Positions 1-39,334 of a stretch of DNA of 39,334 nt are shown here, one piece after another (positions within the stretch are counted from its first letter, which is position 1; the number at the start of each line of letters is the position of its first letter). The notes beneath the pieces are model-generated. The model was not told the DNA's origin. It did no database searches and saw nothing but the letters and a program-made list of their open reading frames with translations. The position numbers and the translations under genes were made by a program. The stretch is from Sulfurospirillum sp. (lineage in GTDB: Bacteria > Campylobacterota > Campylobacteria > Campylobacterales > Sulfurospirillaceae): NCBI GenBank assembly GCA_016735235.1, contig JAERRW010000004.1, forward strand, positions 1-39,334, written 5' to 3'.

Positions 1-126
1 GCAGAAGATATATACAAGTCTCAACAAAAAGGGAGAAGTGTGATATATAGTAAATCAATATGGAGGTTTATAATGTTTGTTATTAGGGTTATTCCTGAGT
101 GGAAGTTTAGGGGGATGGGGTTGTGA
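1..126 (+). CDS. C-terminal end of an SDR-family oxidoreductase (partial, 5' end outside window)
   Basis: The first frame is open from base 1 to a TGA at 124-126 and encodes the last 41 residues of a protein. The tail has an acidic AEDIYKS start, a GRSVIYS strand, then an aromatic and hydrophobic WRFIMFVIRVIPEWKF segment. This resembles the C-terminal end of short-chain dehydrogenases that act as the 2-ulose reductase (DprE2-like) in polyprenyl-phosphate arabinose/ribose synthesis, where a late hydrophobic helix touches the membrane. The catalytic Ser-Tyr-Lys and the NAD site lie outside the window, so the family call rests on the tail alone. The stop overlaps the start of the next gene, which suggests one operon. 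Confidence 0.55.
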   Translation, partial: AEDIYKSQQKGRSVIYSKSIWRFIMFVIRVIPEWKFRGMGL

Positions 127-1262
127 TGAAAATAAATTTTAATAATAAAAATATTCTCATAGGGTATTACTTTATCTTTGTGAGTATGCTAGTATTGATT
201 GCATTAATAAAACCATCATTAAATTGGGATATGATTGGCTATGTTGCATCAGTAAAAAATTTTGAAATAAATAATCCAGTAGAATTACACAATTTTGTTT
301 TTCATAACTTAAAAGAGTTTGTTAGCCCAGACATGTATATTTTACTTACAGATAGCGACTCTCAATATAGAATAGATATGGCAACAAATGCAAATCTTTT
401 CTATCAACAATTACCTTTTTATGAAATTCGTATTGCATATACATTTTGTATCTATCTAATGACTAAAATAGGGTTAAATATTTTCTTTTCCACTTATTTG
501 GTATCTATAATTTCTTCTGTCTTGGGGGTAGTATTTCTTTTCAATGCTTTAAAAGATAAAATATATATAGGTTTCTTGTATGCACTTCCTTTATTCTTGA
601 TGTTTGCTGGAATAATAAATTTAACTAGACTTAGTACACCTGATTCAATGGCTTTTTTGTGTTTAAGTATCTTTGTATATTTATTTAGCAATAAAAAGAT
701 TATATTCTTACTTGCAATTATGCCGTTGTTTGTTCTTGTTAGAACTGATATGATTATCTTTAATTTATTAGTTTTTTTTGTTATTTTTGTTATTTATTCA
801 AATCACAGAAAAAGTGTTTATATTTCTTTGTTAGCAACTATTCTATTTTATTTATCAATCAATAGTGTTTTCAATAATTATGGCTGGGCGACAATTTTTT
901 CTGTTACACTAGTTGAGAGGATTAGTAATCCTGCTGATGTTATGCTCTCTATTTCTGTCGGTGAGTATTTGAAAGCATTTTTACATGGAATTATTGGCAT
1001 GTTGGGAGACCGTGTGTTTCTAGGATTTTTTAGCATTACATGTGCTTTTTTGCTTATCATAAAAAAGATTCAATTTTCTTTTCAAGAGAACAAAGAAATA
1101 TTTATTTATGGTTTCATTTCAATTCTATATATTTTCATTCATTTTATTTTATTTCCTGTTGTTTGGGATAGATTTTTTATTGGTTTTTATACTATGATTA
1201 TTGTATCTATAATGTTATTTATTTCTAAAATAATTACAAAAAATGACCCTAGCCCTCTTTGA
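126..1262 (+). CDS. Polytopic membrane protein, probable GT-C-like glycosyltransferase
   Basis: A 378-residue, strongly hydrophobic protein with about nine or ten predicted membrane segments, the first near residues 10-28. A conserved-looking NWDMIGY follows the first segment (residues 33-39), as acidic residues do in the first external loop of many GT-C glycosyltransferases. Other polar islands are RLSTPDS and LVRTD in the middle and VWDRFF near the C-terminus. I do not recognise a named family. The ATG at 126 is preferred over the GTG at 123 because of the G-rich tract at 111-120 upstream. It overlaps the SDR stop at its 5' end and the HAD gene by 20 bases at its 3' end. The setting suggests transfer of a polyprenyl-linked sugar; that is inference. 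Confidence 0.6.
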   Translation: MKINFNNKNILIGYYFIFVSMLVLIALIKPSLNWDMIGYVASVKNFEINNPVELHNFVFHNLKEFVSPDMYILLTDSDSQYRIDMATNANLFYQQLPFYEIRIAYTFCIYLMTKIGLNIFFSTYLVSIISSVLGVVFLFNALKDKIYIGFLYALPLFLMFAGIINLTRLSTPDSMAFLCLSIFVYLFSNKKIIFLLAIMPLFVLVRTDMIIFNLLVFFVIFVIYSNHRKSVYISLLATILFYLSINSVFNNYGWATIFSVTLVERISNPADVMLSISVGEYLKAFLHGIIGMLGDRVFLGFFSITCAFLLIIKKIQFSFQENKEIFIYGFISILYIFIHFILFPVVWDRFFIGFYTMIIVSIMLFISKIITKNDPSPL

Positions 1263-1833
1263 TTTCGACGGCACCATCACCACCGATGACAGCCTCATAA
1301 AGTTCATACGATATGCCGTAGGTGATGTTAAAACAGCTTGGGGGATGATTTTGCTCTCCCCTATGCTTGTGGCTTTCAAGCTAAAACTTATACCCAACTA
1401 CAAAGCAAAACAGTGGATGCTTTCATACTTTTTTAAGGGTATCGCTCAAGAGAAGTTTGCCGATATAGCAAGTGAGTATTCGCTTAAACATATCGACACT
1501 ATCACAAGAGAAAAGGCGATGAGTAGAATCGCTTGGCATAAAGAGCAGGGGCATTGTGTTGTTGTGGTTTCTGCTTCTTTGGAGTGTTGGCTGAAACCTT
1601 GGTGCGATAGAAATGGCTTGGAGCTTATAGCAACAAAGTTGGAGATAAAAGATGCTAGAGTATCTGGGAGGCTTCTCGGTCAGAATTGTTACGGACAAGA
1701 GAAAGTAAACAGAATCAATGAGCTGTATGATTTGGCACAGTATGATTATGTTTATGCTTATGGCGACAGTCGTGGCGATGTGGAGATGTTGGCATTGGGT
1801 AATGAGAGTTTTTATAAGCCGTTTAGGGGGTAA
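1243..1833 (+). CDS. HAD-IB family phosphatase
   Basis: A 196-residue haloacid-dehalogenase superfamily hydrolase of the SerB-like IB type. Motif I is DFDGT at residues 7-11 (nucleophile D7, acid D9), motif II is the Ser of VVSAS near 110, motif III is probably K154, and motif IV is GDSRGD at 174-179. An insertion between motifs I and II (about 20-95) forms the cap. Family members remove phosphate from small phosphorylated metabolites. Beside an SDR and a membrane glycosyltransferase it may dephosphorylate polyprenyl-phosphoryl-pentose 5-phosphate, which is inference. The gene starts 20 bases inside the preceding one. Its first 60 bases are rich in C-ending codons (ACC, GCC, CTC, GAC), unlike the AT-rich neighbours, which hints at separate ancestry. 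Confidence 0.8.
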   Translation: MTLALFDFDGTITTDDSLIKFIRYAVGDVKTAWGMILLSPMLVAFKLKLIPNYKAKQWMLSYFFKGIAQEKFADIASEYSLKHIDTITREKAMSRIAWHKEQGHCVVVVSASLECWLKPWCDRNGLELIATKLEIKDARVSGRLLGQNCYGQEKVNRINELYDLAQYDYVYAYGDSRGDVEMLALGNESFYKPFRG

Positions 1834-1894
1834 AATATCTGATATGCTTTCTAGGTGAATATTCAATTACAGAAGGTGTAGGTTTAGGTTAATA

Positions 1895-2227
1895 TCATTG
1901 CATAATACTATCAATTATGCCTAATATCTTGTTTATAGCTTTTTGATTTGTTTTTTCTATAAATTTAATATTTCTGGCATTATAATCTATTGATTTCATT
2001 TGTTCGCCCATTATATAGCCTGTAATGTTATCACTTTCAATTTTAACATGGAACGGAAAATCTCTTTTTGTGTTTGTAATTGGACATGCAAATGCAAGAC
2101 CAAGATGTTGATTAAATATTTTATTACTGACGATAATTGCAGGTCTTCGTCCCTTTTGTTCATGACCACTTTGTGGGTCAAAACATAAAACTACTATGTC
2201 GCCTTGCTCAGGAACATAGTTTACCAC
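1895..2227 (-). CDS. mazF: MazF/PemK-family endoribonuclease toxin
   Basis: A 110-residue protein with the MazF hallmarks in order: a PEQGDIVVL opening, DPQSGHEQKGRRPAIIVS at about 18-35 with the conserved arginine pair, then FACPITNTKRDFPFHV and the late MGEQMKSID. MazF toxins cut single-stranded mRNA at short motifs and are held inactive by MazE. Translation starts at a GTG whose first bases overlap the last codons of the upstream antitoxin gene (GTGGTAA), the usual coupled arrangement. No ATG gives a better N-terminus. The catalytic regions look complete, so the toxin is probably active. It could equally be called ChpB or PemK; the subfamily is not resolved here. Confidence 0.9.
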   Translation of the reverse strand: MVNYVPEQGDIVVLCFDPQSGHEQKGRRPAIIVSNKIFNQHLGLAFACPITNTKRDFPFHVKIESDNITGYIMGEQMKSIDYNARNIKFIEKTNQKAINKILGIIDSIMQ

Positions 2228-2466
2228 TCTTCTGATCCAATTTTATTATCAAATGCTTCATGAGCTTTATAACTATGTGGTATATCTTTAACTAAATCAT
2301 TAATATCATATTTTTCTCTTGATTGTTTTATAGGTTCTAGTACAATCTTTTGATTTTCAATTAAAACTTTCATTTTATCCCCAATCGATAAATGCAATTC
2401 TTTCATTATATGTTTTGGAAATCTTAAACCTTGCGAATTGCCCCAACTTGATATTGTTGCTGTCAT
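2221..2466 (-). CDS. mazE: MazE/AbrB-type antitoxin
   Basis: An 81-residue antitoxin. The N-terminal half is a SpoVT/AbrB swapped-hairpin DNA-binding domain (SSWGNSQGLRFPKHIM, then LSIGDKMKVLIENQKIVLEP). The acidic C-terminal tail ending GSEEW is the part that normally blocks the MazF active site. A longer frame exists upstream, but the chosen ATG at 2466 has AAGGAAAC just before it and begins with the family-typical MTATISSWGNSQG. The gene ends inside the toxin start, so the two are translationally coupled. The AbrB-like domain is expected to repress its own promoter, probably in 2467-2551. Confidence 0.9.
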   Translation of the reverse strand: MTATISSWGNSQGLRFPKHIMKELHLSIGDKMKVLIENQKIVLEPIKQSREKYDINDLVKDIPHSYKAHEAFDNKIGSEEW

Positions 2467-2551
2467 GATGTTTCCTTGTATTTTGTATATCCAAAGTATA
2501 TTATAAAAAATTCTAGCTGTCAAGATTAGACACATGTGATTGAATATTCGC

Positions 2552-2887
2552 TCATTTATCTAAACCATTGATTTTTAGAAGTTCTAACAGTTCGTTGTCA
2601 GATATATTCTCTTTTTGGGTTTTGGAAAACAGTGTCATAAGAAATATGTTTTCATCTTTATTTACAAAATAATATATAACTCTAAAGCCACCACTCTTTC
2701 CTGCTGGGATTGAGGAGTTAGAAACTCTCATTTTATAACAGTTATATTGCAGAGGTATCCCTGATTTTGGATTGTCATTTAACTTTTCTTTAAGCCCTTG
2801 AAAGTCAATTTTGATTTTTTTATATTTCTTAGATAGCTTTTTTAATTTTATTGCAAATGTCGGTAAAACTACAATACTATAATTCAT
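2552..2887 (-). CDS. RelE/ParE-superfamily toxin
   Basis: A 111-residue basic protein. The lysine-rich N-terminal helix pair (LKKLSKKYKKIK) is followed by a central LQYNCYKMRVSNSSIPAGKSGGFRVIYYFV segment (about 46-75) and a last strand ending LMTLFSKTQKENIS. The K-S-G-G-F-R-V-I-Y-Y pattern is typical of RelE-superfamily ribonucleases that cut mRNA on the ribosome. It starts inside the last codons of the preceding antitoxin gene (11-base overlap). It is the second toxin gene in a row here, on the same strand as the MazEF-like pair. HigB or YafQ relationships are possible alternatives within the superfamily. Confidence 0.8.
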   Translation of the reverse strand: MNYSIVVLPTFAIKLKKLSKKYKKIKIDFQGLKEKLNDNPKSGIPLQYNCYKMRVSNSSIPAGKSGGFRVIYYFVNKDENIFLMTLFSKTQKENISDNELLELLKINGLDK

Positions 2888-3146
2888 CTAGCAACTCATC
2901 AAGTGTTTGTAAATTATCAATTTTCTCTGGATTATCTAAAATATCTTTCAACTCATTACAAGCATCATTAAATTCATTATATTGTTTTTGTAATTCCTGT
3001 TTGTCTATATACGACTTAATAGACTCTATTATAATATCGGTTCTGTTTAGATTGTACTCTTTTGTAAACTCATCTATTTGTTCTATTAAATAGATAGGAA
3101 GCCTTAGCCCTACTTGTTGTTTTTGAAGTTTTGCTAGTGAGTGCAT
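2877..3146 (-). CDS. Ribbon-helix-helix (CopG-like) antitoxin
   Basis: An 89-residue protein. Residues 10-45 read as a ribbon-helix-helix fold: a short strand QVGLRLPIYL, a helix EQIDEFTKEYN, the turn LNRTD, and a second helix IIIESIKSYID. The acidic C-terminal half, with two LDELLDEL-like turns, is the likely toxin-binding tail. It lies immediately upstream of, and overlaps, the RelE-like toxin. RHH antitoxins bind short palindromes or direct repeats at their own promoter; the AT-rich repeats at 3165-3196, just upstream of this start, fit that role. Confidence 0.85.
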   Translation of the reverse strand: MHSLAKLQKQQVGLRLPIYLIEQIDEFTKEYNLNRTDIIIESIKSYIDKQELQKQYNEFNDACNELKDILDNPEKIDNLQTLDELLDEL

Positions 3147-3164
3147 AGTAAAATCCTTTTAAAA

Positions 3165-3196
3165 TATATACTATATTATATACTATTGATATATAC
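3165..3196 (-). promoter_or_regulatory. Direct repeats upstream of the RHH antitoxin, candidate operator
   Basis: Two exact copies of TATATACTAT lie at 3165-3174 and 3177-3186, 12 bases apart, followed by a related ATATATAC at 3189-3196. Spacing of about one helical turn is typical of operators bound cooperatively by ribbon-helix-helix dimers. The position, 19-50 bases upstream of the antitoxin start, fits autorepression. AT-rich sequence makes such repeats easier by chance. Confidence 0.45.
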
Positions 3197-3218
3197 AAGT
3201 CAAATGATGCAAGAATAA

Positions 3219-3377
3219 AACTCTTTTAATCTTCCTCATAATTTATCTGTTTTTGGAGATTATAGCATCACCACTAAAAACAACCGAATCAATAGATTGG
3301 ATGTTTCGCTTTCAACCAGCATACTAAATGAGGCATATTTTAAAGGTGAAATTTCAAAAAAACTTTTTATTGCTTGA
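3219..3377 (+). pseudogene. Decayed ORF remnant without a start
   Basis: This frame is open for about 52 codons to a TGA at 3375-3377 and reads like ordinary protein (for example SVFGDYSITTKNNRINRL, then SILNEAYFKGEISKKLF), but it has a stop immediately upstream at 3216 and no ATG. It is probably the 3' stub of a gene lost when the toxin-antitoxin modules arrived. I do not recognise the family. It fills most of the gap between the antitoxin and alaS; a chance open frame is the alternative. Confidence 0.3.
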
Positions 3378-3424
3378 ACTATAAGCTATTTAGGTATTAA
3401 TTTTAGATAAAATATCTATTTAAA

Positions 3425-3430
3425 TATAAT
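3425..3430 (+). promoter_or_regulatory. Candidate -10 box for alaS
   Basis: A perfect TATAAT lies 14 bases before the alaS start and follows AT-rich DNA with no clear -35 box. If it is used, the leader is only about eight bases, so the AGGA at 3432-3435 would lie upstream of or at the transcript start. Confidence 0.5.
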
Positions 3431-3444
3431 CAGGATACACAAAT

Positions 3445-5994
3445 ATGGACATAAGAGCAGAATTTTTAAACTATTTTAAACAAAAAGGGCATGCATTAGA
3501 GCCTAGTGTCCCGCTTGTTGTTAATGATTCTACTTTGCTTTTTGTAAATGCTGGAATGGTGCCTTTTAAAAGTGTATTTACAGGGGAAATTCCAAGACCA
3601 AATCCACCAAGAGTTGCTAGTTGTCAAACTTGCATAAGAGCTGGAGGCAAACACAATGACCTAGATAATGTAGGCTATACTGCTCGTCATCATACATTTT
3701 TTGAGATGCTTGGCAATTTCTCTTTTGGTGACTACTTTAAAGAAGATGCAATAGCTCATGCCTGGGAATTTGTAACAGAAGTTTTAAAACTTCCTAAAGA
3801 GAAACTCTGGGTTACAATACACACTAGTGATGATGAGGCAGAAAAACTTTGGCAAAAACATATTCCGTTGAGTAAAATTAAACGCTTTGGAGACGCTGAT
3901 AACTTCTGGCAGATGGGAGATACTGGACCTTGTGGACCTTGTAGCGAGATATTTATAGACCAAGGTAGCGAACATTTTAATAGCGATGAAGATTATTTAG
4001 GTGGCGATGGCGATAGGTTTTTAGAGATATGGAATTTAGTTTTTATGCAGTATGAGAGAGATAAAAATGGAAATTTAGAGCCTCTTCCAAGACCCTCAAT
4101 CGATACGGGCATGGGGCTTGAGAGAGTTATTGCAGTTAAAGAGGGAAAATTAAGTAATTATGATTCCAGTGAGTTTATGCCACTTATTGCAAAAGTTGCA
4201 GAGATTTGTAATAAGAGTTATAAATATGAAACTGGAGCAAGCTATAGAGTTATTGCCGATCATATGCGTTCAACCTCTTTTTTACTAGCACAAGGAGTCA
4301 ATTTTTCAAATGAGGGTCGTGGTTATGTCTTAAGACGGATTACTCGTCGTGCCATTCGTCATGGGTATCTTCTTGGGATTCGTAAACCTTTTATGTATAA
4401 ACTATTAGATGTTATAAACTCTTTATTGGGTAAACAGTATCCATATTTGATAGAGAAAAAAGATCTATTAAAAGAGCAAATTAGGCTTGAAGAAGAGAGA
4501 TTTTTAGTAACTATCTCTTCTGGAATTGAAATATTTGAAAATGAATTGAAAAATACAAAAGATATTTTTAGTGGCAATGTAGCATTTAAACTTTATGATA
4601 CTTGTGGTTTTCCTCTTGATTTAACACAAGACATGTTAAGAGATAAAGGTTTAAAAATAGATATTAGTAAATATAATAAACTCATGGAAGCTCAGCGTAA
4701 CCGTTCAAAGTCTTCTTGGAGAGGTAGCGGAGACAAAGTTATAAGTGGAGATTTCAAAACAATACTAGAGAGAGTTGGGCAAAATGATTTTGTAGGATAT
4801 TCAAGAAATATAAATTCAAAAGCAAAAGTTCTTGCACTTTTAGATGATAATTTTAAAGAGGTTAAAGTTCTTGAAAAAAGTGGTTGGATAATGCTAGATA
4901 AGACGCCATTTTATGCACAAAGTGGTGGACAATGTGGAGACAAGGGAGAGATAGTTAATTTTGGAAAAGTAACTGATACGCAAAAATTTTTTGAATTAAA
5001 TTTTTCAAAAATAGAACTCAAGAGTCTCTTACATGTAGATGAAAAAGTAAATGTAAAAGTAGATATTTCAAGAAATGAGATAGCAAAACATCATTCTGCA
5101 ACTCATTTACTTCATAGTGCATTAAAAACTATTTTGGGCAAACATATCGCACAAGCTGGTAGTTTAGTAGAGAAAAGTAGATTAAGATTTGATTTCTCTC
5201 ATACAAAAGCCATGAGTGCTGAAGAGATAATAAGCGTAGAAGATTTTGTAAATGACATAGTAGCAACAAGCAGAAATAGCGTAACAAAAGTTATGAGTAT
5301 TGATGATGCTAAAAAAAGTGGAGCCATGGCTTTGTTTGGAGAAAAATACGGCGATAAAGTTAGAGTAGTTACTCTTGGAAACAAGAGTAAAGAACTTTGC
5401 GGTGGAACACATGTTGAAAATGTGGGAGAAATTGGAAGTTTCATCATCTCTAAAGAGAGTGGAGTTAGTGCGGGCGTGAGAAGAATAGAGGCTATTTGTG
5501 GAGCTAGCTCTTTGGAGTACACAAAAACACTTAGAGATAATCTAAATCAAATAAAAGAGATAGTAAAACACAAAGATGCAATTATTGGAGTTGAAAAAAT
5601 AAAAAATGAGATTCAAACTCTCAAAAACGAAGTTAAGTATCTTGAAGAAAATATTAACAAACAAGTTAGAAGTGAGACTGTAAATGGTGTAGAACTTGTC
5701 GTAGATGTGTTGAGTGCTGGGGATGTAAAAAAAACGATAGATGATTATAAAAATAAAAAACAAAGTATTGCTATACTTCTTTTGCAAGTAAAAAACAGTA
5801 AAGTATCAATAGTCGCTGGAGTTAAAAATGCACCACTAAAAGCAGATGAATGGATAAAGAAAGTTGCTCCAATAATTGGTGGCAGTGGTGGAGGAAGATC
5901 AGACTTTGCACAAGCTGGTGGAACTAATGTTAGTAGAGTTGATGACGCTAAAAAAGTAGCTTTAAAATTTGCTAAAAATATTTTAGAGAGTTAA
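3445..5994 (+). CDS. alaS: Alanyl-tRNA synthetase
   Basis: An 849-residue class II synthetase that charges tRNA-Ala. The order is catalytic core (1-240; motif 2 region [20 protein letters not shown], motif 3 DTGMGLERV), tRNA-recognition domain (240-450), editing domain with zinc ligands H550 and H554 (HHSATHLLH) and C652 and H656 (ELCGGTH), a coiled coil around 700-730, and the C-terminal glycine-rich C-Ala domain ending near [15 protein letters not shown]. Length is normal for the family. The ATG at 3445 gives the expected [11 protein letters not shown] start. A candidate -10 box lies at 3425-3430. It is followed closely by a bioF-like gene on the same strand. All key motifs are present. Confidence 0.97.
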
Positions 5995-6018
5995 TGTTTA
6001 TGATAAACCAAGATTAAC

Positions 6019-7101
6019 ATGTATAGTAATGAGTTAAACGCTATTAAAAAATCAAATATATTTCGTCAAAAAGTTCTTTATGATGAGAGTTTATTAGATT
6101 TAGCATCAAATGATTATTTAGGTTTATCAAGTAAATTTGCACTTTTAACTCGTGCTGTTTCACGTTTAAAAATGTTTAAAAGTCATGCACCAAAAGCTTC
6201 ACAACTTGTGAATGGTTACCATCAAATACATAAAGATTTTGAAGAGTTTTTATGTAGACATAATGGATTTGAAGATGCAATATTAGCTGGAAGTGGTTTT
6301 CTGGCAAATTTAGCTCTCATAGAAGCACTTCCAAGAAAAGGGGATATTCTTATATTAGATGAGAAATACCATGCTAGCGGAATTTTAGCTGGAAAATTGG
6401 TTAGTGCTAAAGTAGTTACATTTGAACACAATAATCCAGAAAAACTTGAAGAAATTTTAAAAAATAGTACTTATAAAAAAGCTATTATAGCAGTTGAGGG
6501 CATCTATTCTATGAGTGGTAATTTATTGAAAAAAGAGATATTTGAAGTTGTAGAGAAATATAAAAATACACTTTTAATAGTAGATGAGGCTCACAGTAGC
6601 GGAGTAGTTGGAGAGAATTTTTTAGGAGTATTTGAACTTTTTAATATTAAACCACAATTAAATCATATAAAGATGGGAACACTTGGAAAAGCTTATGGAA
6701 GTTATGGTGCATATATTTTGTCTTCAAAACATATAATAGAATTTTTACAAAACAGAGCAAAATCTTTAATCTATACTACTGCACCATCATTAATAGATAT
6801 TGAATTAGCTCATCAAGGCATGCTTTTTATCATGAAAAATAAAAAAACTTTACATGCAAAAATAAAAAAACGTCAAGAATTGGTTAAAATGTGTTTTGGA
6901 ATAGACATGTTGGGATTAATTTTTACCTATGAAATGAATAGTTCTACTGAAGTTTTAAATATGCAAAATGAATTAAAAAAAAGAGGTTTTTTAGTTGGAG
7001 CTATTCGTCCTCCGACAGTTGAAAAACCAATGCTAAGAGTAATACCCAGAGTTAATGTACCGTTGAAAGATTTAAAAAGGTTATTTTATGTTTACATGTA
7101 A
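6019..7101 (+). CDS. bioF: 8-amino-7-oxononanoate synthase-like PLP enzyme
   Basis: A 360-residue fold-type I PLP enzyme of the alpha-oxoamine synthase family. Visible marks are LASNDYLGLSS (28-38), the substrate loop SQLVNGYHQIHKDFE (61-75), the PLP-ring Asp and His in VDEAHSSG (D189, H192), and the Schiff-base lysine K224 in GTLGKAYGSYG. BioF condenses pimeloyl-thioester with L-alanine in biotin synthesis; a close relative acting on another acyl-thioester cannot be excluded. The ATG lies inside an ACATGT word. The 3' end overlaps the ABC ATPase gene by 14 bases. A biotin ligase (birA) lies about 10 kb away, but no other biotin genes are in the window. Confidence 0.85.
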   Translation: MYSNELNAIKKSNIFRQKVLYDESLLDLASNDYLGLSSKFALLTRAVSRLKMFKSHAPKASQLVNGYHQIHKDFEEFLCRHNGFEDAILAGSGFLANLALIEALPRKGDILILDEKYHASGILAGKLVSAKVVTFEHNNPEKLEEILKNSTYKKAIIAVEGIYSMSGNLLKKEIFEVVEKYKNTLLIVDEAHSSGVVGENFLGVFELFNIKPQLNHIKMGTLGKAYGSYGAYILSSKHIIEFLQNRAKSLIYTTAPSLIDIELAHQGMLFIMKNKKTLHAKIKKRQELVKMCFGIDMLGLIFTYEMNSSTEVLNMQNELKKRGFLVGAIRPPTVEKPMLRVIPRVNVPLKDLKRLFYVYM

Positions 7102-7783
7102 ACAACTACATGTTAGTACAGATAAAAAAACATTAGTTGATATAAGTTTTAGTTTTAAAAACTCTTTTGCTCTTGTAGGCGAGAGTGGAAGTGGTAAAAG
7201 TTTAACTCTTAAAGCAATTTTAGGAATGCTACCAAAAAGCCTACATGTAAAGAGTAATTTTAGTGAGTTAGGATTTGAGCTAGAACGAGGTAAAAATGTC
7301 TCTCTTATTCCTCAAAATCCTTTTACTGCACTATCTCCATTGACAAAAATAAAAAATCAATTTTTAATTAAGCGTAGTGAGGCAAAAAAGTATTTTGAAA
7401 TGGTTGAACTTCAAGAGAGTTTTTTAGATAGATTTCCAAGCCAACTTAGCGGAGGGCAACTCCAGCGTGCAATTATAGCATTTGCTTTGCACATAAAGCC
7501 TAAATTACTTCTACTAGATGAGCCTACAACGGCACTTGATATTAAAAGCAAGACAACTATTTTGAAGCTTTTAAAAATGTTACATGTAAAATATGGTTTT
7601 AATATGATATTTGTAACTCATGATATTGATGCTGTAAAAGAGTTGTGCGAAGATATGGCTATTATAAAAGATGGTAGAATTATTGAAAGTGGCAATTTAA
7701 AAGAGGTTATATCTTTGCCAAAAATAGAATATACAAAACGATTGTTGGAATCAGGTTTTAAAAATAGGGAGTTTAGGATATGA
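7088..7783 (+). CDS. ABC transporter ATP-binding protein (orphan, compact)
   Basis: A 231-residue ABC ATPase with a complete set of motifs: Walker A GESGSGKS (32-39), Q-loop PQNP near 76, signature LSGGQ (120-124), Walker B LLLLDEP with the catalytic glutamate, and the H-loop histidine in VTHDI. The sequence around PFTALSPLTKI and SGGQLQRAIIA resembles the DppD/OppD and nickel ATPases, but it is 70-100 residues shorter and lacks their C-terminal cysteine/oligopeptide extension. No permease or binding protein lies beside it, so the partner must be encoded elsewhere, or it has a non-transport role. It overlaps bioF upstream and PBP1A downstream (ATGA), so all three are probably co-expressed. 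Confidence 0.85.
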   Translation: MFTCKQLHVSTDKKTLVDISFSFKNSFALVGESGSGKSLTLKAILGMLPKSLHVKSNFSELGFELERGKNVSLIPQNPFTALSPLTKIKNQFLIKRSEAKKYFEMVELQESFLDRFPSQLSGGQLQRAIIAFALHIKPKLLLLDEPTTALDIKSKTTILKLLKMLHVKYGFNMIFVTHDIDAVKELCEDMAIIKDGRIIESGNLKEVISLPKIEYTKRLLESGFKNREFRI

Positions 7784-9705
7784 GATATTTCATAGTAATA
7801 TTTTTTACTGGTATTTTGGTAGTAGGTGCGGGGTTAATTTACTTATATTCTCAAGTGCGTTTTGATGCATATAAAATTATAGATTATCAACCCGAGTTGA
7901 GTACACAATTGTATGATAAAAACGGTGAACTTGTTGCCAATATTTTTGATAAATATCATAGACTGTATGCCACTTATGATGAGATTCCTCCTCGTCTTAT
8001 TGAAGCATTAATTGCTATAGAAGATACCGCTTATTTTGAGCATAACGGCGTGAATTTAGAAGCTATTTTTAGAGCTCTCATAAAAGATATAAAAGCTATG
8101 AAAATAGTAGAAGGTGGAAGTACTATCACGCAACAACTTGTAAAAAATACAGTTTTAACTAGAGAGAAAAAAATAATTCGTAAATTAAAAGAGGCACTTT
8201 TAGCTTTTAAAATAGAAAAAGTACTTACAAAAGAGGAGATTCTAGAGAGATACTTTAACCATGTATATTTCGGACATGGTTACTATGGTATTAAAACGGC
8301 CGCACTTGGTTATTTTCATAAAAATCTAGATACTTTAAGCCTCAAAGAGATGGCAATATTGGTAGGCTTGCCAAAAGCACCAAGTTCGTATGATCCAACT
8401 AGAAATATAGACTTGTCTTTGAGTAGAGCAAATAGAGTATTGTATAGAATGCATGCACTAGGCTGGATAGGAGAGAAGGAGTATAGAGACTCTTTGATTG
8501 AGACACCGACTGTATATAATGATACTCTTACAAAAAATAGAGCGCCCTATGTTGTAGATGAGGTTATTAAAAGAGCTAGTGCGGAGTATAAAGATTTCAA
8601 AATAGGCGGTTATAAAGTCTATCTTAGTATTGATTTAAAGCTTCAAAGCTTAGCCCAAGAGTCTCTTAAATTTGGATATGATGAAATTTTGAAAAGACAT
8701 CCAGAAGATGCAAATAACTCTAATACAAATGGTGCTTTGGTGGCACTTGATAACAAAAATGGAGACATTTTAGCTTTAGTTGGCGGAGTTGATTATACAA
8801 AATCACACTTCAATAGAGCCGTACAGAGTAAGCGTCAACCGGGTTCTTCTTTTAAGCCATTTATATATCAACAAGCACTTGATGTCGGATACTCTACTAT
8901 GAGTAAAATTCCAGATATATCTAGAGTTTATACAGATGAAGAGACAGAAAAAGATTGGAAACCTAAAAACTATGAAGAGAATTTTAAAGGTATTTTAACC
9001 CTAAAAGAAGCATTGGTTCACTCACGAAATTTAGCAACTATAAATCTTGCAAATGCATTGGGTTTGGATAGTGTCCATAGAGAGTTAAGAAAAGATGGGT
9101 TTAAAGACATGCCTCATGATCTATCGTTGTCATTGGGAAATTTTGGAATTTCACCACTTGATTTTAGTGGATTGTATACAATGTTTCCTAACTATGGCAT
9201 AAAAGTAGAGCCAAGACTTATTAAAAAAATTGTCAATAGATTTGGTCATGAAACTATATATAAAAATAAAACAAAAAGAGTAATCGAAGAAGAACAAGCT
9301 TTTTTAATGGTTGATATGCTTAGAACAACAGTGCAAAGAGGAACAGGACGAAGGGCAAGAGTACCGGGAATTGAGGTAGCAGGAAAAACAGGAACAACTA
9401 ACAACAATGTAGATGCATGGTTTTGTGGATTTACACCAGAAGTAGGAGTTGTTGTATGGTACGGTAATGACGATAACTCCCCTATGCAACAATATGAGAC
9501 CGGTGGTCGTGTTGCTGGACCCGCATTTGTTAATTTTATAAAAGGATATATAGATATATACCCTCAAACAAAACGAAAGTTTATTCCTCCCAAAGGAGTA
9601 TTTTCAATAAATATAAATGGAAAAAAAGAGTATTTTACAAAAACATCACCTATGCCTAAAGCAAATAGCTTAGAAGACGACGAACATAAAGGCATGTTGT
9701 TTTAA
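7780..9705 (+). CDS. mrcA: Class A penicillin-binding protein 1A
   Basis: A 641-residue bifunctional peptidoglycan synthase. A single N-terminal membrane anchor (5-25) is followed by the GT51 glycosyltransferase with catalytic E81 in EDTAYFEHNG, the EGGSTITQQLVKN motif (111-123), and the YFGHGYYGI motif. The transpeptidase has S356 in SSFK, SRN at 415-417, and the KTGT box at 536-539. Length matches Campylobacterota PBP1A. It starts in an ATGA overlap with the ABC ATPase gene. The glycosyltransferase polymerises lipid II, whose synthesis also needs MurA, MurD and MraY encoded later in this window. No OB-fold insertion as large as that of E. coli PBP1A is apparent. Confidence 0.95.
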   Translation: MRYFIVIFFTGILVVGAGLIYLYSQVRFDAYKIIDYQPELSTQLYDKNGELVANIFDKYHRLYATYDEIPPRLIEALIAIEDTAYFEHNGVNLEAIFRALIKDIKAMKIVEGGSTITQQLVKNTVLTREKKIIRKLKEALLAFKIEKVLTKEEILERYFNHVYFGHGYYGIKTAALGYFHKNLDTLSLKEMAILVGLPKAPSSYDPTRNIDLSLSRANRVLYRMHALGWIGEKEYRDSLIETPTVYNDTLTKNRAPYVVDEVIKRASAEYKDFKIGGYKVYLSIDLKLQSLAQESLKFGYDEILKRHPEDANNSNTNGALVALDNKNGDILALVGGVDYTKSHFNRAVQSKRQPGSSFKPFIYQQALDVGYSTMSKIPDISRVYTDEETEKDWKPKNYEENFKGILTLKEALVHSRNLATINLANALGLDSVHRELRKDGFKDMPHDLSLSLGNFGISPLDFSGLYTMFPNYGIKVEPRLIKKIVNRFGHETIYKNKTKRVIEEEQAFLMVDMLRTTVQRGTGRRARVPGIEVAGKTGTTNNNVDAWFCGFTPEVGVVVWYGNDDNSPMQQYETGGRVAGPAFVNFIKGYIDIYPQTKRKFIPPKGVFSININGKKEYFTKTSPMPKANSLEDDEHKGMLF

Positions 9706-9772
9706 TGTAGTAATGTTAAATATTAATAATCTAGTATCTTTTGAATTTATCTATTTTTAACACCATTTTTGC

Positions 9773-9778
9773 TAACAT
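9773..9778 (+). promoter_or_regulatory. Extended -10 promoter of the UDG gene, possible leaderless start
   Basis: TAACAT preceded by TTTTTGC forms a Campylobacterota-type extended -10 element. A start point seven or eight bases downstream falls at 9785-9786, on the A of the ATG at 9786. No Shine-Dalgarno sequence is visible. Any such mRNA would be leaderless. Confidence 0.4.
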
Positions 9779-9785
9779 GTCTTGA

Positions 9786-10445
9786 ATGATAAAAGTAGAA
9801 AAATTAAGATTATTAAAACTGTTGTATCAGTATAGGGCTATTGGTTTTGAGTACTTTAAAGAGTACAAATACATAAAAAACAGTAGTAACATGTTGCCAA
9901 ATAACCTTAACTCTCTTAAAAATGTTGTTAATAATTGCCACTTGTGTAATTTAAGTAAAATTAGAAAAAAAGTAGTTTTTGGTGAAGGTAATATAAACTC
10001 TCAAGTTATGTTTATAGGCGAAAGTCCAAGAGTTGGTGAAGATGAAAGTGGGAGAGTTTTTATGGGTCGTGCTGGAGATATAATAACAAATATTATAGAA
10101 AATGTACTAAAGCTTAAAAGAGAAGATGTTTATATAGCCAACATAGTAAAATGCAAAACACAAGAAAATAGAGTTCCATCAATGGAGGAAGCTAGTGCTT
10201 GTAAGCCTTATCTTATGAAACAAATTGAAATAGTTAAACCAAAGATTATTGTTGCTCTTGGTTCTACTAGTTTTCACCACTTAACACAAGAGTATGATAC
10301 TCCTATTTCTAGTGTTAGAGGTGAAACATTAAGTCTTGGAAATATAAAATTAATTCCAACATTTTGTCCCTATTTTTTACTCAGAAATCCATCTTCTAAA
10401 AATGATGTATTTCAAGACATGTTAAAGGTTAAAAATCTATTATGA
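9786..10445 (+). CDS. Family 4 (4Fe-4S) uracil-DNA glycosylase
   Basis: A 219-residue glycosylase that removes uracil from DNA. The four cluster cysteines are visible: C51 and C54 in CHLC, and C123 and C139 separated by 15 residues. The catalytic loop reads GESPRVGEDESG (79-90) followed by VFMGRAG, and the second active-site region is PTFCPYFLLRN near the C-terminus, where the usual HPS/HPA histidine motif is atypical. The first 45 residues are an extra N-terminal stretch also common in UdgA-type bacterial proteins. It ends in an ATGA overlap with the next gene. A homolog of phage SPO1 polymerase N-terminal domains is the same family. Confidence 0.9.
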   Translation: MIKVEKLRLLKLLYQYRAIGFEYFKEYKYIKNSSNMLPNNLNSLKNVVNNCHLCNLSKIRKKVVFGEGNINSQVMFIGESPRVGEDESGRVFMGRAGDIITNIIENVLKLKREDVYIANIVKCKTQENRVPSMEEASACKPYLMKQIEIVKPKIIVALGSTSFHHLTQEYDTPISSVRGETLSLGNIKLIPTFCPYFLLRNPSSKNDVFQDMLKVKNLL

Positions 10446-11632
10446 GAGTTATTTTAGTACTATTAATTACGGTTATACTTATGTCTGCTAAGAGTGATAA
10501 ACTCTCGCATATACCGCCTACAAAAAGTATATTTTTAAACATAAATGCTGATACATGTAATGCAAAATGCATGAAAGAAAAATTAAAAAATGGAAAAGTA
10601 TTTTCTTTTATAAGCCACTACAATAACTCTATAGATGAGCTTGATTCTATGAGAAGTGAATTTGCTTATTATGAGAGAATTTTTAGAATTTCTAAAGACG
10701 AAGAACTCTCCATAAGAGTAGCACTACTTATACCACAAAAAAGTATAAGAAGATATGCTTCAACAACAGTAAACTCTGTTTTAGCATATTTGGTATCTAA
10801 GCAAAATAGTTTTGAAGTAAAGATTTTCAATACTAATGATGAAAAAGAAGAGTCCATTTTAAGAGAGTTAAAAAATATAAAAAATGAGAATTTTACATAT
10901 GTAATAGCTCCTCTTACCTCTAAGGGAGCAACAACTATTATAAATAATAGCAGTGGTCTATTGGTATACATGCCTACAGTTCACAAAAAAGCTTTTCAAG
11001 CAAGTGGTTCAAATATACTATTTGGTGGTATTGATTATGATGAGCAGATAGATGTTCTTTTAAAACATGCAAATGATAGAATTGCATATTTTTCAGATGG
11101 AAGTACACTAAGTAAATCAATAAATAACTCTCTTTTAGAAAAAAATTTAGAAATTATCTACAGTAAAAGCTTAAGTAGTTCTCGTGTGAATTTCAAAGAC
11201 ATGTTAAGCGAAAATACTGTATTAAATGACAGTTCAATTTTTCTAAATACACCGCTTATAAAAACAAGTCTTATATCATCTCAATTTAGAGTATATGATA
11301 TAGAGCCGTATGTTTTGCTTTCTACTCAAATAAACTATAATCCTATGCTTTTAACTTTAACACAATACGATGATAGAAAAAAGTTTTATATAGCAAACTC
11401 CATAGGTAAATCAACAGTAGAACTAAGAGAGTTAAATTCGTTATTTGAACATGACATAGTCTATGACTGGGTAAACTATTCAACTTCTATTGGAATTGAC
11501 TACTTTTATTCAAACTATTTTGTACCAAGTACAAATAGAAGTTTTAGTGAGGACATAGTAAAAAACCAAGTACAATACGATATATCTATAATGCAACCAG
11601 AAGAAAATAAATTTATAAAAACCTTGTTTTAA
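10442..11632 (+). CDS. Periplasmic protein of LpoA/periplasmic-binding-like fold (putative)
   Basis: A 396-residue protein with an N-terminal hydrophobic signal (3-16, MRVILVLLITVILMSAKS) and no lipobox cysteine. After a linker with two cysteines (C39, C43), the body has the alternating pattern of a type I periplasmic-binding fold: IRVALLIPQKSIRRYA, FTYVIAPLTSKGATTI, GLLVYMPTVHKK, RIAYFSDGSTLSKS. This resembles the C-terminal LppC domain of LpoA, which activates PBP1A in Gammaproteobacteria, although the similarity is by pattern only. It is translationally coupled to the UDG gene and lies 0.7 kb after the PBP1A gene. I cannot assign a function from sequence alone. Confidence 0.6.
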   Translation: MRVILVLLITVILMSAKSDKLSHIPPTKSIFLNINADTCNAKCMKEKLKNGKVFSFISHYNNSIDELDSMRSEFAYYERIFRISKDEELSIRVALLIPQKSIRRYASTTVNSVLAYLVSKQNSFEVKIFNTNDEKEESILRELKNIKNENFTYVIAPLTSKGATTIINNSSGLLVYMPTVHKKAFQASGSNILFGGIDYDEQIDVLLKHANDRIAYFSDGSTLSKSINNSLLEKNLEIIYSKSLSSSRVNFKDMLSENTVLNDSSIFLNTPLIKTSLISSQFRVYDIEPYVLLSTQINYNPMLLTLTQYDDRKKFYIANSIGKSTVELRELNSLFEHDIVYDWVNYSTSIGIDYFYSNYFVPSTNRSFSEDIVKNQVQYDISIMQPEENKFIKTLF

Positions 11633-12000
11633 AAGATACTCTCTAAAAACACTTTAGTCTCTTTGGTGAGTTTCGCAGGTCTATTATCTATAACATATAC
11701 CAAAACAGATACCATTTCAAAGATTTGAATCTCTTCTATCCAGATACTCTGTTTTAGTACTAAAGAAGAGTTTTTAATACTTATAATTTTATGTTTAGCC
11801 TCAAGCATATCACCAAGCTTAGCGGGTTTTTTGTAATCAGCTTCAATATGTTTGACAACAAAATGCCCACCATTTAACGCAGGAGATTTACCTTGTTTAA
11901 AAAAAAGCTCACTCCTAGCTCGTTCACAAAATTTGAGATAGTTTGCATGATAAACTATACCACATGCATCTGTATCGTCGTAATATACTCTTATAAGCAT
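11629..12000 (-). CDS. ybgC: YbgC-family acyl-CoA thioesterase
   Basis: A 123-residue hotdog-fold thioesterase. The signature YYDDTDACGIVYHANYLKF spans residues 6-24, with the catalytic aspartate at D11, followed by ERARSELF. YbgC proteins hydrolyse acyl-CoA or acyl-ACP thioesters and often associate with the Tol-Pal system, though no tol genes are near here. A good ribosome site (AAGGAGT) precedes the ATG. Its 3' end overlaps the convergent upstream gene by four bases. It lies 39 bases after the HEPN-like gene on the same strand and may be co-transcribed with it. Confidence 0.9.
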   Translation of the reverse strand: MLIRVYYDDTDACGIVYHANYLKFCERARSELFFKQGKSPALNGGHFVVKHIEADYKKPAKLGDMLEAKHKIISIKNSSLVLKQSIWIEEIQIFEMVSVLVYVIDNRPAKLTKETKVFLESIF

Positions 12001-12039
12001 TATAGTACTCCTTTTATCAAATATCTGTTATTTGAATTG

Positions 12040-12441
12040 TTAACAATTAATATTAGACCGTTTAATTATACTCCAGACATTAGAATTTATCTCTTCTAAT
12101 TTAACATTAAGTGCCATATCTTGATCGCTATATTCATAATCAGCCCAAACTCGTAAATTTTGTAATTTAATAAAAACTTGATAAAGTTTTTTATCTCTAC
12201 ATTTTTCGATTTTACTTTTAATTGCACCATGTTTACCGCTACCAGTTTTTGAACTCAATTCATCATCATGAGCTAAATATTTATGATATAAAGCATAATA
12301 GTATTTCTGAAATATTACTCTTCTAAAAAGAGAATCATCTTTTAAAGATGTTAAATTTCCTTTTATTGTAGTTTCTTTTGATACTAATTCATAAGCAAAT
12401 TCATTAAACTTTTTTGCTAAGCATAAATGTTTTTCACTCAT
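12040..12441 (-). CDS. HEPN-like domain protein (putative)
   Basis: A 133-residue, all-helical protein with the layout of HEPN-like families: a long helix FRRVIFQKYYYALYHKYLA (about 40-58), a GSGKHGAIKSKI turn, and LQNLRVWADYEYS near 95-108. The R-x-x-A-D-Y ending after a long helix pair is common in uncharacterised HEPN proteins; some members are ribonucleases, others only bind nucleotides. The canonical catalytic R-x4-6-H is not obvious, so activity is uncertain. It lies four bases after the stop of the preceding small exported protein, with a weak ribosome site, so translation is probably coupled. The family call is by pattern only. Confidence 0.5.
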   Translation of the reverse strand: MSEKHLCLAKKFNEFAYELVSKETTIKGNLTSLKDDSLFRRVIFQKYYYALYHKYLAHDDELSSKTGSGKHGAIKSKIEKCRDKKLYQVFIKLQNLRVWADYEYSDQDMALNVKLEEINSNVWSIIKRSNINC

Positions 12442-12445
12442 ATAG

Positions 12446-12871
12446 TTACATTAAAGCAATCATATCAAATAATTGACTTTGCTTTATGTTATCCTCAACG
12501 GTTAAAAATAAATCCAATTCTAAATCATCATATTGTAATTTTAAATAATCTTGATTTTCTAGTGAAATAAATAAACATAGTTTATCTAAATAGCCCTCTG
12601 CTGGTATCCATGTGTTATATACTTTAGTGTTATATTTTTCTTCTATCTTATTCAATATATTTGAAATTTCTACCTGTTTAATCATCTCTATATCATTTTT
12701 TAATGTAGAATCATGCGATGTTGAATTCTTATATGATGAGTAATCAACATAACTATCATATGACGCTTTATTGGAAAGTGCAATATCTTTTTTAGGAATA
12801 TCATTAGCTAGCAACCCAGAGGTAAGAGCCATACTCACTAAACATGAACTCACAAATCTATTATATTCCAT
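12446..12871 (-). CDS. Small exported protein of unknown function in the TIGR04255-like operon
   Basis: A 141-residue protein. The N-terminus (MEYNR, then hydrophobic FVSSCLVSMALTSGLLA, then ND) looks like a cleavable signal peptide. A serine- and tyrosine-rich linker (about 30-60) follows, and the C-terminal half (65-141) is an acidic alpha/beta segment: IEEKYNTKVYNTW, then LDKLCLFISLENQD, then ELDLFLTVED. An upstream ATG at 12889 is possible, but the chosen start has GAGGAAA upstream and does not overlap the preceding gene. I do not recognise the family. It lies between the TIGR04255-like and HEPN-like genes in one operon. Confidence 0.6.
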   Translation of the reverse strand: MEYNRFVSSCLVSMALTSGLLANDIPKKDIALSNKASYDSYVDYSSYKNSTSHDSTLKNDIEMIKQVEISNILNKIEEKYNTKVYNTWIPAEGYLDKLCLFISLENQDYLKLQYDDLELDLFLTVEDNIKQSQLFDMIALM

Positions 12872-12875
12872 ATTT

Positions 12876-13562
12876 TTAAATTTCCTCATCGCTAACTACT
12901 TCTTTGAATTCATCTCTATTTGCAGTATTAAGTCTATCAATTTGTTTAAATATATCTTTATGCTCATCATTTTTGATCGTATAATCTTCAACAGAAGTTA
13001 CAATATCAATAATTGAACCTTTATTGTTAGAATTTTGATATTTTTCATTATTAGCTACAATTTTATTGTATTGTATTTTACCAGATGAACCTTCTACTCT
13101 TAAAAATATTTTCTTATTGTTAGTGCTAATATCATTAATATTTATTTTTATTTTTCCTGTTTCGAAAATATTTTTATTTTCTATAAAATCAATATATCTT
13201 AATCCCATTCTAGTAATTCTAGTAATTTTTTTACTCTCGAAAATTTGTATAAATAATTTTTTTAATTGAGGAAAAAATGAATCTGTCCAGCTTGTATATG
13301 GACTATTCATTACTATACCAATTACATTATCACCAAGCATTACCTTATAGTTACTATTTTTAGATGATGTAATTTCATACAATGGTTCCATTTTTAAATT
13401 TGGGTCATTTTTTCTTATTGAATCAGGTATTTGACATAACGGCAACTTAGTAATTTGTTCAAATTCATCAACTTGCCCAATTATTGCAATATAATTCTCC
13501 GCTACACTACTAGATTCGAAGTGTATATTAAATATACATTCAACAACGGTATTATTTGACAT
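12876..13562 (-). CDS. TIGR04255-family protein
   Basis: A 228-residue cytosolic protein whose pattern matches the sporadically distributed TIGR04255 family: an opening VVECIFNIHF strand, LPLCQIPDSIRKNDPNLKMEPLYEI near 39-63, the VMLGDNVIGIVMNSPYTSWTDSF segment, and ITRMGLRYIDFIE near 120. The family has no established biochemical role that I know of. It is the first gene of a three-gene operon with a small exported protein and a HEPN-like protein. A ribosome site (AAGGAAAG) precedes the ATG, and a perfect 10-base inverted repeat lies just upstream (13578-13625). The acidic tail ends VVSDEEI. Confidence 0.75.
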   Translation of the reverse strand: MSNNTVVECIFNIHFESSSVAENYIAIIGQVDEFEQITKLPLCQIPDSIRKNDPNLKMEPLYEITSSKNSNYKVMLGDNVIGIVMNSPYTSWTDSFFPQLKKLFIQIFESKKITRITRMGLRYIDFIENKNIFETGKIKININDISTNNKKIFLRVEGSSGKIQYNKIVANNEKYQNSNNKGSIIDIVTSVEDYTIKNDEHKDIFKQIDRLNTANRDEFKEVVSDEEI

Positions 13563-13577
13563 AATCTTTCCTTAATT

Positions 13578-13625
13578 TATCTTTGATAATACCTATTTTA
13601 CTTAAAAATATATTAATCAAAGATA
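13578..13625 (-). promoter_or_regulatory. Inverted repeat bracketing the promoter of the TIGR04255 operon
   Basis: TATCTTTGAT (13578-13587) and ATCAAAGATA (13616-13625) form a perfect 10-base inverted repeat with a 28-base spacer. A TATTAT-like -10 for the minus-strand operon lies at 13586-13591, at the edge of one arm. The site sits between the operon and the putA stop, so it could be an operator, or a remnant of an islet boundary. The spacer is too long for a classic terminator. Confidence 0.45.
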
Positions 13626-13651
13626 TAATGCATCACTTACATGTAAAAATT

Positions 13652-16600
13652 TTACTTATCTAAAGCTCTTGCGCCTATGTTTCCATATCTATGATAAGAG
13701 TGAGATATGCTTTGCTCTTCAAAATAATTTAAAAGTTCTAGCCTTCCCTCCATCATTGGATTTGCTCTAACTATAAACTTTGTAAGCTTTGCCGCTTCAC
13801 TAAATACAAAATTACTAACTTTTGAAATATCAGAATAGATTAGTCTATCTACATTTTTAAAACACTTAATAAACTCTTTTTCATTTTCTCTTAGAATTTT
13901 ATCAGTTGATTTTAAAAACAGATCTCTGTTTTCATAAAGAAATGACACTACACTATTTTCTAATACAGAATCCACACTTACATGTATAGCTACTCCACTT
14001 ACTTTTGCTGCAATTATTCTACTCATAATCTCAAAAAGTGTATCGCCTTTAGTTACACGAATTGAAACACGCTTTAATGGAATATAACGAAAAATGTTAT
14101 CTTCACCACGAAGTTTAGAGTAGTCATGTTCTCTATCAAACTCCTCTTTAAAATTTTTCAAATAGCTTTGAAGAGTAACACTCAATTTTAAAAAATCATC
14201 TTTGAAAATCTTGTGAATGCCTTTAGTCGTCTCTTTATCCCAATTTTTTATAACATCTACTAGTGGATGAAAATATTCTGTATCGACTTTAGGATTACAT
14301 GTCTCTTTAAAATTCATAAACTGTGTTACATAACTATAAACACCAGCTTTTCTACCTGCTCCAATAGCAGATTTACCCATACCACCAAATGGCTGACGAA
14401 GAACAATAGCACCTGTTGTGCTACGATTAATATAGAGGTTACCAGCCCTTAAATTTTCCCTCCAATAATCAGTTTCTCTAGCATCAAGAGACTCTATACC
14501 CGAAGTAAGTCCGTATCCTGTTTTATTGACAAGTTCAATTGCATGTTTTAAATCTTTTGCATGCATTACCGACAACACTGGTCCAAAAAGTTCATTCATG
14601 TGACAGAAGTTACCATCTTTAACTCCCCATTTTATTGAAGGTTTTAGCATAAATTTATTATCATCTACATAAGAGGGTTTCAATAACCACTCTTCATTAC
14701 TCTCAAGCGAGTCTAGTGCTTTTTTTAAATTTCCATCAGCATGATTCGCCAATGTACCAATTCTATTTACATAGTTCCATACAGAGCCTACTTCAACACT
14801 AGCAGCTGCATCTTTTAATGCCGATTTAAAATCCTCATCATTATAAACTTCGTCTTCTAAAACTAAAAGAGAAGTTGCCGAACACTTTTGTCCACTGTTG
14901 TTAAATGCACTTGCTATAATATTCTTAATAGCCTGCTCACGATCGGACATGGCAGTAACTATAGTCGCATCTTTTCCGCCAGTCTCAGCTGTTAAAAATA
15001 AATTTGGTCTAGCTTTAAGCATTTTACGAGCAGTATCTTCCCCTCCAGTTAAAATTACAAAATCAACTTTTGTATTTTCTACTAAATGTTTACCAGCTAG
15101 ACTTCCTGGTGCTGGAACAAATTGCAATGTATTTTTACTAATACCAGCATCCCAATAACATTTACAAAGTTCATATGCACAAAGAGATGAAACAGAAGCT
15201 GGTTTTACAATAACTGTATTACCTGCCACAAGAGCTGCTGTGATACCGCCAACGGGAATAGCAATAGGAAAATTCCAAGGAGGAATAATAACACCAACAC
15301 CTTTGCCTTTAAATTCTAAGTTCTCAAAACTATTAAAGTAATCTACACTATGTCCATAAAACTCTAAGAAATCAATAGCTTCACTAACTTCTACATCAGT
15401 CTCAGTTATAACCTTTCCTACTTCAGCAGACGCAACACCTATTAAATCTAGTCTCTTTTTTCTTACTTGATTAGCTACTTTTGCAAGTATTTCAAAACGA
15501 GCCTCATGAGTCATATCTCTCCAGCCATCTTTGTCGGCCACTGCTACATCAACTGCTTTTTTTAAATCCTCCGCCGTAGGAATAGCATATTTTCCACAAA
15601 TAACACCATCTTTAATTTGAGACTTATCTACTACTTTTTTTACTTTACGACTACCAATTAAATCTTTACCGCCAACAACAACAGGAGTAATTTCAATTTT
15701 TTCACCTTTTTTCTTCATCCATTTAGTGCGAATCTCTTTTGCCCACTGCTTATTTGGTGGCAAGATAAAATCTGTATCGGGCTCCCCACAATACTCTTTG
15801 GTATAAAAACTTCCGCCTTTATAATCATCCCAATTTTCTGTAAGTCTATTTTGTGTTCTTTTTGCACCAAGAAAAATATTTTTTTTATTTTCAAATGAGG
15901 CAATAAACTGTTGTTTTAACATCTCCCAATCTTCACTTCCAGCTTCTAACCCAAAAGAGTAACGAATAAAATTTTCTTTTCCTGTGTTTTCATCAAATCT
16001 TCTTACTAGGTATGCAATTGCATTTGTAAACTGCTCTTTTTTAGCGGTAGGTCCATAAAGAATAACTTCGCCACTAATCTCTTTTATTGAAACTCTAGCA
16101 GATTCGCTCATGCCTTCGAGCATCTCCATTGAAAAATAATCTATTACATCATTCTCTTTAGCAGTTTCATATCCATAAGCTAACTCAAATAAATTATGAG
16201 ATGCAACTCCTAGATGAACACATGGTGCATTTTCTGGTTTCAATGCATACTCTAGCATGACTTTATAGTTACTATCGGTATCTATTTTTTTTGTATATGA
16301 ACAAATTTCCCAATGCCTCAAACCAGCCTCTGTCTCTTCCATCTCCATATTTGCGCCCTTTACTAGGCGAATTTTAATTGCAGAGCCTCCATTTTTCACT
16401 CTTTTTTTAGCCCAATCTGTAAGTTTTACTTGCCATTCATGAGAATCTGGAAGATATGCTTGAAGAACAATGCCCGCTTTAAACTCTTTAAACTCTGGTT
16501 TGTTTAAAACTTTTTTAAATGTTTCAACAGTAAGTGAAAGGTCTCTATACTCTTCCATATCAAGATTTATAAATTTATTCTCTTTCTCACCTTTTGAATT

Positions 16601-17251
16601 TGTAAAAGAGTATTTTTTTGCTTGTTTAAAAATTTTAGACAATCTAGCCGAAAACTCTTCTACTGTATTTTCATGCGATACTGGATTTATTTGTGAAAAT
16701 AGAGTTGAAATTTTAATAGACATGTAGTCTATGTTAGGATTTTTGAGTATACTCATATATTTTTCTATTCTATCTTGTGCTTCTTTTTCACCAAGAACAA
16801 TCTCACCAATCATATTGATACTAACTCTTGTTCCCTCTTTTTTTCTTTTTTGTAAATGAGTATTTAATAAATTATCTTCTCCTTTTAAAACTACTGTATC
16901 GGTATCATCTCTGACACTTTTAATAAATAACGGAACAGATATATCTGGTATGTAAACACCAATATTTCTAAAAAGAAAAATCAAAAACTTTTCAGGAGTT
17001 GAAAAAAAAGTAGCCATGCCATATTTTGCAAAAATATACTCCACTTGGTCGGCCACTCTTGCGCTATTTTTTGTTCTAAAACTTTGATCCATTAAATCAA
17101 TTAAAAGAATTTTATCTAAAGGACGAGCAAACATTTTTTGCATTTTTTCATGAAAATCTTTCTCAAAATTTGTTATTTTATCCACAGCTCCTAATTGCCA
17201 CTTTTGAGCTAAATCAATAGCACGATTCATTACAATATCACTGTTTTTCAT
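13652..17251 (-). CDS. putA: Bifunctional proline dehydrogenase / P5C dehydrogenase
   Basis: A 1199-residue PutA that oxidises proline to glutamate in two steps. The FAD barrel (about 100-440) shows LRLVKGANMEMEE and the ESARVSIKE-like end. The aldehyde dehydrogenase (about 530-990) has the catalytic glutamate in TAETGGKDAT and the nucleophile cysteine near residue 790 in NNSGQKCS. There is no N-terminal ribbon-helix-helix DNA-binding domain, so it is not a trifunctional repressor. An extra C-terminal domain of about 180 residues makes it longer than minimal PutA. The ATG is preceded by AGGAGATGAG. It is followed on the same strand by the TIGR04255 operon, with a separate promoter between. 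Confidence 0.95.
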   Translation of the reverse strand: MKNSDIVMNRAIDLAQKWQLGAVDKITNFEKDFHEKMQKMFARPLDKILLIDLMDQSFRTKNSARVADQVEYIFAKYGMATFFSTPEKFLIFLFRNIGVYIPDISVPLFIKSVRDDTDTVVLKGEDNLLNTHLQKRKKEGTRVSINMIGEIVLGEKEAQDRIEKYMSILKNPNIDYMSIKISTLFSQINPVSHENTVEEFSARLSKIFKQAKKYSFTNSKGEKENKFINLDMEEYRDLSLTVETFKKVLNKPEFKEFKAGIVLQAYLPDSHEWQVKLTDWAKKRVKNGGSAIKIRLVKGANMEMEETEAGLRHWEICSYTKKIDTDSNYKVMLEYALKPENAPCVHLGVASHNLFELAYGYETAKENDVIDYFSMEMLEGMSESARVSIKEISGEVILYGPTAKKEQFTNAIAYLVRRFDENTGKENFIRYSFGLEAGSEDWEMLKQQFIASFENKKNIFLGAKRTQNRLTENWDDYKGGSFYTKEYCGEPDTDFILPPNKQWAKEIRTKWMKKKGEKIEITPVVVGGKDLIGSRKVKKVVDKSQIKDGVICGKYAIPTAEDLKKAVDVAVADKDGWRDMTHEARFEILAKVANQVRKKRLDLIGVASAEVGKVITETDVEVSEAIDFLEFYGHSVDYFNSFENLEFKGKGVGVIIPPWNFPIAIPVGGITAALVAGNTVIVKPASVSSLCAYELCKCYWDAGISKNTLQFVPAPGSLAGKHLVENTKVDFVILTGGEDTARKMLKARPNLFLTAETGGKDATIVTAMSDREQAIKNIIASAFNNSGQKCSATSLLVLEDEVYNDEDFKSALKDAAASVEVGSVWNYVNRIGTLANHADGNLKKALDSLESNEEWLLKPSYVDDNKFMLKPSIKWGVKDGNFCHMNELFGPVLSVMHAKDLKHAIELVNKTGYGLTSGIESLDARETDYWRENLRAGNLYINRSTTGAIVLRQPFGGMGKSAIGAGRKAGVYSYVTQFMNFKETCNPKVDTEYFHPLVDVIKNWDKETTKGIHKIFKDDFLKLSVTLQSYLKNFKEEFDREHDYSKLRGEDNIFRYIPLKRVSIRVTKGDTLFEIMSRIIAAKVSGVAIHVSVDSVLENSVVSFLYENRDLFLKSTDKILRENEKEFIKCFKNVDRLIYSDISKVSNFVFSEAAKLTKFIVRANPMMEGRLELLNYFEEQSISHSYHRYGNIGARALDK

Positions 17252-17290
17252 CTCATCTCCTTTTACAAAAAAACTATTAAAAATTTATAT

Positions 17291-17926
17291 TTACCTTAAA
17301 CTGTATAGTATTTTCTTCTCTATCTTTATTGAACCATCTTCAAGAAGTTCGGCTTCTCTTAATGATTTTTTTTCACCATTTAAATGAAAGGTAAAATCCA
17401 AACTATTTTTAAATTCTACCTTATATTTGCTAAAAATATTATTCCATGAAATTTGTTTTGAAAGTTTCTTTATAAAAAATAATGCTAGTTTTTGAGGTTT
17501 TATCTCTATATCTAAAATACCAAATTGCTCTGGGGCATGTATTGTGTTTAGGCCAATAGAGCCTATTATTGTATTGCCAATTTTAGTCGTTATAACACCG
17601 CCTATTTTTAAATTATTTATATAAAAATCATTTGGCCATTTTAACCATGTCTTTGAACCCAACTCGCTTAAAACCTCTTTAAGAAGATATGCAAAATAGA
17701 TAGAGATTGACTCCAGTTTCAAATCTTTAGATAACTCTTTACTCTCTATGCAAAAAGAGAAATAAAAATTTCCTCGGTCGCCTTCCCATGAATTTCCACG
17801 ACTTCCTATGCCTGCACTTTGAAAATCGACCCCAACTGCAAATGGTGGCAATATTTTAGACTCTCTTATTTTTTGAATCATGTATTTATGAGTTGATGGA
17901 AGATGTTTATACCAACAAATTTCCAA
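17291..17926 (-). CDS. birA: Biotin-protein ligase (class I, no repressor domain)
   Basis: A 211-residue ligase that attaches biotin to acetyl-CoA carboxylase. The catalytic loop appears as GIGSRGNSWEGDRGNFYFSF (near 41-60), a variant of the family's GRGRRGRxW. The adenylate site reads KWPNDFYINNLKIGGVITT near 99-117, followed by IGSIGLN. There is no N-terminal winged-helix domain, so this ligase cannot act as the E. coli-type repressor. It overlaps the end of fmt by 20 bases, and the pair is probably translated together. Confidence 0.9.
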   Translation of the reverse strand: MEICWYKHLPSTHKYMIQKIRESKILPPFAVGVDFQSAGIGSRGNSWEGDRGNFYFSFCIESKELSKDLKLESISIYFAYLLKEVLSELGSKTWLKWPNDFYINNLKIGGVITTKIGNTIIGSIGLNTIHAPEQFGILDIEIKPQKLALFFIKKLSKQISWNNIFSKYKVEFKNSLDFTFHLNGEKKSLREAELLEDGSIKIEKKILYSLR

Positions 17927-18824
17927 CTTTTAGCCTTTTTCCTCTTATGTAATCAATACTACTCATCTCTTTTTTTGAATTTGGCTGAACACTTTTTAGT
18001 TTTAATGCACCTTTTTTACATGCAACAGTGATACTATTTTCTTCAATAGTTATAATTTTACTCGCCTCTCCTGTTGATTTGGTTATCTCTATCTTTTTAA
18101 GCTTTAACCCAGAATCTAAAAATAGCCCTGGCCAAGGCTCAAATGCTCTAAATTTTGTATAAATTTCACTCGCTGTCTCTTCTTTAAATGAAACCAAACC
18201 ATCTTGTTTTATTATCTTTTTTGCATATGAGGAATCTAAATTATTTTGTTTAAGAGGTTCAATATTTTCAAAGTTTTTTAGTGTATTTATAGCTAATGTG
18301 CCTGCCATTTTTGCAAGTTTATTAAAGAGTATATTTACATTTATATGTTTATTGAGCTTAAAGTATGAAAATCCTAATATATCTCCAGTGTCTAATCCCT
18401 CGTTCATAAGCATTGAAGTTACTCCGGTGAATTTATCTTTATTAAGTAACGACGATTGAATTGGACTTGCTCCCCTATATTGTGGCAATAAAGAAGCATG
18501 AAGATTTATACAAGGTGCAATATCAAGAATAGTTTTTGGCAATATTTGACCAAAGGCCGCTACAACTATAAAATCTGGTTTAAAGGAGTTTATATACTCA
18601 TATACTTCATTAGTCTTAAGAGTTTTAGGCTGATAAATATCTACATGTAAAGATTTTCTTAAAACATACTCTTTTATGTGAGGAGAAGTTAAAATTTGCT
18701 TTCTTCCTACTGGTTTATCTGGTTGAGTAACAAGCAGTGGTATTTTTATATCTTTACATGTAGTAAGTTCTTTAAATATTTCTGTAGCATAATCGGGTGT
18801 TCCCATAAATACAACACGCATCAT
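17907..18824 (-). CDS. fmt: Methionyl-tRNA formyltransferase
   Basis: A 305-residue enzyme that formylates initiator Met-tRNA using 10-formyl-THF. The N-terminal Rossmann-like part starts MRVVFMGTPDYATEIF. The catalytic region holds INLHASLLPQYRGASPIQ (near 108-124, with the N, H and SLLPxxRG elements) and the aspartate in NEGLDTGDIL. The C-terminal half is the OB-fold tRNA-binding domain with FEPWPGLFLDSG. Start at 18824 or the adjacent ATG at 18821. Length is normal. It overlaps birA and follows obgE with a 40-base gap. Confidence 0.95.
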   Translation of the reverse strand: MMRVVFMGTPDYATEIFKELTTCKDIKIPLLVTQPDKPVGRKQILTSPHIKEYVLRKSLHVDIYQPKTLKTNEVYEYINSFKPDFIVVAAFGQILPKTILDIAPCINLHASLLPQYRGASPIQSSLLNKDKFTGVTSMLMNEGLDTGDILGFSYFKLNKHINVNILFNKLAKMAGTLAINTLKNFENIEPLKQNNLDSSYAKKIIKQDGLVSFKEETASEIYTKFRAFEPWPGLFLDSGLKLKKIEITKSTGEASKIITIEENSITVACKKGALKLKSVQPNSKKEMSSIDYIRGKRLKVGNLLV

Positions 18825-18864
18825 TTCTCCTTACATGTAAATTTACTTCAAATTTTTTGAAGCT

Positions 18865-19971
18865 CTAACTCTCTTTTCTTGTTTCATTTACTCCATGTAA
18901 AAGTACATATTTTATAGCTTTTAAATTTTGTCTTGATATAGAAGAGAACGGTATTATAAAATATGGAAGTGATCTGTTGTACTGATTATGACCTTGAATA
19001 TCTTGACAAAATGCAGGAACTTCATCTTCAAAACCAAAATGTTTTCCATGTCTGTTTGGCTCAAGTCCTAGCATTTTTATAAACTCTTTTGATTTGTCCT
19101 TCACCTCTTCATTAGTAAGAGTATCACTTCTAGTAAGTGCGATACCATAAAAATTCTCTGAAAGTTTTTCTGAAAAGTTTTTCACCTCATGAGAAAGAAT
19201 TTTATACTGCTCTTCTAGCTCTCTATAGTTTGCAATATCGATCATAAAAAGTAAAAACTTTGTTCTCTCTATATGTTTTAAAAAATCAAGTCCTAACCCT
19301 TTTCCATCACTTGCACCTTCAATAATGCCTGGAATATCTGCCATAACAAACGATTGAAAGTCATCAGTTTCTACAACTCCTAATTTTGGTGTAAGTGTTG
19401 TAAATTCGTAATTTGCAATTTCTGGTTGTGCATTTGATAAAACAGAAATAAGAGTTGATTTTCCTACATTTGGAAAACCTACAAGCCCAACATCTGCTAT
19501 AAGCTTTAACTCAAGCCTTACACTTCTGCTTTCACCATTAATTCCCGGTTGTGCATAAGATGGTCTTTGGTTTGTTGGTCCTTTGAAGTGTACATTTCCA
19601 AGCCCACCTTTACCGCCTTCAATAAAAAGTATTTTATCTCCATCTTTAACCAAATCTAGTAAAACTTCTCCAGTATTATCATCTATAACCTGAGTTCCAG
19701 GCGGAACTACAACATCATGTGATTCCCCATACTTTCCATAACATTTTTTTGCCATGCCAGCTTGACCATTTTTAGCTTTAATATTTATTGAGCCTCTAAA
19801 GTGAGATAGTGTATGTGTATTTTTATCTACTCTAAAAAAAATATTACCGCCTTTGCCACCGTTGCCACCATCGGGTCCACCCATAATAACATGTTTTTCA
19901 CGCCTAAATGAGACTGCACCAGCACCACCATTACCTGCTTTTAAATTTAAATTTACATTATCTACAAACAT
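18865..19971 (-). CDS. obgE: Obg-family GTPase
   Basis: A 368-residue ribosome-assembly GTPase. The glycine-rich Obg domain (1-158) starts [20 protein letters not shown]. The G domain follows with G1 [10 protein letters not shown]2 region FTTLTPKLG, and G3 [16 protein letters not shown]. The G4 motif reads TRSD in place of the usual N/TKxD, and a G5-like PFSSISRQ is present near the end. There is no large C-terminal acidic domain. It sits directly downstream of rpmA and rplU, the standard L21-L27-Obg order, and binds the large ribosomal subunit. A hairpin at 20046-20067 may partly separate it from rpmA. Confidence 0.95.
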
Positions 19972-20045
19972 GAAAAACCTCTATCTATTTTAAAATTATT
20001 TATAATATAATCTATTGAGACTAAAAACAGTCTAATTAAAGAAGT

Positions 20046-20067
20046 TAGGCGAACTTTAATTCGCCTA
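20046..20067 (-). terminator. Stem-loop after rpmA
   Basis: TAGGCGAA and TTCGCCTA (20046-20053 and 20060-20067) form an 8-base stem with a 6-base loop, five bases after the rpmA stop. The minus-strand sequence that follows is only moderately T-rich, so it may be a partial terminator or attenuator that lowers obgE expression relative to the ribosomal proteins. Confidence 0.55.
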
Positions 20068-20071
20068 TTAT

Positions 20072-20326
20072 TTATGCAGGAATTACTGAAACTTTGTTTC
20101 TTTTTTTGTCTTTAGGTTTAAACTCAACATGTCCATCTACTAGCGCATAAATTGTATGGTCTGTTCCAATTCCAACATTATCGCCTACATGGACTTTTGT
20201 TCCTCTTTGGCGTATTATAATATTGCCTGCCACTACATATTCGCCACCAAATTTTTTTACACCTAGTCTACGACCAGCTGAATCTCTATTATTTTGAGTA
20301 CTACCTTGACCTTTTTTGTGTGCCAT
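20072..20326 (-). CDS. rpmA: Ribosomal protein L27
   Basis: An 84-residue large-subunit protein with the invariant start [27 protein letters not shown], and the central [22 protein letters not shown]27 reaches the peptidyl-transferase centre through its N-terminal tail. No N-terminal extension of the kind cleaved by Prp in Firmicutes is present. It lies 22 bases after rplU. Confidence 0.97.
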
Positions 20327-20348
20327 TAGTTTTTCCTTTTATACTAAA

Positions 20349-20660
20349 CTATGCTTTTTTAATACTTAATACTTTAATTTTAGTAAACTCTCTTCTAAAA
20401 CCTCGCTTTAGTTTAGAGTTTTTTCTTCTACGCTTTTTAAAGATAATTATTTTTTTATCTTTACCATTGCTTATAACTTCTAATTCAACTTTTGCACCAC
20501 TCACAAATGGAGTTCCAACTTTAAGTTTGCCATCATTTATGGCTAAAACTTCACTTACCTCTATTTTCTCTTTTGGCTGAGCGTCAAGCTTGTCGATATC
20601 TATGATATCTCCCTCTTGAACTTTATACTGCTTTCCACCATTTTTAATAATTGCATACAT
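20349..20660 (-). CDS. rplU: Ribosomal protein L21
   Basis: A 103-residue protein with the family pattern [18 protein letters not shown], then [31 protein letters not shown]-like basic tail. It binds 23S rRNA. It is the first gene of the rplU-rpmA-obgE block and shares a divergent intergenic region (20661-20758) with the nucleoside phosphorylase gene. A GGAC ribosome site precedes the ATG. Confidence 0.97.
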
Positions 20661-20747
20661 TAGTATGTCCTTTTCTGAAGAGTTTTTTAATATTAAAGCA
20701 AAGATTATATCTAAAAAAAATTTAAGATAGTATTAAAGTTTATTCCT

Positions 20748-20753
20748 TATAAT
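20748..20753 (+). promoter_or_regulatory. Candidate -10 box, possible leaderless or near-leaderless start
   Basis: A perfect TATAAT ends six bases before the ATG at 20759. A start point seven bases downstream would put the transcript start at about 20760, so translation would begin leaderless at 20759 or at the second Met codon (20768) after a very short leader. Confidence 0.4.
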
Positions 20754-20758
20754 TATGT

Positions 20759-21295
20759 ATGGAAAAAATGACTTTTATTCATACAGCACTAACATGTGAA
20801 GCAAAACCTATTGTAGAGTATTTTAAGCTACAATGCATGCAGACTAAACCTTATAAAATTTATAAAAAAAATAATATAATTTTAATAGTAAGTGGTATAG
20901 GAAAAGAGAAAACCGCTTTATATGTAAAAGATATTTTTAAAAAATTCAATATAAAAAAAGCTATTAATGTAGGTATTGTGGGGTGTAAAAATAAAAAAAT
21001 AAAAATTGGATCACTATTTTGTACTAATAGACGACTAGAAAATATACAACATGCAACTTTAACTAGCGTCGATAAAGCATTAGAAAATAATGAAAATTTA
21101 AAGACTACACTTGTAGACATGGAAGCTAAAATGTTCCTACATGTAAGCAGTAAATTTTTAAGTCAAAAAGATATATATGTTTTAAAAGTCGTGTCTGATC
21201 ACTTAGATACAACAATACCAAAAAAAGAGTTTGTATGGAATATTATAGAGAAAAATTTAAAAGACATGTCAAAGATAGTAACTTCACAAAACTAG
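20759..21295 (+). CDS. Shortened MTAN/nucleoside phosphorylase-like protein
   Basis: A 178-residue member of the PNP/UDP phosphorylase superfamily, about 50 residues shorter than the usual nucleosidases. The key positions survive: E14 in LTCEAKP, the SGIGK turn (45-49), the ribose-binding VDMEA (119-123), and an SD pair at 146-147, where D147 would be the catalytic acid. The deletion falls in the middle, around 90-110. Possible reactions are cleavage of 5'-deoxyadenosine, methylthioadenosine or another nucleoside. It overlaps the radical SAM gene downstream by 61 bases. 5'-deoxyadenosine is a common radical SAM by-product, so a clean-up role is attractive but is inference. Confidence 0.7.
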   Translation: MEKMTFIHTALTCEAKPIVEYFKLQCMQTKPYKIYKKNNIILIVSGIGKEKTALYVKDIFKKFNIKKAINVGIVGCKNKKIKIGSLFCTNRRLENIQHATLTSVDKALENNENLKTTLVDMEAKMFLHVSSKFLSQKDIYVLKVVSDHLDTTIPKKEFVWNIIEKNLKDMSKIVTSQN

Positions 21296-22464
21296 AAAAA
21301 AGTTCTCAAAAGTTTTTAGAAGAAAAAGCTTACATGTATAGGTTGTCATTTCAAGATATAAAGCAACTCATAGATATATCTATTGATTTAGAAATGTGGG
21401 ATGAAGAGAGTATAAAAAAAATTTGGAAAGATAACCAAAACAAAAAAAAGACACTTTTACATGTAAAGAACATGTATGAAGACATAAAAACTAAACCAAA
21501 AAAATATATTAAATTTAAGAGTACTGCAAAAAAACATAAATTTAATTTTACTACATTTGAAAAAGATAAGCTAAGCCTTGGCACATGTCCTGTGGCTAGC
21601 CCAAAAACGAGATGTTGTAATCTTATGACACTCGATGCAGTTGAGAGTTGTGGGTTTGACTGTTCTTACTGCTCTATACAATCTTTTTATAATGAAAATA
21701 ATATAGGATTTGATAAAAATTTTATAAAAAACATAAAAAACATAAAACTTGATGCTAACAAAAAATACCATATTGGCACTGGACAAAGCTCAGACTCACT
21801 TATGTGGGGAAACAAACATGACATACTTAAATCTCTTTTTGAGTTTGCAAGAGAAAATACTAACATAATCTTAGAGTTAAAAACAAAATCGGATAATATC
21901 TCATACTTGCTTGAAAATGAAGTTCCAAAAAATATACTTTGTACTTGGTCGGTCAATACACAAACTATAATAAAAAATGAAGAACACTTAAGTGCAACTT
22001 TAGAGCAAAGAGTTGCAAGTGCTAGAAAACTTGCCAATAAAGGCGTGTTAGTTGGTTTTCATTTCCACCCAATCATAGTTTACGAAGACTATTTAAAAGA
22101 GTACAAAGAGTTAGTAACTTTACTTTTAAAAAACTTTAAAACCAAAGAGGTTGCACTGGTTTCTTTAGGAACTTTAACTTTCATAAAACCAGTTATAAAA
22201 AAACTAAGAAGTCGTAATTTTAAAAGTAAAGTTCTTCAAATGCCCATGGTAAATGCTGGAGACAAACAGTCTTACCCACTACATGTAAAAGAAGAGATGT
22301 TTAAGGAAATTTATAAAGCATTTAGTCCTTGGCATAAAGATGTATATTTTTACATGTGCATGGAAGATGAGAGTCTATGGAGAAAAGTTTTTGGTTACGA
22401 ATACTCTTCAAATAATCAGTTTGAGGAATTTATGATAAATAGTTATATTAATAAAATAAATTGA
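21235..22464 (+). CDS. Spore photoproduct lyase-like radical SAM protein
   Basis: A 409-residue radical SAM protein. The cluster motif is C139-x3-C143-x2-C146 (CGFDCSYC). Flanking features match the spore photoproduct lyase family: LGTCPVASPKTRCC just before, GTGQSSDSLMW in the SAM region, ELKTKSDNI, LCTWSVNTQ, and GFHFHPIIVYE. True SPL repairs the 5-thyminyl-dihydrothymine lesion in spores using a cysteine hydrogen donor; several cysteines (including the one in FYMCMED) are present. The bacterium is not expected to sporulate, so the lesion or substrate is open. The start lies 61 bases inside the previous gene; a later Met (34, inside an ACATGT word) is possible. Confidence 0.85.
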   Translation: MEYYREKFKRHVKDSNFTKLEKSSQKFLEEKAYMYRLSFQDIKQLIDISIDLEMWDEESIKKIWKDNQNKKKTLLHVKNMYEDIKTKPKKYIKFKSTAKKHKFNFTTFEKDKLSLGTCPVASPKTRCCNLMTLDAVESCGFDCSYCSIQSFYNENNIGFDKNFIKNIKNIKLDANKKYHIGTGQSSDSLMWGNKHDILKSLFEFARENTNIILELKTKSDNISYLLENEVPKNILCTWSVNTQTIIKNEEHLSATLEQRVASARKLANKGVLVGFHFHPIIVYEDYLKEYKELVTLLLKNFKTKEVALVSLGTLTFIKPVIKKLRSRNFKSKVLQMPMVNAGDKQSYPLHVKEEMFKEIYKAFSPWHKDVYFYMCMEDESLWRKVFGYEYSSNNQFEEFMINSYINKIN

Positions 22465-22540
22465 ATGAGTTTGATGAATTTATGTTTTGAATTTTGTGGG
22501 TAGATTAGATTAAAATACAATTTATATACCTCAAATATGC

Positions 22541-22546
22541 TACAAT
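22541..22546 (+). promoter_or_regulatory. Extended -10 box of xerH, possible leaderless start
   Basis: TACAAT preceded by TGC forms an extended -10. The ATG at 22553 is seven bases after it, so the transcript would start at or next to the start codon. No Shine-Dalgarno sequence is visible upstream. Confidence 0.4.
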
Positions 22547-22552
22547 ATAATT

Positions 22553-23614
22553 ATGAGATACCCTTTAGATAATAAAAAAAAATTCAATAATAATTTACTT
22601 TTTTGGTTGGATAGATTTGTAAAATCAAAATTAACTTCACTTTCAAATAGACATGTAACTAACAATAAAAAGTTATCTTATATAATAGGCATGTTAAATA
22701 GAGGTACAAAAAATATTGATGAGTTAAAACAACTAACTAAAGATGCAAGAAATATAGGGCTTATAGGAATCAATACATATATAAATCCGCTTGTAAAATT
22801 TTATAAATACATAATCCAATTTAACTATAAAAGTATAAAATATATAGACGAAGAGGTTTTAAGTGAATTTTTAGCTTCTCAAACTGGATCACTTAGCGAT
22901 GCTACTAAAAAAAACTATCGCATGTCATTAGTTGCTTTTTTCTCTTTTATAGATAAACAAAATGAAGACAAAAAAGGTAACTCTCATCAGTTTAGAATTG
23001 AACTTAAAAATTGGGGAGGACTAAAAAGTTCTCATGCAACAAAACTACCATCTCATATGAGAGATGAGGAGCTAAAAAGATTTTTAGACGCTATAGAGAC
23101 AACAGAATTTAAAAATTATGCTAGAGCAAAAAATAGACTTCTTATAAAAACTATTCTATATAGTGGTATGAGAGTTAGCGAGGCTTTAGGTCTACATGTA
23201 AAAGATGTAATTCTTGAAGATGATTTTTATGTTTTTGGCATAAAAGGAAAAGGCAATAAGCCAAGAATTGCTATGATAAAAAGTCAATATCTTAAAAAAG
23301 ATTTGCAAGAGTGGCTACATGTTAGAGATAAAAATTCACTTTTTCTTTTTCAAAGTCGCACCGCAAAACCTTTAACACAATCTTATGTGAGTTATATTAT
23401 GGATAAAATTCTTATTAATGCTGGTGTAAGAAAAGAGAAAAATGGGGCACACATGCTTAGACACACTTTTGCAACTAAACTTTATCAAAAAAATAGAGAT
23501 TTGGTTTTAGTGCAAGAAGCATTGGGTCATGCTGACATAAACACTTCAAGAATCTATACACATTTTGACAAAGAGAGATTAAAAATAGCGGCTAATACAA
23601 TGGATGACATGTAG
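22553..23614 (+). CDS. xerH: XerH-type tyrosine recombinase
   Basis: A 353-residue site-specific recombinase. The core-binding domain covers about 1-160 and the catalytic domain 165-353, with R207 (SGMRVSEAL), K233 (KGKGNKP), H300 and R303 (HMLRHTF), H326 (LGHADI) and nucleophile Y335 (SRIYTHF). Campylobacterota use a single XerH acting at difH to resolve chromosome dimers, in place of XerC and XerD. Length and motif spacing match that group closely. I looked for a difH-like palindrome in the flanking gaps and found none. It probably has its own promoter and a leaderless start. Confidence 0.92.
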   Translation: MRYPLDNKKKFNNNLLFWLDRFVKSKLTSLSNRHVTNNKKLSYIIGMLNRGTKNIDELKQLTKDARNIGLIGINTYINPLVKFYKYIIQFNYKSIKYIDEEVLSEFLASQTGSLSDATKKNYRMSLVAFFSFIDKQNEDKKGNSHQFRIELKNWGGLKSSHATKLPSHMRDEELKRFLDAIETTEFKNYARAKNRLLIKTILYSGMRVSEALGLHVKDVILEDDFYVFGIKGKGNKPRIAMIKSQYLKKDLQEWLHVRDKNSLFLFQSRTAKPLTQSYVSYIMDKILINAGVRKEKNGAHMLRHTFATKLYQKNRDLVLVQEALGHADINTSRIYTHFDKERLKIAANTMDDM

Positions 23615-23648
23615 ATATATACCGTCCCATTTTCAAGACTAATCCAAA

Positions 23649-23890
23649 ACTATTTTATATCCACCTCTCTATGTACCTCAAGCAACATATCTTTAGACTC
23701 GTTTCTCTCACCAGATTTGTCATATGTTCGATTGAAGTGGAAATCTTTCTGGATGCTCTATCATATCTAAACTCAAATCTACATCTAAATTTTCCCAATA
23801 TAAATGTCCTTGTACAAAACTTTCAACTTTTGCTAATTCAATTTGTGGGTCAAGACAAAATTTAGCTTCACCTTTTTGACACTGGCAAAT
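23649..23890 (-). pseudogene. Frameshifted, truncated DUF4160-like gene remnant
   Basis: The minus strand reads as protein in two adjoining frames. The first holds CQKGEAKFCLDPQIELAK, which resembles the core of DUF4160 proteins, then DVDLSLDMIEHPERFP. Near 23730 the frame shifts by one base and continues RTYDKSGERNESKDMLLEV to a TAG at 23649-23651. There is no start; an in-frame stop lies at 23891-23893, against the next gene. It fills the gap between xerH and the TIR-like gene. The family call is by pattern only. Confidence 0.45.
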
Positions 23891-23902
23891 TTATATCCTC
23901 AC

Positions 23903-24394
23903 TTATAGTTGTACATAATCCCAACAGTATGTTCTATCGCTTGGTGCTTTACTTTTATTTTTGTTATATTCCGTTGGAAAATTATCCAATGCATGTTTTA
24001 CCTTTTTTGATTCAAACGGAACTGATACGAAATAAGCTTTATTTTTTAAAATAGGTGGTGTATTTGTATCTGCCTGATTCGATTCATTTAAATTAACAGC
24101 AATAATCGGTATATCCATACTAATAGCTATTTCTAATTCCCATTTAACATATGTATATAAATTTTTTGTGCTATCACCAACTAATACAACTACTTGTTTT
24201 GTATTATCCATTCTTTCTCTAAGTTTACTTTTTATTGTTTCTTCTGATGAACCGTCTCTTAAGTTGTTTAAGTCATGAGCATCATGAAAATTAAAATCTA
24301 TTTTATCATTCTCTTTCCAAGCAGTCATTAGTCTATAATATCTCATATCATTATTTGAGTCAAATATAATATATGTTTTATTTTTGTAACTCAT
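23903..24394 (-). CDS. ThsB/DUF1863-like TIR domain protein
   Basis: A 163-residue single-domain protein with the TIR-like (DUF1863/MTH538) layout: strand KTYIIFDSNND near 6-16, FNFHDAHDLNN with the D-rich loop (about 35-44), a lysine-rich helix ETIKSKLRERMDNTKQVVVLVGDST, and YVKWELEIAISMDIPIIAVNL at 82-102. E86 in KWELE sits where Thoeris ThsB proteins carry their catalytic glutamate (from memory of ThsB; not checked by alignment). Such proteins make NAD-derived signals that activate a partner. The ATG at 24394 has AAGGAAG upstream and is preferred over an earlier in-frame ATG. It overlaps the upstream membrane protein gene by 17 bases. Confidence 0.7.
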   Translation of the reverse strand: MSYKNKTYIIFDSNNDMRYYRLMTAWKENDKIDFNFHDAHDLNNLRDGSSEETIKSKLRERMDNTKQVVVLVGDSTKNLYTYVKWELEIAISMDIPIIAVNLNESNQADTNTPPILKNKAYFVSVPFESKKVKHALDNFPTEYNKNKSKAPSDRTYCWDYVQL

Positions 24395-25043
24395 TGTCTT
24401 CCTTTTGTGTAAAATTTGATGGAATTGAATTTGATACAATTATTGTAAAAAACAAAAATGTATTAATCAACTCACTTAAAAATACAACTCTTACTTCTTG
24501 TGTTAATGGTTGAAAACCACCAAAAGTCAAAGTAAAAGCTGTAGATATGCTTAAATAGATAGCATTTATGCTATCTAAAACTGAAATATCTAATAATTTA
24601 CTATCAATTAGTATCATGTCATTATAGTGAAATTTATATAAATAAGCATAACTAAATAAATAAAAAGCAATAGCCATAAGATAATTTAGAAAATTCTTTT
24701 TTAATGCTTCTCTATCATTTCTTTGCTTATATTTACTTCCCCAAGTATGATAATAAAAATATACAAATAAATTACTATAAATTAAATAGTAAATTATTAG
24801 CTTTGATGTTAATGAATTATTTTCACTTAACCAGAAAAATACTAATAATCCCCATTTAAAAATTTGATAAATATCAATAGCTATTGTACTACAACTTCTA
24901 ATAATATCGACTGATACTTTTTCATCTTTTTTTAATGATAATATTGCATAAAATCTACCTATAAATTTAAATAGTTCTACCAAATTGGTATAATATAAAA
25001 AATTTATAAGTGAATTAAATAGTGGGTAAATAAATCCATTCAA
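24378..25043 (-). CDS. Membrane protein with channel-like pore segment, partner of the TIR-like protein
   Basis: A 221-residue membrane protein with four or five hydrophobic segments (about 56-73, 82-98, 118-137, 183-205). Near the C-terminus, residues 158-180 read SINAIYLSISTAFTLTFGGFQPL, followed by a long hydrophobic helix. That order (amphipathic helix, T-rich loop with GG, outer helix) resembles a K+-channel pore domain, with TFGGF in place of the usual TVGYG filter. The only start in frame is a TTG at 25043 with AGGA seven bases upstream. The following TIR-like gene overlaps it, so the two form one operon. A membrane effector role is inference; no named family is recognised. Confidence 0.6.
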   Translation of the reverse strand: MNGFIYPLFNSLINFLYYTNLVELFKFIGRFYAILSLKKDEKVSVDIIRSCSTIAIDIYQIFKWGLLVFFWLSENNSLTSKLIIYYLIYSNLFVYFYYHTWGSKYKQRNDREALKKNFLNYLMAIAFYLFSYAYLYKFHYNDMILIDSKLLDISVLDSINAIYLSISTAFTLTFGGFQPLTQEVRVVFLSELINTFLFFTIIVSNSIPSNFTQKEDNELQK

Positions 25044-25107
25044 TTGTTTGTCCTATTTTTTATTCCATTAACTATTTTTATTTTGTAATGTATTTTACTA
25101 TTTTTTT

Positions 25108-25115
25108 GATAAAAT
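25108..25115 (+). promoter_or_regulatory. Candidate promoter of the pdxJ-pdxA operon
   Basis: GATAAAAT follows a T-rich run (TTTTTTTGATAAAAT), the common Campylobacterota housekeeping pattern. It lies about 25 bases upstream of the pdxJ start, leaving a short leader with an AGGAG ribosome site. Confidence 0.5.
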
Positions 25116-25139
25116 AGAGAAAAAATTAAAGGAGCATGA

Positions 25140-25919
25140 GTGTTATTAGGTGTAAATATTGACCACATAGCAGTTTTAAGAGAAGCTAGAAAAATAAATG
25201 ACCCAGACCCGCTTGATGCAATAAGTTTAGTTAAAAGAGCAGGTGCGGACCAAATAACGGTGCATTTAAGAGAAGATAGAAGACACATAAATGATGTAGA
25301 TGTTATTCGTATTATTGAAAACTCACATTTGCCTGTAAATTTAGAGAGTGCAATTGACCCACATGTAATTGACACTGTAATAGAAATGAATCCTAGTCGT
25401 GTTACACTTGTTCCCGAAAAGAGAGAAGAAGTTACAACCGAAGGTGGACTCGATTTGATAAAAAATTTCCAAACTATAGAAAAAATAAATTCTAGATTAA
25501 AAAAAGCAAATATAGAATCTTCCGTTTTTATTGATCCTGATATATTGCAAATCAAAATGGCAAAAAGTCTTAATTCACAATGGATAGAACTTCATACTGG
25601 ACTCTATGCAAATATATATGCCATGCTAAATACAAATCTTAAAAATACATATCACTCTATCAAAGAGTTGGATTTACCTAGAAATACTTTGCAGATAAAA
25701 TTACAACAAGCTACAAAACAACTTCAAACCTCAGCAATTTTAGCAAACAAGTTAGGCTTAAAAGTAGCAGCTGGTCATGGGTTAAATTACCAAAATGTTA
25801 AAACAATAGCAAATATACAAGAAATAATTGAACTAAATATTGGTCAAAGCATCATTGCTAGAAGTATTTTTACTGGTTTTGAGAATGCAGTTAAAGACAT
25901 GTTAGAACTAATAAAATGA
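25140..25919 (+). CDS. pdxJ: Pyridoxine 5'-phosphate synthase
   Basis: A 259-residue TIM-barrel enzyme that condenses 3-amino-1-hydroxyacetone phosphate with deoxyxylulose phosphate to make pyridoxine phosphate. Conserved blocks are LGVNIDHIAVLREAR (3-17), ITVHLREDRRHI (about 39-50), PSRVTLVPEKREEVTTEGGLD, and the late VAAGHGLNYQNV. The start is a GTG at 25140 with AGGAG five bases upstream; the overlapping ATG at 25136 is in another frame. It ends in an ATGA overlap with pdxA. Confidence 0.95.
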   Translation: MLLGVNIDHIAVLREARKINDPDPLDAISLVKRAGADQITVHLREDRRHINDVDVIRIIENSHLPVNLESAIDPHVIDTVIEMNPSRVTLVPEKREEVTTEGGLDLIKNFQTIEKINSRLKKANIESSVFIDPDILQIKMAKSLNSQWIELHTGLYANIYAMLNTNLKNTYHSIKELDLPRNTLQIKLQQATKQLQTSAILANKLGLKVAAGHGLNYQNVKTIANIQEIIELNIGQSIIARSIFTGFENAVKDMLELIK

Positions 25920-26821
25920 AAAAAATAGCGATTAGTGTAGGTGATATAAATGGAATAGGAATTGAAATAGCTCTTCGTTCACATGTAGAAATAACAAGAA
26001 TTTGTAAACCTATCTATTGCATAAATAAAACAATGCTAAACCGTGCTAGTGCTTTACTAAAAATTGATATACCAAAAGATTTTACATGTAAAGAGTGCGG
26101 AGAAATTTTTAGTATAGAGGCTGGAAAAAGTACAAAAGAGGCTGGATTATTATCATATAAAAGTTTTTGTACTGCTGTAAAACTTGCAAAACAAAAAAAA
26201 GTAAAAGCCATCGTAACTCTTCCTATCAATAAGCAATCATGGAGAAAAGCAGACACTCCTCACATGGGACACACTGATGCACTTAGTAGTCAAGCTATCA
26301 TGATGTTAGGTTGTGAAAATATGTTTATTATATTGTATACTCATCATATTCCATTAAAACATGTTAGTAAAATTATAACATCAAAAAAACTTAAAAAATT
26401 TCTTTTAAAAGTATATAACTCTTTATTGATAGAAAATATTGGAGTTTTAGGATTCAATCCTCATGCTAGCGATGGTGGAGTTATTGGAAAAGAAGACTTT
26501 AAAATAGTAGACGCTATAAAAAAAGTTAATAAAAAATTGGGTCGTGAAGTATTTAAAGGACCTCTAGTTCCCGATACCGCTTTTACAAGAAAAAATAGAG
26601 AAATATTTAAATATTTTGTTTGCATGTATCATGACCAAGGTCTCATACCACTTAAAGCACTCTATTTTGATGAGAGTATAAATGTAAGTTTAAATGCAGG
26701 AATTATAAGAACTTCTGTAGATCATGGAACAGCATATAACATTGCATATAAAAATAAAAATCCATCAACTACAAGTTTTATTAATGCAATTAAAAAAGCA
26801 ACTAGCTTATGTTTAAATTAA
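25916..26821 (+). CDS. pdxA: 4-hydroxythreonine-4-phosphate dehydrogenase
   Basis: A 301-residue enzyme of the deoxyxylulose-5-phosphate-dependent vitamin B6 pathway, one step before PdxJ. Metal-binding histidines appear in PHMGHTDAL and in CMYHDQGLIPLKA; other marks are SVGDINGIG at the start, TLPINKQSW in the middle and GIIRTSVDHGTAYNIA near the end. It is slightly shorter than the E. coli enzyme (about 330). Gene order pdxJ-pdxA with overlap implies joint translation. Confidence 0.95.
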   Translation: MKKIAISVGDINGIGIEIALRSHVEITRICKPIYCINKTMLNRASALLKIDIPKDFTCKECGEIFSIEAGKSTKEAGLLSYKSFCTAVKLAKQKKVKAIVTLPINKQSWRKADTPHMGHTDALSSQAIMMLGCENMFIILYTHHIPLKHVSKIITSKKLKKFLLKVYNSLLIENIGVLGFNPHASDGGVIGKEDFKIVDAIKKVNKKLGREVFKGPLVPDTAFTRKNREIFKYFVCMYHDQGLIPLKALYFDESINVSLNAGIIRTSVDHGTAYNIAYKNKNPSTTSFINAIKKATSLCLN

Positions 26822-26871
26822 AAAAACATAGCGACAAAATCTCTATAACTATAGTTTTATAATAATTTTTA

Positions 26872-26877
26872 TATAAT
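26872..26877 (+). promoter_or_regulatory. Candidate -10 box upstream of murA
   Basis: A perfect TATAAT follows a T-rich stretch in the 112-base gap between pdxA and murA. The implied leader is about 50 bases and includes AAAGGAAA shortly before the murA ATG. Confidence 0.5.
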
Positions 26878-26933
26878 GCATGTGCTGACAACAATTTAAT
26901 TAATTTTACTTATGAAAGGAAATAATATACTCA

Positions 26934-28196
26934 ATGCAGTATTTATCAATAAAAGGCAATCAAAAACTAAAAGGTTCTGTTGGTATATCAGGAGCAAAAA
27001 ATGCTGCTCTTCCACTTCTCGCTGTAACTCTTCTCTCAAAAAATAGAGTATCTATTGAAAATATACCAGAAGTTGAAGATGTAAAAACACTTCTTACTCT
27101 TTTAGGAAATTTAGGCTCAAACTCTTCTTGTAGCAATAACCATGTAACTATTGACACAACAGAAGTAAAATCCGCTTGTGCGAACTACGAAATAGTTAAA
27201 AAAATGAGAGCTTCAATATTGACTTTAGGTCCTCTATTGGCTCGTTTTGGTCACTGTGAGGTTTCACTACCGGGAGGTTGTGCCATAGGACAACGACCAA
27301 TTGATTTACATCTCAATGCACTAGAACAGATGGGTGCAACAATAGAATTAAAAGATGGCTATGTTGTAGCTAAAGCACCTAATGGATTAAAAGGTGCGGC
27401 TATAATATTCAATAAAATAACAGTAACAGGAAGTGAAAATATTATTATGGCTGCATCTTTGGCTCATGGTGTTACTAAGCTTGTTAATGTAGCAAAAGAG
27501 CCTGAAGTAGTACAACTTTGTGAAGTACTTCAAGATGCTGGAGTTGTTATTGAGGGAGTAGGAACTTCTAATTTAATCATTTTTGGCAGTTGTGGAAAAC
27601 TACTTGACATGAAAAATTTTAAAGTAATTCCAGACCGAATAGAAGCTGGAACATATTTATGTGCTGGAGCTATTACAAACTCAAAAATAACAGTAACAAA
27701 TGTAAACCCAAACCACATGAAAGAGATAACATTAAAACTTATACAAATGGGGTTTGGTATTAAAGAGACTAAAAGTACCATAACAATACTTCCAGCAAAA
27801 AAAATACTGCCTATACATATTGAGACAACAGAGTATCCGGGTTTTCCTACAGATATGCAAGCACAATTTATGGCACTTTGTACACAAGCTAATGGTACAA
27901 GTGTCATAAATGAGAGACTATTTGAAAATAGATTTATGCATGTTAGTGAACTAGGTCGCATGGGAACTAATATTAAATTAGAAGGTCATAGTGCAACAAT
28001 ACAAGGAGACTCTCAACTAAACTCGGCAGATGTTATGGCAACAGACCTTAGAGCTAGTTCGGCACTTATACTTGCTGGATTTGTAGCAAAAGGGACAACA
28101 AAAATTCATAGAATATATCATCTAGACCGTGGGTACGAAAACTTAGAGGGTAAATTTTCTAAGCTCGGAGCAAAAATTGAAAGATTAGAAGAGTAA
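26934..28196 (+). CDS. murA: UDP-N-acetylglucosamine 1-carboxyvinyltransferase
   Basis: A 420-residue enzyme catalysing the first committed step of peptidoglycan synthesis, transfer of enolpyruvate to UDP-GlcNAc. K22 and N23 in SGAKNAALP bind substrate. The catalytic-loop cysteine is C116 in [11 protein letters not shown], so the protein should be fosfomycin-sensitive at this position. Other marks are the [14 protein letters not shown] block, [14 protein letters not shown], and [14 protein letters not shown] near the end. It shares one base with moeA (TAATG). Confidence 0.97.
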
Positions 28197-29392
28197 TGAA
28201 AAAACTAAAAATAATTAATTTTGATAAAGCAGTAGAGAGATCACAAAATTTAATAAAACAAGATCTTCAACAAGAGTATGTCTCTTTATTTAATTCACTT
28301 GGTCGAACTTTAGCTCAAAATATTACATGTAGAAAAAATCTACCAGCTTTTAATAATGCAGCAATGGATGGCTTTGCTTTTAAACATTCCGATAGTGAAA
28401 AAGTATTAAAAATTGTATCTACTATACATGCGGGCATGAGTATTAAGCCATGCTTAGGCAAAGATGAGTGTTATAAAATTATGACTGGGGCAAAAGTTCC
28501 AAATGATGCCGATACTGTTATAGCTTTTGAAAATACTCTCGATTACAATAAAACACAAATTAGAATTGAAAAAAGTTCAAAACGAAGAAATGCCCTTCGC
28601 CTAAAAGGAGAGGAGCAAAAAATAGGTAATCTTCTATTTGAAAAAGGCATTATTTTAAACTCAAGCCATATAGCTATGCTAGCCTCGCAAGGAGTGAATA
28701 CAATTTTAGTCTATAGAAAAATAAACATCGCTATTTTTTCAACAGGCAATGAATTAAAAGAGCCGTGGGAAGTAGCTAGTGATGATGAGATCTATAATGC
28801 AAATTCATCTGCCTTGCTATCATTACTGCATGAGCATGGGTTTGAGGCTAATTATTGTGGAGTTATTCCCGATAATTTAGAAGAGAGTATAAAGTATTTT
28901 AAGAACATGCATCACTATGATGCCATAGTTACAACTGGTGGCATTAGTGTAGGAGAAGCTGATTTTATAGAAGAAGCATTAAAAATAAATGGTTTTAAAG
29001 AGTTTTTTCATGGAATTAACATAAAGCCCGGCCGCCCAACAATGATGGGAATAATGAGAGATACTTTAGTGTCCTCCATGCCCGGAAACCCTTTAGCTGC
29101 TTATGTAAATGCATTTTTATTTTTAATCCCTGCTTTAAAAAATCTTCAAGGCATAAAGAGAGTTAAACATGAAAAAGTTTTAGTAAAAAATCTTGAAGAG
29201 TTTGAAGTAAAAGCAGGAAGAGTAAATATAGTCTTGGGTCATTTAAAAGAGCATAAATTTAAAGTTTTTGAACAAAATAGATACGATTCTGGTATGATTA
29301 CTCCTATTGTAAAAAGCAATGCAATTTTAATCACAACAGAGAATCAAAGTAAAATTGAAAAAAATACCGATATTGAAGTGATACTTTTCTAG
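28196..29392 (+). CDS. moeA: Molybdopterin molybdenumtransferase
   Basis: A 398-residue protein that inserts molybdenum (or tungsten) into adenylylated molybdopterin. Visible blocks: LPAFNNAAMDGFAF (49-62), IMTGAKVPNDADTVIAFE, the MoaB/Mog-like domain with FSTGNEL and TTGGISVGEADF, then KPGRPTMMG and SMPGNPLAAYVN, and a C-terminal beta domain. The genome therefore probably uses a molybdenum enzyme such as nitrate reductase or formate dehydrogenase (inference). It starts on the last base of murA, an unusual partner functionally. Confidence 0.95.
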   Translation: MKKLKIINFDKAVERSQNLIKQDLQQEYVSLFNSLGRTLAQNITCRKNLPAFNNAAMDGFAFKHSDSEKVLKIVSTIHAGMSIKPCLGKDECYKIMTGAKVPNDADTVIAFENTLDYNKTQIRIEKSSKRRNALRLKGEEQKIGNLLFEKGIILNSSHIAMLASQGVNTILVYRKINIAIFSTGNELKEPWEVASDDEIYNANSSALLSLLHEHGFEANYCGVIPDNLEESIKYFKNMHHYDAIVTTGGISVGEADFIEEALKINGFKEFFHGINIKPGRPTMMGIMRDTLVSSMPGNPLAAYVNAFLFLIPALKNLQGIKRVKHEKVLVKNLEEFEVKAGRVNIVLGHLKEHKFKVFEQNRYDSGMITPIVKSNAILITTENQSKIEKNTDIEVILF

Positions 29393-29412
29393 AATTTAAT
29401 AAAAATTTTGAA

Positions 29413-29429
29413 TGGAGGGAAACCCCCCA
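29413..29429. terminator. Weak hairpin between convergent moeA and porin genes
   Basis: TGGAGGG, AAA, CCCCCCA form a 7-base stem with one A-C mismatch and a 3-base loop. It lies where a shared terminator for the two convergent genes is expected. There is no good T-run on the plus strand; the minus strand is followed by a partly T-rich stretch. Confidence 0.4.
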
Positions 29430-29450
29430 CCAATTGTATGAGACCGTAAA

Positions 29451-30566
29451 TTAAAATGTATAATTTGCAAGAAATTTAATCGCATTGTAGTCATCATCTC
29501 CATCTTCAGCAGTTACCTCCACATAAAGAGCTGATATAGTAAATTCGTCATTAAAACCATACTCTGCAAGAATATTTAACTCATCTTCCTCGTTAGAACC
29601 ATATTTAGTCTGTCCATACATACCACTCAAAACTAGTCTATCTAACTCATACCCAATAGCAGTGTAAACAGTATCTGCATCTTTTTCATATACTTGATTA
29701 CCATCTTCTAGTGGATTTATACTATCTCCTGCTGTATCCATACTGCCAATACCGCCATCTTTATCAGTTGTGATATAGCCAAGATTTAAGCTTATTCCAC
29801 TATGTTTTCCTCTGATTTCGGCATTTACTATTGAGCCATCATCTGCACTATTGCCATCTTCGCTAGTTACGGCATACTGAGCAGTAATACCAGACATGTC
29901 ATTATCATAATCCACTTTTGCACCATACCAGTCTGCTATATCTTTTGCATTATAGCCATAAGCATTTAAAACTAGTCCATCAACACCCTCGTACTTGATA
30001 TCTATCACACTTGCTCCATGTTTACCAGTATCTTCATAATCTTCAAGTGGTGCATCTAGATCAGCCACTGTTTTTCTATCACTATGTCCAATAACAATGG
30101 TGGTGTCAGGCACTGCTGTTATGCCAAGTATATAAGCTTCATTATAATCAGTTAGCCACTCTAGTTCTAACTCTTGACGACCTGCAGTTGCAGTAAAATA
30201 CTCATTAACATAAGAGATATTTGCTGTATGCATTAAAGCCGATACTTGTGTATAGCCATCATCTACACCATCTATACCAGCATTAAAATCACCATCTTCC
30301 TTTTCGCTTAGTCTATGACTACTTCTAAAACCAACAACTGCTTTAAAGCCATTAAAATCACCAGTTTCATATCCTAACTCAATAGAACCCATGCTAAAAC
30401 CTGAATCTTTGTTCTCTCCACTATTGTTTTGCGTTTGATTGTGTAAAATCAATCCACCATTTACTGCACCATCTGTAAAGGCACTCTTCAAATTCTCTGA
30501 TGCATCTGCACTTAGATTTGATACAACAAGACAACTTATAACTGCTAAACTTAACTTTAATCTCAT
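29451..30566 (-). CDS. Campylobacterota-type outer-membrane porin
   Basis: A 371-residue outer-membrane beta-barrel. A signal peptide (1-20, MRLKLSLAVISCLVVSNLSA) precedes alternating strands and acidic loops rich in D, E and G, and the chain ends in the barrel signature LANYTF with a terminal phenylalanine. The N-terminal part (ENLKSAFTDGAVNGGLIL) matches Opr/OprD-like major porins of the group. The very acidic loops suggest cation passage. A Fur-box-like palindrome and a TATAAT lie just upstream, so iron-dependent control is likely. The substrate is not known. It contains only one ACATGT word. Confidence 0.85.
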   Translation of the reverse strand: MRLKLSLAVISCLVVSNLSADASENLKSAFTDGAVNGGLILHNQTQNNSGENKDSGFSMGSIELGYETGDFNGFKAVVGFRSSHRLSEKEDGDFNAGIDGVDDGYTQVSALMHTANISYVNEYFTATAGRQELELEWLTDYNEAYILGITAVPDTTIVIGHSDRKTVADLDAPLEDYEDTGKHGASVIDIKYEGVDGLVLNAYGYNAKDIADWYGAKVDYDNDMSGITAQYAVTSEDGNSADDGSIVNAEIRGKHSGISLNLGYITTDKDGGIGSMDTAGDSINPLEDGNQVYEKDADTVYTAIGYELDRLVLSGMYGQTKYGSNEEDELNILAEYGFNDEFTISALYVEVTAEDGDDDYNAIKFLANYTF

Positions 30567-30585
30567 AATTACTCCTTAATATAAA

Positions 30586-30600
30586 TGATATTAATAATCA
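30586..30600 (-). promoter_or_regulatory. Fur-box-like operator of the porin gene
   Basis: TGATATTAATAATCA is a 7-1-7 palindrome matching 13 of 15 positions of the classical Fur consensus TGATAATNATTATCA. It lies 20-34 bases before the start codon and just downstream of a minus-strand TATAAT (30609-30614), so bound Fur would cover the transcript start. Iron-repressed expression is the direct prediction. Confidence 0.7.
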
Positions 30601-30608
30601 TTCTTAGA

Positions 30609-30614
30609 ATTATA
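30609..30614 (-). promoter_or_regulatory. -10 box of the porin gene
   Basis: ATTATA on the plus strand is TATAAT on the minus strand, placed so that transcription would begin near 30602, at the edge of the Fur-box-like site. The implied leader of about 35 bases contains AAGGAGT before the ATG. Confidence 0.55.
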
Positions 30615-30751
30615 TCATTGTTGACTTAGCTTACACTTAATCTAAATACACCATCAGCTCTTAGAGTAATTAAGAACCTAGAAAAGTTTGTTTTTAGTCT
30701 CTGTTTTGTGAATATATCATTAATACTTCGCTAAATAAGTTTCAAAAAAGA

Positions 30752-30757
30752 TATAAT
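30752..30757 (+). promoter_or_regulatory. Candidate -10 box of mnmG
   Basis: A perfect TATAAT lies 44 bases before the mnmG ATG in the divergent gap with the porin gene. A purine-rich AAGGAA ribosome site precedes the start codon. Confidence 0.45.
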
Positions 30758-30800
30758 ACAAGGTTTTAAAAGTTAAACTTTATGTAGATTAAGGAATTTT

Positions 30801-32726
30801 ATGAAATATGATATTATAGTAATAGGCGGTGGACATGCAGGCATAGAAGCGGCACTATTAAGTGCAAAAAGTAACAAAAAAACACTACTTATAACAACTC
30901 TTAAAAAACAAATAGGAGCTATTAGTTGCAACCCGGCAATTGGTGGACTTGCAAAAGGTCATCTTGTAAAAGAGATAGATGCTCTTGGTGGTCAAATGGG
31001 GATAGCAACAGATAATAATGGAATTCAATACAGAATTTTAAACCAATCAAAAGGTCCCGCAGTAAGAGGGAGTCGTGTTCAAATAGACATGGATAAATAT
31101 AAAATATATATGAGAAATTTAGTTTTAAATACTCATAATTTACATGTTGTTCAAGAGATGGCTGAAGAGTTAATTACTAAAAATGGAGCTGTAATGGGCA
31201 TTATTACTAATCTAAAAAATCATTACCATGCAGAAAAAATTATTTTAACAGTAGGAACATTTTTAAAAGGTCTTATTCATATAGGAGAGAACAAACAAGA
31301 AGCTGGTCGCATGGGAGAACCGCCTGCAAACAAGCTTTCAGATTCAATGCGTTCTTTAGAATTTAACATGGGAAGACTCAAAACTGGAACTTGTGCAAGA
31401 GTAGATGCTAAAAGTATAGATTTTACAAAAATGGAAGCACAATTAGGAGATGAAACTCCAACTCCATTTAGCTTTAGAACTAACAAAAACAGTTTTAATC
31501 CAAAACAACTTCCATGTTACATTACATACACAAATGAAAATACACATCAAATCATAGAAAATAACTTTCACAAAGCACCTCTTTTTACTGGTCAAATCGA
31601 GGGAACAGGTCCTAGATACTGCCCTAGTATTGAAGATAAAATATATAGATTTAGAGATAAAAGCAGACATCATCTTTTTGTAGAACCTCAAACACTTGAT
31701 GCCACAGAGTACTATATTAATGGACTAACAACCTCTTTACCTTCGAAAATACAACTAGAGATGATTCGCTCTATTGTTGGTTTTGAAAATGCAAAAATTG
31801 TAAAATATGGTTATGCAATAGAGTATGATTATATAAATCCAACCGAACTCAAACACACACTTGAAACTAAAAAAGTAAGTGGCTTATATTGTGCTGGACA
31901 AATAAATGGAACTACTGGATACGAAGAAGCGGGCGCACAAGGTTTTATGGCAGGCATTAATGCGGTATTAAGCATTGATGATAAAGAGCCTTTTATACTT
32001 AGGCGTGATGAAGCATATATAGGTGTTCTTATTGATGATTTAGTTACAAAAGGGACTAAAGAACCATATCGCATGTTTACAAGTCGTGCAGAGTATAGAC
32101 TTCTTCTTAGAGAAGATAATGCAGATTTAAGATTAACACCTTATGGCTATAAATTTGGACTAATAGATGATGAGGCTCATAATCGAGTTATATTAAAAAA
32201 AGAGAAACTCTCCATTGGTTTAAATTATCTTGAAAATAATTTTTTAACACCTTCAAAAGAGAATATCGCATATCTAAAAAGTATTGGTGAAGAAAAAATA
32301 GTAGATAAAATGTCTCTACAAAAAATTGTTGCAAGAAAAAGTTTTACTATAGAAAAATTAGAACTTCTTTCAAAAATGATAAAAAATTTTACACCAGAAG
32401 TAAAAGAGCAGATTTTAGTAGAATCAAAATATAAAAGTTACATAGAAAAACAGCAAAAACAGATAGATAAAATGAAAGACATGTTGTGTATTAAAATTCC
32501 ACCTATGATGGACTTTAACTCTATTTCCGGCTTAAGTAATGAAATAGTAGAGAAATTACAAAAATTTATGCCACTAACCTTATTTGACGCAAGCAAAATA
32601 AGTGGCATAACGCCTGTCTCTTTAGATATACTGCATATCTATATAAAAATGTACTCTAAAACCAAAAAGACTAATTATGATCCATTGAGTGCTAGTTTTT
32701 TAAATAACTCTCCACGAGAAACATAA
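30801..32726 (+). CDS. mnmG: tRNA uridine-5-carboxymethylaminomethyl modification enzyme, large subunit
   Basis: A 641-residue FAD protein that with MnmE modifies U34 in tRNAs reading two-codon boxes. The dinucleotide site is [12 protein letters not shown] (7-18). Conserved blocks include [23 protein letters not shown] (40-62, with the active-site cysteine), [35 protein letters not shown] and the late [16 protein letters not shown]. Its 3' end runs 52 bases into the convergent murD gene, a long tail-to-tail overlap. The window holds no mnmE. Confidence 0.96.
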
Positions 32727-33871
32727 GAACTAAATTGGTCAAGACTAGATGCCGCTGGCGAAAATAGTACTATAGTTTGGCTTGAATGCTCTTTTTGCAC
32801 CAGACTCATGGCCTTTTCAAGCTTATAGCAAGCTTTAACTTCTTTGCCTATTTTATGAGATAAATTCACTAGTTTATCAGTGTTAGAACCAATGGCAAAT
32901 ATCTTTACATGTAGAGATTTTAACATAGCAAAAAGAGGATCTAAGCTTACTCCTTTGTCATCTCCGCCAAGTATGCTAAGTATTTTTTTATCTTTATATC
33001 TTTTAAAGGCTTCTATGGTCGCATCTACATTAGTGCCTTTTGTGTCATTAACCCAAATTCTACCACAAGAGTCTCTAAACTCCTCTAATTTATGCTCATC
33101 TGTTTTAAAAGAGTTTATCTTTTTATAATTAATAGTGTTAAAAAGTATTTTATCTGTACTCATAGCTAAAATTGCGTCTAGTAAAAATGGGGGTTTAAAC
33201 TCTATTTTGTCTATATTTATACCAAATCTAAGTGCTAAATCTCTCTCATTTACATAAGCAATAAGTTTCGCATGTGTTAAATAGTTTTCATACTTTTTAG
33301 GAACTACTGCTATGCTCCCTTCTTTCATTCTATTTAAAACATTTAGTTTAGATTCTTCATATTTTTCAAAATTACCATGCCAACTAAGATGATCGGGCTT
33401 TATAGGTAAAAGAAGATATATATTTGGAGTTGCTTTTTTTGTATAGTGAAGAGTAAATGAGCTACTCTCTAGTATCCATATTGCTTTTTTAGGGTCTAAA
33501 TTTGCTAAAGGTTCACCAATATTTCCACCACTTATTGCTTTACGATTAGCAAGAAGATGTTCAACCATTTGAGTTGTAGTTGTTTTTCCATTTGTGCCAC
33601 TTATCCATATAGAAAAGGGTATTTTATGTTTATAAAAATCATATTCACTTACTAGATTGTCTGCTTGTTTTATAAGATCGTGATTTGGTGGAAATCCAGG
33701 ACTGGGTATTTGTATTTTACTCATACATGTAGTAAACATTTTCGGTGGCACAAGTCTGTTGCCAAATTTATCTAAACTCTCTTTTTTAAATTTATCATCA
33801 AATATAACACAGTTTTTCTCTTTTTTTGCTATTGCTTTTGTGGTTTTTCCATAACCAAACAGAGAAATCAT
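32675..33871 (-). CDS. murD: UDP-N-acetylmuramoyl-L-alanine--D-glutamate ligase
   Basis: A 398-residue Mur ligase. The ATP loop reads [12 protein letters not shown], and the central region has the ESSSF and H/K residues typical of MurD. A longer frame reaches 33925, but the ATG at 33871 is preferred: it overlaps the mraY stop (ATGA), gives the family-like start [14 protein letters not shown], and agrees with normal length. MurD is about 50 residues shorter than the E. coli enzyme, as is usual in this group. The C-terminal codons overlap the end of mnmG on the other strand by 52 bases. Confidence 0.93.
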
Positions 33872-34932
33872 CCCAGTTTTATCTCCATAAGTGCTATTAA
33901 ATTTGATACAAGTGCTATTATCCAAAATCGAACTACTATTTTACTTTCAGCCCACCCTTCTTTTTCAAAATGATGATGAATAGGAGCCATTTTAAAAATT
34001 GTTTTTCCAAATATTTTGAAACTTCCTAGTTGCAATATAGTTGAGACAGTTTCTATTAAAAACAGGAATCCAACGATAATTAAAAGTAATTCATTTTTTG
34101 AGACTATTGCCATATAAGCTATAAATGCCCCAATACCCATACTTCCGACCTCTCCCATAAAAATCTTAGCAGGATGACAATTATGCCAAAGAAAAGCAGT
34201 AAGCGCTCCTATAAAAGCAGTTGCCATAATAACAATTTCGCCCGCACCACTGACTTTTGGAAGTCCAAGATTATTACTCAATACAGCATCTCCACTAATA
34301 TACAAAAAAATACCAAGAGTAAGCATAGAAAATATAGATGGTACAGTTGCTAGACCATCGAGTCCATCTGTTAAATTAACCGCATTACTAACAGAGACAA
34401 TAACAAGCACCCAAAAGAAAATAGCAAAATACTCCATCTGTATAACTGGATTTTTTAAAAAAGGTACAAAAAGTTCACTACTAATATCTGAAATAAAAAA
34501 GATAAAAATAGCTACTATAAAAGCTGAAAAAATCTGAAGTAAAAATTTGGTTTGTCTGCTAAGTCCTAATAAATTATTTCCATATTTCATTTTTAATAAG
34601 TCATCTTTGATACCTATTAAAGAAAAAAGAATTATTGCTAAAAACCCACCAATTACAAAAATATTATCAAGTCTAACACATAAAATTGTTGCAAATATAG
34701 TTGAAGAGAGAAAAACTAATCCTCCCATTGCTGGTATATCTAATTTTTTTTGATGAGATTCGGGCATCATGTCATGTATAGGTTGAATTATATTTTTATT
34801 TTTTGTCCATTTTATAAATTTGGGAATTAAAATTAAAGTAAGTATAAAAGCGACAAAAAATGAAATTCCAGCACGAACTGTTATGTCTTGCAAGATGTTA
34901 ATAGATGTTAATTCGTATATCCAGTAGAGCAT
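33868..34932 (-). CDS. mraY: Phospho-N-acetylmuramoyl-pentapeptide transferase
   Basis: A 354-residue inner-membrane enzyme with about ten membrane segments that makes lipid I from UDP-MurNAc-pentapeptide and undecaprenyl phosphate. Diagnostic segments are the cytoplasmic PAMGGLVFL near 70, NAVNLTDGLDGLATVP with its catalytic aspartates, and APIHHHFEKEGWAE with the HHH motif. Gene order mraY-murD with ATGA coupling, apart from the main dcw cluster, is seen in Campylobacterota. Confidence 0.96.
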   Translation of the reverse strand: MLYWIYELTSINILQDITVRAGISFFVAFILTLILIPKFIKWTKNKNIIQPIHDMMPESHQKKLDIPAMGGLVFLSSTIFATILCVRLDNIFVIGGFLAIILFSLIGIKDDLLKMKYGNNLLGLSRQTKFLLQIFSAFIVAIFIFFISDISSELFVPFLKNPVIQMEYFAIFFWVLVIVSVSNAVNLTDGLDGLATVPSIFSMLTLGIFLYISGDAVLSNNLGLPKVSGAGEIVIMATAFIGALTAFLWHNCHPAKIFMGEVGSMGIGAFIAYMAIVSKNELLLIIVGFLFLIETVSTILQLGSFKIFGKTIFKMAPIHHHFEKEGWAESKIVVRFWIIALVSNLIALMEIKLG

Positions 34933-34957
34933 AGGTTTCCTATTTCAATATTTATAA

Positions 34958-34984
34958 AAGGTGTATTTTAGTAGAATACACCTT
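34958..34984. promoter_or_regulatory. Inverted repeat in the mraY/gpmI divergent promoter region
   Basis: AAGGTGTAT (34958-34966) and ATACACCTT (34976-34984) form a perfect 9-base inverted repeat with a 9-base spacer. A TATATTAT-like -10 for gpmI abuts the right arm and a TATAAAT-like -10 for mraY abuts the left arm. The position suits a shared operator; an mRNA hairpin is an alternative. Confidence 0.4.
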
Positions 34985-35008
34985 ATATTATGATGATAGA
35001 GGCACAAT

Positions 35009-36475
35009 TTGGTAAAAAAAAATAATAAAACAGTACTAATAATTACAGACGGCATAGGTCATAGTCAAACAGAAAACTTAAATGCATTTAAAAGTGCAAA
35101 AACACCAACTTATGATAAACTTTTTAAAGATGTTCCAAACTCTTTTATAAAAACTTCGGGCTTGAGTGTAGGATTGCCAAAAGGTCAAATGGGAAATTCA
35201 GAAGTAGGACATATGAGCATAGGAAGTGGCAGAATTATGTATCAAAATTTGGTCAAAATATCTATGGCATTAGAAAAAGGCCTACTAAAATCAAACAAAG
35301 CCTTTAAAAATCTTTTACATGTAAAAGGTGATATACATGTAATAGGATTACTAAGTGATGGCGGAGTTCACTCTCATATTGACCATATTATTGGGTTAGT
35401 AGAAATTGCTAAAAAAAGTGGTAAAAAAATATATGTTCATGCTATTATGGACGGTCGTGATGTGTCTCCAATTAGTGGAATAAAATATATAAAAATTCTA
35501 GAAGACAAAAAAATAGATATAGCTTCTCTTAGCGGGCGATATTACACAATGGATAGAGATAACAGATGGGATAGAGTAGAGCGTGGCTATAGCGTGCTTT
35601 TTAAAAAAAATTCTACATGTAAAGAGTCCCCAAGTGAGTATATAAAAAAAATGTATGCTCAAGATATTACAGATGAATTTTGTAAACCTATGAATTTTGG
35701 ACATGTGATTAAAATTGAAGATGGTGTAGTATTTGCAAATTTTAGAAATGATAGAGTAAGAGAGATAAGCAAGGCGATAGGAGGTAAAAATTTTAATGAA
35801 TTTCCAAGAGATTTTACTCCCTCTAAAGTAATAACAATGACGAAGTATGATAACTCATTTGATTTTGAAATTATGTTTGATAGCATAACTCCTAAAAATA
35901 CTTTGGCAGAGGTTATTTCAAATGCAGGATTAAGACAACTTCATACTGCTGAGAGTGAAAAATATGCTCATGTTACATTTTTTCTAAACGGTGGCATAGA
36001 AGAACCATATCCAAATGAGAGTAGAGTTCTAGTTCCTAGCCCAAAAATAAAAACTTATGATATGAAGCCTGAAATGAGTGCCAAAGAGGTAGGAGATGAA
36101 GTTTTAAAAGCCATGAAAAGCGAGTACGACTTCATAGTAGTAAACTTTGCCAATGGAGACATGGTGGGTCATACTGGAAACTTTAAAGCAACAGTAAAAG
36201 CTGTAGAGACTGTAGATGCACAATTGGGACGTATTTATGCCTATAAAAATGGGTACAATATTGTTCAAATAAGCGACCACGGCAACTGTGAAGAGATGGT
36301 CGATAATAGTGGCAAAATACTAACTAGTCATACAACATATGATGTTTTTTGTTTTATTGATGCCAAAGGAGTTGAAAAAGTAAAAGATGGTGGCTTAAAC
36401 AATATAGCACCGACTATATTAAAACTAATGGGACTTGAAATCCCAAAAGAAATGGACAAAAGTTTAATATGTTGA
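35009..36475 (+). CDS. gpmI: Cofactor-independent phosphoglycerate mutase
   Basis: A 488-residue Mn-dependent mutase interconverting 3- and 2-phosphoglycerate. The nucleophile serine is S64 in QMGNSEVGHMSIG. Other metal and substrate sites appear as LIITDGIG at the start, HAIMDGRDVSP, GRYYTMDRDNRWDR, NFANGDMVGHTG and SDHGNCEEM. The start is a TTG at 35009 with GAGG seven bases upstream; the nearby ATGs are in other frames. Length is slightly below the usual 505-515. Confidence 0.95.
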   Translation: MVKKNNKTVLIITDGIGHSQTENLNAFKSAKTPTYDKLFKDVPNSFIKTSGLSVGLPKGQMGNSEVGHMSIGSGRIMYQNLVKISMALEKGLLKSNKAFKNLLHVKGDIHVIGLLSDGGVHSHIDHIIGLVEIAKKSGKKIYVHAIMDGRDVSPISGIKYIKILEDKKIDIASLSGRYYTMDRDNRWDRVERGYSVLFKKNSTCKESPSEYIKKMYAQDITDEFCKPMNFGHVIKIEDGVVFANFRNDRVREISKAIGGKNFNEFPRDFTPSKVITMTKYDNSFDFEIMFDSITPKNTLAEVISNAGLRQLHTAESEKYAHVTFFLNGGIEEPYPNESRVLVPSPKIKTYDMKPEMSAKEVGDEVLKAMKSEYDFIVVNFANGDMVGHTGNFKATVKAVETVDAQLGRIYAYKNGYNIVQISDHGNCEEMVDNSGKILTSHTTYDVFCFIDAKGVEKVKDGGLNNIAPTILKLMGLEIPKEMDKSLIC

Positions 36476-36582
36476 GCATAATAAATTAATACATGCTGGA
36501 TTAGTATATTTTTAAAAGAAATTATAACAAAATATAAGAGTTAGGTTTACAGTTCCAACTTTTAATTTTTAATTTATTTTGC

Positions 36583-36588
36583 TATAAT
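36583..36588 (+). promoter_or_regulatory. Promoter of the small Cys-rich gene (and possibly metE)
   Basis: TTTTGCTATAAT is an extended -10 with a perfect TATAAT hexamer, behind T-rich DNA. It lies 26 bases before the GTG start at 36614. No other strong promoter is visible before metE, so metE may be co-transcribed. Confidence 0.5.
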
Positions 36589-36613
36589 TTCACAAATCTA
36601 TAAAAGGAAACAA

Positions 36614-36964
36614 GTGAAATCGCCTCGTGGCTTTGGTAGAAACTATTTTTCATTCTCTTCAATATTAGCGTATTCCGTGCAAAATAGACTCGATGCTAAA
36701 GTATCCTCCGTATACTCTTTATTGTTAAATAGACTCTCAAAAGAGAATAAAGAAGTAGATGAAGATGACCCACCACTTGAAATTTTAGAAACCGCCTGTT
36801 TTGCTACAGATAAACCGTGCCGTTGTAACTGTTTTTACAAGCTAAGAACAAAATTAGCAATATTTCTTTATCATTATATTCCACGATGTCCATATTGCTC
36901 TACTTACTTTACATTTAGACGCTCCGGTGTGCATCCTCCTTACATTAACTATTCTCACAATTAA
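36614..36964 (+). CDS. Small cysteine-rich protein of unknown function
   Basis: A 116-residue protein read from a GTG with AAAGGAAA upstream. The first half is basic and Ser/Leu-rich; an acidic stretch (KEVDEDDPPLEI) spans about 46-57. Six cysteines cluster at 62, 69, 71, 73, 92 and 95, including CRCNC and CPYC, which could hold a zinc ion or undergo disulfide exchange. No signal peptide is seen, though a short hydrophobic stretch LAIFLYHYI lies between the cysteine pairs. I do not recognise a family. It lies 24 bases upstream of metE behind a good promoter. Confidence 0.6.
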   Translation: MKSPRGFGRNYFSFSSILAYSVQNRLDAKVSSVYSLLLNRLSKENKEVDEDDPPLEILETACFATDKPCRCNCFYKLRTKLAIFLYHYIPRCPYCSTYFTFRRSGVHPPYINYSHN

Positions 36965-36988
36965 AATAGATAATTAAAAGGTATAAAA

Positions 36989-39244
36989 ATGTTAAAAAAT
37001 AACTACTTAGTAGGTTTTCCTCGCATTGGAGAACAGCGTGAATTAAAAAAAGTACTAGAAAAGTTTTGGGCTAAAAAATGCTCATATAGTGAAGTGAAAA
37101 AAGTTGCATGTAGTCTTAAAAAGCGTCACTGGAATTACCAAAAAGAAGCTGGCATAGAGCATATAAGCTCCAATGACTTCTCTTTGTATGACAATGTTTT
37201 AGATACATCTTTTATGTTAAATGCAATTCCTAAAAGGTTTAAAAATTTAAAAGATGAGGAGCTTTATTTTGCAATGGCAAGAGGCAATAAAGAAGAAACT
37301 GCTTGTGAAATGACAAAGTGGTTTAATACAAACTATCACTATATAGTTCCAGAGTTATCTTTAGAAGATGAGTATGTTTTAGATGCTTCAAAAGTCATAC
37401 AAGAGTATCTTGAAGCAAAAAATCTTGGAATTAAAACTAAGATAAATTTAGTAGGACCTATTACATATTTGGGACTTTCAAAAAGAGTTGATGGTGGAGA
37501 TTGTTATGAGTTGCTTGAGAAAATTCTTCCTCTTTATGAAGAACTTTTGTTAAAAATAAACGAACTAGATTCCAACATATTGGTTCAATTTGATGAGCCA
37601 ATTTTTGTAAAAGATTTAGACTCAAAAGTATATGATTTAATAAAATATACTTATGACAAATTAGGAAGCAATGCAAAAATTGCAGTAGTTACTTACTTTG
37701 AACACTCAAATGAAGCTACAAATATACTGGTTAATACTCCCATATGGGCTATAGGACTCGATTTTATTCATGGAAAAGAGAATTTAATATCACTTGAAAT
37801 TATTGCTAAAAGTGATAAAAAACTGATTGTAGGTGTTGTAGATGGTAGAAATATTTGGAAAAATGACTTTGAAAAAAGTTTAAATCTTTTAGAACATGTA
37901 ACCAAGATTGTAAAAAAAGATAATATTTTAATAAGTTCATCTTGCTCACTTCTACATGTTCCTTTTACTTTAAAATATGAGGAGAAGCAAAATAGTGAGA
38001 TAAAAAATTGGCTTAGTTATGCAGTAGAAAAACTTGATGAAGTCTCACTCATTTCAAAAATATTTTTTAATAAAAAGTATGATAAAAATAGTTTTTTAGA
38101 AAATTCCAAAGCAAATAAGAGTAGAAAAACTTCAAAATTAATTCATAGCGAAAAGGTTAAAAATAGGGTTAAAAACCTAAAATGTTTAGAAAGAAAAGAG
38201 ACTTATGAAAATAGAATTAAAATTCAAAAAAAGCTTTTAGGTTATGAAGAGTTAGCAACTACAACTATAGGTTCTTTTCCTCAAACTCCAGAGGTAAGGC
38301 TTGCTAGAAGTGGTTTTAAAAAAGGACTTATAACTCAAGAAGAGTACTTAAAAGAGATGAAAACCTACATAGATAAGTGTATAGAGTTTCAAGAACAGTG
38401 TGGACTTGAAGTCTTAGTTCATGGTGAGCCTGAGAGAAATGACATGGTTGAGTATTTTGGAGAGCAGTTAAAAGGGTATGGGTTTAGTCAAAATGGTTGG
38501 GTTCAAAGTTATGGTAGTCGTTGTGTAAAACCACCTTTTATCTATGGAGATATAAGCCGAGCAAAGCCTATGACTGTTGAGTGGATAAGCTATGCACAGA
38601 GTAAAACTAAAAAAATTATGAAAGGGATGCTTACCGGCCCCGTAACCATACTAAATTGGTCTTTTGTAAGAGACGATATACCAAGAAGTGAAGTTTCAAA
38701 ACAAATTGCAGTTGGGCTTAGCGATGAAATAGATGATCTTCAAAATGCTGGAATTAAAATAATACAAGTAGACGAAGCGGCTTTTAAAGAGGGGTATCCT
38801 TTAAGATGTTCTAAAATAAAAGAGTATGAGAGTTGGGCTGTACGAGATTTTAAAATTTGTGTTAGTAGAGCTAAAAAAGAGACTCAAATACATACCCACA
38901 TGTGTTATAGTGAATTTAATGACATTATAAAAACCATAGAAGCCATGGATGCCGATGTTATTACAATAGAGACTGCAAGAAGTGGCAATGAGTTGTTGAA
39001 GATATTTAAAAAAATTGGCTACAAACAAGAAGTAGGTCCTGGAGTTTATGACATACACTCTCCAAGAGTTCCCAGTGTAAAAGAGATAAAAACACAGATA
39101 AAGTTACTTCTTGAGGTTCTACCAAAAGAACAGTTATGGATAAATCCTGATTGTGGATTAAAAACAAGAGGCTGGAGTGAAACAAAAGAGGCTCTTATTA
39201 ACATGGTCGAAGCAGTTAAGCAAGTTAGAAATGAGTTAAGTTAA
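36989..39244 (+). CDS. metE: Cobalamin-independent methionine synthase
   Basis: A 751-residue enzyme that moves the methyl group of 5-methyl-THF-polyglutamate to homocysteine. The N-terminal half is the degenerate barrel; the C-terminal catalytic barrel has TTIGSFPQTPEVR (near 428-440), HGEPERNDMVEYFGE, IQVDEAAFKEG, the zinc ligands in HTHMCYSEF, and NPDCGLKTRGW near the end. The start ATG follows AAAGGTATAA. A methionine-related riboswitch was looked for in the short gap upstream and is not present. All key zinc residues are seen. Confidence 0.96.
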   Translation: MLKNNYLVGFPRIGEQRELKKVLEKFWAKKCSYSEVKKVACSLKKRHWNYQKEAGIEHISSNDFSLYDNVLDTSFMLNAIPKRFKNLKDEELYFAMARGNKEETACEMTKWFNTNYHYIVPELSLEDEYVLDASKVIQEYLEAKNLGIKTKINLVGPITYLGLSKRVDGGDCYELLEKILPLYEELLLKINELDSNILVQFDEPIFVKDLDSKVYDLIKYTYDKLGSNAKIAVVTYFEHSNEATNILVNTPIWAIGLDFIHGKENLISLEIIAKSDKKLIVGVVDGRNIWKNDFEKSLNLLEHVTKIVKKDNILISSSCSLLHVPFTLKYEEKQNSEIKNWLSYAVEKLDEVSLISKIFFNKKYDKNSFLENSKANKSRKTSKLIHSEKVKNRVKNLKCLERKETYENRIKIQKKLLGYEELATTTIGSFPQTPEVRLARSGFKKGLITQEEYLKEMKTYIDKCIEFQEQCGLEVLVHGEPERNDMVEYFGEQLKGYGFSQNGWVQSYGSRCVKPPFIYGDISRAKPMTVEWISYAQSKTKKIMKGMLTGPVTILNWSFVRDDIPRSEVSKQIAVGLSDEIDDLQNAGIKIIQVDEAAFKEGYPLRCSKIKEYESWAVRDFKICVSRAKKETQIHTHMCYSEFNDIIKTIEAMDADVITIETARSGNELLKIFKKIGYKQEVGPGVYDIHSPRVPSVKEIKTQIKLLLEVLPKEQLWINPDCGLKTRGWSETKEALINMVEAVKQVRNELS

Positions 39245-39334
39245 AGAAAATACTAGCAAGTGCAACATTTCAATTAATAGCTATTCTTATTATAAATTAA
39301 GGAATTATTTGATACAATTTTTTTATATTTAAAA
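39245..39334 (+). other. Window end, AT-rich region after metE
   Basis: Ninety bases with no coding frame that I can support. A GATACAAT near the end, behind AT-rich DNA, could be the -10 of a gene outside the window. No terminator hairpin is seen after metE. Confidence 0.3.

Follow-up and report, generated by a model that had tools for sequence, protein, structure and literature searches.

Not all members of the HEPN superfamily carry the canonical RX4-6H motif. The HEPN protein of the type IX retron retron-Kva2 is one that does without it; H64 and R122 acting across the dimer, together with Y40-42, are needed for defence, and the protein degrades tRNA (PMC13405049, a 2026 preprint). A different arrangement is known from the toxin–antitoxin–chaperone system CmdTAC, in which the toxin and the antitoxin have a stabilising chaperone as their third component. 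The chaperone senses infection, and when it is lost the antitoxin is lost too and the toxin is set free (PMC11618068). We have analyzed a three-gene locus of a Sulfurospirillum species which shares features with both systems. The locus lies in a stretch of 39,334 nucleotides (contig JAERRW010000004.1), called the window below. In the literature searched, with subscription papers and supplements lying outside it, no paper mentions the families TIGR04255, phrog_5464 or phrog_4575, which are the relevant ones here, and none links the accessions of the Escherichia coli proteins discussed below with prophages; a description under another name is possible. It is possible, too, that the E. coli cassette has been described earlier in the survey of prophage defence in E. 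coli by Brenes and Laub (2025; cited in PMC13092281).

The three genes occupy positions 12040-13562 and are co-oriented and nearly abutting in the order TIGR04255 gene, middle gene, HEPN gene (Table 1), just as the preliminary description had it when proposing a three-gene operon. Four bases separate the stop codon of the TIGR04255 gene from the ATG of the middle gene, and again four bases lie between the stop codon of the middle gene and the ATG of the HEPN gene. An alternative in-frame ATG at 12889 would extend the middle protein from 141 to 147 residues; the putative ribosome-binding site listed in Table 1 stands ahead of the start of the 141-residue form. With a GC content of 25.0 % the islet is AT-richer than the whole window (30.6 %). 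Its flanking genes, which we named by reading the sequence, are presumably a YbgC-type thioesterase and PutA. A promoter scan returned sites no more numerous than in shuffled sequence. In the comparison with a Sulfurospirillum MAG (L009) the identities are 71 % for the TIGR04255 protein, 65 % for the middle protein and 68 % for the HEPN protein. The corresponding values are 0.17, 0.22 and 0.21 for dN and 0.64, 1.01 and 0.65 for dS, and since dN/dS is thus near 0.27, 0.21 and 0.32, respectively, we conclude that all three genes are under purifying selection and hence real.

Table 1. Features of the three-gene locus (positions in the window)
Feature	Position	Strand	Basis or remark
TIGR04255 family protein, 228 aa	12876..13562	-	Constant gene of the cassette; NCBIfam match
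Middle protein, 141 aa	12446..12871	-	ORF; proposed adaptor or antitoxin
HEPN protein, 133 aa	12040..12441	-	Proposed RNase effector; predicted fold, profile matches
AGGA, likely ribosome-binding site of the middle gene	12883-12886	-	Inside the end of the TIGR04255 gene; read from sequence
Hydrophobic segment at the N-terminus of the middle protein (residues 7-21, VSSCLVSMALTSGLL)	12809..12853	-	Kyte-Doolittle
C-terminal domain of the middle protein, specific to HEPN-type cassettes	12446..12691	-	Identity between window and L009; alignment of seven cassettes
Y47-Y49, putative equivalent of substrate-positioning Y40-Y42 of retron-Kva2 HEPN	12295..12303	-	Profile alignment
H71, putative equivalent of catalytic H64 of retron-Kva2 HEPN	12229..12231	-	Alignment, spacing, invariance
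R97 in the LRxxADY motif, putative counterpart of the catalytic R122 in retron-Kva2 HEPN	12151..12153	-	Invariance; alignment to 9xbd

The preliminary description had left it to a neighbourhood analysis whether these genes travel together. They do, as the trio recurs in other Campylobacterota, and the survey revealed in addition that the TIGR04255 gene is constant and the third gene variable. All 13 TIGR04255 loci found in our searches of Campylobacterota genomes show the order TIGR04255 gene, middle gene, third gene. The third gene encodes a HEPN protein in the window and, in the same order, in L009 (JALSME010000105), L010 (JAKITC010000014), L003 (G020), L012 (G233), L068 (G188) and L082 (G404); L011 and L018 are also of this type. 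When 298 Campylobacterota genomes were searched with a profile of the HEPN subfamily of the window, five matches were obtained. In four cases (own genome, G020, G233, G188) a TIGR04255 gene and a middle gene immediately precede the match, and the fifth match (E 8e-4) lies within a 382-residue frame and belongs to no cassette. A second type of third gene, related to phrog_4575, is present in L004, in the phages VW-6S and Dobby and in a Phocaeicola plasmid, and apparently in a divergent form in L084. The third protein of L013 and L015 has conserved H and C motifs and is, judged by eye, presumably similar to a permuted papain-type peptidase. A fourth kind is shared by L014 and L002, the latter being a second TIGR04255 locus in the genome from which the window stems, and a fifth kind is found in L019, a Campylobacter phage.

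A scan of viral contigs (IMG/VR) with the phrog_4575 protein gave 44 loci, 43 of them with the TIGR04255 gene and a middle gene upstream; the remaining contig starts inside the third gene. Only this type of third gene yielded loci on viral contigs: no relatives were detected when the scan was run with profiles of the window subgroup (HEPN, TIGR04255), with individual HEPN relatives or with the TIGR04255 protein of the peptidase type, and tblastn of the HEPN protein against plasmids and phages gave no match.

The TIGR04255 tree (37 rows) supports an exchange of the third gene, whose type appears to change more often than single origins would need. The HEPN type requires four changes on the tree, at least two of them forced by well supported branches, and the phrog_4575 type requires five, at least three of them forced in this way; the number of swaps is uncertain, as cassettes of one type partly group together and some branches of the tree are long. 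The most direct case is given by L068, L082 and L019, whose TIGR04255 proteins are closely related and yet the third gene of L019 is a different one. The cassettes of L082 and L019 both adjoin a DNA/RNA non-specific endonuclease gene. The second cassette of the window's own genome (L002, G000:C53:83-1827, minus strand) has a different middle protein and a different third protein of 127 residues. Within its middle protein a WDGY domain gives a match (E 1.3e-8) to the C-terminal part of PADLOC PDC-M32A; for most cassette parts no PADLOC model matched.

The third protein had been described as HEPN-like, and the structural prediction bears this out. Its AlphaFold2 model (pLDDT 86.5) is all-helical and is predicted to form the four-to-five-helix bundle of HEPN proteins rather than another fold. 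HEPN proteins are also the best matches of the model in the PDB (Foldseek; 2hsb with prob 0.99 and TM 0.53-0.56, MntA-HepT 7bxo with TM 0.54), and the structural matches include the HEPN toxins 8yuf, 8xdj and 7bxo. No Foldseek match reaches E 0.001; the E-values are weak (0.2 at best), partly because helical bundles match easily. Profile searches point in the same direction: the PADLOC model HEPN_IX is the best library match (E 4e-4), and the family profile finds the HEPN protein 9xbd at E 0.0099 and the retron-Kva2 HEPN protein at E 0.13. The canonical RX4-6H motif is absent and the sequence at this place reads LRVWADYEY; among the relatives only L009 has an H at X5 of the motif. In the profile alignment with the retron-Kva2 HEPN protein (E 0.13) Y47-49 and H71 align with Y40-42 and H64, the spacing from YYY to H being 22 residues in both proteins. 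Y48, Y49, H71 and R97 are invariant in nine relatives. R97 is aligned to the LRN of 9xbd; its match with R122 is inferred, because the Kva2 alignment ends before R122. As the conserved residues resemble those of Kva2, an active RNase is likely, and we regard the assignment of the third protein as a HEPN RNase effector as reasonably probable.

The family assignment of the first protein was likewise correct. It scores 73.6 bits with the NCBIfam model TIGR04255 (curated cut-off 30 bits; residues 1-226 on positions 2-246 of 252), which NCBI names 'sporadTIGR04255' for sporadic, and it matches phrog_5464 at E 9e-19; no PADLOC model matched it. The AlphaFold2 model (pLDDT 91.6, pTM 0.89) consists of a repeated beta-alpha-beta(3)-alpha unit that is predicted to form a saddle like that of TBP. 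In the Foldseek comparison with the PDB TBP comes first with a weak match (E 4e-3, prob 0.91, TM 0.30), followed by helix-grip proteins, which are weak matches as well; among viral models there is a good match to one unnamed protein of 202 residues. According to the model the protein is best described as TBP-like in its topology, without any functional implication. A SecB fold, which was considered too, gained no support, SecB being absent from the 50 best PDB matches, and the idea of a chaperone therefore rests on logic and not on the fold. That the TIGR04255 protein acts as a sensor or chaperone-like partner is a tentative proposal, to which we give rather less than even chances.

A middle protein recurs in every cassette of comparable layout. 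The preliminary description called that of the window exported, which is its weakest point; in favour of it there is a short, moderately hydrophobic N-terminal segment (Kyte-Doolittle mean 1.70 over 15 residues), and what speaks against export is a nearly uncharged n-region, with a net charge of 0 ahead of the segment, and the missing or doubtful segment in a few cassettes. The 15-residue stretch of highest hydrophobicity is N-terminal in 28 of 33 middle proteins (mean 1.46 compared with 0.82 elsewhere). The net charge before it is mostly 0 or +1 and AxA sites are few; the hydrophobic N-terminus is weak or absent in L012, L018, L013, L015 and L019. Window and L009 share 37 % identity over the first 28 residues and 75 % over the C-terminal part, a pattern which suggests that at the N-terminus the property is kept while the letters drift. 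This N-terminus may be a true signal peptide, an anchor in the membrane or a handle for a chaperone or for degradation. A linker rich in S, T and N and containing repeats lies after the hydrophobic segment. In two Campylobacter middle proteins (L082:1010-1495 and L068:1031-1474) the linker carries 12-residue tandem repeats like ILLQKTNTMENY in differing copy number, and its length in proteins of this kind may change by slippage.

The C-terminal domain, which was aligned over seven HEPN-type cassettes, behaves differently. For the last 55 residues of the middle proteins likeness is strong among cassettes with one type of third gene (z 73.6) and lacking when the types differ (z 0.7), from which we conclude that this part goes with the third protein, as would be expected of an adaptor or antitoxin. 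Between third-gene types the N-terminal 32 residues have no more than a faint likeness (z 3.2). The helix–strand pattern of the C-terminal domain had raised the idea of an MNT antitoxin fold; hhalign against seven MNT relatives from neighbouring genomes gave probabilities of at most 0.5 %, and this candidate was discarded. Profile searches of the PDB and Pfam with the domain returned nothing significant. The remote-homology search advocated earlier was thus fruitful for the 133-residue protein, where it led to HEPN, and yielded no Pfam, PDB or MNT relation for the 141-residue protein. We put the chances that the middle protein is an adaptor or antitoxin at about one in two.

The hydrophobic end also invites another explanation, namely a membrane-stationed sensor or superinfection-exclusion device. 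The middle protein would be inserted into the inner membrane or carried across it by means of its N-terminal segment, detect an entering phage or damage to the envelope and alert the effector by way of its C-terminal domain, and the TIGR04255 protein would be a cytoplasmic partner that docks or matures it. The retention of the segment in 28 of the 33 proteins despite sequence drift fits this, as do the repeat-containing S/T/N-rich linker and the fact that superinfection-exclusion genes often occupy just such prophage positions. The scarcity of basic residues before the segment and of clear AxA sites and the members devoid of a segment argue to the contrary, and full export would be at odds with a C-terminal domain matched to a presumably cytoplasmic HEPN RNase. 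We therefore consider this explanation unlikely, though it is the strongest competitor of a phage-defence module with a HEPN RNase effector.

Several neighbourhoods of the cassettes are those of mobile elements. In three genomes of the window's genus (G036, G037, G038) the thioesterase gene and its far-side neighbour are conserved, and the place of the trio is taken by a gene that, named by eye, is presumably Ogt-like. G020 has its trio at a distance of 2.5 kb from the thioesterase gene that also flanks the window cassette, so that this region may be an insertion hotspot. The HEPN-type cassette of G020 (L109:11548-13511, G020:C20) adjoins a PIN-domain gene, possibly that of a VapC toxin. In L010 only 46 bases separate the trio from a phage integrase gene. 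In E. coli 92 of 5426 genomes carry a phrog_4575-type cassette, with the proteins WP_000907077, WP_125282403 and WP_000069422; in the one genome inspected, NZ_CP028578 (L071:6001-7728), it is located in a lambdoid prophage between the antiterminator Q and holin genes on the opposite strand. RefSeq names there only a TIGR04255 family protein and hypothetical proteins. In Pseudomonas phage VW-6S the cassette follows just after the CI repressor gene. The GenBank 'XerC integrase' of this phage (L016:5893-6033) covers the 3′ part of the middle gene (ORF 5716-6033) and looks mis-annotated, because this 141-base gene is the end of a 105-residue middle protein. In the P2-like phage Dobby, whose record is circular, the cassette lies between its integrase end and the portal gene. 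Further TIGR04255 cassettes are found in Sulfurimonas phage SNW-1 and, beside an endonuclease gene, in a Campylobacter phage and prophage. In G201 (L106:8655-13487, G201:C1) the genes for the HaeII methylase, the HaeII endonuclease and Vsr are directly upstream of a cassette whose third protein is of the peptidase-like type with H and C motifs, and an integrase gene follows about 3 kb downstream. The gene L054:2288-2821, upstream of a phrog_4575-type cassette, resembles, as far as we can judge by eye, Panacea/GepA (DUF4065). Sites of this kind in prophages and islands hold accessory conflict genes (prophage 'morons', defence islands).

The position beside repressor, Q/holin or integrase genes in several phages would also suit a set for prophage fitness or lysogeny control that is unconcerned with other phages and serves induction timing, host physiology or counter-defence. 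However, cassettes occur outside prophages as well (the chromosomal islet of the window, a plasmid, the site beside the restriction–modification system), and the exchange of effector types is typical of conflict systems, which makes such a role quite improbable. Still less probable is a plain two-gene toxin–antitoxin pair of middle and HEPN protein that is kept by addiction, with the TIGR04255 protein as a hitchhiking regulator: HEPN toxins are common, and the G020 cassette has its PIN-domain neighbour, but the invariant part across the cassette types is TIGR04255 and not the pair, and neither an MNT nor another known HEPN antitoxin fold was found in the middle protein. That unrelated genes lie together by chance, for which nothing but the small number of close relatives could be adduced, is refuted by the neighbourhood survey with the same order in distant genomes and phages and by the purifying selection on all three genes, and we dismiss it.

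Since the set is widespread among bacteria and travels on prophages and genomic islands with an exchangeable effector, we are probably dealing with an uncharacterised phage-defence or toxin–antitoxin-like system. The toxin–antitoxin or defence role proposed earlier gains support by context (prophages, integrases, a restriction–modification system, exchangeable third genes). That the cassette is a conflict or defence module of some sort seems to us probable. The more specific reading as a mobile, three-component phage-defence module of the abortive-infection, toxin–antitoxin-like kind with a HEPN RNase effector is our preferred one, and we would give it an even chance. A wider reading, for which we see a chance somewhat below even, would make the cassettes an unrecognised, broadly distributed modular anti-phage class with a TBP-like sensor, an adaptor and effectors of four or more unrelated types, a class which temperate phages carry to protect their lysogens; the adaptor would have a hydrophobic N-terminus and a C-terminal domain swapped together with the effector.

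For a phage-defence module with a HEPN effector we infer the following interactions, trigger and activity. The TIGR04255 protein would be the constant regulatory part, holding the middle protein and sensing infection. The middle protein would be a bipartite adaptor or antitoxin, whose hydrophobic N-terminus is engaged by the TIGR04255 protein, by the membrane or by both and whose class-specific C-terminal domain holds the third protein inactive. The third protein would be the exchangeable effector, in the HEPN case an RNase with an active site formed from H71 and R97 across the dimer and with Y47-Y49 placing the RNA. Infection may then disturb the complex of TIGR04255 and middle protein, the middle protein would be lost or rearranged, and the freed HEPN dimer would cut RNA, tRNA being the likeliest target, so that growth stops.

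If this is true, the TIGR04255 gene is the hallmark of a modular defence system which E. coli, Pseudomonas, Bacteroidales and Campylobacterota carry in prophages and islands, and a route to the discovery of effectors is opened, any gene in third place behind TIGR04255 being a candidate toxin. There is also a concrete prediction, a non-canonical HEPN active site (H71, R97, Y47-49), and a question arises about the way in which a HEPN protein is kept under control by a TBP-like protein and by an adaptor whose end is hydrophobic.

Of the known systems, the PADLOC candidate PDC-M32 resembles the cassettes in one part, the likeness of the L002 middle protein to the C-terminal part of PDC-M32A; the three proteins of the window do not match it, and neither does the TIGR04255 protein of L002 match PDC-M32A. 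With HEPN-MNT (HepT-MntA) the cassette shares a small HEPN protein encoded beside a small partner. It differs in that no MNT nucleotidyltransferase was found in the middle protein (hhalign, Pfam), that the RX4HXY motif is lacking and that a third, constant gene is present. The likeness to the type IX retron is confined to the HEPN protein: both proteins dispense with RX4-6H, and in the weak profile alignment YYY and H fall on each other at identical spacing, with a conserved R downstream as a putative counterpart of R122; the lengths differ (133 residues here, 174 in retron-Kva2). Of the genes of a type IX retron operon, which comprises an ncRNA as well, neither the reverse transcriptase gene nor the winged-helix gene is present in the window cassette or its neighbours, the other TIGR04255 cassettes examined have none either, and the regulators of the cassette are the TIGR04255 and middle proteins. 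The toxin–antitoxin–chaperone systems differ from the cassette in three respects. TIGR04255 is modelled as a duplicated TBP-like saddle, with SecB not among the best Foldseek matches, the middle protein has its hydrophobic part at the N-terminus and not in a C-terminal chaperone-addiction domain, and the gene order is regulator, middle protein, effector. What CmdTAC and HigBA-SecB have in common with the cassette is the set of three genes for a toxin, a small antitoxin-like protein and a third partner. The antitoxin of such systems, like the middle protein, has a part that may need a partner; such systems are known in anti-phage defence, and their toxins vary.

Follow-up and report, generated by a model that had tools for sequence, protein, structure and literature searches.

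Two intact genes on the minus strand make up the locus, which lies in a stretch of 39,334 nucleotides from Sulfurospirillum sp. that was analysed as a whole and is here called the window. The first is a gene for a membrane protein (24378..25043, 221 aa, with a TTG start at 25043 and its stop at 24378) and the second is a ThsB-type TIR gene (23903..24394, 163 aa, ATG at 24394 and stop at 23903), the two sharing 17 bp (24378..24394). The TTG is preceded by a Shine-Dalgarno-like AGGA and agrees with the starts of homologues (MNNGFIYP, MKNGFIYP), and the ATG of the TIR gene is preceded by a ribosome-binding-like AAGGA, which together with the 17-bp overlap is, judged from these signals, the arrangement of a translationally coupled two-gene unit. 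On one side of the pair is a XerH-type recombinase gene (22553-23614) and on the other is pdxJ (25140-25919), whilst downstream of the pair is a minus strand frame with several breaks (about 23617-23900), the decayed remnant of a DUF2442 gene (E 1.1e-4) that is outside the mechanism of the pair. The overlap of 163- and 221-residue genes, their position between xerH and pdxJ and the decayed neighbour were all as the original prediction had described them.

The GC content of the pair is 22-27%, against 31% for the window. Neither gene was found upstream of pdxJ in five congeneric genomes, where unrelated genes are present, thus the pair at the pdxJ site looks like a strain-level insertion. Relatives of the pair have integrases alongside or are found on a viral contig, and as homologous pairs occur at 14 other loci in at least four phyla the association of the two genes is more than chance.

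It is clear from its sequence that the TIR protein is a ThsB, of the Tyr/Glu active-site class of type II (TM-macro, His-ADPR) Thoeris. It matches PF08937 with 71.6 bits over a cut-off of 21.2 (E 7.9e-20) and the PADLOC ThsB model (E 4.2e-64), and has a solved homologue in 8v6t (E 5.5e-36), which bears out the ThsB/DUF1863-like identity and the TIR fold on which the original prediction depended. The active site has Tyr8 paired with Glu86, the latter within a VKWE motif, and Glu86, which had been put forward as standing at the catalytic position, is invariant along with Tyr8 in all 15 TIRs linked to the family of the window's membrane protein (MEM), the window included. In the class of EcThsB2 (subfamily 9) an active-site tyrosine Y8 is found opposite the catalytic glutamate E89 (Shi et al., PMC11204291), and Y8 and E86 of the window TIR occupy these places. 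The Tyr-containing class of ThsB has been reported solely from TM-macro Thoeris and is connected with histidine-ADPR signalling, with in vitro NADase activity absent from EcThsB2, a member of the same active-site class (PMC11204291).

Searches of Pfam, NCBIfam, PADLOC and PHROGs with the membrane protein gave no match above cut-off, those with its single sequence gave none in plasmids, phages and viral contigs, and within the class the single-sequence search found true K+ channels only, the MEM family being detectable only via the neighbours of ThsB genes. Pfam matches to Phage_sheath_1C (E 0.006) and DUF92/DUF1345, found for few members and below cut-off, were rejected as chance. As assembled here the family has 14 intact members and one that is frameshifted (L074), window included, from Campylobacterota, Pseudomonadota, Bacteroidota and Bacillota as well as a viral contig, with hosts that include Shewanella, Poseidonibacter, Halarcobacter, Ruegeria, Flavobacterium, Tenacibaculum, Labilibaculum, Sporomusa and Heyndrickxia. 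An alignment of 14 members, with 26-62% identity to the window protein, has as its invariant residues V22, K26, D57, K63, Y86, N91, Y95-F96-Y97, H99, W101, Y134, S165, F198, T200 and P208.

TIR relatives were drawn from 84,980 species genomes, viral contigs and plasmids, with neighbours classified by profiles. Because the scans of these collections relied on short patterns of peptide sequence and on the 80 best loci, the proportions of each class are not population frequencies: amongst the 110 non-redundant TIRs collected a macro-TM ThsA adjoins 72, a DUF4231 membrane protein 16 and MEM 15 (the window included), with 7 having none of these alongside. At all 15 of the TIR loci with MEM its gene immediately precedes that of ThsB in the same orientation, and the 14 intact MEM genes overlap the ThsB gene or are within about 20 bp of it. 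The five TIRs closest to the window TIR (64-74% identity) all have MEM as their partner, and partner type clusters on the TIR tree, MEM requiring 3 changes where the shuffles average 14.3 and none of the 500 is as low, with the exception of L026, which has modest support for its position next to the macro group. Compared pair by pair, TIR and MEM identities are also correlated (r 0.61, Mantel p 2e-4). MEM and ThsB are co-inherited in a fixed gene order, and the type of effector has been swapped within one ThsB clade, which with an effector of channel fold would amount to at least two exchanges. The published view that ThsB with the active-site tyrosine is confined to systems with TM-macro ThsA is therefore qualified, with 31 of the 110 TIRs collected from this clade having another membrane partner.

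DUF4231 is a third recurrent partner of the Tyr-active-site ThsB (L057, L061, L070, L075, L076, L082, L085 and others). These partners were matched by no PADLOC model, and we take the DUF4231 membrane proteins paired with TIRs to be SLATT-like. The genome of the window also carries, on contig G000:C77 (L187), a second, different TIR (443-874, PF08937 E 3e-14) with a DUF4231-like membrane protein of 292 aa starting 2 bp after it (877-1755), a second TIR/membrane-partner pair. Two of the pairs nearest to that of the window have a further TIR gene beside them, a CAP12/Pycsar-type TIR gene in Shewanella (L043 2446-3267) and a TIR_2 gene in Poseidonibacter (L044 4501-5274), which suggests that these pairs are in defence islands. 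ThsB-type TIR genes are also found within type I restriction-modification operons (L114 973-1452, L008 about 3608-4228), positioned between the specificity and restriction subunits, and in L008 the TIR frame apparently includes the N-terminus of a macro-TM protein, through fusion or recombination.

The AlphaFold2 monomer of the membrane protein (pLDDT 82.6, pTM 0.79) has N-terminal amphipathic helices (residues 5-36), TM1 (45-73) and TM2 (78-101), followed by an outer helix (111-139), a pore helix (158-170) and an inner helix (182-206), with a filter region at about residues 171-178. Residues 158-187, encoded on the minus strand at 24483..24572, take in the K+-channel-like pore helix, the filter TLTFGGF and the start of the inner helix. 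By Foldseek this model matches tetrameric cation channels in the overwhelming majority of cases (NaK, KirBac, KvAP, hERG, MloK1), with viral K+ channels also matched by fold at a probability of up to 1.00; the E-values are modest (0.05-0.7), so the match rests on its consistency and on the TM-scores of the pore. The divergent member L101, which is without the filter glycines, gives a similar result, its model (pLDDT 84.5) matching the Kir chimera 2qks with an rmsd of 2.6 and a probability of 1.00.

Profile comparison leads to the same place. Nearly all of the 34 matches of the MEM profile in the PDB are K+ channel pores, albeit weak (E 0.13-2.5), and an alignment by hhalign of the MEM pore with 15 genuine channel pores taken from related genomes gave P 90.2% (E 1.5e-6), pore loop upon pore loop. 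Generic hydrophobicity was rejected as an explanation of this homology, with two control membrane families giving P 0.1-0.25% (DUF4231 P 0.09%, macro-TM P 0.25%). Taken with the model, this supports a C-terminal half that has the outer, pore and inner helices of a K+ channel, and the pore-like nature first proposed for this part of the protein was borne out. The proposal was wrong in one detail, as FTLTFGGFQPLT had been placed before a long outer helix, whereas it stands ahead of the inner (S6-like) helix and comes after the outer one (111-139). The profile searches that it recommended were positive for PF08937, far over the cut-off, but not for Ion_trans_2 (PF07885), which did not match the window protein itself; it is the family most often touched by MEM, in 7 of 14 members, whose weak matches (E 0.0011 at best) stay under the curated cut-off.

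What the pore would conduct is a further matter. The TVGYGD of KcsA aligns without gaps to TLTFGG of the window, but the filter is degenerate, Arcobacteraceae having TLTYSG at this place and other members TANYEY or the like. The T-V-G-Y/F-G selectivity filter is absent from MEM, and the filter glycines are missing in most members from Bacteroidota and Bacillota. K+ selectivity was rejected at the level of sequence for want of a conserved GYG filter, and we infer from the degenerate filter that the pore would not select for K+. The loss of filter glycines in half of the family is also what would be expected if the fold were ancestral and the filter defunct, with the membrane protein making lesions or clusters like macro-TM ThsA or the TM effectors of CBASS and having no axial channel. 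Sister systems of the same TIR class do employ a membrane-perturbing ThsA (PMC11204291). However, the pore helix and inner helix are retained in all MEM members, the filter keeps its length without gaps in all but one, and even the divergent member has fold matches that remain tetrameric channels, so that lesions or clusters are considered an unlikely explanation.

To avoid ascertainment via the TIR, a membrane-first search was made with the MEM alignment alone in about 1,100 genomes, comprising 397 genomes of the class and those of the families of L050 (351), L044 (104), L043 (107) and L046 (170), where for the two largest sets the scoring covered only some of the first-look candidates. Of 8 full-length MEM members found in this way, 6 are beside ThsB and 2 are not. 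The two homologues without a TIR (L178 and L179, near Ruegeria) are distant (E 7e-38 and 3e-35), yet retain K26, D57, K63, YFYYHxW, S165 and P208. Each is the last gene of an operon with a 911/938-aa uncharacterised protein and a flavoprotein-like enzyme that has a weak likeness to LmuA and Pyr_redox_2, an operon that occurs in two genomes of the L046 family (L184 6460-12579; L185 6591-13278) and is a candidate for a new defence operon. It is apparent that MEM is not exclusive to TIRs at long range, whilst the close members are all TIR-linked. The co-occurrence of the two genes that was to be checked across genomes is thus upheld for all 15 members found from TIR loci and for 6 of the 8 membrane-first members, but fails for L178 and L179.

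With these homologues in a flavoprotein operon that has no TIR, the channel module looks swappable. A weaker match in a relative of Shewanella (L177/L182) proved to be a genuine channel of the GYGD kind with a SIR2-like gene alongside; in L182 (3967-5953, minus strand) that gene is paired with one for a K+ channel of 314 aa whose TIGYGD filter is intact, an NAD-linked domain once more adjoining a channel. The module seems common to operons linked to NAD or flavin, and this speaks for an effector role. Such a role bears on the rather improbable alternative that it is the TIR that kills, by depletion of NAD+, with the membrane protein as its sensor or anchor and triggering occurring at the membrane. 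The absence of a ligand domain from the membrane protein and the direct overlap of the genes would fit with this, and some bacterial TIRs do have the role of NADase effectors (PMC12847820). The window TIR, though, is in the signalling class of ThsB, whose other partners are effectors, and the pairing of distant MEM homologues with an unrelated enzyme fits an effector rather than a sensor specific to a TIR. That the pair is a regulatory or stress system, such as TIR-controlled ion homeostasis, can be entertained insofar as the defence role is read solely from family and context, but is highly improbable given the patchy distribution scattered laterally over phyla, the integrases and TIR or CAP12-TIR genes nearby, the member on a viral contig and the absence of the pair from congeners.

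The reading that we consider probable is that the two genes form a Thoeris variant acting by abortive infection, in which a nucleotide made by the TIR would open a compact pore and the infected cell would stop. The soluble TIR protein would sense a cue of infection and its Tyr8/Glu86 site, going by its class, may turn NAD+ into an ADP-ribose-type signal, a configuration shared with ThsB proteins to which the synthesis of histidine-ADPR is attributed. Either this signal or the TIR in its activated form would then contact the cytosolic face of the membrane protein, which would take the place of the macro-domain ThsA. This face is predicted to hold most of the invariant residues (K26, D57, K63, Y95-F96-Y97, H99, W101). 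The conserved residues are mostly off the pore loop, at those halves of TM1 and TM2 that are cytosolic in the predicted topology, a placement that charge counts favour just mildly, and whilst no ligand-binding domain is recognisable in the membrane protein it is plausible from the model that these halves form the site of contact for a ligand or the TIR. The membrane protein is predicted to be a tetrameric channel with the outer helix, pore loop and inner helix of the K+-channel type, its relaxed filter probably being non-selective, and its opening would let ions through, collapse the membrane potential and bring growth arrest before phage release.

The defence role, the signal, the gating and the ion flux are what we infer for this pair, and a Thoeris-like defence pair with a pore-like partner, as originally predicted, is supported as an interpretation by the identity of ThsB, the fixed linkage and the homology of the pore domain. 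More tentatively, the pair may be a distinct type of Thoeris in which an ADP-ribose signal made by the TIR directly gates a compact pore derived from a K+ channel, with one or more further defence-like operons making use of the same module. Parallels are found in plant TIR signalling to cation channels and in the ADPR-gated channels of animals. If the gating reading is true there would be a bacterial immune pathway from TIR to ion channel, an effector of channel fold would add ion flux to the outputs of bacterial TIR signalling, and a small (221 aa) pore gated by a ligand or TIR would be amenable to direct study.

In the literature covered here, the effectors described for Thoeris comprise NADases of the SIR2-SLOG type, proteins of the macro-TM type and caspase-like proteases, and the expectation that the partner would be unlike the first two was correct, as PADLOC recognised 0 of 14 MEM proteins, against 9 of 9 macro partners, and the window protein has no macro or SIR2 match. 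A true ThsA elsewhere was also considered and rejected, a search of the window's own genome with the macro-TM profile, run with no positive control, giving no match. The literature searches made here found no channel-type Thoeris effector. PMC12390725 mentions a 'Thoeris type III' but gives no composition for it, and the pair of the window, or the DUF4231 pairing, may be this type.

Type II Thoeris is the most similar of the known systems, sharing with the window pair its ThsB clade, the Tyr/Glu active site, a membrane effector and an arrangement of two genes that overlap or abut. It differs in that the window effector is a four-TM pore-domain protein with no macro domain, unrelated to ThsA in sequence (hhalign P 0.25%). 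As the defining TM-macro ThsA is missing next to the window thsB, the pair is not filed under type II, despite working that would be type II-like. With type I (SIR2-SLOG ThsA) and type IV (caspase-like) the window pair would, by analogy, share a nucleotide signal made by the TIR for the neighbouring effector, but its partner is a membrane protein, with no SIR2 match and not an NADase in the first comparison, and not a protease in the second. The DUF4231 proteins also serve this ThsB clade as membrane partners, yet at about 290 aa they are unrelated to MEM in sequence (hhalign P 0.09%). Finally, the window protein shares its outer, pore and inner helices with Ion_trans_2 and the pores of KcsA, KirBac and KvAP, its AIYLSxxxAxTLTFGGFxPLT aligning without gaps on the TVGYGD filter region of the KcsA pore loop, whilst it differs from these pores in the replacement of TVGYG, in its extra N-terminal helices and two TMs, and in having no known gating domain.
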